The notes beneath the pieces are model-generated. The model was given only the letters and a program-made list of their open reading frames with translations, was not told the origin of the DNA and did not search any database. From an uncultured Opitutaceae bacterium (GTDB taxonomy: Bacteria > Verrucomicrobiota > Verrucomicrobiia > Opitutales > Opitutaceae), in the NCBI GenBank assembly GCA_903929355.1, contig CAIYUN010000032.1, positions 1 through 40,993 of the forward strand: a stretch of 40,993 nucleotides of DNA, written 5' to 3'. Positions 1 to 40,993 of this stretch are shown piece after piece. How positions within the stretch are numbered: position 1 is the first letter of the stretch; each line of letters starts with the position of its first letter. Both the position numbers and the translations under genes were made by a program.

Positions 1-1754
1 ACCACCGGGGCGTTGGCCGTGGCGGCGGGGCGCACGGCCGGCCCCGCGGCGGGCGCGACTACCGTTGGCGCCGCCGCGGCCACCGCCATGGCCTTGGCCC
101 CGGGCGGCGGCGTCTCTTGCGCCATGATGTCGGCCGAGTTGATCGGCGTGTCGAGCACGCCGCGCGACTGGAGCCACTGGCCGGGAAAGTTTTCGGCGAA
201 GGCCTGCGCCTTCGGGTCGGCGAGCATCCGTTGCACCTGCGCGCGGAAATTTTTCCGCAGCTCGTTGCGCGCGGCCAGGCCGGTCAGCTCCTCGTCCGGC
301 ATCGAGGCCCAGAGGGTGTACGAGAGGCGCGAGGCTAGCGTGTATTCATCCACGCTGGCGAAGACCTGGCCGGGCCCGAGTGCCTCCGCCCCCTCCAGGT
401 GGAAAAGGAAGCGCGGCGACGAGAGCACGGCGGTGATCGCCTGCGCGATGCCTTTCTCAAAGGGATTGCCGGGCACCGCGTAGGTTTTCTCGGCGAGATC
501 CACGAGTTGCTCCACTGTCTGGGTGTCCACCGGACGGCGGTAGGCTTTGGCCACAAATTTGGCCAGCACCTCCCGGGCGTAGGCGCGACGCTCGGCGGGA
601 TTTTCCGGAGGCACGTCGCGGGGATAGAGCTGCCGGTAGCCGGGGGGCTGCTCCCAGCCTTTCCGATCCAGCGGGCCTTCGAGGCGGACGTAGAGAATCT
701 TGAACTCCATCTTCGTCCGCAGCGGCTGGAGGTCGAGCAGCGGCTTCGTCGTAAAGCTCACCTCGTGCTCGCCCGGCTCCCAATGGACCACCCGTTCGTC
801 GGTGAAATAATCGGCGTCACTCCAGTGGTATTCCTGCCGGAAAAACTCCTGGCCGTCGGACTGCGCCGTGATCTGGACGTGCTGCGGATCAGGCGTCGCC
901 TCGCCATCCACCTTGGACGAGATGACGAGGCGGTAGTCACCCGCCACCTTGGCCTGGTAGCGATGGCTGACTGTGCGGACTTGGTAAAACGACAGATGCT
1001 CGGCGGTCTGCCCGTCGGCCGTGACAAAGTCCGTGGGCAGATGGAACTGCGTCGGAATCACCACCGTGTCCTGCGGCACCCCCTGTTTCACCACGGCCAT
1101 GGCGGCCTCGATCAGCTTCTCCATGCGCAGGGGCGAGAGGTTCAGCACGTCCCCGATGTTGTCGAATCCATACCCGATGTCGTCGGGCGGGAGGGCTGCG
1201 TCCGCGTCGAAGTCCACGCCCAGCAGATCGCGGAGGGTGTTGCGGTATTCGGTGCGGTTGAGGCGGCGAACGGTCACCCGGCCCGGGTCGGGATTCTCCG
1301 GGTCGGCCCCAAACGCCGCCAACTTGATCCAGTTTTCCAAGGCCTGCTGTTCGGCGGCGGTGGGCCGCGGGTGGTCCGGTGGCGGCATGATGCTCGCGCG
1401 GGTGTTCTTGAGCACCTTGAGCCAGAGCTCGGGATTCTTCAGCAACCCGTCGTGGTTGCTGTTCGGGGCGTGGTCCAGCTTGTCAAACGCGATCCCCGCC
1501 CGGCTCTCGCCATCGCCGTGGCAGTCGTAGCACTTGTCGCGCAGGATCGGCTCGACGACCAGGTGAAACTGTTTCACTGCCAGTTCGGAGGGTGGGGGAG
1601 TCGGCGGGGCCGCCACCGTGATCGCTGGCGCGGGGGTCTTTGGGGCCGCCGGCCCCGAGTTGCACGCCGCCAGCCAGACCAGGCCCGCAGCGAGGCCGGC
1701 CCCTGCGGTCAGGGCTACCAAAGGATTCCGGCAATGAGTGAAAGGGGTGACCAT
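1..1754 (-). CDS. DUF1592-type cytochrome lipoprotein (PSCyt1/DUF1587/DUF1595/DUF1592), 3' end outside window
   Basis: The frame is open from ATG at 1754 to the left edge, about 584 residues, so the C-terminus is missing. It starts with a lipoprotein signal (LVWLAAC lipobox, Cys about residue 31), so export and lipid anchoring are likely. A CYDCH haem c motif (C75, C78, H79) lies in a planctomycete-type cytochrome domain. TVRRLNRTEYRNTLRDLLG is the hallmark of DUF1587. A middle beta-rich stretch follows (about residues 210-330), then DUF1595 (YRRPVDTQTVEQLVDLAE) and the start of DUF1592 (SSPRFLFHLE, LASRLSYTLWASMPDEEL). The usual DUF1588 and DUF1585 domains would lie beyond the edge. These proteins are abundant in Planctomycetes and Verrucomicrobia; their substrates are unknown and a periplasmic redox role is inferred. 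The 455-aa plus-strand reading frame here is an antisense shadow. Confidence 0.9.
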   Translation of the reverse strand, partial: MVTPFTHCRNPLVALTAGAGLAAGLVWLAACNSGPAAPKTPAPAITVAAPPTPPPSELAVKQFHLVVEPILRDKCYDCHGDGESRAGIAFDKLDHAPNSNHDGLLKNPELWLKVLKNTRASIMPPPDHPRPTAAEQQALENWIKLAAFGADPENPDPGRVTVRRLNRTEYRNTLRDLLGVDFDADAALPPDDIGYGFDNIGDVLNLSPLRMEKLIEAAMAVVKQGVPQDTVVIPTQFHLPTDFVTADGQTAEHLSFYQVRTVSHRYQAKVAGDYRLVISSKVDGEATPDPQHVQITAQSDGQEFFRQEYHWSDADYFTDERVVHWEPGEHEVSFTTKPLLDLQPLRTKMEFKILYVRLEGPLDRKGWEQPPGYRQLYPRDVPPENPAERRAYAREVLAKFVAKAYRRPVDTQTVEQLVDLAEKTYAVPGNPFEKGIAQAITAVLSSPRFLFHLEGAEALGPGQVFASVDEYTLASRLSYTLWASMPDEELTGLAARNELRKNFRAQVQRMLADPKAQAFAENFPGQWLQSRGVLDTPINSADIMAQETPPPGAKAMAVAAAAPTVVAPAAGPAVRPAATANAPV

Positions 1755-1882
1755 ATAACGGGGTAAAGCTCCCCTGAAAACTGCCCCCATCCTCCTCCCA
1801 AGCAAGGCCCGATTTGCCCCTTCCTACCTCCACCAAAAAAATCTTTCTCTTTCTCCCTGCGGCTCGACTCATAAGTGCATAT

Positions 1883-2038
1883 CAGTGAAAACCAGTGGTT
1901 CATCCCTCCGGCCTCTGCCTTCGTTCCCTTCGTCGCCTTCTGTTCTAATCCGTGTTGATCCGTGTCATCCGTGGTTAAACTCTGTGGTCCGTTCCCCGCA
2001 CTTGGAGGTTGAACGTTCCATCTTGAACGTTGAACGTT
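1883..2038 (+). repeat. tyrS leader: two short degenerate tandem-repeat families
   Basis: The 297-bp gap between the cytochrome lipoprotein and tyrS has no gene. CAGTG occurs at 1883 and 1893. ATCCGTG occurs at 1948, 1958 and 1967, ending in GTGGTTAAA. A second family, TTGAACGTT, occurs at 2009, 2023 and 2030 (the last two overlap) and stops 13 nt before the tyrS ATG. No Shine-Dalgarno sequence is visible. The same style of repeat precedes several other genes in the window. Confidence 0.75.
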
Positions 2039-2051
2039 GCCCGCTTCCCGC

Positions 2052-3329
2052 ATGACCCTTCTCGAAGATCTCCAATGGCGCGGCCTCGTCGCCGACTGCA
2101 CCGACCTCCCCGCGCTCGCCGCGCGCCTGGCGCAGGGTCCGGTCACGCTCTATTGCGGCTTCGATCCCACCGGCGACTCGCTCCATGTCGGCCACCTCAT
2201 GGGCCAGCTCACCTTGCGGCGCTTTCAGCTCTCCGGCCATCATGTGCTGCCGCTCGCCGGCGGCGCGACCGGCATGATTGGCGACCCCTCTGGCAAGTCC
2301 GCCGAGCGCAACCTGCTCACCCCGGGGCAGCTCGCGCACAATGTCGCCTGCATCAAGGGCCAGCTCTCGCGCCTGCTCGACTTCGAGACCACCACCAACC
2401 CCGCCCGTCTCGTGGACAACGCGGCCTGGACCATCGGGGTGAGCTACCTCGATTTCCTGCGCGACATCGGCAAGCATTTTTCGCTCAATGTGATGCTGGC
2501 CAAGGACAGCGTGCGCTCCCGGATGGAGGGAGACCACGGCATCAGCTACACCGAGTTCAGCTACCAGCTCCTGCAGGCGTTTGATTTCTACCACCTGCGC
2601 CGGAGCCTCGGCTGCGAACTCCAGATCGGCGGCTCCGACCAGTGGGGCAACCTCACCGCCGGCACGGACCTCATCCGCAAAAAACTCGGCGTGCCCGCGT
2701 GGGGCCTGACGTTCCCGCTGATCACCAAGAGCGACGGCACCAAGTTCGGCAAGACCGAGGGCGGGGCCGTCTGGCTCGACCCGCAAAAAACCAGCCCCTA
2801 CCGTTTCTATCAGTTCTTCATCAACACCGAGGACAGCATGGTGGTGGAGTACCTGAAAAAGTTCACCCTGCTCCCCCGCGCCGAGATCGAGGCCTTGGAG
2901 GCCAGGCATGTCGCCAACCCCGGCGCGCGCGAAGCCCACCGCGCGCTCGCCCGCGAGGTCACCACGCTCGTCCATGGAGCCACCGCCAGCTCCGACGCCA
3001 TCCGCGCGAGCGAGATCATGTTCGGCGGCGGGCTCGACGGCATCAACGAGGCCCTCTTTCAAGATGTGGTCGGCGAGATCCCCACGAAAGTTTTGGAGCG
3101 GGCCAAACTCGAAGGCCCCGGCACCGCCCTGACCGAGCTGCTGGTCCACGCCGGCCTGTGCCCGTCGAAGGGTCAGGCCCGCAAAGACCTCGAAGGCGGC
3201 GGCATCTCCCTCAACAACACCCGCGTCGCCGAGGCCGCCCGCGCTGTCACCAGCGCCGACCTCCTGTTTGGGAAATATCTCCTCCTCCGCAAAGGCAAGC
3301 GGACGTATGCGGTGTTGACGGTTTCTTAG
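2052..3329 (+). CDS. tyrS: Tyrosyl-tRNA synthetase
   Basis: Class I aminoacyl-tRNA synthetase that charges tRNA-Tyr in the cytoplasm. The HIGH-type motif is HVGH at residues 45-48 and the KMSKS-equivalent is KFGKT at 231-235, the bacterial TyrRS form. Tyrosine-site sequences (YCGFDPTGDSLHVGHL, GGSDQWGNLTAGTDL) are intact. The C-terminus is an S4 RNA-binding domain (PSKGQARKDLEGGGISLNN). The length of 425 aa is normal. I chose ATG 2052, which gives MTLLEDLQWRG; an in-frame TTG at 2037 would add five residues but falls inside the upstream repeat. No T-box leader is visible. The next gene starts 43 bp downstream and may be co-transcribed. Confidence 0.97.
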   Translation: MTLLEDLQWRGLVADCTDLPALAARLAQGPVTLYCGFDPTGDSLHVGHLMGQLTLRRFQLSGHHVLPLAGGATGMIGDPSGKSAERNLLTPGQLAHNVACIKGQLSRLLDFETTTNPARLVDNAAWTIGVSYLDFLRDIGKHFSLNVMLAKDSVRSRMEGDHGISYTEFSYQLLQAFDFYHLRRSLGCELQIGGSDQWGNLTAGTDLIRKKLGVPAWGLTFPLITKSDGTKFGKTEGGAVWLDPQKTSPYRFYQFFINTEDSMVVEYLKKFTLLPRAEIEALEARHVANPGAREAHRALAREVTTLVHGATASSDAIRASEIMFGGGLDGINEALFQDVVGEIPTKVLERAKLEGPGTALTELLVHAGLCPSKGQARKDLEGGGISLNNTRVAEAARAVTSADLLFGKYLLLRKGKRTYAVLTVS

Positions 3330-3372
3330 ACGACATCCTCGGGCGCGCGGCTGTGACTCCGGTGCCTAAACC

Positions 3373-4110
3373 ATGATGCATCCGGCCTTGTCCCAGTTGG
3401 CACACCGGCCCTGGCCGCTCCCGACCCGGCCGTGGCGCTGGCGGCAAACGTGGCACGACCTGCTCTTCGCGCACTGGCCCATCCCGGCCGCCGCGCTCCG
3501 TCCGCTCGTGCCCCCGTCCCTGACGATTCAGGAATTTGCCGGAACCTCGTGGATCGGCCTCGTGCCTTTCCGGATGACCGGGGTCATGCGCCGCCCGCTG
3601 CCCAACCTGCCGTGGGTGTCGGCCTTTCCCGAGCTCAATGTCCGCATTTACGTCGAGCACGACGGCAAGCCCGGGGTTTGGTTCCTGAGCCTGGACGCAG
3701 GCAACCCGCTCGCGGTGTGGGCGGCGCGGCGCTTTTTTCATCTGCCCTACTTTTGGGCGCGGATGTCGATCACTGCCCAAGGGGACGGCTTCAACTACTC
3801 ATCCCGGCGGGCCGGGGCGGAGTTTTCCGGCACCTACCGCCCAACCTCGGACGTGTGTCCTGCGGCCCCCGGCACGCTCGAACATTGGCTGACTGAGCGG
3901 TATTGCCTCTACGCCTCCGCCCCGGACGGCTCCCTGTGGTGGAACGAGGTGCACCATGCCCCGTGGCCGCTGCAGCCGGCGGAGGCGAGCATCGGGCGCA
4001 ACACGATGTTCGCATTTCACGGGCTGGCGACCGACCCGGGTCCCCCGCTCCTGCATTTCGCCCGGCGCCTCGACGTGGTGGTGTGGAATGGCGAGCGGGT
4101 TGGCGTGTGA
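3373..4110 (+). CDS. DUF2071 (YqjF-like) family protein
   Basis: A 245-aa soluble protein recognised as DUF2071 by RWRQTWHDLLFAHWPIP near the N-terminus, then SWIGLVPFRMTGVMRR, FPELNVRIYVEHDGKPGVWFLSLDA and the FFHLPYFWARM segment. The fold of this family is related to acetoacetate decarboxylase; its reaction is not known. The length is typical. Two adjacent ATGs at 3373 and 3376 make the exact start ambiguous by one residue. The stop codon overlaps the GTG start of the next gene (GTGA), which suggests translational coupling. Confidence 0.88.
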   Translation: MMHPALSQLAHRPWPLPTRPWRWRQTWHDLLFAHWPIPAAALRPLVPPSLTIQEFAGTSWIGLVPFRMTGVMRRPLPNLPWVSAFPELNVRIYVEHDGKPGVWFLSLDAGNPLAVWAARRFFHLPYFWARMSITAQGDGFNYSSRRAGAEFSGTYRPTSDVCPAAPGTLEHWLTERYCLYASAPDGSLWWNEVHHAPWPLQPAEASIGRNTMFAFHGLATDPGPPLLHFARRLDVVVWNGERVGV

Positions 4111-4862
4111 CTTCTTTTGACATCACGGACCGAACCGGGCGCGATGCCCCGGTCATAAGCTCATCAATCTCACTCCCTTTGTCCCGCATCCAACGCGTGC
4201 AGAGTTTCCACGAGCTCGTCTCGACGCCTTTCGCCAACGGCGTCAACGCCCTTTGCTGGGAGCGAACGCTGCCCGGTGATTTTGCCGGGGTCGTGACGGA
4301 GCTGGGCCCGGGCGAGGGGATCGTCCCCCTCGATGAGGCGACGTTGCTGACCCTCCCCGCGACTGCCGCCGGCCGGGAGGCCATCGAGTTTCTCCTCGCC
4401 GACCTCCAGCTGCTCCAGGATCGCGGACTCGACCCGGTGCTCAACTGCATCCACGGCTACCCGCGCGACGACGACCCGGGCCCCGTGCCCACCGATGTCT
4501 TTTCTTTCCACGCCGACAGCGCCCCGGTCCCGACCGACACCTGGCTTTGCACCTACCACGGAGCGCCAAGCGAGGGGCTGCCCAACGCGGAGGCGCAACG
4601 CCGCGTGGATGACCCTGTCACCCGCGCCGAGCTTCTCCGACGCTTCGGCGGGGAGGACAACGACGCCTTCCGCGCCCACCTCAAGGAACACTGCTACGAC
4701 CTCCATTACGCCCCGCTTCCGTCCGCCCGGCCCTTTTCCTTTGGCGTGGGCAACCTCTGGCGAATCGCCCTGGAATATCCCGGCTGTCCCGTCCTCCCTT
4801 GCCTCCACCGTGCCCCAACCACCCAACCCGGCGACCCGCCCAGGCTGCTGCTGATCAGCTGA
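4107..4862 (+). CDS. DUF1826-like conserved protein, putative Fe(II)/2OG-type fold
   Basis: A 251-aa protein starting at GTG 4107, which overlaps the preceding stop. An in-frame TTG at 4179 gives a shorter product, MSRIQRVQSFHELV, which looks like a natural N-terminus. The layout resembles DUF1826: FHAD at residues 134-137, then TWLCTYHGAPSEGLPN, and near the end LHRAP (H234, R235) with a terminal RLLLIS. An H-x-D pair followed by a distal His and Arg is the arrangement expected of an Fe(II)/2-oxoglutarate facial triad, but that is inference. The middle CIHGYPRDDDPGPVPTDV segment looks highly conserved. The function is unknown. The pairing with DUF2071 suggests a shared role. Confidence 0.8.
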   Translation: MTSFDITDRTGRDAPVISSSISLPLSRIQRVQSFHELVSTPFANGVNALCWERTLPGDFAGVVTELGPGEGIVPLDEATLLTLPATAAGREAIEFLLADLQLLQDRGLDPVLNCIHGYPRDDDPGPVPTDVFSFHADSAPVPTDTWLCTYHGAPSEGLPNAEAQRRVDDPVTRAELLRRFGGEDNDAFRAHLKEHCYDLHYAPLPSARPFSFGVGNLWRIALEYPGCPVLPCLHRAPTTQPGDPPRLLLIS

Positions 4863-4871
4863 TTTGGTCTC

Positions 4872-5078
4872 TCAAGCTTCCGCCAAGCCAGGTAGCTTCC
4901 GGTTCAGCAACCCACCGGCCATCACCATCTTGTGGAGCTCCCCTTCCACGTCCACCAACGCGACCGACGCGTTGCGCTCCAGGGCAAACTGCTGTGTTCG
5001 GCGCATCAGTTCCTTGATGAACGAGGCGCTGGCCCGCTCCGTGCGCCGGGCGATCTCCCCCAACAACTCGTCGGTCAT
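4872..5078 (-). pseudogene. C-terminal remnant of an AAA+ ATPase
   Basis: A 68-codon minus-strand frame from ATG 5078 reads MTDELLGEIARRTERASASF and continues IKELMRRTQQFALERN. This is the small alpha-helical lid typical of the end of AAA+ ATPases (RTE.aS.aFIKELmRR). No Walker A, Walker B or sensor motif lies upstream on the minus strand, so the nucleotide-binding part is missing. It is most likely a decayed gene end; a free-standing short ORF cannot be excluded. The frame stays open upstream to 5150, but that part is Cys-rich and unlike the family. Confidence 0.5.
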
Positions 5079-5259
5079 GACGCGTACAGGCTGAATTCCA
5101 CACCAGCAGCATACAATGTCAACTAATAGTAGACATTTTCTATTCGCCAAGGTTACCCTGTCCGAAAACGAGTCAGTGCCTCGTTTCAGTCAGAGGGCAG
5201 GTGCGTGTAATTCGGGTTTTCATGGTCCAAATCAATTCGCTCAGATAGTTTTATGCTTA

Positions 5260-5299
5260 GAATCATTCCAATTCCAGCTTGCAACTTGGAATCATTCCA
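5260..5299 (+). promoter_or_regulatory. Paired 7-1-7 palindromes upstream of the Fur-family gene, candidate operator
   Basis: An identical 11-mer, GAATCATTCCA, occurs at 5260-5270 and 5289-5299, 29 bp apart and 23-62 bp before the fur ATG. Each copy sits in a near-perfect 7-1-7 palindrome (TTAGAATCATTCCAA and TTGGAATCATTCCAT) with the AAT-N-ATT core of Fur, PerR and Zur boxes. The spacing equals almost three helical turns. Alternatively these belong to the AATTCC-type repeat family seen again at 5777-5816, so the operator reading is tentative. Confidence 0.45.
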
Positions 5300-5321
5300 T
5301 TTTGGTTTCTCGCCTCCGACC

Positions 5322-5771
5322 ATGTCCACCGCCACCCAAACCAACCCTGACGCCCTCGCGCAGCGTCTAGCCGACAGCGGCCTGCGCTCAACCCCCCAGC
5401 GCGAACTCATCTATCGCGTCCTCCTCGACAAGCGCGACCACCCCACCGCTGACCAGGTCTTCACCCGCGTCAAAGCCGAGCTGCCCGGCATCTCGCTGGC
5501 CACCGTGTACAACTGCCTGGAGACTCTCGTGCAGTGCGGCCTCGTCAAGCAGGTCAACCTGGAGCGCGAGCCCACCCGTTACTGTCCCAATCTCCACCCG
5601 CACGCCCATTTTCACGACGAGCGCACCGGCGCGACCCACGATATCGACCTCCCTCCCGGGATTTTCTCCGAACTCCGCGCCGTCCTCCCCCCCGGCTACG
5701 AGGCCGCCGGCGTCGAAATCACCTTTCGCGGGTCCGCCGTCGCCGACGCCCACCCCGCTTCCGTCCAGTGA
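5322..5771 (+). CDS. Fur-family transcriptional regulator lacking the CxxC zinc site
   Basis: A 149-aa DNA-binding protein of the Fur/PerR superfamily. The N-terminal winged helix is intact (LRSTPQRELIYRVLLDKRDH, then ISLATVYNCLETLVQCGLV). The dimerisation half is short and odd: where typical Fur proteins have H.HF.C..C, this one has HPHAHFHDERTGATHDIDLP, keeping several His and Asp residues but no CxxC. Cys in TRYCPN is the nearest thiol. ATG 5322 gives a normal N-terminus; an upstream in-frame ATG at 5253 would place the palindromes inside the gene. It lies 48 bp before sufC, so it is likely the SUF regulator, sensing iron or redox state (inference). Confidence 0.88.
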   Translation: MSTATQTNPDALAQRLADSGLRSTPQRELIYRVLLDKRDHPTADQVFTRVKAELPGISLATVYNCLETLVQCGLVKQVNLEREPTRYCPNLHPHAHFHDERTGATHDIDLPPGIFSELRAVLPPGYEAAGVEITFRGSAVADAHPASVQ

Positions 5772-5776
5772 CCTGC

Positions 5777-5816
5777 TTGGAAAATCCAAATTCCAAAATC
5801 CAAATTCCAAAATCCG
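5777..5816 (+). repeat. CAAATTCCAAAATC tandem repeat in sufC leader
   Basis: Alternating AAATCCAAATTCC and AAAATCC units fill almost all of the 48-bp gap between the fur-like gene and sufC, ending 3 nt before the sufC ATG. They leave no room for a Shine-Dalgarno sequence. This A-rich stretch contrasts strongly with the roughly 65% GC genes around it. Confidence 0.8.
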
Positions 5817-5819
5817 TTC

Positions 5820-6581
5820 ATGTCCTGTCTCGAAATTCAAAACCTCCACATCTCCATCGGCGACAAGCCCATCGTCAAGGGCTTCACGCTGACCATCGCC
5901 AGCGGGGAGGTCCACGCTGTCATGGGACCCAACGGCACCGGCAAATCCACCCTGGCCAAGGCCATCGCGGGCCATCCCGACTACACCATCACCTCGGGTG
6001 ACGTGCTGCTCGACGGCCGCTCCGTCCTCGCCATGGAGGCCGACGAGCGCGCCCGGGCCGGCCTTTTCCTCGCCTTCCAATACCCGAGCGACATCCCCGG
6101 TGTCTCCATCGCCAACTTCCTCCGCGCCGCCGTGCAGGCCCGCCTGGGTGAGGGCGAGGACCTTGACGCCACCGCCTACTACAAGCGGCTTTACGCCAAG
6201 ATGGACCTGCTCAAGATTGACCGCAAGTTCACCTCCCGCTCCGTCAACGACGGCTTCTCCGGCGGCGAGAAGAAACGCTGCGAGATCCTCCAGATGGCCA
6301 TGCTTGAGCCCAGGTTCGCGCTCATGGACGAGACCGACTCCGGTCTCGACATTGACGCCCTCCGGATCGTCGCTGACGGAGTCAACGCCCAGCGGGGCGG
6401 GGCGAACTCGCCCGGTATCCTGCTCATCACCCACTACCAGCGCCTCCTCGACCACATCGTCCCCGATCACGTCCATGTCATGTGGGACAGCCGCATCGTG
6501 AAGAGCGGCGACAAGTCCCTCGCCCTCGAACTCGAGGCCAAGGGCTATGACTGGGTCAAAAAAGAATTCGCCGCCGCCTAA
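5820..6581 (+). CDS. sufC: Fe-S cluster assembly ATPase SufC
   Basis: ABC-type ATPase of the SufBCD scaffold, cytoplasmic, 253 aa, the usual length. The Walker A motif GPNGTGKST is at residues 36-44, the Q-loop in [12 protein letters not shown], the SufC-type signature FSGGEKKR at 146-153, and Walker [13 protein letters not shown] at about 166-177, followed by the H-loop histidine in [10 protein letters not shown]. The start ATG 5820 directly follows the repeat leader. Its position after the Fur-like gene and before sufB and sufD fixes the assignment. Confidence 0.97.
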
Positions 6582-6596
6582 AACACCAAAATCTGC

Positions 6597-6692
6597 GACA
6601 CAGAGAACACTGAGGGAACACCGGGAGATCACAGAGACCATCATCTGAATTCCTCCTCCGTGACCTCTCTTTATCCTCTGTGCCCTCCGTGA
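6597..6692 (+). repeat. sufC-sufB intergenic inverted repeat built of CTGTG/CCGTG units
   Basis: The 124-bp gap holds a left arm of CACAGAGAACACTGAGGG-type units (6597-6638) and a right arm of CCTCTCTTTATCCTCTGTG and CCCTCCGTGAC units (about 6652-6692). The arms are imperfect reverse complements and could pair in the mRNA. The right arm resembles 25756-25786 upstream of a fucosidase gene. It ends about 13 nt before the sufB start, with no Shine-Dalgarno sequence. Confidence 0.75.
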
Positions 6693-6705
6693 CAACAATC
6701 TGCCC

Positions 6706-8157
6706 ATGATGCCGCCCACCGACACCCTTTCCCTTCCCGCTGCCGACACCGCCATGGCCAATCCCGTCGCCGGCATCGACCAGTCGTCCGGCAACTTCTC
6801 CTACCCGCAGAACTACGAGTTCGACGCCGGCACCGGCCTGTCTGAGAACACCGTCCGTTACATCAGCGAGGTCAAGAAGGAGGCGCCGTGGATCCTGGAG
6901 TTCCGCCTCAACGCACTGAAGAAATTCCTCGCGATGCCCATGCCCACGCACTGGGCCACGAAAGACCTCGAAAACATCAATTTCGACAAAATCCGGTACT
7001 ACCTCTCGCAGGGACAGAAGCCCAAGCGCACGTGGGACGAGGTGCCTGACGACATCAAGAAGACCTTCGAGCGCCTCGGCATCCCCGAGCAGGAGCGCAA
7101 GTTCCTTTCCGGCGTCGAGGCCCAGTTTGATTCCGAGGCCGCCTACTCCAACATCAAGGACCTCGTCGCCAAGCAGGGTGTCATCTTTGCCAACTCCACC
7201 GAGGCCCTCCGCGAGCACCCGGAAATTTTCCGCAAGTTCTTTGGCAAGGTGATCCCGACCGGCGACAACAAGTTTTCCGCCCTCAACAGCGCCGTCTTCT
7301 CCGGCGGCTCGTTCATCTACGTGCCCAAGGGCGTGAAGGTCGCGCAGCCGCTCCAGGCCTACTTCCGCATCAACGCCGAGAACTTCGGCCAGTTCGAGCG
7401 CACCCTCATCATCGCCGACGAGGGCAGCGAGGTCGTCTACATGGAGGGCTGCACCGCCCCCAAGTTCTCGACCAGCACGCTGCACAGCGCCGTGGTCGAG
7501 CTCGTCGCGCTCAAGGGCGCGAAGATCCAGTACATCACCGTCCAGAACTGGGCCAACAACGTCTTCAACCTCGTCACCAAGCGCGGCGTCGCGCACGAGG
7601 AGGCCGAGATCAAGTGGATCGACTGCAACATCGGCAGCCGCCTCACGATGAAGTATCCCGGGGTCGTGCTCAAGGGCCGCAAGGCCCGCGGCGAGGTTCT
7701 CTCCATCGCCCTCGCCAACGACGGCCAGCACCAGGACACCGGGGCCAAGATGATCCATGCCGCCGACGAAACCACCTCCAACATCGTCGCCAAGTCCATC
7801 TCGGTGGGGCAGGGGCGCAGCACCTACCGCGGCATCGTCCACATTCCGCGCCACCTCAAGGGCTGCCGGAACAACACCGAGTGCGACGCGCTGCTGATCA
7901 ACACCAACAGCCGCACCGACACCTATCCCGCCATCACCGTGCGGGGCGACCGCAACGCCACCCAGCACGAGGCGAGCGTCTCCAAGGTGAACGAGGAGAT
8001 GATCTTCTACATGCAGTCCCGCGGACTGACCGAGGGCCAGGCCATGAGCCTCGCCGTCAACGGCTTCATCAACGACCTCGCCCGTCAGTTCCCGATGGAG
8101 TATTCCGTCGAACTCAAGCGCCTCATCGACCTCGAAATGGAAGGCTCGGTGGGCTGA
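6706..8157 (+). CDS. sufB: Fe-S cluster assembly scaffold SufB
   Basis: Core scaffold subunit on which Fe-S clusters form, in complex with SufC and SufD. The protein is 483 aa and shows SufB hallmarks: [52 protein letters not shown], then the C-terminal SufBD core with [20 protein letters not shown]. The Cys in TECDALL corresponds to the conserved persulfide-accepting Cys of SufB (C405 in E. coli). ATG 6706, 6709 and 6754 are all possible starts; homology begins after about residue 17, so the N-terminal extension is uncertain. It is part of the fur-sufC-B-D-T series. Confidence 0.97.
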
Positions 8158-8179
8158 AGCCCACCACGGCTGACTGGCG

Positions 8180-8261
8180 AATGCGGAGTGCGGAATCGCA
8201 ACCCGCCATCGCAGCCGGCCTGATTCTACAATCCGCACTCCGCAATCCGCACTCCGCAATT
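8180..8261 (+). repeat. CCGCACTCCGCA repeat pair in inverted orientation, sufD leader
   Basis: A left arm AATGCGGAGTGCGGAATCG (8180-8198) faces two tandem copies of ATCCGCACTCCGCA on the right (8230-8261). Together they can form a stem in the sufB-sufD gap. The right arm ends 4 nt before the sufD ATG. The 16-mer TCCGCACTCCGCAATT at 8246-8261 is repeated exactly inside sufD at 8915-8930. Confidence 0.85.
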
Positions 8262-8265
8262 TTCG

Positions 8266-9600
8266 ATGTCCGATATCGCCACCATCACCGCAGCCCCAAT
8301 CGGCTCCTTCACCGCCGAGGTCTTCGCCGCGCATCTCGCGTCGCTGGGCGACGCGCCCGCCTGGTGGCTCGAGCGCAAGCGCGCCGCCTATGCGACCTTC
8401 GCGTCCCTCCCGCTGCCCACCCGCACCAACGAGGGCTGGCGCTTCAGCAACCTCTCCGGCCTCCAACTTGCCGGCTTCAAGGTGGAGCGCGTTGACCCCA
8501 ACGGGCAGCTTCTCGCCAGCCCCTTCGGCCCCGCCCAGCTCAACTTCATCAACAATACCACGGTCGGTGACGGCGCCGGCGCACGGGCCGAACTTGCCGC
8601 GCGCGGCGTCCTTGTCACGACCTTGTCCGCCGCGCTCCAATCGCACCCCGACCTGATCCGAGAGCACTTCATGGCCCAGCCGCAGAAGCTCGGGTCCGAA
8701 AAATTTGCCGCCCTCCATGCCGCTTTCGTTTCCGATGGAGCGTTCATCTACGTGCCGCGCGGGGTCGAGGTTCCTGCCCCCATCGTCATCACTCACGCCG
8801 CTTCCGGCTCCGGCACCGCCGTCTTCCCCCACACCCTCGTCATCGCCGAGGAGAACTCCAAGGCCACCGTCGTCGACCACTTCGTCTCAGTCTCCGACAT
8901 TCCGCACTCCGCACTCCGCACTCCGCAATTCGCCTGCGGCGCCAACGACCTCTACGCCGGCCACGGTGCGCAACTGACCTACCTCGCCGCCCAGAACTGG
9001 TCCCGTGACACCCTCTCGTTCCAGTTCAACTCCACCGTGGTCCGCCGCGACGCCCGCGTGCAGTCGCTCAACCTCCACCTTGGCGGCCGGCAGGCCCGCC
9101 ATGAGTCGCACTCGCAGCTGCAGGCGCCCGGCGCGTTTTCCGAGATGCTCGCGCTCACGGTGGCCGACGGCGAACAGGAGTTCGACCAGCGCACGCTGCA
9201 GATCCACCAGGCGCCCAACACGAAGTCCGACCTGCTCTACAAAAACGCGCTCCGCGACCGGACCCGCACGATTTTCTCCGGTCTGATCGTGGTGGACTCC
9301 GACGCGCAGAAGACCGACGCCTACCAGAGCAACCGCAACCTCATGCTCTCCGACGACGCGGAGGCCAGTTCGCTCCCCGGCCTGGAGATCCAGGCCAACG
9401 ATGTGCGCTGCACCCACGGGGCGACCTCGTCGCGCCTCGATCCCGGGCAGGAATTTTACCTCCAGTCGCGCGGCATCCCCAAGGCCGCGGCCGACGAGCT
9501 GCTCACCTTTGGCTTCTTCGAGGAGGTCCTCAGCCGCCTCGCCAGCGAGCCCCTCCACGACGCCCTGCACCAGCTGATCAAAACGAAATTCAAACAGTAG
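8266..9600 (+). CDS. sufD: Fe-S cluster assembly scaffold SufD with in-frame repeat insertion
   Basis: SufD partner of SufB and SufC, 444 aa. The N-terminal WRFSNLSGLQ segment, FIYVPRGVEVPAPIVITHAA, and the C-terminal core NRNLMLSDDAEASSLPGLEI with DVRCTHGATSSRLD and FYLQSRGI are typical; the conserved His is in RCTHGA. ATG 8266 follows the repeat leader. Residues 212-221 (IPHSALRTPQ), between VVDHFVSVSD and FACGANDLYAG, have no counterpart in the family as I know it. They are encoded by a CCGCACTCCGCA repeat at 8899-8931, so a repeat unit seems to have been inserted in frame. Confidence 0.95.
   Translation: MSDIATITAAPIGSFTAEVFAAHLASLGDAPAWWLERKRAAYATFASLPLPTRTNEGWRFSNLSGLQLAGFKVERVDPNGQLLASPFGPAQLNFINNTTVGDGAGARAELAARGVLVTTLSAALQSHPDLIREHFMAQPQKLGSEKFAALHAAFVSDGAFIYVPRGVEVPAPIVITHAASGSGTAVFPHTLVIAEENSKATVVDHFVSVSDIPHSALRTPQFACGANDLYAGHGAQLTYLAAQNWSRDTLSFQFNSTVVRRDARVQSLNLHLGGRQARHESHSQLQAPGAFSEMLALTVADGEQEFDQRTLQIHQAPNTKSDLLYKNALRDRTRTIFSGLIVVDSDAQKTDAYQSNRNLMLSDDAEASSLPGLEIQANDVRCTHGATSSRLDPGQEFYLQSRGIPKAAADELLTFGFFEEVLSRLASEPLHDALHQLIKTKFKQ
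8899..8931 (+). repeat. CCGCACTCCGCA repeat inside sufD
   Basis: ATTCCGCACTCC followed by further GCACTCC units and a GCAATTC end. It shares TCCGCACTCCGCAATT (8915-8930) with the leader copy at 8246-8261. Its length of about 30-33 bp keeps the sufD frame open and adds roughly ten residues to a surface loop of the SufBD core. Confidence 0.85.
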
Positions 9601-9704
9601 GCGCGAAGCCGCGAAGTCGCCAAGTTAAGTCTCCAAGGGCCCAACCAATTCCCAGTCTTCATTCCGAACTTTGCGTCTTTGCCTCTTTGCGCCTTTGCGT
9701 TAAC
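9601..9704 (+). repeat. CTTTGCGCCTTTGCGTTAA-type repeat, sufD-sufT gap
   Basis: The left arm GCGCGAAGCCGCGAAGTCG starts directly at the sufD stop. The right arm contains TTTGCGTCTTTGCC, TCTTTGCGCC and TTTGCGTTAAC (9670-9704). The arms are imperfect reverse complements, so the gap can fold. The right arm ends 10 nt before the sufT ATG; no Shine-Dalgarno sequence is visible. Confidence 0.8.
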
Positions 9705-9714
9705 TCTGAATCCC

Positions 9715-10269
9715 ATGGAAAACCGCGAACGCACCCTCTCCCGCGACCTCACCGCGACCCAAATTCCGTCTGGCGACAAGACTCCCCTTGCTTCCGGCAC
9801 GAAGGTCTTCATCCACCAGACCTTGGGCGGGAGCTACACCGTGCAGACCGACTTCGGCCTCTTCCGTCTCGACGCGAAGGATGCCGATGCCATCGGCGAG
9901 CAGGTCACCGATCATTCCGTCAAAACCGCCACGCTCGCCAATGGCGCGCCCGATCCCGAGGCCGTCTGGGCACAGCTCCGCCAGGTCTTTGATCCTGAGA
10001 TTCCGGTCAACATCGTGGACCTCGGACTGGTCTATTCGATGGACATCGCTGCGCAGCCCGACGCCAACCCGCCGGCCTATCAGGTGGTGGTTGCGATGAC
10101 ACTCACTGCCCCCGGCTGCGGCATGGGCCCCGCCATCGCGGAGGACGCCAAGGGCAAGATTCTCCTTGTCCCCGGTGTGGCCGCCGCCGATGTCCGCATC
10201 ACCTGGGACCCGGCCTGGAACCAGTCGATGATCTCCGAGGAAGGAAAAATGAAGCTCGGCCTGATTTGA
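9715..10269 (+). CDS. sufT: Fe-S assembly protein SufT (MIP18/PaaD-like, DUF59)
   Basis: A 184-aa protein. Residues about 80-184 form a MIP18/DUF59 domain with the signature VFDPEIPVNIVDLGLVY and the conserved Cys in LTAPGCGMGPAI; TWDPAWNQSMISEEGKMKLG ends the domain. The N-terminal 75 residues (GTKVFIHQTLGGSYTVQTD) form the small beta-rich extension found in SUF-operon SufT proteins. SufT-type proteins help mature Fe-S proteins downstream of SufBCD. ATG 9715 is preferred because translation from further upstream would read through the repeat. It is the last gene of the suf series. Confidence 0.92.
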   Translation: MENRERTLSRDLTATQIPSGDKTPLASGTKVFIHQTLGGSYTVQTDFGLFRLDAKDADAIGEQVTDHSVKTATLANGAPDPEAVWAQLRQVFDPEIPVNIVDLGLVYSMDIAAQPDANPPAYQVVVAMTLTAPGCGMGPAIAEDAKGKILLVPGVAAADVRITWDPAWNQSMISEEGKMKLGLI

Positions 10270-10277
10270 ATGTGGAT

Positions 10278-10337
10278 GGGAGCGTGACCGCTCCCGGTCG
10301 CTGGTCTTCTTGGTAGGGATGGCTCTCCGAGCCATCC
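10278..10337 (+). repeat. Two perfect hairpins downstream of sufT
   Basis: GGGAGC-GTGACC-GCTCCC (10278-10295) and GGATGGCTC-TCC-GAGCCATCC (10317-10337) are perfect inverted repeats. The first lies 8 bp after the sufT stop. Neither is followed by a T-tract, so a classical intrinsic terminator is not supported; RNA 3'-end protection or a dispersed palindromic repeat is equally possible. Confidence 0.7.
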
Positions 10338-10449
10338 GCGCTCGCCTCGGAGAGGCCCCCTCCATTCGGCCGCCCCTATCCCGTCTTCACCCCAGTCGTA
10401 AAAGTTTCCAATCCGGACCGATCCCGCCTAGGAAGTGGTGGGATTCTCC

Positions 10450-12156
10450 ATGAAATTCTCCGCCTCCCACCTCAAACGCTACCGCCAGATCGTCTCGCTG
10501 CTCTGGAAATACGGGCGCTCCGACTTGGCGCACCAGATGAGCACCGAGGAGGGTTTTGGCTTGGACCAGGAGGCCGCCTCCGAGGCCTTGCCTGTGGCGG
10601 GGGATGCTCCCGCCTCCCCCAAAGACGCCTCACCCGAGCATCTGGCCGACGACCTGGAGGCGATGGGGCCGACCTATGTGAAGGTGGGCCAGGTGCTCGC
10701 CGGCCGGCCGGATTTGCTCCCGGAGAACTACCGCAAGGCGCTCGAACGGCTGCAGGACCATGTGAAGCCGTTTCCCTATGCCGAGGTGGAGGCCATAGTC
10801 ATGACCGAGCTCGGCGTGCGGATCTCCAAGGCGTTTTCACGTTTCGATCCCGAGCCGGTTGCCGCCGCCTCGCTGGGGCAGGTGCACCGCGCGGCGCTGC
10901 GCGACGGCCGCGCGGTGGTCGTGAAGGTCCAGCGCCCCCATATCCGCCAGCAAATCGCGGAGGACTTCGAGGTGCTGGAGGAAATCGCCGGTTTTCTCGA
11001 CGCCCATACCGCACTCGGCCGCCGCCACCGTTTTCTCGTCATCCTGCAGGAGCTGCGGGTGGCGATCCAGCAGGAGCTCAATTACGAGCGCGAGGCGCAC
11101 AACCTCGTCACCCTGGGTAATAATTTGCAGGAATTCAAGCTCATCCAGGTGCCGCAGCCGGTGCCGGACTATTTCACCCGCTCCATCCTGACCATGGAGG
11201 AGATCCAGGGCCGGAAGATCACGGCGCTCGGTCCCTTGGACCTGCTGGATCTCAACGGCACGCGGCTGGCGGAGGAGCTGTTCCAAGCCTACCTCCAGCA
11301 GGTGCTGGTGGACGGTTTGTTCCACGCCGACCCGCATCCCGGCAACGTCTTCGTGACCGACGACGGGCGCATCGCCCTGATTGATCTCGGGCTGGTGGGA
11401 CACGCGGGGCCCGCCATGCAGGAGAACCTGCTCAAAATTTTGATGGCCATTGGCGAGGGCAACGGGGAGGCCGCCGCCGAGATCGCCATCCGCATGAGCG
11501 AGAAACTGGACGACTTTGCCGCGATCGAGTTTCGCCGGCGAATCAGCCAGTTGGTGACCCTGCACCGCGACCAGGGGTTGGAGCAGCTCAACGTCGGCCG
11601 CTCTCTCCTGGAAGTGAGCGGCGTCGCCCATGAGAACGGTCTGATCGTGCCCGGCGAGCTCGTCCTGCTCGGCAAAACCATGCTGCAACTCGACGAGGTC
11701 GGGCGGATCCTGGACCCCAAGTTTGACACCAACGCCTCCATCCGTCGCAACGTCGCCGCGCTCATGGCCCGGCGCCTGCGCAAGGATCTCACGCAGGGCA
11801 GCGTCTACAGCGCGATGCTGGAGATGAAGGATTTCGCGACCGGGCTGCCCTCGCGGATCAACCGGATCATGGACACCGTGGCCAACGCGGAGCTGGAGGT
11901 GAAGGTGAAGGCCACCGACGCCAAGATGGTCGTGGACGGCATGATGAAGATCGCCAATCGCATCACCATGGGGGTCGTCCTCGCCGGCCTGATTGTCGGC
12001 GCGTCGCTGATGATGCGCGTTGAGTCCAATTTCAAACTCTTCGGCTATCCCGGCCTCGCCATCCTGTGTTTCACCGCCGCGGCGACCGGGGGCTTTTGTC
12101 TGGTGATCAGCATTTTTGTCTCCGACTACAAGAGCCGGAAGAAGTTTCCGCGCTGA
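10450..12156 (+). CDS. ABC1/UbiB (AarF/ADCK) family atypical kinase
   Basis: A 568-aa membrane-associated protein of the ABC1/UbiB family, whose members support quinone or lipid metabolism through ATPase activity. Visible motifs: LEAMGPTYVKVGQVLAGRPD (KxGQ), the Ala-rich loop PVAAASLGQVHRA in place of a P-loop, VVVKVQRP with the invariant Lys, DGLFHADPHPGNVFV and IALIDLGLVGHAG for metal binding. Two C-terminal TM helices (about 500-520 and 530-553) end in a basic tail. ATG 10450 is preferred; GTG at 10435 or 10438 would add a few residues, and GGAAG lies 15 nt upstream of the ATG. No ubiquinone-synthesis genes lie nearby, so the substrate pathway is open. Confidence 0.93.
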   Translation: MKFSASHLKRYRQIVSLLWKYGRSDLAHQMSTEEGFGLDQEAASEALPVAGDAPASPKDASPEHLADDLEAMGPTYVKVGQVLAGRPDLLPENYRKALERLQDHVKPFPYAEVEAIVMTELGVRISKAFSRFDPEPVAAASLGQVHRAALRDGRAVVVKVQRPHIRQQIAEDFEVLEEIAGFLDAHTALGRRHRFLVILQELRVAIQQELNYEREAHNLVTLGNNLQEFKLIQVPQPVPDYFTRSILTMEEIQGRKITALGPLDLLDLNGTRLAEELFQAYLQQVLVDGLFHADPHPGNVFVTDDGRIALIDLGLVGHAGPAMQENLLKILMAIGEGNGEAAAEIAIRMSEKLDDFAAIEFRRRISQLVTLHRDQGLEQLNVGRSLLEVSGVAHENGLIVPGELVLLGKTMLQLDEVGRILDPKFDTNASIRRNVAALMARRLRKDLTQGSVYSAMLEMKDFATGLPSRINRIMDTVANAELEVKVKATDAKMVVDGMMKIANRITMGVVLAGLIVGASLMMRVESNFKLFGYPGLAILCFTAAATGGFCLVISIFVSDYKSRKKFPR

Positions 12157-12192
12157 GCGACGGGACGCGGCGCAGCGCGGAAACCATCGGGA

Positions 12193-13512
12193 TTACAGCG
12201 AATCGAGAAACTCGAGGAGCTGCTGCTGCGCCACCGGGCTCAGCTGGTTGTATTCCCCGGTGGAGACTGCCCCTTCGCCGTCATGGGCGCGGATCGCGGC
12301 GTCGAGGGTTCTGGCCCGCCCGTCGTGCAGGTAGGTGGGGCGGGTCCGCAGCCCCCACAGCGGCGAGGTGCGCATTTCCGTCGGACCGGCGGGGCCTTGG
12401 GCGAACCCGTCTCCCAGCGTCCCCATGTTGTGCAGGAGCAGGTCCGAATAGAGGAAAACCTCGACGTTGCTCAAGGCCGCGATGGCATTCGTCCCGGTGT
12501 TCATGGACGGGGTGTGGCAGCTCGCGCAGCCGACCTGGCTGAAATATTGCTGACCGACGACCGCTCCCGGGCTGCGTGGACCGGGCGCGGGCGGAGCCAG
12601 ATAACGCATGTAGTCGGCTTCCCGGTCAATGGCCCCCTTGCCGGTCACCGGATTCACCTTGTCCTTCGGGCCGCTGTTCAAATTGACGAATTGGGCGAGC
12701 AGCGCGACATTGCCGTTGGGCGCTGGCTGCACTGGGAAAATCCGATTGGTGATACCGATCTCGTTGGTGGACGCATCACCGGCGAAGCTCAGCAACGTCG
12801 CATGCTGGGCCTTCCAGCCGAAACGTCCGACCCGGAGCTGGCCCGTGGCCGCATCGGTCACCACCGCCGCCCGTCCGCCCACCCCCGGCGGTTTGCCCCT
12901 CGGAGTGGCGTTCAGCAGGATCGTGCTGTCGGGAATGGCCTCGATCAGGCCTGCGCCATAGAGCGGGGTGGTCAGCCGGTGGGCGATGGTGTTGGCTGCG
13001 GCCGGAATGAGCTCCTGCAGCGCGGGAGCGATGGCCCGGGCATGCAGGAGACTGCCGTCGAGCTGGGTGAGCGGATCGAAGACCCCGTTGGTGGTCCGGC
13101 CGAACCGGGTCACGGTGATCGTGCTGGCCCCGCCCGGGCTGGGCACGGAGTGGCACGCCACGCAGGAAACATTGTTGAAGATCGGACCCAGCCCTGTGGT
13201 GGGGGTTTGCACCGCGTCGAACGCCGCCAAACCCGCGTTGAAATCATTCAACTCAGTGCCGTTCAGGCGGGCCAGGGGTTGACCGAATTGCCCCGGCCCG
13301 GTCGGTGGGGGTGCGAGGGGTGGGGGCGGGGGGGGCTGCAGCGGCTGCGGAGGAGGCGGTGGCTGCTGAGGTTGGAGGCGGGTGGGCGGGGGCAGGGGCA
13401 GACCCCGGGCAGGACCGAATTTGGGAGGACCACCGGCGGGCTGCGCAAAGGAAAGCGCCGTGCCCGCGAACAGGACCGCGCCGACCAGAACAATTCTTTG
13501 GGTGTTTTTCAT
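12193..13512 (-). CDS. Di-haem oxidoreductase (DHOR family), exported
   Basis: A 439-aa periplasmic c-type cytochrome of the di-haem oxidoreductase/putative peroxidase family (PF06537 type). A Sec signal covers residues 1-24 (ends SFAQ). Residues about 25-75 form a striking Pro-rich linker. Two haem c motifs, CVACH (in NNVSCVACHSVPSPGG) and CASCH (in QVGCASCHTPSMNTG), plus RTSPLWGLRTRPTYLHDGRA near the end, are family hallmarks. The gene is divergent from the response regulator and shares a 200-bp promoter region with it, which suggests control by that two-component system. Confidence 0.9.
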   Translation of the reverse strand: MKNTQRIVLVGAVLFAGTALSFAQPAGGPPKFGPARGLPLPPPTRLQPQQPPPPPQPLQPPPPPPLAPPPTGPGQFGQPLARLNGTELNDFNAGLAAFDAVQTPTTGLGPIFNNVSCVACHSVPSPGGASTITVTRFGRTTNGVFDPLTQLDGSLLHARAIAPALQELIPAAANTIAHRLTTPLYGAGLIEAIPDSTILLNATPRGKPPGVGGRAAVVTDAATGQLRVGRFGWKAQHATLLSFAGDASTNEIGITNRIFPVQPAPNGNVALLAQFVNLNSGPKDKVNPVTGKGAIDREADYMRYLAPPAPGPRSPGAVVGQQYFSQVGCASCHTPSMNTGTNAIAALSNVEVFLYSDLLLHNMGTLGDGFAQGPAGPTEMRTSPLWGLRTRPTYLHDGRARTLDAAIRAHDGEGAVSTGEYNQLSPVAQQQLLEFLDSL

Positions 13513-13556
13513 GGGAGGGGAAGTTTTGACTGCGCCACCACTTTACGCGTTTCCAC

Positions 13557-13635
13557 CTTAAGGGATCGTGAAGGACCAAAAGTTTCCGCCAAAAACTTTC
13601 GTTTTCCCTTCATCAAATCTTAAGGTCCGTTCAGG
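13557..13635 (+). promoter_or_regulatory. Candidate OmpR-type direct-repeat boxes between DHOR and the two-component genes
   Basis: CTTAAGG at 13557 followed by TGAAGG at 13569, and CTTAAGG at 13619 followed by TTCAGG at 13630, form two pairs of half-sites spaced 10-11 bp. This is the tandem spacing used by PmrA/QseB/TctD-type regulators. The pairs start 62 bp apart, in the divergent intergenic region. One pair could serve each direction. Confidence 0.5.
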
Positions 13636-13713
13636 CATGATCGATCCTTGCGACCGACCCGGCCCCACTCATCCTCAGCTTCCCCTGCACCCGGCCCCGG
13701 CCGCCATTACCCG

Positions 13714-14364
13714 ATGAGGCTCCTTGTGATCGAAGACGAAGACGACCTGCGCGCCAGCCTGGCCCTTGCGCTGCGCGACAGTGGCTATGCCGTGGATCTC
13801 GCCGCCGATGGCGGCGAGGGGTTGTATAAGGCGGGCAACTCCGACTACGACGCGATCGTGCTCGATGTCATGCTCCCGCGGCTCGACGGTTGGGAGCTGC
13901 TCCGGCAGCTGCGACTGACCAGGCAGACTCCCGTGCTCCTGCTCACCGCCCGCGACGCCCCCAAGGACCGGGTGCGGGGCCTGGACACCGGGGCCGACGA
14001 TTACCTCGTGAAACCGTTCAACCTCGACGAACTGCGCGCCCGTCTCCGGGCGCTCATCCGCCGGACGGCCGGCCGGGCGGGCAACGTCATCGTGATCGGG
14101 ACGGTCGCTCTTGACACCGCCGCGCGCATGGTCCGTCGCGACGGCCGGCCGGTGGCGCTGACGGCCCGCGAGTATTTCCTCGTCGAATACCTGGCGCTGC
14201 ACCAGGGGCAGGTCGTGACCCGCACCGCCCTGTATGAGCATCTGTTCGACGAGGACGACAACACCTTCTCCAATCTGCTCGACGTCCATGTGTCCAATGT
14301 GCGCAAGAAGCTCGGGGCGGAGTTCATTGTGACGGACCGGGGCCACGGTTACCGCATCCCATGA
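13714..14364 (+). CDS. OmpR-family response regulator (QseB/PmrA-like)
   Basis: A 216-aa regulator. The receiver domain spans residues 1-115, with acidic pocket E7-D8-E9-D10, phospho-acceptor D51 (VLDVMLPRLDGW), T78 and K100 (YLVKPF). The C-terminal winged helix covers about 125-216 (VALTAREYFLVEYLALHQ, DVHVSNVRKKLG, VTDRGHGYRIP). ATG 13714 gives a canonical MRLLVIEDEDDL start; the frame extends further upstream without homology. It overlaps the kinase gene by 4 nt (ATGA). It probably controls itself and the divergent di-haem oxidoreductase. Confidence 0.96.
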   Translation: MRLLVIEDEDDLRASLALALRDSGYAVDLAADGGEGLYKAGNSDYDAIVLDVMLPRLDGWELLRQLRLTRQTPVLLLTARDAPKDRVRGLDTGADDYLVKPFNLDELRARLRALIRRTAGRAGNVIVIGTVALDTAARMVRRDGRPVALTAREYFLVEYLALHQGQVVTRTALYEHLFDEDDNTFSNLLDVHVSNVRKKLGAEFIVTDRGHGYRIP

Positions 14365-15800
14365 AGCCCTTCCGCTCCATCCGTTGGCGTTTGCAGTTCT
14401 GGCACGCCATGCTCCTGGCCGCCGTGCTGGCCGGATTGGTTGTCACCGGTCACCGGTTGCGGCGCACCGAGATTTTTCACGAGACCGACCAGCAGCTCGG
14501 GCAGAGGCTGGATCCTGTGGCCGCGCTGTTCCGGCCGGCCCGTCCACCCCCGCCGCCGGGCGGGCCCGGCGGGCGGGGCGGGCCCGGGCTTCCGCCCAAT
14601 CCATCCCCATTGCCCCGGGGGCTGGCGGCGCTGCCCCCGGGCACGGAGAACCTGTTTGCCGCGACCTCCGGGGATGGCTTCTATTTTGTCGCCTGGAACC
14701 GCAATGCGGTGGAGCTGGCCCGCTCGGCCTCCGCCCCGGCCGGTGTGCCCCTGCCCGACGACACCGAGGATGCACCGGCGGCGCGGATGCGGGGCACATT
14801 GCGGGAGGTTTATCGCTTTCTCCCGTCGGGCGAGTGTGTCCTCGCCGGTTGCGACCTGCGCGAGCAGCTGGCGGGTCTCGCCCGGTTCGGCTGGCTCCTC
14901 GGCGGCACCGGGCTGGTGATCTTTGCCTGCGGCCTCGCGGGGGGCTGGTGGATCACCGACCGTGCCCTCCAGCCCCTGGCCGAAATCAGCTCCACCGCCG
15001 GCCGCATTGCCCGCGGCGATCTTTCCCAACGGATCCAGCTGGCCGAGACGGACGATGAACTCGGGGAAATGGCCGGGGTGCTCAACGAAACGTTCGACCG
15101 GCTCGAGGCCAACTTTGCGCGCCAGGCCCGGTTCACCGCCGACGCCTCCCACGAATTGCGGACCCCCCTCACCATCCTGCTCACCCAAACGCAGGCCATG
15201 CTGGCGCGGGAACGGTCGCCTGAGGAATACCGTGCGAGCCTGGCCGCCTGCGAGCGCGCGGCGCGGCGGATGCGCCGGCTCGTCGAATCCCTGCTTGCCC
15301 TGGCTCGCCTGGATTCGGGTGATGCTGCCGCCCGGCGCGAGCCGTGCGATCTGGCCGCCATCGCCGACGAGACGGTCGAACTGCTCAGACCATTGGCCGA
15401 GGAGGCCAAAATCACCCTGAGGGCGGACCTTGCGCCGGCCGCATGTTTCGGGGATCCAGACCGTCTGGCCCAGGTCGTGACCAATCTTGTCGGCAATGCG
15501 ATCCAGCACAACCGGCCGGGCGGGGAAGTCACGGTGAAGGCGGGCCGGCGGGACCAACAGGTGTTTGTGACGGTGGCGGACACCGGTCCGGGTATTGCGG
15601 GGGTGGATTTGCCGCATATTTTCGAACGATTCTACCGCGCGGACAAAGTCCGCGCCGGGGCGTCCGGTCGGACGGGCCTTGGCCTGGCGATCACCCAGGC
15701 GATTGTCGAGTCACACGACGGCACGCTGGAGGTCAGCAGCGAGGTCGGGCGGGGCAGTGTGTTCACCGCGACGTTCCCCGCCGCGCGGCCGGGGGAGTGA
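14361..15800 (+). CDS. HAMP-containing sensor histidine kinase
   Basis: A 479-aa inner-membrane kinase. TM1 is at about residues 14-30 and TM2 at about 176-198. Between them lies a periplasmic sensor of about 145 residues that begins with a Pro/Gly-rich stretch (60-85). HAMP is at about 199-252. HisKA has H264 in DASHELRTPLT. The ATPase has NLVGNAIQHN, DTGPGI and GRTGLGLAI. It phosphorylates the regulator encoded just upstream. The signal is unknown; the Pro-rich periplasmic stretch parallels the Pro-rich linker of the neighbouring exported di-haem oxidoreductase. Confidence 0.95.
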   Translation: MKPFRSIRWRLQFWHAMLLAAVLAGLVVTGHRLRRTEIFHETDQQLGQRLDPVAALFRPARPPPPPGGPGGRGGPGLPPNPSPLPRGLAALPPGTENLFAATSGDGFYFVAWNRNAVELARSASAPAGVPLPDDTEDAPAARMRGTLREVYRFLPSGECVLAGCDLREQLAGLARFGWLLGGTGLVIFACGLAGGWWITDRALQPLAEISSTAGRIARGDLSQRIQLAETDDELGEMAGVLNETFDRLEANFARQARFTADASHELRTPLTILLTQTQAMLARERSPEEYRASLAACERAARRMRRLVESLLALARLDSGDAAARREPCDLAAIADETVELLRPLAEEAKITLRADLAPAACFGDPDRLAQVVTNLVGNAIQHNRPGGEVTVKAGRRDQQVFVTVADTGPGIAGVDLPHIFERFYRADKVRAGASGRTGLGLAITQAIVESHDGTLEVSSEVGRGSVFTATFPAARPGE

Positions 15801-15935
15801 AATGAAACCATTCCGGTGGGGCCGTGCGAGGGGATGAAGGCGTTGTAACCGGAGCCCCGGCCCCGGTCCTCTGCGCCGAGCCAAATAATTTTTGTCGGAT
15901 TTGCCGCCGGGCGGATTCTGACATCTGACAACCCA

Positions 15936-15984
15936 GTGAACGACGATGCCGACCTGCTGCAGCAATATGCCCGCGAGGGCTCCG
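15936..15984 (+). pseudogene. 5' remnant of an ECF sigma factor gene
   Basis: From GTG 15936 the frame reads VNDDADLLQQYAREGSE, the start typical of verrucomicrobial ECF-type sigma-70 factors, where the family continues with an AFAELVRRH-type region 2. Here the match stops at about 15984 and the frame ends at a TGA near 16008. The A+T-rich stretch 15888-15935 upstream may be the retained sigma-gene promoter. A second piece of the same gene type lies at 18007-18140, after the protease/TPR gene. Confidence 0.7.
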
Positions 15985-18006
15985 AGGGAGGACGCGGAGT
16001 CTGCGATTGACCTCGGCGAGAAATCCGCCCGAAAATTTTTGCCGCCACCTGTACTGACGGATCCCCCCCTCCGCCTGTTCCTCCTGCTGATTGTGGCCTG
16101 GCTTGTCCTCATGGCGGTGAATTTCCCCCTGGCGCGGGCGGGCGGATCCATTTTTGTGCAAATTGCGATCGTCATCCTGTACGTTCTGATCGAGTTTATC
16201 ATCCTCTTCGCAACCGTCCGGGCAAAAGCACGCCAGGCATCCCCGGGTGAAATCTGGCGTCAAAGGCTGTTGCTCGTGCTCGTGCCCATGCCACTACTCG
16301 CCTGGGCGTTTTTCCCGGTCGCACCGGCGAGATACCCCGAGGTCTATTTCCAAAGCCTCACGATCAACGGCCGGGCCGCCCAACTGATCTTGGACACCGG
16401 GTCCGGCTTTACCAATTTGGGGAGTTCAGGGGCGGACCACCTGGGGGTCAAAGCCGCGCGAGCCAAGCCCGGAGAGCCGCCCCAGGTGATGAAATCCGGG
16501 GCGGGTGTGTGGGCATGGTCCGATTCCTTGCGCCTGTCTTGGGGGAACCAGTCGTGCACGTTTCCGCTCCCGATCGGGGCGGAATCAACTGAAATGGCCG
16601 AGCTGAACCGCCGCTACGGAGACGACGGAGCCATCGGCTGGCCGGCGGTTCGGGACAATATCTTGGTTTTTGATCCGCGGGGACGCACGGTACGCCGGGT
16701 GGAGGCGCTGCCGGCGGAGACAGCGGGGTGGCTCAAGCTGAAAGTGCATCGGCACGAAACCCTCTTGCTCGATTTGCCCGGGCCCAACGGCAAGGTCGGC
16801 ACCGTTTTGGTTGATACGGGTGACCACTCCGGTGTCAGTTTGCCCCATGAGCAATGGATGGAATGGCGGGCGGCCCATCCGCAGGCCACCGTGGGCACGG
16901 AGCATTACACGGGTGACTACGTTGGCTCGGGCACCAATGAATTCGCGTGGGCCGATGAATTCACCCTGGGCGGCCTGACTCTCACCCACGTGCACGTCAG
17001 CGAATCGCCGGCCATCGTCGGGGAAACGTCCATGAATTATGCCGGAACCCTCGGGCTGGACGTGATCGAACGGATGGATTTGGTCGTGGACGGGCCTGGT
17101 GGCTACGCCTACCTGAAACCCCGCCAGGCTTCGGACCCGGCTGTTTTGCCTACAGCGAGGAATGAGGCGCAACGCGACATGGGTAACTGGTCGGTGGACG
17201 ACAATGTGCGTCTGAGGGACGGCCCGGACTTGGCCATGTTTTATGATCTGCGTGGTTCGGAAAAGTTGCAGAAAGGCGATGCCGCTGGAGCCATGGCCGA
17301 TTTCAACCTGGCCATCCCATTGGATCCCGAAGACACCCACGGTGCCTATTCCGACCGGGGCTATGCGAAGAAGGACCAGGGGGATTTCGCCGGCGCCATC
17401 GCGGATTATTCCCGTGCGCTGGAACTGGACCCGACCCATGAGACCGACTACGAGAACCGCGCGCTGGCCAGGATCGCCCTGGGCGACTACGACGGGGCCA
17501 TTGCCGACTACACCCGCCTCATCGAGCTCGATCCCGAAAACTACATGAATCGTTTGCACCGGGGCATCGCGCGGCAGATCCAGGCGGATTTCGACGGTGC
17601 GCTGGCTGACTATGACCGGGTGGTGGAGCTGAACCCCAATGACTCTCCCCACTCGCGCCTCAACCGTCAGGTGTTGCGGCTGCGCTTGGGCACCGCCCCG
17701 GCTGATTTTGCCGACAACCTTTTGAGCTGGCAGGACACCTGGATGGAATCCCTCGGGCGGTTTGTCGCCGGCGAGTTGAGTTCCAAGGCGCTGCTCGCCG
17801 CCGCCGGAATCGACGATTCGGGACCCGCCAAGGCCCGGCGGGCCGTCGCGGACTATTACATCGGGATGATCCAACTGCAGAAAGGCGACCGGCCCGGCGC
17901 CCGGACATCCTTTCAGGATGCGGTGGCTGCCGGGGGCAAGACAACTGACGAATACCAGTTGGCCCGCGCTGAGCTGGCACGCCTGCAAGATCCGATTCGG
18001 CCATAA
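15946..18006 (+). CDS. Three-TM aspartyl-protease-like protein with C-terminal TPR domain
   Basis: Up to 686 aa. Three hydrophobic helices at about residues 42-61, 69-91 and 107-124 are followed by a retropepsin-like region with LILDTGSGF (D150), VLVDTGDHSG (D290) and GTLGLDVIERMDLVVDG. Two D-T-G motifs in one chain suggest a two-lobed or tandem aspartyl protease. Residues about 432-575 are TPR repeats (GDAAGAMADFNLAIPLDP, GDFAGAIADYSRALELDP, GDYDGAIADYTRLIELDP), and a helical tail follows. The start is uncertain: ATG 15946 and 15967 lie inside the sigma-factor remnant in a different frame, and TTG 16039 is a possible true start. Activity is inferred from motifs only. Confidence 0.8.
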   Translation: MPTCCSNMPARAPREDAESAIDLGEKSARKFLPPPVLTDPPLRLFLLLIVAWLVLMAVNFPLARAGGSIFVQIAIVILYVLIEFIILFATVRAKARQASPGEIWRQRLLLVLVPMPLLAWAFFPVAPARYPEVYFQSLTINGRAAQLILDTGSGFTNLGSSGADHLGVKAARAKPGEPPQVMKSGAGVWAWSDSLRLSWGNQSCTFPLPIGAESTEMAELNRRYGDDGAIGWPAVRDNILVFDPRGRTVRRVEALPAETAGWLKLKVHRHETLLLDLPGPNGKVGTVLVDTGDHSGVSLPHEQWMEWRAAHPQATVGTEHYTGDYVGSGTNEFAWADEFTLGGLTLTHVHVSESPAIVGETSMNYAGTLGLDVIERMDLVVDGPGGYAYLKPRQASDPAVLPTARNEAQRDMGNWSVDDNVRLRDGPDLAMFYDLRGSEKLQKGDAAGAMADFNLAIPLDPEDTHGAYSDRGYAKKDQGDFAGAIADYSRALELDPTHETDYENRALARIALGDYDGAIADYTRLIELDPENYMNRLHRGIARQIQADFDGALADYDRVVELNPNDSPHSRLNRQVLRLRLGTAPADFADNLLSWQDTWMESLGRFVAGELSSKALLAAAGIDDSGPAKARRAVADYYIGMIQLQKGDRPGARTSFQDAVAAGGKTTDEYQLARAELARLQDPIRP

Positions 18007-18195
18007 GGCCGCACCCATTTCGCCGCCACCAAGCTGGTGCAGTCCGAGCAGCGCCACCGCGCGCGCAAGCTGGCCACCCACCTGATGAGCGAACTGACTT
18101 CCGACGCCGGTCCCGATTGGGAACGGTTGCGCCCCCTGCTCTGCACCGGTTCGACCGTGACCTGCTGGGTGGATTTTCGACCCGGGAAAGCATAA
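18007..18195 (+). pseudogene. Internal remnant of an ECF sigma factor gene
   Basis: Directly after the TAA of the protease/TPR gene, and in the same frame, the sequence encodes THFAATKLVQSEQRHRARKL, then SELTSDAGPDWERLRPLL. This is the linker between regions 2 and 4 of verrucomicrobial ECF sigma factors (AA.KLV..EQRR.ARE and PDWERLRP.LD). Homology ends near 18140; shifting by one base gives LHRFDRDLL, a possible decayed LHEL..RDR. Region 4 is absent. With 15936-15984 it shows that a sigma gene once stood here. Confidence 0.7.
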
Positions 18196-18335
18196 TTTCA
18201 AAAGCCCAATTGCGCATAAATGTCCTTCTTCCTGCGTATTTCTCCACTTGTACGCACACCCAAAGGGTCTAGGGTAGGTCGTCGGCTGTCGATTAGCCCG
18301 ACAGAGCATCCATCCTTGTTCTCCTTGCCCCCCCC

Positions 18336-19682
18336 ATGAAAACCGTCCGCCTCCTCCCCGCCGCCGCCCTCGCCGGGCTCGCGTTTCTCACCGTGTGGCC
18401 CGCCCTTGCCGCCGTCCCGACGACAAACTTCAAGTTCAGCTTCGGCCCCGCCTCGCCCGCCGCCGGCTCGACGCAAATCCTGCCGACCACGGCCTACACC
18501 AAGGAGCTCGGCTATGGCTTCGAGTCCGGCACCGTGCCGGTCGCCGTCGGCGACCACGCGCTCGGCGCCAAGGCGCCGTTTTATTTCTCCGTCGCCGAGC
18601 CCGAGGGCAATTACAAGGTCACGGTCACCTTTGGCAGCGACCAGGCCCCCTCCGACAACACCGTGAAGGCCGAGCTGCGCCGCCTCATGCTGGAAAAAAT
18701 CCACACCGACGCCGGCCAGTCCGTCACGCGCAGCTTCATCGTCAACGTCCGCCTCCCCCAGTATCCCGGCGGCGTGGTGCGCCTGAAGGCCCCGCGCGAG
18801 ACCACCAACGAGGCCCGCGCCTGGGACGACAAGCTCACCCTTGAGTTCAACCGCGATGACGCCGGCTCCGCCGTCCAGTCCGTCGCGATCGAGAAGGTGG
18901 ACGTGCCCACGCTCTACATCCTCGGCGACTCGACCGTGTGCGACCAGTCGGGCGAGGGGTTCAACAGTTGGGGCCAGATGCTCACGCGCTGGTTCGGCAC
19001 CGGCCTCGCCATCGCCAACCACGCCGAGTCCGGCGAGACGCTTGCGAGCTCCATCGGGGAGAAACGCTTCGCCAAGGTCTACAGCATCCTCAAGCCCGGC
19101 GACTTCGTCATCATGCAGTTTGCCCACAATGACATGAAGAACAACGCCCCGGGCGCGCTCGACAAATACAAGTCCGACTACGTGAACGTCATCGCCGAGA
19201 TCCGCGCCCACGGCGCCACGCCGATCCTCGTCGCCGCGATGGAGCGCTCCAACGGCGCGAACCAGGACACGCTGAAAGGCTATCCCGCCGCCGCCCTCGA
19301 GACCGCCGCCGCGCAGAAGGCCGCGTCCATCGACCTCCACTCGATGAGCCAGGTGTTTTACCGTGCACTGGGCGCCGACGTGAAGAAGGCCTTCCAGGAC
19401 GGCGTCACCCACCACAACAACTACGGCAGCTATGAGCTGTCGCAGATGATCGTGATGGGCCTCAAGGCCGCCAAGCTCGACCTGGTGAAATACATCAGCT
19501 CCGACTTCAAGGATTACGATCCCGCGCATCCCGATCCGATGGCGACCTTTAAGATGGCGGTGAGCGCCGGTGGCCGCAACACCCCGCGCCCCCTCGGCGA
19601 CGAGAGCACCTTCGGCCCCGGGGCCGGTGCCGCCACGCCGGATGCGCCCGCGCCCGCCGCCGACAAACCGGCCGCGCCGTGA
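18336..19682 (+). CDS. Exported rhamnogalacturonan acetylesterase-like SGNH hydrolase (CE12)
   Basis: A 448-aa secreted esterase that would remove acetyl groups from pectic or related polysaccharides. Sec signal at residues 1-26 (ends ALAA). An N-terminal beta-sandwich (about 30-190; FKFSFGPASPAAGSTQI) precedes the SGNH domain. Block I is YILGDSTVCDQ (Ser199), block III FAHNDMK (Asn265), and block V DGVTHHNNYG (D355, H359). The tail is Pro/Ala-rich and of low complexity. It converges on the AraC gene, with stops 22 bp apart, and heads the fucosidase locus. Confidence 0.88.
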   Translation: MKTVRLLPAAALAGLAFLTVWPALAAVPTTNFKFSFGPASPAAGSTQILPTTAYTKELGYGFESGTVPVAVGDHALGAKAPFYFSVAEPEGNYKVTVTFGSDQAPSDNTVKAELRRLMLEKIHTDAGQSVTRSFIVNVRLPQYPGGVVRLKAPRETTNEARAWDDKLTLEFNRDDAGSAVQSVAIEKVDVPTLYILGDSTVCDQSGEGFNSWGQMLTRWFGTGLAIANHAESGETLASSIGEKRFAKVYSILKPGDFVIMQFAHNDMKNNAPGALDKYKSDYVNVIAEIRAHGATPILVAAMERSNGANQDTLKGYPAAALETAAAQKAASIDLHSMSQVFYRALGADVKKAFQDGVTHHNNYGSYELSQMIVMGLKAAKLDLVKYISSDFKDYDPAHPDPMATFKMAVSAGGRNTPRPLGDESTFGPGAGAATPDAPAPAADKPAAP

Positions 19683-19704
19683 TCGGCCTTGGCTCGCGCC
19701 GGCG

Positions 19705-20538
19705 TCATTGTTTGTATTCCAACCGCGCCCGTCGCCGATACGCGGCGGGCGCGAGGCCGACCTCCTGGCTGAACACCGTCGTGAAATAGCTGCGGTCGCA
19801 AAAGCCGCAGCGCGCGGCGATCGCCTCGATCTTCTCGTCGCCGTGCTGCAAGGCCAGCCGCGCGGCCTCGAGCCGGCGTTGCAGCAGGAACGCCTGCGGC
19901 GTCACGCCAAACTGCTGCCGGAACAGCCGCGCGAAGCCGCCCTCGCTCAGGCTCGCGGTGTGCGCCAGCGCGGCGTTGCTCCAGGCGCGGCCGGGGTCGC
20001 GTTCGATCTCCGCCAGGGCGCGGCGGAGGCGCGCGTCCGGCACCGGCTTCGGCCTCGCGGCGGGGCCGGCGGCGGCGAACACCGCCGCGATCAGCGCGAG
20101 GGTCAGCCACGGCTCGGTGACGCCCGGCCCGGAGTCATCGGGCAGGCTGGCCCGCAACGTGGCGAGCAGCGGGCGGGCCTCGGCGGGCAGCGGCACCGTC
20201 CAGACCTCGTCGTGGATGCGCCGCCATTCGCCGCCGAGCACGAAATGCGCATATACATGGGAGGGAATGCGGCGGCGCAGCCGCGCCTCGAAGCGCGTGT
20301 GCGGCGCCACCACCACGCCTTGTCCCGGGCCCAGCTCGATCTCGCGGCCCTGCCAGAGCACCGACGCGCCCGCGCGGTCGTTCACCCACAGCCGCCAGTA
20401 AGGCATGGAGGCGCGCGGCACCACCCAGCGGTTCAGCGTCGGCGCGAGGCCGCACAGCAGGTCGATTTGCAGCGGAAACGTCAGCGCGTGGCGCGGATCC
20501 ATGTTTGGATCACTAACATATTTGTGCGTCGCGTCCAT
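19705..20538 (-). CDS. AraC-family transcriptional regulator
   Basis: A 277-aa activator with an N-terminal cupin-like sensing domain (about residues 30-130, REIELGPGQGVVVAPHTRFE) and a C-terminal double HTH (about 175-277: WSNAALAHTASLSEGGFARLF, then IEAIAARCGFCDRSYFTTVF). It is divergent from the first fucosidase gene across 154 bp and convergent with the acetylesterase gene. This is the usual layout for a sugar-responsive regulator of the glycan locus; the ligand is unknown. ATG 20502 (MDPRHALTF) is an alternative start 12 codons in. Confidence 0.92.
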   Translation of the reverse strand: MDATHKYVSDPNMDPRHALTFPLQIDLLCGLAPTLNRWVVPRASMPYWRLWVNDRAGASVLWQGREIELGPGQGVVVAPHTRFEARLRRRIPSHVYAHFVLGGEWRRIHDEVWTVPLPAEARPLLATLRASLPDDSGPGVTEPWLTLALIAAVFAAAGPAARPKPVPDARLRRALAEIERDPGRAWSNAALAHTASLSEGGFARLFRQQFGVTPQAFLLQRRLEAARLALQHGDEKIEAIAARCGFCDRSYFTTVFSQEVGLAPAAYRRRARLEYKQ

Positions 20539-20692
20539 AGCATTCTCGGCGGCAAAACACTAGGATGTGAACCAGGACCCGCCGGGCCACGGTCCTCGAC
20601 CCCTCATGTTTTGTTCCCCAACAAAATCTGCCTCCCCCCGGCTGACCGTCCGGCCCATTTTTTGCCAAAATTTCAGCCTGCTTTCCCGCCCC

Positions 20693-22207
20693 ATGAAAAC
20701 CGTCCTCCGCCCCCGCCGCGTCTTGGTCAAGCCCTCGGTGCGTGCCCGGCTCGCCGCGTTGCTTGCTTCGTTGCTGGTGCTGCCGTCCTTGGTCGCGGCC
20801 CCCGCCTCGCCGCCCGTGCCGCCTCCGGGGGCGTTCAGCAATGCCAGCCCGATTTTGTTCCGCGAGGGTGGCGCCGGTCTGCCGCCCTATCCCGTGCTGG
20901 TGCGCGAGGAGACTCCGACGGACCGGACCGAGCGGATGAAATGGTTTCACGATGCGCGCTTCGGCATTTTTATCCATTGGGGCGTCTATGCCGTTCCGGC
21001 GCGGGGCGAGTGGTATATGAACAACGCCAAGGTTGCCCAGGCGACCTACCGGGCGTTTGCCAAGGACTTCACGGCCGCGAAATACGACCCGACGGCCTGG
21101 GCCGCGCTCTTCGCCGAAGCCGGCGCGAAATACATGGTCATCACCGCCAAGCACCATGACGGCTTCGCCCTTTACGACTCCAAGTTCTCCGACTGGAACG
21201 CCGTGAAGGCATCCGCCGCCGGCCGCGACTTGCTGCAGCCGCTGGCTGACGCCGTCCGCGCCCGGGGCATCAGGTTCGGCCTGTATTACTCGCAGTCGCA
21301 GGACTGGAACAACCTGGGTGGCGGCACGGGCAACAAAGCCCCGTGGGACGACGGACAGAAGCAGGGCTCGTTCGACGATTATCTCACCCGGATCGCGGTT
21401 CCGCAGGTGGGCGAGTTGCTGGAGAAATACCATCCCTCCTATCTGTTCTGGGACACGGAGTATGCCATGACCCCGGAGCGCGCCCGGCCGTTCTTCGACC
21501 TCACCTGCCAGGATCGCGATCTCATCATCAACAACCGCCTCGGCGGCGGCGTCCTCGGCGACACGGCCACCCCCGAGCAGCGCATCGCCGCCGACGCCCT
21601 CGGCCGGGATTTCGAGGTTTGCATGACCATCAACGGCTCCTGGGGCTACAACGCCACCGATGTCCGCTGGAAGTCCGCCCAGCAGCTCATCCGCAATCTC
21701 TCCGACATTGTCAGCAAGGGCGGCAACTATCTCCTCAACGTCGGCCCGACCGCGGAGGGCGTCATCCCCGCGCCCGAGGTGGAGCGGCTGCAGGCGATGG
21801 GCCGCTGGCTCAAGACCAACGGCGAGGCGATCTACGCGGGCGAATCGGGGCCGTTCGCCGAGGCGCCGGCCTGGGGGCGCGTGACACAGAAGGCCCGGCC
21901 CGGCGGTGGCACGACGCTGTTTGTCCACGTTTGGAACTGGCCGGCCGACGGGAAGATTGTCCTCCCCGGCCTGCAGCAGGCCGCCGTCTCCGGCCGTCTG
22001 CTCGCCAACGGCGCCGCCGTGACCTCCGCGCTGTCCCCCGCCGGCTTGGTGGTCACCCTGCCCGGCTCCGCCCCGGATCCGGATGTCTCGGTCGCCGCCC
22101 TCGAATTCGCCGGCCCGGTCCGGGTCGCGGCGGCTCCCTCCCGGGCGGCGGACAGCACCGCCGGCGGGACGCCGCTCGACCCGAGCGGCGGCCCGCTGCC
22201 GAAGTGA
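20693..22207 (+). CDS. GH29 alpha-L-fucosidase, Sec-exported
   Basis: A 504-aa retaining alpha-L-fucosidase. Sec signal at about residues 1-36 (LASLLVLPSLVAA). GH29 core: KWFHDARFGIFIHWGVYAVP, KYMVITAKHHDGFALYDSKF, GIRFGLYYSQ, and the expected nucleophile D254 in PSYLFWDTEY. SDIVSKGGNYLLNVGPTAEG closes the barrel, and a beta-sandwich follows. ATG 20693 is followed by the signal peptide. It is the most divergent of the five GH29 copies and the only one without a Tat motif. The next gene starts 49 bp downstream, suggesting an operon. Confidence 0.93.
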   Translation: MKTVLRPRRVLVKPSVRARLAALLASLLVLPSLVAAPASPPVPPPGAFSNASPILFREGGAGLPPYPVLVREETPTDRTERMKWFHDARFGIFIHWGVYAVPARGEWYMNNAKVAQATYRAFAKDFTAAKYDPTAWAALFAEAGAKYMVITAKHHDGFALYDSKFSDWNAVKASAAGRDLLQPLADAVRARGIRFGLYYSQSQDWNNLGGGTGNKAPWDDGQKQGSFDDYLTRIAVPQVGELLEKYHPSYLFWDTEYAMTPERARPFFDLTCQDRDLIINNRLGGGVLGDTATPEQRIAADALGRDFEVCMTINGSWGYNATDVRWKSAQQLIRNLSDIVSKGGNYLLNVGPTAEGVIPAPEVERLQAMGRWLKTNGEAIYAGESGPFAEAPAWGRVTQKARPGGGTTLFVHVWNWPADGKIVLPGLQQAAVSGRLLANGAAVTSALSPAGLVVTLPGSAPDPDVSVAALEFAGPVRVAAAPSRAADSTAGGTPLDPSGGPLPK

Positions 22208-22256
22208 TTCGTGAACCAACGCCGCGCTTCAGAGATTTTCGCCCAACCCCGCTGCC

Positions 22257-23879
22257 ATGAAAACTTCCCGCCGCAAATTCCTAAAAGCCGGCGCCCTCGC
22301 CACCGGCGCGGGGCTGGCCTCGCCGGGGTGGCTCCCCCGCGTGCTCGCCGCCGGGGCGGCGCCGGCCGCCGCCTACGCCATCGCGCCCGGGCCGTTCCAG
22401 CCGACGTGGGAATCGCTGGAGCAGAATTACAGACTGCCCGACTGGTATCGCAACGCGAAGTTCGGTGTCTGGATGCACTGGGGGCCGCAGAGCCAGCCCG
22501 GTGACGGCGACTGGAACGCCAAATACATGTATGACCAGGGCCGCCCGCAGTATGACTTTGCCGTGAACAAATACGGGCACCCGTCGAAATTCGGTTTCAA
22601 GGATGTCATCAACACCTGGAAGGCTGAAAAGTGGGACCCGGCGGCGCTGCTCAGGCGCTTCCAGGGCGCGGGCGCGAAATTTCTCGTCCAGATGGCCAAC
22701 CACCACGACAACTTCGACAACTTCAACTCCAAGTTTCAGCCGTGGAACTCCGTCAACGTCGGCCCGAAAAAGGACCTCGTCGGCACCTGGCAGAAACTCG
22801 TGACCGCCGCGGGCATGAAATTTGGCGTGAGCGTCCACGGCGCGCGCGCATGGAACTGGTATGAGGACGCACAGGGCAGCGACAAAACCGGGCCGCTCGC
22901 GGGCGTTCCTTACGACGGCAGGCTGACCAAGGCTGACGGCAAAGGTTTGTGGTGGGAGGGGCTGGACCCGCAGGATTTGTATGCGCAAAACCACGCCATC
23001 GGCGCGCCGCCGGACGCGGCCTACACGACCAAATTCTTCAACCGCATCAAGGACGTGATTGATGGTTATCACCCCGACCTGATCTTTTTCGACGACACCA
23101 AGCTGCCGCTGGGCGACGTGGGGCTGAGTCTCGCCGCGCATTTTTACAACGCCAACCAGGCCTGGCACGGCGGAAAACTTGAGTCCGTCATCATCTCCAA
23201 CGGGAATGCCGTGACCGAGCAGTCGGCCATCACCAACAATCTCGAGCGCAACATGTCGCTTGATCTGCTGCGCCTGCCGTGGAACAAGGGCAGCACCGTC
23301 GGCCCGTGGCATTATAGCATCGCCGATTACAACAAGGGCTACACGAAATCCGCCGCGTGGATTCACCTGCTGGTGGACGTGGTCAGCAAAAACGGGACGC
23401 TGCTGCTTTCGTTCCCTTTGCCCGGCCACGGCGAGCTGGACGACAAGGCCATCGCGGTGCTCGACGACCTGACCAGCTGGATGGCCGTCAACAGCGAGTG
23501 CATCTACGACACGCGCCCGTGGGTGATCTACGGCGAGGGCCCGTCGGTGAAAAACGACGCCACGGCGAAGGAGACCGCCGGTAATCCGCCGCGCGGCCTC
23601 GGCCCGACGCTGAACGCGGACGACATCCGCTTCACCACGAAGGGTGACGTCCTGTATGCGGTGGTGATGGGTTGGCCCGCCGGCGGGAAAACGACGATAA
23701 AATCGCTCGCGTCCAACGCGCCGGCCCACCCCGGCGAAATCGGCGGCGTTCAATTGCTCGGTTCATCCGGCAATCTGGCCATGGCCCGCGACGCGAACGG
23801 TCTCACGGTGACGCTCCCGACCCGGCGAACCCAACCCGACGATTTCGGCTTCGCCCTGAAAATCACCCCCCAAACCTGA
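22257..23879 (+). CDS. GH29 alpha-L-fucosidase, Tat-exported
   Basis: A 540-aa GH29 enzyme with the twin-arginine signal TSRRKFLKAGALATGAGLA, so it is exported folded. The barrel is marked by WYRNAKFGVWMHWGPQSQ, FLVQMANHHDNFDNFNSKF and FGVSVHGARAWNWY. The expected nucleophile is D279 in DLIFFDDTKLP. The C-terminal beta-sandwich begins near DDIRFTTKGDVLYAVVMGWP. It shares GPFQPTWES, YGHPSKFGFKD and LWWEGLDPQDLY with the copies at 25804 and 27536, so these three form a recent subfamily. Only 8 bp separate it from the next gene. Confidence 0.94.
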   Translation: MKTSRRKFLKAGALATGAGLASPGWLPRVLAAGAAPAAAYAIAPGPFQPTWESLEQNYRLPDWYRNAKFGVWMHWGPQSQPGDGDWNAKYMYDQGRPQYDFAVNKYGHPSKFGFKDVINTWKAEKWDPAALLRRFQGAGAKFLVQMANHHDNFDNFNSKFQPWNSVNVGPKKDLVGTWQKLVTAAGMKFGVSVHGARAWNWYEDAQGSDKTGPLAGVPYDGRLTKADGKGLWWEGLDPQDLYAQNHAIGAPPDAAYTTKFFNRIKDVIDGYHPDLIFFDDTKLPLGDVGLSLAAHFYNANQAWHGGKLESVIISNGNAVTEQSAITNNLERNMSLDLLRLPWNKGSTVGPWHYSIADYNKGYTKSAAWIHLLVDVVSKNGTLLLSFPLPGHGELDDKAIAVLDDLTSWMAVNSECIYDTRPWVIYGEGPSVKNDATAKETAGNPPRGLGPTLNADDIRFTTKGDVLYAVVMGWPAGGKTTIKSLASNAPAHPGEIGGVQLLGSSGNLAMARDANGLTVTLPTRRTQPDDFGFALKITPQT

Positions 23880-23887
23880 TTTTTCCC

Positions 23888-25606
23888 ATGAACCCCCGAT
23901 TCACCCGCCGCAAATTTCTCCAAACCTCCGCGCTCGCCAGCGCCGCCGGGCTGACTTCGCCGCTGTGGCTGTCCCGCGCCCGAGCCGCCGCCGGCCTGGT
24001 GGAGGAAACCAGCGTCCTCACCCCGACGAGCGGCCCCGTTGCCGCCACCAGTCCGGACCTCTGGCGGCGCGACACGCCCGAACTGGTCGCCGCCGCGTTG
24101 CAGGACATTCCCGCCGCCGGTCCCGGGCCGTTTCAGGAAAGCTGGGAATCCATCGGGCAAAACTACACCGACCCCGACTGGTTTCGCGACGGCAAGTTCG
24201 GCATTTACATGCACTGGGGCATCTACTCCGTGCCCGCGCACGGCAGCGAGTGGTATGTGCGCTACATGTACGGCGGCAACAAGGGCATCATGGACTGGCA
24301 CACGGAGCATTTCGGGGCGCCGACGAAATTCGGCTATAAGGATTTCCTCCCCATGTTCACCGCCGCCCAGTGGGATCCTGACGCGTGGGCGAATCTGTTC
24401 AAAAAGGCCGGCGCGAAATATGTCCTGGCTCCCGGCGAGCATCACGACGGCTTTTCCAACTGGGACAGCAAGGTCAACCCCTTCAACTCCAAAAACTACG
24501 GCCCGCACCGCGACCTCGACGGCGACCTCATCGCGGCGGTGCGAAAAGCCGGCCTGAAGACCGGCCTCTCGGATCATTCCTTCTTTCATTTCCAATTTAT
24601 TCCGACACCCCCGCCGGGCAGCGAGTTGTTGCACAGCGATCTTTACGACCCGAAGTGGGCCGATTTTTACACCGTGGCCGACCGCAGCAACCACGCCCGG
24701 GTCAAGTTCATGCACAACTGGGTGGCCCGACGGTTTGAGACCATTGATAAATACCAGCCCGACATGCTGTGGTTCGACATGAACACGGACCACGCCACGG
24801 ATGCCTTGAAAATCCGCGTGGCGGCCTATTACTACAATCGCGCCCGCGAATGGGGCAAGCAAGTCGCCATCAGTGCCAAGCAGGCTGCGTGGGTCACCGG
24901 CCAGATCATGGACTACGAACGCGAAGGCCGCTCGCCGATGGAACTGACCGACTGGGTTTGGCAGCCCGACGATCCGATACAGGACAAATTTGGTTACGTC
25001 GAAGGCATCCACCCCGGCCCGCCGGGCGGGTATGTCGTGAGGATCATCGAGAACGTGAGCAAGAACGGCAATTACCTGTTGAACATTTCTCCGAAGGCGG
25101 ACGGAACGATCCCGCAGGAACAACAGGACGTGCTGCTCGCGATCGGCCAATGGCTGGGGGTGAATGGCGAGGCGATCTACTCCACGCGGCCGTGGATCAA
25201 ATTCGGCGAGGGCCCGGTCGCCGATGCCTGCACGGCCTCCATGGTCAAAATTCGCGCCTCCGGAAATTTTGCCGGGCGCCTCAACGGTCAGAACATGGCC
25301 GGCGACGGTGTCGGCGGCGGGGGCGTGTCGCACAATGGCTACAAGCCGCAGGACATCCGCTTCACCACCCGCGGCGACACGCTTTATGCCACCGTGATGA
25401 GTTGGCCGGGTGACCAGGCGGTCACGGTGACGTCGCTCGCCACCGGCCAGCCGCTGCGGGGAAAAGTCGCGCAGGTCGAGCTGCTCGGCCACGCGGGAAG
25501 TCTGGAGTTTTCCCAGGACGCCCAGGGATTGAAGGTGCGGTTTCCGACCGAAAAGCCGTGCGATTTTGCTTATGTGTTAAAAATCACCGGGCTGAAACTC
25601 CGGTAA
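23888..25606 (+). CDS. GH29 alpha-L-fucosidase, Tat-exported, distinct subtype
   Basis: A 572-aa GH29 enzyme with Tat signal TRRKFLQTSALASAAGL. The pre-barrel linker is longer than in its neighbours (about residues 35-90). Core: WFRDGKFGIYMHWGIYSVPA, YVLAPGEHHDGFSNWDSKV, and the expected nucleophile D297 in DMLWFDMNTDH. IIENVSKNGNYLLNISPKAD and the C-terminal sandwich follow. It keeps the generic HHDGF of GH29 where the other Tat copies have HHDNFD, pointing to a different subsite preference (inference). It starts at ATG 23888, 8 bp after the previous stop, so it is co-transcribed. Confidence 0.94.
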   Translation: MNPRFTRRKFLQTSALASAAGLTSPLWLSRARAAAGLVEETSVLTPTSGPVAATSPDLWRRDTPELVAAALQDIPAAGPGPFQESWESIGQNYTDPDWFRDGKFGIYMHWGIYSVPAHGSEWYVRYMYGGNKGIMDWHTEHFGAPTKFGYKDFLPMFTAAQWDPDAWANLFKKAGAKYVLAPGEHHDGFSNWDSKVNPFNSKNYGPHRDLDGDLIAAVRKAGLKTGLSDHSFFHFQFIPTPPPGSELLHSDLYDPKWADFYTVADRSNHARVKFMHNWVARRFETIDKYQPDMLWFDMNTDHATDALKIRVAAYYYNRAREWGKQVAISAKQAAWVTGQIMDYEREGRSPMELTDWVWQPDDPIQDKFGYVEGIHPGPPGGYVVRIIENVSKNGNYLLNISPKADGTIPQEQQDVLLAIGQWLGVNGEAIYSTRPWIKFGEGPVADACTASMVKIRASGNFAGRLNGQNMAGDGVGGGGVSHNGYKPQDIRFTTRGDTLYATVMSWPGDQAVTVTSLATGQPLRGKVAQVELLGHAGSLEFSQDAQGLKVRFPTEKPCDFAYVLKITGLKLR

Positions 25607-25786
25607 AATGCGGACTGCGGATTTCGGACTGCGGAATGGTAAGGCCCTCTTCCCTCCCTCCGCCTTTATAACTCTCTCCTCCGAATTCCGCCCCACCGCC
25701 GTTCCATCCATTCTCGTTTCCACCTCAAAAGCGCCGTCCCCAAATTAATCTCCTTCTCCGTGCCCTCGGTGTCCTCCGTGTTAAAT
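25607..25786 (+). repeat. Intergenic repeats between fucosidase genes 3 and 4
   Basis: ATGCGGACTGCGGATTTCGG and further GACTGCGGAATGG (25607-25639) directly follow the stop codon; this is the inverted form of the CCGCACTCCGCA family at sufD. CTCCGTGCCCTCGGTG and TCCTCCGTGTTAAAT (25756-25786) match the sufB-leader family and end 17 nt before the next ATG. The rest of the 197-bp gap shows no gene. Confidence 0.75.
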
Positions 25787-25803
25787 CTTTCCTATCCTTC
25801 GTC

Positions 25804-27492
25804 ATGAACACCCGTCGCGATTTCATCAAAACCTCCGCGCTGGCCGCCGGCGCCAGCCTGACCGCGCCGCTCTGGCCGTCGCTGGCCCGCGCCGCCGGCG
25901 CGTCGTCGTCGTCGTCGGGGCGCACCATCGCAGCCGGGCCATTTCAGCCGACGTGGGAATCGCACGTCAAAAACTACCAGGTGCCCGAGTGGTATCGCGA
26001 CGCGAAGTTCGGCATCTGGGCGCACTGGACCGCGCAGTGCGTCCCCGAGCAGGGCGACTGGTATGCGCGCAACATGTATATCCAGGGCAGCCCCGCGTAT
26101 AACTACCATGTCAAGACCTACGGCCACCCCTCAAAGTTCGGCTTCAAGGACATTGACCACCTGTGGAAAGCCGAAAAGTGGGAGCCGGAGAAACTGATGG
26201 CGCTCTACAAAAAAGCCGGCGCAAAATATTTTTTCGCCCTCGCCACCCATCACGACAATTTTGACGCCTTCAACTCCAGGTTTTCCGACTGGAACGCCGT
26301 CAAACAAGGCCCGCAGCGCGACCTCGTGGGCACCTGGGCGAAGATCGCGCGGACGAACGGCCTGCGCTTTGGGGTGAGCAATCACTCGTCTTGGGCCAAC
26401 CGCTGGCTGCAACCGGCCTATGGCTACGATGCGGAAGGGCCGCTGGCCGGCGTGCGCTACGACGCCTACACCCTGACCAAGGCCGACGGGATGGGCCGGT
26501 GGTGGGAGGGGCTTGACCCGCAGGATTTGTACACCGGGAACGTCGTGAAGATTCCCGACGGGATCAAAAGCGCCGCCGAGATGCGCACTTGGATCAACGC
26601 CAACACCAGCCTTGGTGCGGGCAACCCGATGCCGGCCGACGATTTTTGCGAGAACTGGTTCAGGCGCTGTCAGGATTGCGTGGACCAATACCAGCCCGAC
26701 GTGCTGTACTTCGACACCAACGAGCTGCCGCTCGGCCAGGTCGGGCTCGATGTGGTCACGCACTACTACAACTCCAGTTGCGCGCGGAACGGCGGCCAGG
26801 TGGACGTGGTGGTCAACGGCAAGCACATCAAGCCGGCGCACGTCGGCGCGTTTGTCGAGGACATCGAGCGCGCCACGGCCAATGGCATCCGGCCCGATCC
26901 CTGGCAGACCGACACCTGCATCGGCGACTGGCACTACAAACGCTCGTTGTATGACACCAAAGGTTACAAGACCGTGGCTGAAATCGTCAGCACCCTCACG
27001 GATGTGGTGAGCAAGAACGGCAACTTGATGCTCAACATCCCGCTGCGCGGCGACGGCTCGATCGACGACCAGGAGGAGGCCTTTCTCGCCGGCCTGACGG
27101 CGTGGATGGACCTCAACTCCGAGGGCATCTACGCCACGCGGCCCTGGAAAATCTACGGCGAGGGCCCGTCCACCACCGCCCGCCCGGCCGCGCGTGGCGC
27201 CGGCGCGCGCGGCGCGGCCCCGCGCAGCACGAGCGAGGATATCCGCTTCACCACCAAGGGTGATACGCTCTACGCCTTTGTCGGCGCCTGGCCCGAGTCG
27301 CGCCGCGCGATGGTCAAGTCCCTGGCCAACAATTCACCGCAGGTCGCCGGTCGGAAGGTCACCGACGTTTCCCTGCTCGGCCACGGTGGCCGGCTCGACT
27401 GGTCGCAGACTGACGCAGGCCTCGTCGTGAAACTGCCGGACCAAGCCCCCGGCGAACACGCCTTCACCCTGCGGGTCAAGGGACTGACCTAG
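25804..27492 (+). CDS. GH29 alpha-L-fucosidase, Tat-exported
   Basis: A 562-aa GH29 enzyme with Tat signal TRRDFIKTSALAAGASL. Core: WYRDAKFGIWAHWTAQCVP, YFFALATHHDNFDAFNSRF and the expected nucleophile D304 in DVLYFDTNELPLGQVG. VVSKNGNLMLNIPLRGDG closes the barrel. A low-complexity Ala/Arg/Gly stretch (about 455-480) joins it to the C-terminal sandwich (DIRFTTKGDTLYAFVGAWP). Closest in the window to the copies at 22257 and 27536. ATG 25804 follows a repeat leader, and a 197-bp gap separates it from gene 3, so it may have its own promoter. Confidence 0.94.
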   Translation: MNTRRDFIKTSALAAGASLTAPLWPSLARAAGASSSSSGRTIAAGPFQPTWESHVKNYQVPEWYRDAKFGIWAHWTAQCVPEQGDWYARNMYIQGSPAYNYHVKTYGHPSKFGFKDIDHLWKAEKWEPEKLMALYKKAGAKYFFALATHHDNFDAFNSRFSDWNAVKQGPQRDLVGTWAKIARTNGLRFGVSNHSSWANRWLQPAYGYDAEGPLAGVRYDAYTLTKADGMGRWWEGLDPQDLYTGNVVKIPDGIKSAAEMRTWINANTSLGAGNPMPADDFCENWFRRCQDCVDQYQPDVLYFDTNELPLGQVGLDVVTHYYNSSCARNGGQVDVVVNGKHIKPAHVGAFVEDIERATANGIRPDPWQTDTCIGDWHYKRSLYDTKGYKTVAEIVSTLTDVVSKNGNLMLNIPLRGDGSIDDQEEAFLAGLTAWMDLNSEGIYATRPWKIYGEGPSTTARPAARGAGARGAAPRSTSEDIRFTTKGDTLYAFVGAWPESRRAMVKSLANNSPQVAGRKVTDVSLLGHGGRLDWSQTDAGLVVKLPDQAPGEHAFTLRVKGLT

Positions 27493-27535
27493 GCCCGTGT
27501 TTTCACCCAATTATTGTTTCAACCCACCTCCCCTC

Positions 27536-29263
27536 ATGCACCACTCCCACCTCACCCGCCGCCATTTCCTCAAGCATTCCGCGTTCCTCGCCGGCGCGGG
27601 CGCGGCGGCGCGCTTCATGCCGTCCGGCCTCCGCGCCGCCAACGCCGCCGCCGCGACTGCGGGGCCCGTCCGTCCCCTGCCACCCGCGCCCACGGCGATC
27701 CCCACCCCGCCGGGCTGGGGAGTGATGGACGGCCCGTTTCAGCCGAACTTTGAGTCGCTCACCGCCGGCTATCGCATGCCGGATTGGTTCCGGGACGCCA
27801 AGTTCGGCATGTGGGCGCATTGGGGTCCGCAATGCGTGCCGGAACAGGGCGACTGGTATGCGAAGAACATGTATATCGAGAGCCACGCCATCCATAAATT
27901 TCACATTGAGAAATACGGCCACCCGTCGAAGTTCGGCTTCAAGGATGTGTGCCACCTGTTCAAGGCCGAACGCTGGGACCCGGAGCACCTGATCGGCCTC
28001 TACAAGCGGGCGGGCGCAAAATATTTCATGTGCATGGCCAACCACCATGACAACTTCGACAATTTCGACTCGACCTACCAGCCGTGGAACTCCGTCGCGA
28101 TCGGCCCGAAGCGCAGCCTGGTCGGCGGCTGGGAAAAGGCCGTCCGCGCGGCCGGCCTGAAGTTCGCCATCTCCAGCCATGGCGACCGCGCCTGGAGCTG
28201 GTATCAGGAGGCCCAACTCGCCGACACGACTGGTCCCATGGCGGGCGTGCCCTACGACGGCCAGATGACCAAGGCCGACGGGAAGGGTCTGTGGTGGGAG
28301 GGCCTCGATCCGCAGGATTACTACGCCCAATATCACCGCCCGGGTGAATACAAGTGGAACTTTGCCGGCACTCCCCCGGTGGATCCGGCCTTCAGCGAAA
28401 AGTTCTTCAACCGCACAATCGATCTCATCAACAAACACAGTCCGGACCTGCTCTATTTCGACGACTCCGTCCTGCCCCACTATCCGACCAACGACATCGG
28501 CCTCCGCATCGCCGCCTATCTCTACAATCACAACTTCAAGCGCAATCGCGGCAGCCTCGACGTGGTGCTGACCGGCAAGGACCTCAACGAGGCGCAGAGC
28601 CGGGCCCTGGTCATGGACATCGAACGGGGCGGGGCCGGGGCCATCCGCGCCGAACCGTGGCAGACCGACACCTGCATCGGCTCCTGGCATTACCACATCA
28701 AGCACCTCACCAATCACGATTACAAGAACGCCCGCGACATCGCCCGCATGCTCGTGGACAATGTGAGCAAGAACGGCAATCTCATGCTCAACATCCCGCT
28801 GCCCGGCCATGGCGAGCCCGATTCCGACGAACTCGCGATCATCGCCGATTTCACCACCTGGATGGATCGGAACAATTCCGGCATCTATGCCACCCGCCCC
28901 TGGCGGGTCTTTGGCGAGGGCTCGACCGCCCCGGCCGCCGGCAATGGCATCGGCAAGCGGGCGGGCGGTCCCGCGCCGACCTTCACCGCGCGTGATATTC
29001 GTTTCATGCAGAAAGGAGACACGCTCTTCGCGTTCGTGATGGACTGGCCGGCGGACGGCAAGCTCGTCATCTCGTCCCTCGCGACGGGTGCGGCGACCGG
29101 GGTCGGCAATGTCGAACGCATTGAGCTCATCGGCGTCAACGCGCCGCTCGCCTTCACCCGCGACGCCGCCGGCCTGAATGTGACGCTGCCAGCCCAAAAG
29201 GTCGGCAGCTACGTTTATGGCTTCAAAATCAGCGGCCGCGGGCTGACCACCCCGGCGGCCTGA
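27536..29263 (+). CDS. GH29 alpha-L-fucosidase, Tat-exported
   Basis: A 575-aa GH29 enzyme with Tat signal TRRHFLKHSAFLAGAGAAA. Core: WFRDAKFGMWAHWGPQCVP, YFMCMANHHDNFDNFDSTY, FAISSHGDRAWSWY, and the expected nucleophile D309 in DLLYFDDSVLP. NVSKNGNLMLNIPLPGHG and the beta-sandwich (ARDIRFMQKGDTLFAFVMDW) follow. ATG 27536 is chosen because it places the Tat motif at the N-terminus. It lies 43 bp after gene 4 and 51 bp before the GH2 gene, consistent with one transcript. Confidence 0.94.
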   Translation: MHHSHLTRRHFLKHSAFLAGAGAAARFMPSGLRAANAAAATAGPVRPLPPAPTAIPTPPGWGVMDGPFQPNFESLTAGYRMPDWFRDAKFGMWAHWGPQCVPEQGDWYAKNMYIESHAIHKFHIEKYGHPSKFGFKDVCHLFKAERWDPEHLIGLYKRAGAKYFMCMANHHDNFDNFDSTYQPWNSVAIGPKRSLVGGWEKAVRAAGLKFAISSHGDRAWSWYQEAQLADTTGPMAGVPYDGQMTKADGKGLWWEGLDPQDYYAQYHRPGEYKWNFAGTPPVDPAFSEKFFNRTIDLINKHSPDLLYFDDSVLPHYPTNDIGLRIAAYLYNHNFKRNRGSLDVVLTGKDLNEAQSRALVMDIERGGAGAIRAEPWQTDTCIGSWHYHIKHLTNHDYKNARDIARMLVDNVSKNGNLMLNIPLPGHGEPDSDELAIIADFTTWMDRNNSGIYATRPWRVFGEGSTAPAAGNGIGKRAGGPAPTFTARDIRFMQKGDTLFAFVMDWPADGKLVISSLATGAATGVGNVERIELIGVNAPLAFTRDAAGLNVTLPAQKVGSYVYGFKISGRGLTTPAA

Positions 29264-29314
29264 TGCACCGCCCGCGTCCGGAATTCTTGCCGCCGGGCGG
29301 GCCACCCTCGCCTT

Positions 29315-31873
29315 ATGTCACGTTTCTTCTCCCGCCTCGCTCTGTTCCTGGTTTGGGGCCCGCTGCTCTCGGCGGCCCCGCTGCGCCAGACCCTCAGCCT
29401 CAACCGCGACTGGAAATTCTCGCCCGGCGATGTTCCTGCCGCGGCGGCCCCGGGGTTCGACGACGCCGCGTGGGCGGCCGTCGGCCTGCCGCATTCTTTC
29501 AGCGCGCCCTATTTTCAGTGGAAGGATTTTTACACCGGCTACGGCTGGTATCGCCGGCACCTTGACGTCAGGCCGGAGTGGGCGGGCCAGCGGGTCTTCG
29601 TGGAGTTTGCTGGGGTGTTTCAGGTCGCCGAGGTGTTTGTCAACGGCACGCGCATCGGTGAGCACCGGGGCGGTTACACCGGCTTCTCGATCGACGTCAC
29701 CCCGGCGCTGCATCCGGGTGACAACGTGCTCTCGGTGCGGGTGAACAACAACTGGGACGCCCGGCTCGCGCCGCGGGCCGGCGACCATAATTTCATCGGC
29801 GGCATCTACCGCGATGTGAACCTGGTCGTGACCGACCCGCTCCATGTCACCTGGTATGGGACGTTTGTCACCACGCCGGATGTTTCCGCGGCGTCCAGCA
29901 CGGTGAACGTGAAAACCGAAATCCAAAACCAGGGCGCGGGCGCCCAAAGCTGCCTGGTGGAGACCAGCATCCTCGACCCCGACGGCCAGACGGTCGCCCG
30001 CGTGTCCTCCACGCTGAACGTCGCCGCCGGCGGCACCGTGACCTTTGACCAGACCAGCCCCGCCATCCCCGCCCCGAAGCTGTGGCAGCCCGACCATCCC
30101 GTGCTCTACACCGCCGCGACCACGGTGTCGGCGGGCGGTCGGCCGGTGGACGACTTCCGGACGCCCTTTGGTTTCCGCTGGTTCAAATGGACGGCTGACC
30201 AGGGCTTTTTTATCAACGGTGAGCACCGCTATTTTCACGGGGCCAACGTCCACCAGGACCACGCGGGCTGGGCTAACGCCGTCACCCAGGCCGGCGTCTG
30301 GCGCGATGTGAGGTTCATCAAGGATGCGGGGCTCGATTTCATCCGCGGCTCGCACTATCCGCACCATCCGGTTTTTGCCGACGCCTGCGACCGGCTCGGG
30401 GTGCTGTTTTGGTCGGAGAACTGTTTTTGGGCCGTGGGCGGCGCGCACCAGGAGGGCGGCTGGACGGCTGAGGCCTATCCCACCGTGCCGGCCGACCAGG
30501 CGCCCTTTGAACAGAGTGTGCTCGACACGCTGCGCGATGAGATCCGGATTTTCCGCAACCATCCCTCCATCGTCGTCTGGAGCATGTGCAACGAGGTGTT
30601 TTTCTCGGGCAACCAGCCCAAGGTGAAGGCGCTGCTGAGCAAGTCGGTCGCGCTCGCGCACGAGCTCGACCCCACGCGCCCGGCGGCGATCGGCGGCTCC
30701 CAGCGCGGGGGTCTCGACCGGCTCGGTGACATCGCGGGTTACAACGGCGACGGCGCACGGCTTTACCTCAATCCCGGTTTTCCCAGCGCCGTCACCGAAT
30801 ATGGCAGCGTCTCCTCGAACCGTCCGGGGACCTACAACGGCCAGTTCAAGGCTGCGGACAAGATGAACTTTGACACGCCCGAGTATCCCTGGCGCAGCGG
30901 GCAGGTCGTCTGGTGCGGTTTCGACTACGGCACCATCCTCGGCCCCGTGGCCGGTTCCAAGGGGCTCGTGGACTATTTCCGCGTGCCGAAGCGCTCGTGG
31001 TATTGGTATCGCAACGAATACCTGAAAATCCCCCCGCCGGCCTGGCCGCAGTCCGGCACGCCTGCGAAACTCACCCTCACGGCGGACCAGACCACGATTC
31101 GCGGCACCGACGCCACCGACGACGCCCAGCTTTTGGTCACCGTCTGTGACGCGGCCGGCCACCCGCTGAGCAACTCGCCGCCGGTCACTCTGGCCATCGA
31201 GTCAGGGCCGGGCGAGTTCCCAACCGGGCGCGCCATCACCTTCGAGCCGAACTCCGACATCTACATCCGCGACGGTCAGGCCGCGATGGAGTTGCGCTCC
31301 TACTCCGGCGGGTCGACCGTGATCCGCGCCACTTCACCCGGCTTGCCGGACGCGGTGCTCACCATCACCACCCAGGGCGAGCCGCAATTTGTCCCCGGCC
31401 AGACGCCCGTTGCGCCCAACCGGCCCTACGCGCGTTTCGTCCGCACGGCCGCGACGGCGGCCGGCAATCAGAACATCGCCCTGAACCGCCCGACCAGCGC
31501 GAGCAGCGAGGCCCCCGGCCATAGTGGTGCGCTCGCCGTGGATGGCAACGCCAGCTCCTACTGGTCGGCGACGACCGCCAGCCCCGGCGCCTGGTGGCAG
31601 GTGGACCTGGAGCAGCCGCACACGCTGGAAACCATCGAAACCACCTTCCCCGCCGTCGGCAATTTCCGCTACAAAATCGAGGGCTCGGCCGACGGCGCCG
31701 CTTGGACCCTGCTCGTGGATCAGACTCGTGCAGTTGGCACCGATCAGACGCGGATCGATGCTTTTCCTCCGGACAGTCACTTTCAATTTGTCCGCCTCAC
31801 CTTCACCGGATTGCCCGCCGACCGATCTCCCGCGATTGGCGAAGTGAAGATTAAAGGCCAGCACTGGCCGTGA
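29315..31873 (+). CDS. GH2 beta-galactosidase-like enzyme with C-terminal F5/8 (CBM32-like) domain
   Basis: An 852-aa exported glycosidase. Sec signal at residues 1-20. The jelly-roll sugar-binding domain (LNRDWKFSPGD, GWYRRHLDV, NFIGGIYRDVNLV) leads to an Ig-like domain and a TIM barrel with predicted acid/base E427 (WSMCNEVFF) and nucleophile E495 (AVTEYGS). Additional beta domains (about 585-700) precede an F5/8 type C module (about 720-850: NIALNRPTSASSEA, WWQVDLEQPHTLETIE). Family GH2 covers beta-galactosidase, mannosidase and glucuronidase; motifs favour galactosidase. It would act after or with the fucosidases on a branched galactose-containing polymer (inference). Confidence 0.92.
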   Translation: MSRFFSRLALFLVWGPLLSAAPLRQTLSLNRDWKFSPGDVPAAAAPGFDDAAWAAVGLPHSFSAPYFQWKDFYTGYGWYRRHLDVRPEWAGQRVFVEFAGVFQVAEVFVNGTRIGEHRGGYTGFSIDVTPALHPGDNVLSVRVNNNWDARLAPRAGDHNFIGGIYRDVNLVVTDPLHVTWYGTFVTTPDVSAASSTVNVKTEIQNQGAGAQSCLVETSILDPDGQTVARVSSTLNVAAGGTVTFDQTSPAIPAPKLWQPDHPVLYTAATTVSAGGRPVDDFRTPFGFRWFKWTADQGFFINGEHRYFHGANVHQDHAGWANAVTQAGVWRDVRFIKDAGLDFIRGSHYPHHPVFADACDRLGVLFWSENCFWAVGGAHQEGGWTAEAYPTVPADQAPFEQSVLDTLRDEIRIFRNHPSIVVWSMCNEVFFSGNQPKVKALLSKSVALAHELDPTRPAAIGGSQRGGLDRLGDIAGYNGDGARLYLNPGFPSAVTEYGSVSSNRPGTYNGQFKAADKMNFDTPEYPWRSGQVVWCGFDYGTILGPVAGSKGLVDYFRVPKRSWYWYRNEYLKIPPPAWPQSGTPAKLTLTADQTTIRGTDATDDAQLLVTVCDAAGHPLSNSPPVTLAIESGPGEFPTGRAITFEPNSDIYIRDGQAAMELRSYSGGSTVIRATSPGLPDAVLTITTQGEPQFVPGQTPVAPNRPYARFVRTAATAAGNQNIALNRPTSASSEAPGHSGALAVDGNASSYWSATTASPGAWWQVDLEQPHTLETIETTFPAVGNFRYKIEGSADGAAWTLLVDQTRAVGTDQTRIDAFPPDSHFQFVRLTFTGLPADRSPAIGEVKIKGQHWP

Positions 31874-31972
31874 ACAGCCCGTGCCTCGCCTGGGGTTCGG
31901 GCCAATTGAACCAACGCGGAGGGCGGGTGTGCCATTGATTGACGGATTCTCCTCTCAGTAAATTACGTTGTC

Positions 31973-32325
31973 ATGGCCACCCACACGCCCGTCAACGACC
32001 GGCTCGTCATTCACACGAAGCAGGCCGCGTATCGCTCCTACGTCATCGGCCTGGCGGTTCCGGCATGGGGGGTGCCGAAGGTGCTGTTATGGGACACCGG
32101 CGACCCTTGTCATTATGTGCGGCACGCCGCGGCGAAAGCCGACGGCCCAGCCACGGCCTCTGCGCAGGAAATTTTGATCATCGGCGGCGAGGGCCACCAA
32201 GCGGGTCGGCCGACGACGCTGACGTGCGGTATGCGCGGCTGGAGCAATGGGCTCGCGAGCGATTTCCGCTGGTGGACGGCCCCGCCAACGCGAACCTTCC
32301 GCTGGTCGCGGCGGCTGCGGGCTGA
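31973..32325 (+). pseudogene. Frameshifted fragment of a FAD-dependent oxidoreductase with Rieske-type partner domain
   Basis: From 31973 one frame reads TPVNDRLVIHTKQAAYRSYV, then VLLWDTGDPCHYVR and ILIIGGEGHQAGR. Near 32205 the homology jumps to another frame: DDADVRYARLEQWARERFPL. Together they match the middle of FAD-dependent DadA-like oxidoreductases (NTPVNDR, HTKQA, YWDTADPYHYVR, VGGEDHKTGQ, ARLE.WARERFP) often fused to a Rieske domain. The FAD-binding N-terminus and the C-terminus are missing. A read-through frame links it to the DUF3309 peptide, but that is chance. Confidence 0.72.
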
Positions 32326-32398
32326 TTTTCACCTCATTATTTTCGGGTGGGTGAAGGCCCCATTGGGGAAGGGACGGAGCGGTGATATCCTACAGCCT

Positions 32399-32557
32399 AT
32401 GAATCCAATCCTCCTCATCCTTGTTCTTCTTCTCCTGTTCGGCGGCGGCGGCTTTTACCTTGGCGGCCCCGTCATTGGCGGCAGCGGCCTCGGCCTCGTT
32501 CTCTTGATCTGCCTGATCGTCTTTTTATTTGGCGGATTCCGCAGCACGAAAAGCTAG
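32399..32557 (+). CDS. DUF3309-like 52-aa membrane peptide
   Basis: ATG 32399 opens a 52-aa hydrophobic peptide: MNPILLILVLLLLFGGGGF, then GGSGLGLVLLICLIVFLFGG. Two hydrophobic helices separated by a Gly-rich loop, with GLGLVLLI at the start of the second, match the short DUF3309 family. The function is unknown; these peptides lie in the inner membrane. The frame is open upstream into the oxidoreductase fragment, so the start is chosen from the family length. Confidence 0.75.
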   Translation: MNPILLILVLLLLFGGGGFYLGGPVIGGSGLGLVLLICLIVFLFGGFRSTKS

Positions 32558-32850
32558 CCTGGGCGCATGGTCGCTCTGGCGAGGGCCGAGGCTTGGGGCG
32601 GGATCGCCCCAGGGGCTGGGCCGGGGCTGGCGCAGCCGCCTTCCGGCCAATTCTTCGCCGCCCCCTGATCCGTGCATCTGAGCAGGTGGACGAAGCGGTC
32701 TGGAAATGAACGTCGCGCTGGACACGAACGTCGGCAGCGACTTCCCGCAGGGCGAGCTCACCCGGGTGGGGATCATCCGCCGGCCTACCGATCGGAGGTG
32801 GCTTCACACCCCATGGCGGAGTCGCCGCGCACGGAGCATGGTCAACCCTT
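32558..32850. other. 293-bp region without recognisable gene
   Basis: Several short frames cross this stretch on both strands, but none shows a domain, a signal peptide or conserved motif that I recognise. It may hold the promoter of the following oxidoreductase gene. No strong terminator or repeat is visible. Confidence 0.5.
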
Positions 32851-34572
32851 ATGCACCCAACGTCCGCCGGCGCGCCTGCGCCGCATTTTTCCCGTCGGAA
32901 GCCCGCGGACACCACTGTCGCCATTTTCGGAGCTGGCATCGCCGGATTGTCCGCGGCGCATGAACTGGTCCGTCTGGGCTACAAGGTTTCGGTCTATGAG
33001 TCCAACCCCGAGGCCGGTGGATTTTTCCGGAGCGCCCGCCTCCCCCAGAACGAAAACACGCCATCCGAATATTCCTGGCACGGTTTCGGTCCCTGGTATC
33101 ACAATGTTTTCGACCTGATGAAGCAGATCCCGTTCGACCAAACCGGGAGCGTGTACGACAAAGCCCTTTCCCGTCCGGTCAATTTCGGGGTTTTCCCGGA
33201 CCGAGGGGACGCTGGGTTTTATGACCGCGGCCTGGTCAGTATTCCCAAGATGTTTCGGATGACGAAAGTGGGTTTTGTCCGGTGGACCTGGCTGATGCTG
33301 AAGACCTGGACCGCCAATCGCCGCACGCAGGTGGTCTATGCCAGGCAAAACGCTGCCGAAAAGTTGAAACCCCTGCTGAGTGCATCCAGTTATATCACGT
33401 GGCGGTCAAGCTTCGGGCCGTGGATCGGCTCGGAGTGGACCAAGGTCTCGCTGCACCAGGTGGGCCTGTTTTTCCGCAAACAGCTGATCAGCAAACCAAC
33501 GCATGCCCATCCGGCGGACGAAGAGGGGCCGGCCTGGACCCAGGGCGCGGGTGACGGGTGGCTTTTGCTGCGCGGTCCGAGCAGTGAATATTGGTTCAAC
33601 AAGTGGGTGGCGCACCTCGAAGGGAGCGGAGTTCGATTTTTTTGGCGGGAGTCGCTCGCCCAGCTTGGCTTCGACAGCCAAAATATCACCTCCGCCCGAT
33701 TGACCTCCGGGGGCGAGATTACCGCCGACCTCTATGTGCTCGCGATCAACCCGTTTGCGACGGCCGAGATTGTGGCCCGGACGCCGGCTTTGGAAAAAGA
33801 AAGGGAGTTACGGCTGTTCAAGCCCCTCATCCAGGACGGTCCGCACACCCAGGTTTCCTTCCGGATCGCTTTTGACGAACTCATTCTCTTCCCGCGCGAG
33901 CGCACCGCGGTCGTCGTCACCGACTCCGAGTTTAATCTGACCCTTTGCGCCGAGGAGCAGGTCTGGAAGCCCGAGGTGAAGTTGGGCGGCAACGTCAAAT
34001 CACTTTGGACCGGGACCAGTTGTGCCGGAACCGTCCCGGGGCGGATCCATCAACTCCCGGTGACCAGGTGCACGAAGGAGCAGTTCATCGAGGAGGTGAA
34101 GGCCCAGATCTTCAGTTGCCAGTCACTCGACGCCTTGATCAAGGAAGCCAATGGAGGCCGGGGGCTGGCCGATTTTGCCATCAGCAAGATCGAAGTCTGG
34201 CACGAGTGGCACTTTTCCCCCGAGGGGATCAAGCCGCTTCAGCCCAAGTGGGTCACGACCACCCACACCCAAGCGTATCTGCCCGATCAGGTGACCTCCA
34301 TCCCGAATCTATTCCTGGCCGGAGCACATACCCGGACGGCCGCCGATGTGTGGAGCATCGAAGGCGCCGTGGAAAGCGGCCGGAGAGCCGCCCAGGCGAT
34401 AGATCCACGGGTCAAAGTCCTCCCGCAATACAAGCCTCTCTGGCTGCGAATTCTCAGTGCAATCGACGATGGGTGTTTTGCCCTTGGCGTCCCCCACGTG
34501 CTCGATCTCCTGTTGGGCGGATTTCTCCTGGCGGCCGCCGTGGGCCTCGGGCTGTGGATTTATCACCCATGA
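32851..34572 (+). CDS. FAD-dependent amine-oxidase/phytoene-desaturase-like oxidoreductase, membrane-anchored
   Basis: A 573-aa flavoprotein. The Rossmann dinucleotide motif is VAIFGAGIAGLSAAHEL with E50 ending the second strand (VSVYES), and GGFFRSA follows. The C-terminal FAD motif is NLFLAGAHTRTAADVWSIEG, then AVESGRRAAQAI. Overall it resembles the phytoene desaturase/hydroxysqualene dehydroxylase group of amine-oxidase-like enzymes. A hydrophobic C-terminal helix (about 546-568) suggests membrane anchoring. No carotenoid or hopanoid genes adjoin it, so the substrate is open. Both neighbours on either side are broken genes, yet this one is intact. Confidence 0.85.
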   Translation: MHPTSAGAPAPHFSRRKPADTTVAIFGAGIAGLSAAHELVRLGYKVSVYESNPEAGGFFRSARLPQNENTPSEYSWHGFGPWYHNVFDLMKQIPFDQTGSVYDKALSRPVNFGVFPDRGDAGFYDRGLVSIPKMFRMTKVGFVRWTWLMLKTWTANRRTQVVYARQNAAEKLKPLLSASSYITWRSSFGPWIGSEWTKVSLHQVGLFFRKQLISKPTHAHPADEEGPAWTQGAGDGWLLLRGPSSEYWFNKWVAHLEGSGVRFFWRESLAQLGFDSQNITSARLTSGGEITADLYVLAINPFATAEIVARTPALEKERELRLFKPLIQDGPHTQVSFRIAFDELILFPRERTAVVVTDSEFNLTLCAEEQVWKPEVKLGGNVKSLWTGTSCAGTVPGRIHQLPVTRCTKEQFIEEVKAQIFSCQSLDALIKEANGGRGLADFAISKIEVWHEWHFSPEGIKPLQPKWVTTTHTQAYLPDQVTSIPNLFLAGAHTRTAADVWSIEGAVESGRRAAQAIDPRVKVLPQYKPLWLRILSAIDDGCFALGVPHVLDLLLGGFLLAAAVGLGLWIYHP

Positions 34573-34589
34573 GCGCGGTGACCAACTGT

Positions 34590-35073
34590 GAATATGGTTC
34601 TGGAACCGCCACTCTCCCTTCTGCTCAAGTTGGGACCAGGTGAGCCGATAGGCGCGGGCGCTGGTGATGTAGGTGGTCCACGGCGTGCTGCGGATGCCGG
34701 CGATATTCGGCACGCGGAGGGCGATGACGCGGGTGCCGGCGGGGTTTGCATTGATGCGGGTGGCGGGGGGAGCCGCTGCCGGCGGGCACGAGGACCGCGA
34801 TCTTCCAGTTGTAGGAGGGCACGGTCACCACGTTGGTGCCGATGGTGCCCTGGGAGCCGTAGCCGCCGGAGAGGAGAAGAACCTCGCGGCCGGTGGTGTT
34901 GGTGAGGCTGCGGCAGTAGGTCTCGAAGCTGGCCCAGATGCCCTGGTTGTTGTCCGGGGTCTGCGGCTGGATGTTGGTGAGGATGAAGGTCTGGTGCAGT
35001 CGGCGAGGGTGACGTTGCGGTCGGCATTGGGGCACATGTGGCCGCGATCGTATCAGAGTTGGTTCTTGTCAAA
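34590..35073 (-). pseudogene. DNA/RNA non-specific endonuclease, frameshifted
   Basis: Minus-strand homology runs through three frames. The first, near 35060-34995, reads FDKNQL-stop-YDRGHMCPNADRNVTLADC, containing the catalytic DRGH motif right after an in-frame TGA. A 1-nt loss near 34995 moves it to TFILTNIQPQTPDNNQGIW and LTNTTGREVLLLSGG, then VPSYNWKIAVLVPAGSG. A second shift in a C-run near 34770 moves it to TRINANPAGTRVIALRVPN and STPWTTYITSARAYRL. This is the NucA/S1-type nuclease fold (PF01223). One stop plus two frameshifts make it a pseudogene. The N-terminus, usually with an export signal, is absent. Confidence 0.8.
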
Positions 35074-35111
35074 AGGACCAAGGGGTTATATGCAGATTCA
35101 TCGCACCAATC

Positions 35112-37994
35112 ATGCGCCGAGATACAGCAATAATCACGCGCCGAACCGCCATCCTTCCTCGGGTGTGCTGCCGGCCGATTCTGCGATGGCGCATGGTGGC
35201 ATGGGCTTGGGTTGTTTTTCTCGCAGCATGGACTGTTCCCGCGAGAGCTGCGGTGCCAACCGCCGATGCCGGAGGACCCTATGTGATGGTCTATGGGTCT
35301 AGTATCAAGTTGGATGCGAGTGGGTCCGCGATCCATACTCTTGGAGAAACCATCACTGCGTATGCGTGGGACATCAATGGGGACAAAACTTATGGCGAGC
35401 TCACCGGGTCGAAGCCGACCTTGGTGTGGTCTTCGTTTCCGCTCACCGTGGGCAATCACACGATCGCGGTGAAAATTACCACCAGTCTAGGTCAGGTCGC
35501 GGTAGCCTCGACTGCCCTCGGCGTCTATCACGCCCCTGTCGCTAGCAGTGGCGGCCCTTACTCCGTCCTGATGGGGAATTCCATAACTCTCAATGGAAGC
35601 GGTTCGACCACCCTCGACTCGGGCGATTCCATCACGGCGTATGATTGGGATATAAACGGGGATGGCATCTATGGTGATGTCACCGGCGCCCAGCCAAGCC
35701 TGCCATGGAGCACTTACTCGCTGTCGGTCGGCAGCCATACCATCGGGTTGCGCGTGACCAGTTCGCACGGCCTCACCGCGACCTCATTTTCGACATTGTC
35801 GGTGACCTCGCTGCCCCCGGTCGCGATTATTGCTCTCAATGGTAATATCTTTGCCTACCATTCGGATATAATACTCGTGGGGAATACTTCTATCGCAACC
35901 AATCCGATTGATTCCATAACGGAGTATTCATGGGATATAAACGGGGACGGCGTCTATGGGGATATTACAGGTGCCACCCCTCTCATAACCTGGGCCGCAT
36001 TTCACCTGACCGCAGGAACTCACCTGATCAGTTTGCGAGTCACAAACGCCTATGGACAGCAATCCACGGATTCGGAAATTATTACAATAATTGAGTATCC
36101 GCCTGTGATAAATATAATATACCCGAATGCAGTGATAAATTATGGTCAAACTGTGATATTTGATGCAACGCGAAGCTATGATAGTAGCGGAGATAACGAC
36201 CCGCTTTCCTTTGCGTGGGATATTAATAACGACGGCGTGTATGGCGACAAGACCGGGGCAATCATGTATTTAGGCCCGGCCGAGTATGTCTACGCCATCA
36301 ACCAATCACGGAGTATCGGCCTTCGGGTTAAGAATAATATAACGGCGCTGCAGTCCTTCGCTACGGTTACCTACTTCATGTCTGATCCTCCGACTTATAT
36401 AACGACCAAGCCGAGTTCATTCACCCTCGAAGCGACCGGTCCTACCGGTGCGGTAGGGTTCTTCAACGCGTCAGCCACCTACATGGCAAATACCGCATGG
36501 CCGGTCGTCGCGAGCCCCGCCAGTGGTTCCTTGTTTCCGATCGGAGCGACGACTGTGCAGCTCACATCCACCAATGCGTCAGCCTACTCCACGACCGCCT
36601 CGTTCACTGTCACCGTCAAGGACACCACTCCGCCGTTCATCACTACACCAGCCCCCGTCACGGTCGAGGCGACAGGACCGTCTGGTGCGGCCGTCGGTTT
36701 CGCCGCCACCGCCGCCGATCTCGTGAGCGGAAGCCGGGCGGTAAGCGCCACCCCGGCCAGCGGCTCCGTTTTTCCTGTCGGCGTCACCACGGTGAACCTT
36801 TCCGCCGCCGATCCTTCGGGGAACGTGGCGACCTCCTCGTTCACCGTCACCGTCAAGGACACCACTCCGCCGTTCATCACTACACCAGCCCCCGTCACGG
36901 TTGAAGCGACAGGACCCTCTGGTGCGGCCGTCGGCTTCGCCGCCACTGCGGCTGACCTTGTGAGCGGAACCCGGGCGGTAAGCGCCACCCCGGCCAGCGG
37001 CTCTATTTTTCCTGTCGGCGTCACCACGGTGAACCTTTCCGCCTCCGATCCTTCGGGCAATGTGGCGACGTCCTCGTTCACCGTCACCGTCAAGGACACC
37101 ACCCCGCCGGTCATCACTACACCAGCCCCCGTCGCGGTCGAGGCGACAGGACCGTCTGGTGCGGCCGTCGGTTTCGCCGCCACCGCGGCCGACCTTGTGA
37201 GCGGAAGCCGGGCGGTAAGCGCCACCCCGGCCAGCGGCTCCATTTTTCCTCTGGGCGTCACCTCGGTGAACCTGTCTTCGACCGACTCCGCCGGCAACAC
37301 CGCCACTTCGTCCTTCCCTGTCGCGGTGCTCGACACTACCCCGCCGGTCATCACGAAGCCGGGAAATCTGGTGTTGTCCGCGACCTCCTATGCGGGAGCG
37401 GTGGCTTTGTTCACCGCCAGCGCGGTGGATGCGGTGGATGGAGTCAGGTCGGTAGCCTTCAGCCCGGCCTCCGGATCTATTTTTCCAGCCGGTAACACGA
37501 ATGTCACCGCCAGTTCCACCGATACCCACGGCAACTCATCGTCTGTGACGTTCAGGATCACGGTTGTTCTCACTCCATACCAAGTGTGGAAACAGGCTGC
37601 CGGCCTACCGTTCAATCTCGCGGACTACATCGCGGCGTTTAACCACCTCACGCCCTTCCCCGGCACGCCGCTCTACCAGCGGCTAAAAACCGAGGGCCGC
37701 CTCCTCTATGAGTCGTGGTGGCTCGACGAGCGCTACAGCTACAACCGCATCCCGTTTCAGCCGCGCGGCATGAGCCCGGAGGCGCTCCAGCGCGACTGCC
37801 TCGCGGCGCGGCGCAAGTTTTACTCGTGGCCGAGCATCATGCGGCGCGGCTTCGATGAGGTGAACCGCAGCGACGCGTTCATGTGGCGGAATTTTTATCT
37901 GATCAACGCGATGCATCGCAACGACGTGAGCCAGCGCGATCACTATCCATTGGGGGACGAATCATGGCAGGGGCCGCTCTTGATGGCGAACTGA
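35112..37994 (+). CDS. Chimeric protein: exported PKD/HYR repeat surface protein fused to a radical SAM C-terminus
   Basis: A 960-aa frame. An export signal ends near residue 47 (VFLAAWTVPARA); ATG 35193 is an alternative start directly at the signal. Four PKD-like domains (about 48-425) each carry a variant of WDINGDGVYGD. HYR domains follow, including three nearly identical 79-aa units (504-740) and one diverged unit. From about residue 839 the sequence changes to YIAAFNHLTPFPGTPLYQRL, GRLLYESWWLDERYSYN and FYSWPSIMRR, the C-terminus of B12-binding radical SAM proteins. The radical SAM Cys motif is absent. The 5' half is clearly lower in GC (35850-36400). It looks like a deletion fusion rather than a working hybrid. 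Confidence 0.8.
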   Translation: MRRDTAIITRRTAILPRVCCRPILRWRMVAWAWVVFLAAWTVPARAAVPTADAGGPYVMVYGSSIKLDASGSAIHTLGETITAYAWDINGDKTYGELTGSKPTLVWSSFPLTVGNHTIAVKITTSLGQVAVASTALGVYHAPVASSGGPYSVLMGNSITLNGSGSTTLDSGDSITAYDWDINGDGIYGDVTGAQPSLPWSTYSLSVGSHTIGLRVTSSHGLTATSFSTLSVTSLPPVAIIALNGNIFAYHSDIILVGNTSIATNPIDSITEYSWDINGDGVYGDITGATPLITWAAFHLTAGTHLISLRVTNAYGQQSTDSEIITIIEYPPVINIIYPNAVINYGQTVIFDATRSYDSSGDNDPLSFAWDINNDGVYGDKTGAIMYLGPAEYVYAINQSRSIGLRVKNNITALQSFATVTYFMSDPPTYITTKPSSFTLEATGPTGAVGFFNASATYMANTAWPVVASPASGSLFPIGATTVQLTSTNASAYSTTASFTVTVKDTTPPFITTPAPVTVEATGPSGAAVGFAATAADLVSGSRAVSATPASGSVFPVGVTTVNLSAADPSGNVATSSFTVTVKDTTPPFITTPAPVTVEATGPSGAAVGFAATAADLVSGTRAVSATPASGSIFPVGVTTVNLSASDPSGNVATSSFTVTVKDTTPPVITTPAPVAVEATGPSGAAVGFAATAADLVSGSRAVSATPASGSIFPLGVTSVNLSSTDSAGNTATSSFPVAVLDTTPPVITKPGNLVLSATSYAGAVALFTASAVDAVDGVRSVAFSPASGSIFPAGNTNVTASSTDTHGNSSSVTFRITVVLTPYQVWKQAAGLPFNLADYIAAFNHLTPFPGTPLYQRLKTEGRLLYESWWLDERYSYNRIPFQPRGMSPEALQRDCLAARRKFYSWPSIMRRGFDEVNRSDAFMWRNFYLINAMHRNDVSQRDHYPLGDESWQGPLLMAN
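36621..37331 (+). repeat. Three 237-bp tandem HYR-domain repeats
   Basis: Units begin at 36621, 36858 and 37095 (each with GACACCAC), and a diverged fourth starts at 37332. The period is 237 bp, or 79 codons. The copies are nearly identical, which implies recent duplication or gene conversion and allows copy-number change by recombination. Confidence 0.92.
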
Positions 37995-38872
37995 CCACGC
38001 CCGCCGTCGTCGCGCACAAAGGCGTCCGCTTCGCTCTCGTCACGCCGGCGGACGACGCGGCGATCCGCCGCTTGCTGCGTGACAGCCCGATGCGCGGCGC
38101 GGTCAGCGTCGCGTTCGAGCGCGAGCCGGACTATTTCGCCGGCGAGGGGCTGGCCAGCGCGACGGACAAAACGCTGCTGGCGTTCCTAGGCGAACGGCTG
38201 GTGAGCATGGGCCGCTGCTCGACGCGTGCTGCGTTTCTCAACGGCGAGCCGCGCCGCGTCGGCTACCTCGCGGAGTTGCGGCTCGACGCCACGGTGGGCG
38301 GGCGGTTCGACATCCTGCGGCAAGGCTACCGCGTCCTCCGTGAGTTGGAGGCGGCGGCACCGGCCGATTTTTATTTTACGAGCATTGCCTCCGATAACGA
38401 TCGCGCGCGCCAACTGCTGGAACGCGGCTTGCCCGGCCTGCCGCGCTACGATTTCCTCGCCGAGTTTGTGACGCTGCTAATCCCGGTGGCGAAGTCCGAT
38501 CGTGAAAGCCGGGTGTCGTTGGAGCCCGCCACGCCGGGCGAACTGGCGGATTTCTTCAATGCCGCCGCGCGCCACTATCAGCTGCCCGCGCCCGGCGCGA
38601 CGCTGGCGCACGCCTTCCTCTCGCCATTCGCGGTCGAGCCGGGCGTCGGGGCGCCGCTGCCGGATTTTGTCGCCGCGTTTTTCCCGTTGGCCGCGCGGAG
38701 CGGCCTTGAGTTTCTAACGCTCGGTTTCCAAGCGGACGATGCGCGGCTCGACTTGCTCCGGCGGCGCTTCCGTTGCCGCGAGTTTCGCAGCCGGCTGTAT
38801 AGGGTGGGTTTGACCGAGAGCGCGGCCGAGCCGGACGGTCGGCCGTTTTTACCGGAGGTGGCGTTGCTATGA
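37964..38872 (+). CDS. GNAT-family N-acetyltransferase
   Basis: A 302-aa protein recognised as a GNAT by DDAAIRRLLRDSPMRGAVSV, FEREPDYFAGEG and RVGYLAELRLDATVGG, with the acetyl-CoA region RFDILRQGYRVLRELEAAA following. SIASDNDRARQLLERGLPGL is the typical late segment. A second, less conserved half (about 190-302) may be another GNAT-like lobe. ATG 37964 overlaps the end of the chimeric gene by 31 bp, and the stop overlaps the next start (ATGA). This tight spacing implies it belonged to an operon with the radical SAM gene whose end survives just upstream. The substrate is unknown. Confidence 0.82.
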   Translation: MAGAALDGELTTPAVVAHKGVRFALVTPADDAAIRRLLRDSPMRGAVSVAFEREPDYFAGEGLASATDKTLLAFLGERLVSMGRCSTRAAFLNGEPRRVGYLAELRLDATVGGRFDILRQGYRVLRELEAAAPADFYFTSIASDNDRARQLLERGLPGLPRYDFLAEFVTLLIPVAKSDRESRVSLEPATPGELADFFNAAARHYQLPAPGATLAHAFLSPFAVEPGVGAPLPDFVAAFFPLAARSGLEFLTLGFQADDARLDLLRRRFRCREFRSRLYRVGLTESAAEPDGRPFLPEVALL

Positions 38873-38990
38873 ACACGACGGAGCCAGTCCATGCGGAAAC
38901 CGTCGCGGTCGCACGCGCGGCGCTGACGCCGGCGCAGCGCGACGAGATGTTCGCGCTGCTCACGCGGCATTTCGATGCCGATGCGAGCCG
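38869..38990 (+). pseudogene. N-terminal fragment of a second GNAT-like gene
   Basis: From ATG 38869 the frame gives ARAALTPAQRDEMFALLTRH, then FDADA. This resembles the N-terminus of GNAT-like proteins (L..AQR.EMf.LL.rhFd). After about 38985 the frame carries no homology and ends at 39087. The next homologous sequence, in another frame, belongs to a GH3-family protein, so a deletion has joined two genes. Confidence 0.55.
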
Positions 38991-38993
38991 GCC

Positions 38994-39824
38994 TTGCGCG
39001 CCCCGCCGCAGCCGCGCCGCGCCCGCGAGCTGGCGGCCGCCGGCCCGCACGACGCCGCGAAACTGTGGCCCGCGCTGCGGGTGGTGAGCTGCTGGGGCGA
39101 TGCGATGGCGGCGGCCGGCTGCACGGAACTGCGGCGGCGGTTTCCCGGCGTGACTGTGCAGGCGAAGGGTCTGCTGGCGACGGAGGCGTGCGTGACGCTG
39201 CCGTTTCGCGGGCGGCGGCCGCTGGCGGTGACGGCGCATTTCTTTGAGTTCATCGGCGAGGACAGCACGGTGCGCCGGGCGCATGAGCTGCGCGCGGGCG
39301 AACTCCACGAGGTCGTGGTGACGAACGGCGGCGGGCTGTGGCGCCACCGGCTGGGCGACCTTGTGGAGGTGGACGGCATGGTCGGAGCGACGCCGTCGCT
39401 ACGTTTCCTCGGGCGTGTGGGCAACGTGAGTGACCTGCGCGGGGAAAAGCTGGCGGAGACTTTTGTCGCGAGCGCGCTCAACCGGCTAGAGGCGATAGCG
39501 GGCGGTTGGCGGTTCGCCATGCTCGCGCCGGAGACAGATGCGGAAGGGCGTGCGGGCTACACCCTGTTTGTCGAGGGCGTGGCGGCGGATGACATGGCGA
39601 CACAGCTCGACGCGGCGTTGCGGGAGAACCCACACTACGCACTCTGCCGCGACCTCGGTCAGCTCGGCGAGCCGCGTGTTTTCCGCATCGCCCGCGGTGG
39701 CGACGAGACCTTTGCCAGAATGGAAGCGGCAACCGGACGGAAGCTTGGCGACGTGAAACCGCAGGCGTTGTCGCGACGCGACGGCTGGGCCGGGCGGTTT
39801 GAGGGAAATTACGGTGGCCGGTGA
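38994..39824 (+). pseudogene. C-terminal part of a GH3 auxin-responsive-promoter family protein
   Basis: About 270 codons of the adenylate-forming GH3 family, usually about 500 aa. Visible motifs: LWPALRVVSCWGDAMAAAGC, VTVQAKGLLATEACVTLPF, VVVTNGGGLWRHRLGDLVEV and SLRFLGRVGNVSDLRGEKLA; the last two shape the ATP and acyl-adenylate site. The N-terminal half is gone and no convincing start codon exists: ATG 38994 lies in the joined region. Bacterial GH3 proteins are presumed acyl-amide ligases. It may be expressed as a fragment by coupling to the upstream start, but activity is unlikely. Confidence 0.75.
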
Positions 39825-39850
39825 GCCGTCCCGCCTCCGCTCGCTACGGC

Positions 39851-40123
39851 TCACTCCCAGAGTCCGGCGGCGCGGCAGATGCCGACCACGCCGATGAGGA
39901 TCCAAAAGGCGTTTAGGAGTGTGTAGGCTGCGTCGCGTTTCAGCACCGCGCACCAGGTGAGCATGATCGCGTCTGTGGTGTTGAACACCCACACGAACAT
40001 GAACGGGCTTTGCGGGCCAAGCCAGCTCACCAGCGAGAAACTGAAAATTCGCATCACTACCCCCGTCATCTCAATCTTTTTGAGGTTGGCGTGAATCAAA
40101 CGGTTCAGGTTATTCAAAGGCAT
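39851..40123 (-). CDS. Small membrane protein, 90 aa, unknown function
   Basis: Minus-strand ORF with about three hydrophobic segments: MRIFSFSLVSWLG, PFMFVWVFNTTDAIMLTWCA and YTLLNAFWILIGVVGI, separated by a basic loop (VLKRDAA). The pattern resembles small CBU_0592-like multi-TM proteins, but I cannot name the family. ATG 40123 or the internal ATG at 40069 (MTGVVMRIF) could be the start. Its 3' end is 26 bp from the GH3 fragment end, and the two are convergent. Confidence 0.6.
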   Translation of the reverse strand: MPLNNLNRLIHANLKKIEMTGVVMRIFSFSLVSWLGPQSPFMFVWVFNTTDAIMLTWCAVLKRDAAYTLLNAFWILIGVVGICRAAGLWE

Positions 40124-40207
40124 GGTTATTCACTGGAATCACAGATGGCGGCCGAGATTGGGTGTTCAATCAAGCATCAACCCAATCAAGATGTAACTGA
40201 AAGATGA

Positions 40208-40993
40208 CTTCAGCGGTTGATCGCCCGCCTCGTCTCGTTGGCCCTGCTTACGCGCGGTGAAGACGGCGAAGCCCAAGCGCTCGATGAATCCCGCCAGCCG
40301 CGCATCCTCCGCTGCCATCGCCTACTCCAGGATTATCTGCGCGGAAAAGCTGGTGTTGTGGAAAGGACCGCACGACAGGAGGCGGTGGACGCGCTCGTGT
40401 GCGAGCGCGAGGCCGCATTGGAAAACGAAACGCTCTGGCAGGACGCGCGCTGGGAACTAGAGCCATTCCGTGCTGTGGCGGAATTGTGGGCGGATTTCAA
40501 ACGTCCGCAGGCGGCGTGGTTGCTGATCCAAGCAGGTCAATGCTTGTGTCGCTTGGCGGAATGGTCAAAGGCCGAGCCGTTGCTGCGCCGCGCGCTGGCC
40601 ATCGACGAGCAGAGTTTCGGCTCGGAGCGTCCCAGTGTCGCCAGAGACCTCAACAACCTCGCGGGCTTGTTGCACGCCACCAACCGGCTGGCGGAAGCCG
40701 AGCCGTTGCTGCGCCGCGCGCTGGCCATCGATGAGCAGAGTTTCGGCCCGGAGGATCCCAATGTCGCCAGTGACCTCAACAACCTCGCGGGCTTGTTACA
40801 AGCCACCAACCGGCTGGCGGAGGCCGAGCCGTTGCTACGCCGCGCGCTGGCCATCGACGAGCAGAGATTCGGCTCGGAGCGTCCCAGTGTCGCCAGAGAC
40901 CTCAACAACCTCGCGGCTTTGTTACAAGCCACCAACCGGCTGGCGGAGGCCGAGCCGTTGCTGCGCCGCGCGCTGGCCATCGACGAGCAGAGC
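40208..40993 (+). pseudogene. 5'-truncated STAND/NB-ARC-type TPR protein, continues beyond window
   Basis: The frame is open from just after a TGA at 40205 to the right edge. It begins LQRLIARLVSLALLTRGEDG, then ILRCHRLLQDYLRGKAG, matching the winged-helix region that follows the NTPase of STAND/NB-ARC-TPR proteins (L..LV.LSLL.R, hRLlQdylR). Kinesin-light-chain-like TPRs follow, each ending with AEPLLRRALAIDEQ. No NTPase (P-loop) part exists upstream; the region 40124-40205 shows nothing. No ATG is available, only TTG 40217 or 40238. A functional short TPR protein is possible but a truncated gene is more likely. Confidence 0.65.
40571..40993 (+). repeat. 126-bp tandem TPR-encoding repeats
   Basis: Units start at 40571, 40697, 40823 and 40949, each beginning GCCGAGCCGTTGCT, exactly 126 bp (42 codons) apart. 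The last is cut by the window edge. Copies differ at only a few positions, indicating recent expansion. Each encodes one kinesin-light-chain-type TPR. Confidence 0.93.

Follow-up and report, generated by a model that had tools for sequence, protein, structure and literature searches.

Scraps of an ECF sigma factor gene on either side of an aspartic protease/TPR gene in an Opitutaceae genome: a probable case of gene decay and replacement

The protease gene and the sigma factor scraps around it

Our analysis concerned a window of 40,993 nt, which is the whole of contig C32 of a draft Opitutaceae genome (3.8 Mb in 91 contigs, 96.2% complete). At the locus studied, an open reading frame for an aspartic protease with TPR repeats lies between two scraps of an ECF sigma factor gene, and a promoter-like element precedes the first scrap (Table 1). 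The joins at 15986 and 18010 are those of the draft assembly. A tRNA scan and an Rfam search at gathering scores, both run over the window, gave no match.

Table 1. Positions of the features discussed, in window coordinates.
Feature	Position	Strand	Description
Promoter-like element, relic of the sigma family	15888..15921	+	Best window hit of a 34-position matrix; 14 nt before the GTG
N-terminal ECF sigma scrap	15936..15986	+	GTG start; VNDDADLLQQYAREGSE; model positions 2-17; second-ranked HMM piece, E 0.066
Aspartic protease/TPR open reading frame	15946..18006	+	686 aa from the first ATG; Pfam, ortholog alignment, structure model
13-bp near-repeat, left copy	16037..16049	+	TTTTGCCGCCACC
Middle ECF sigma scrap	18013..18141	+	THFAATKLVQSEQRHRARKLATHLMSELTSDAGPDWERLRPLL; model positions 78-122; family HMM E 2e-11
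13-bp near-repeat, right copy	18018..18030	+	TTTCGCCGCCACC; within the middle sigma scrap

The complete 2-kb gene for a three-TM protease/TPR protein that had originally been predicted between the scraps is borne out by the sequence. The frame is open throughout to its TAA stop at 18004-18006, it matches both TPR families and Asp_protease_2 above the Pfam cut-offs (PF13650; 27.5 bits vs a gathering cut-off of 24.3), and its hydrophobic stretches, at residues 36-66 and 60-95 (two overlapping runs) and 107-128, make up three regions. The defining feature of Asp_protease_2 is the catalytic DTG motif, which occurs here at residues 150-152 and 290-292, one per lobe, both kept in the closest ortholog (see below). 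The score against TIGR02281, 19.2, lies far below the cut-off of 57.95. A structure model of the protease part, for which 17 sequences were aligned, reached a mean pLDDT of 83.5. It has a putative endopeptidase of Bacteroides fragilis as its first structural match, followed by pepsin-like enzymes and tethered HIV-1 protease; the likeness to these structures is at the level of fold only, since the TM-scores by query length range from 0.38 to 0.58 with an rmsd over 6 among the 50 matches listed. The GC3 of the gene is 75% vs 82-92% in four neighbouring genes. The gene is intact and probably expressed on its own. Its product is probably located in the inner membrane, where, as we infer for orientation and activity, a two-lobed pepsin-like protease and the TPR repeats would face away from the cytoplasm. 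The same genome encodes a paralog of 971 aa (L068, G000:C31, 4684-7599, minus strand), in which TPR repeats flank the aspartic protease part on both sides.

The two scraps were assigned with a family HMM built from 38 members and run on all six-frame stop-to-stop pieces of at least 15 aa over the whole window. The first-ranked piece, at 18007-18192, had an E-value of 2e-11 and the second, at 15849-16007, an E-value of 0.066, followed by a third at E 3.1; thus both scraps match the ECF sigma family by sequence, and the original prediction of sigma-like peptides on either side of the protease gene holds, for a single family. The members of the HMM were drawn from loci found via the middle scrap, which makes the score of that scrap circular in part. 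Neither the N-terminal scrap nor the promoter-like element played a role in choosing members, and both thus constitute independent evidence, the N-terminal scrap being a weak match when taken alone. The middle scrap is 53% identical over 45 residues to one intact family member (tblastn), and Pfam matched neither scrap when each was searched by itself. In translation, the frame of the N-terminal scrap continues to a stop, leaving an open remnant of 24 codons. The middle scrap, which covers the end of region 2 and the linker, begins 6 nt past the TAA of the protease gene, directly after it as predicted, and its frame stops at 18195.

The scraps are collinear on one strand and do not overlap in the model. 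The remnant lacks the 60 positions between them (18-77), and with them most of region 2; this agrees closely with an earlier estimate of about 57 lost residues. That account was right about the internal gap and left out a further loss, that of everything from region 4 on, after position 122. An HMM search in all frames for a frameshifted remainder of region 4 after 18141 gave nothing under E 3.1 beyond the two scraps. The three intact members that were scanned have region 2 inside residues 23-97 and region 4 inside 122-177, and neither region is complete in the remnant. Without the core of regions 2 and 4 the remnant cannot work as a sigma factor, and the sigma gene is therefore dead.

The sigma family and its promoter-like element

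The family to which the scraps belong is widespread among the relatives of the host. With the middle scrap (43 residues) as query, 200 genomes of the same taxonomic family were searched; 105 had matches at E <=1 and 37 at E <=0.001 (hand count, own genome included), with 22 matches in one genome. The ten best non-self matches share 49-58% identity with the scrap and fall within reading frames that are open over 378-665 aa. The three full-length members that we scanned have sigma regions 2 and 4 (region 2 in one of them scoring 23.6 bits, just below the cut-off of 24) followed by a long C-terminal extension, which ends in TonB_C in one, and none had an anti-sigma domain among its Pfam matches. 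Family genes also occur in tandem runs, of which contig C102 of genome G027 carries two: one of 6 genes in a stretch of 13 kb (L108) and one of 4 further genes in a stretch of 8 kb (L109). By eye, the C-terminal parts of these tandem genes are not alike.

A profile search of the host genome found no intact member of the family. A six-member sigma alignment gave seven host matches at E <=0.01. One is a copy on contig C63 (137 bits over positions 1-93; 1-96 in the 38-member HMM), and another is the window scrap, with 34 bits across 46 positions. The remaining five score 18-41 bits; most of them cover much of the model, and two outscore the window scrap. On their sequence scores these five are probably other sigma factors, because scores of 202-374 bits are reached by the intact members in genus mates. 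The C63 copy (L194, G000:C63, 4458-4736, minus strand), the only other clear one in the host, is cut after model position 96, has no promoter element, and passes into unrelated sequence next to an open reading frame that looks RecA-like by eye. Five genus mates (70-98% complete) have 0, 0, 1, 2 and 4 family matches at E <=1e-20, and the sigma family may be shrinking in the host lineage.

A shared element with the consensus TTtTTTGTgCGGTTTtcgngnCGGCGGgTGcTA precedes 31 of 33 intact family genes; we built the matrix from these 31, omitting the two regions that did not fit. In 21 of the 31 the element is 12-15 nt ahead of the start codon. The relic in the window scores 18.5 bits, with a runner-up of 13.2 bits on both strands of the whole window, and is outscored by 28 of the 31 family sites in a leave-one-out comparison. 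Three family genes outside the matrix gave 30.6 bits (L069), 24.1 bits (L140) and no element (the truncated C63 copy). The consensus at <=3 mismatches has no copy in the host genome, G005 or G028 and three in G027, but the family genes of the latter number at least 10, which means that this strict pattern misses many true sites. The promoter relic is a second independent sign of a sigma gene at this site. The conservation of the element suggests shared or self-regulation of the family and very short leaders, and its position before intact sigma genes makes self-regulation directly testable.

Relatives of the protease and the start of its gene

The TM-protease part was matched in 14 of 252 genomes of the host's family, own included, and among the non-self matches one was 58% identical and the rest at most 42%. 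This sole close ortholog, in another genus (G028), is 60% identical over the aligned whole and adjoins a gene for a TPR protein. The protease gene alone is common to the window and the 19-kb ortholog locus (L140; blastn), and no sigma scraps lie at the edges of the ortholog. An intact family sigma gene follows the ortholog on the same strand at a distance of 4 kb, and some old link between protease and sigma genes may therefore exist, which weighs somewhat against the reading favoured below. No further ortholog came out of a scan of named genomes, nor any protease relative out of 90 pattern matches in viral contigs. Over 645 codons the ortholog pair has a dN of 0.29 and a dS of 0.89, values that indicate purifying selection on the protease gene since the split from the ortholog and do not date the insertion.

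Relatives of the protease occur at 17 further loci, which total 166 kb. A clear family sigma was found in two of them (L069 and L140), in both cases downstream on the same strand, and L206 has a distant sigma (E 6e-12). With the window included, family sigma and protease genes co-occur in 3 of 18 loci, which is slight. At L069 (G005:C16) the family sigma, at 7800-8578, is truncated at a DDE transposase fragment; an aspartic protease gene that also encodes a PDZ domain lies about 0.5 kb upstream of this sigma.

The ATG of the ortholog aligns with TTG 16039, past the N-terminal sigma scrap, and the probable start of the protease gene is thus this TTG (655 aa), with ATG 15967 or 15946 as alternatives. 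We put this start forward as a proposal from the alignment, because the two genes show no significant likeness in their upstream DNA (132 of 2000 shuffles did as well). It had been suggested that the first ATGs may come from out-of-frame sigma sequence. Both 15946 and 15967 do lie within sigma sequence in another frame, but neither need be the start, given the position of the ortholog ATG.

The position of the start also bears on whether the promoter and start region of the old sigma gene were taken over by the protease gene and now drive it, which we consider quite unlikely. A promoter relic and two in-frame ATGs do lie upstream in the right order. Against this, the relic scores below 28 of the 31 family sites, the ortholog start is aligned downstream of the sigma scrap, and the search of the host genome turned up no intact family sigma. 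This last result, together with the absence of a consensus copy at <=3 mismatches under the strict pattern, speaks against the earlier suggestion that the protease gene uses the old sigma promoter, although that promoter could be readable by another sigma.

Probable decay and replacement of a sigma gene

The arrangement is probably best explained by the decay of one sigma gene, in which a protease gene from elsewhere replaced codons 18-77 and the 3' part after codon 122 was also lost. The original reading as a replacement, or an insertion with deletion, stands up well here: the scraps are collinear, about 60 codons are lost, an unrelated gene lies between, and its ortholog has no scraps at its edges. 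Both flanking peptides match a sigma family, and the searches run turned up no relative with the same three-part arrangement in conserved form. The promoter relic in the expected place, the truncation of the only other clear family member in the host, the sporadic matches to the TM-protease part, the lower GC3 of the protease gene and the purifying selection on it speak for this reading as well. In such a scheme, the site would have held an ancestral ECF sigma gene, which belonged to a large family of the Opitutae with a long C-terminal extension and which became a pseudogene; the 2-kb aspartic protease/TPR gene would have arrived from elsewhere, most plausibly by illegitimate recombination, and taken the place of codons 18-77; and everything past codon 122 would have been lost either at the time of the split or later. 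We infer this order of events from the present arrangement.

The places where the ancestral site might survive were searched through the neighbouring genes. The upstream kinase has 48 non-self matching places; 13 of these were searched by tblastn with one sigma and with the family HMM, and no sigma was found, with at least 5 kb of downstream sequence in just 8 of the 13. Five genus mates gave no match to the GDSL gene on the downstream side. Neither an intact sigma gene at the syntenic site nor an empty ancestral site was found among the kinase and GDSL places searched.

The two scraps could instead descend from two tandem family sigma genes that flanked the protease gene, the first having lost its 3' part and the second both its 5' and 3' parts, with no insertion into a single gene. 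Tandem runs of the family do exist in G027, and a family sigma lies downstream of the protease on the same strand at L069 and L140. We nevertheless judge this origin unlikely, as it requires three separate losses, and the scraps, being collinear and without overlap, fit one gene split by one event. It is very unlikely, in our view, that a mobile element brought in the protease gene and left the 13-bp repeat as a target duplication. The two copies of the near-repeat, at the edges of the inserted gene, are identical at 12 of 13 positions, a match equalled by 4 of 1500 random pairs of window segments of equal sizes (a few pairs that lay too near each other were skipped yet counted within the 1500). 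However, no inverted repeat of at least 12 nt joins the two edges, and Pfam shows no transposase match for the gene that lies between the scraps. The near-repeat is no clear target duplication, because the left copy, which shares bases with the probable TTG start, has no recognisable sigma sequence before it; immediately before the right copy stand the residues TH, which still match the sigma family, and a looser third copy within the gene indicates that the motif is not rare. Lastly, the finding of a nearby family sigma, downstream on the same strand, at 2 of 17 other protease loci gives rise to the idea that membrane aspartic proteases of this kind cut and release the membrane-anchored ECF sigmas of the family, in which case the window would preserve what is left of one such pair, the protease having survived the loss of its sigma; we hold this to be highly improbable.

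We thus favour replacement within one decaying sigma gene. The case is one of ordinary gene decay and replacement and not a new kind of system; it would provide a clean example of a regulator that decays while a different gene takes over its site, in a lineage where the sigma family may be shrinking. Among the literature matches listed for ECF sigma factors of Verrucomicrobia, Opitutus and Opitutaceae, as judged by title and the start of the abstract, none described this family or event. At L069, as in the window, a truncated sigma of the same family lies beside an Asp_protease_2 gene; unlike that of the window, it is wholly downstream of the protease and ends at the DDE transposase fragment rather than being split around the protease. 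ECF48, ECF52 and ECF53 are described as ECF sigma factors with membrane-anchored C-terminal extensions (PMC8999054). The intact relatives of the remnant resemble these groups, so described, in having regions 2 and 4, a long extension and, by eye, a hydrophobic stretch; they differ from them in that the remnant in the window is dead and in that the intact family is given no numbered ECF group here. The window protease, for its part, resembles the clan AA aspartic proteases (Asp_protease_2, PF13650; TIGR02281) in its two DTG motifs and in a model like tethered HIV-1 and pepsin-like enzymes, and departs from them in carrying both lobes in one chain, with three hydrophobic regions before and TPR repeats after.
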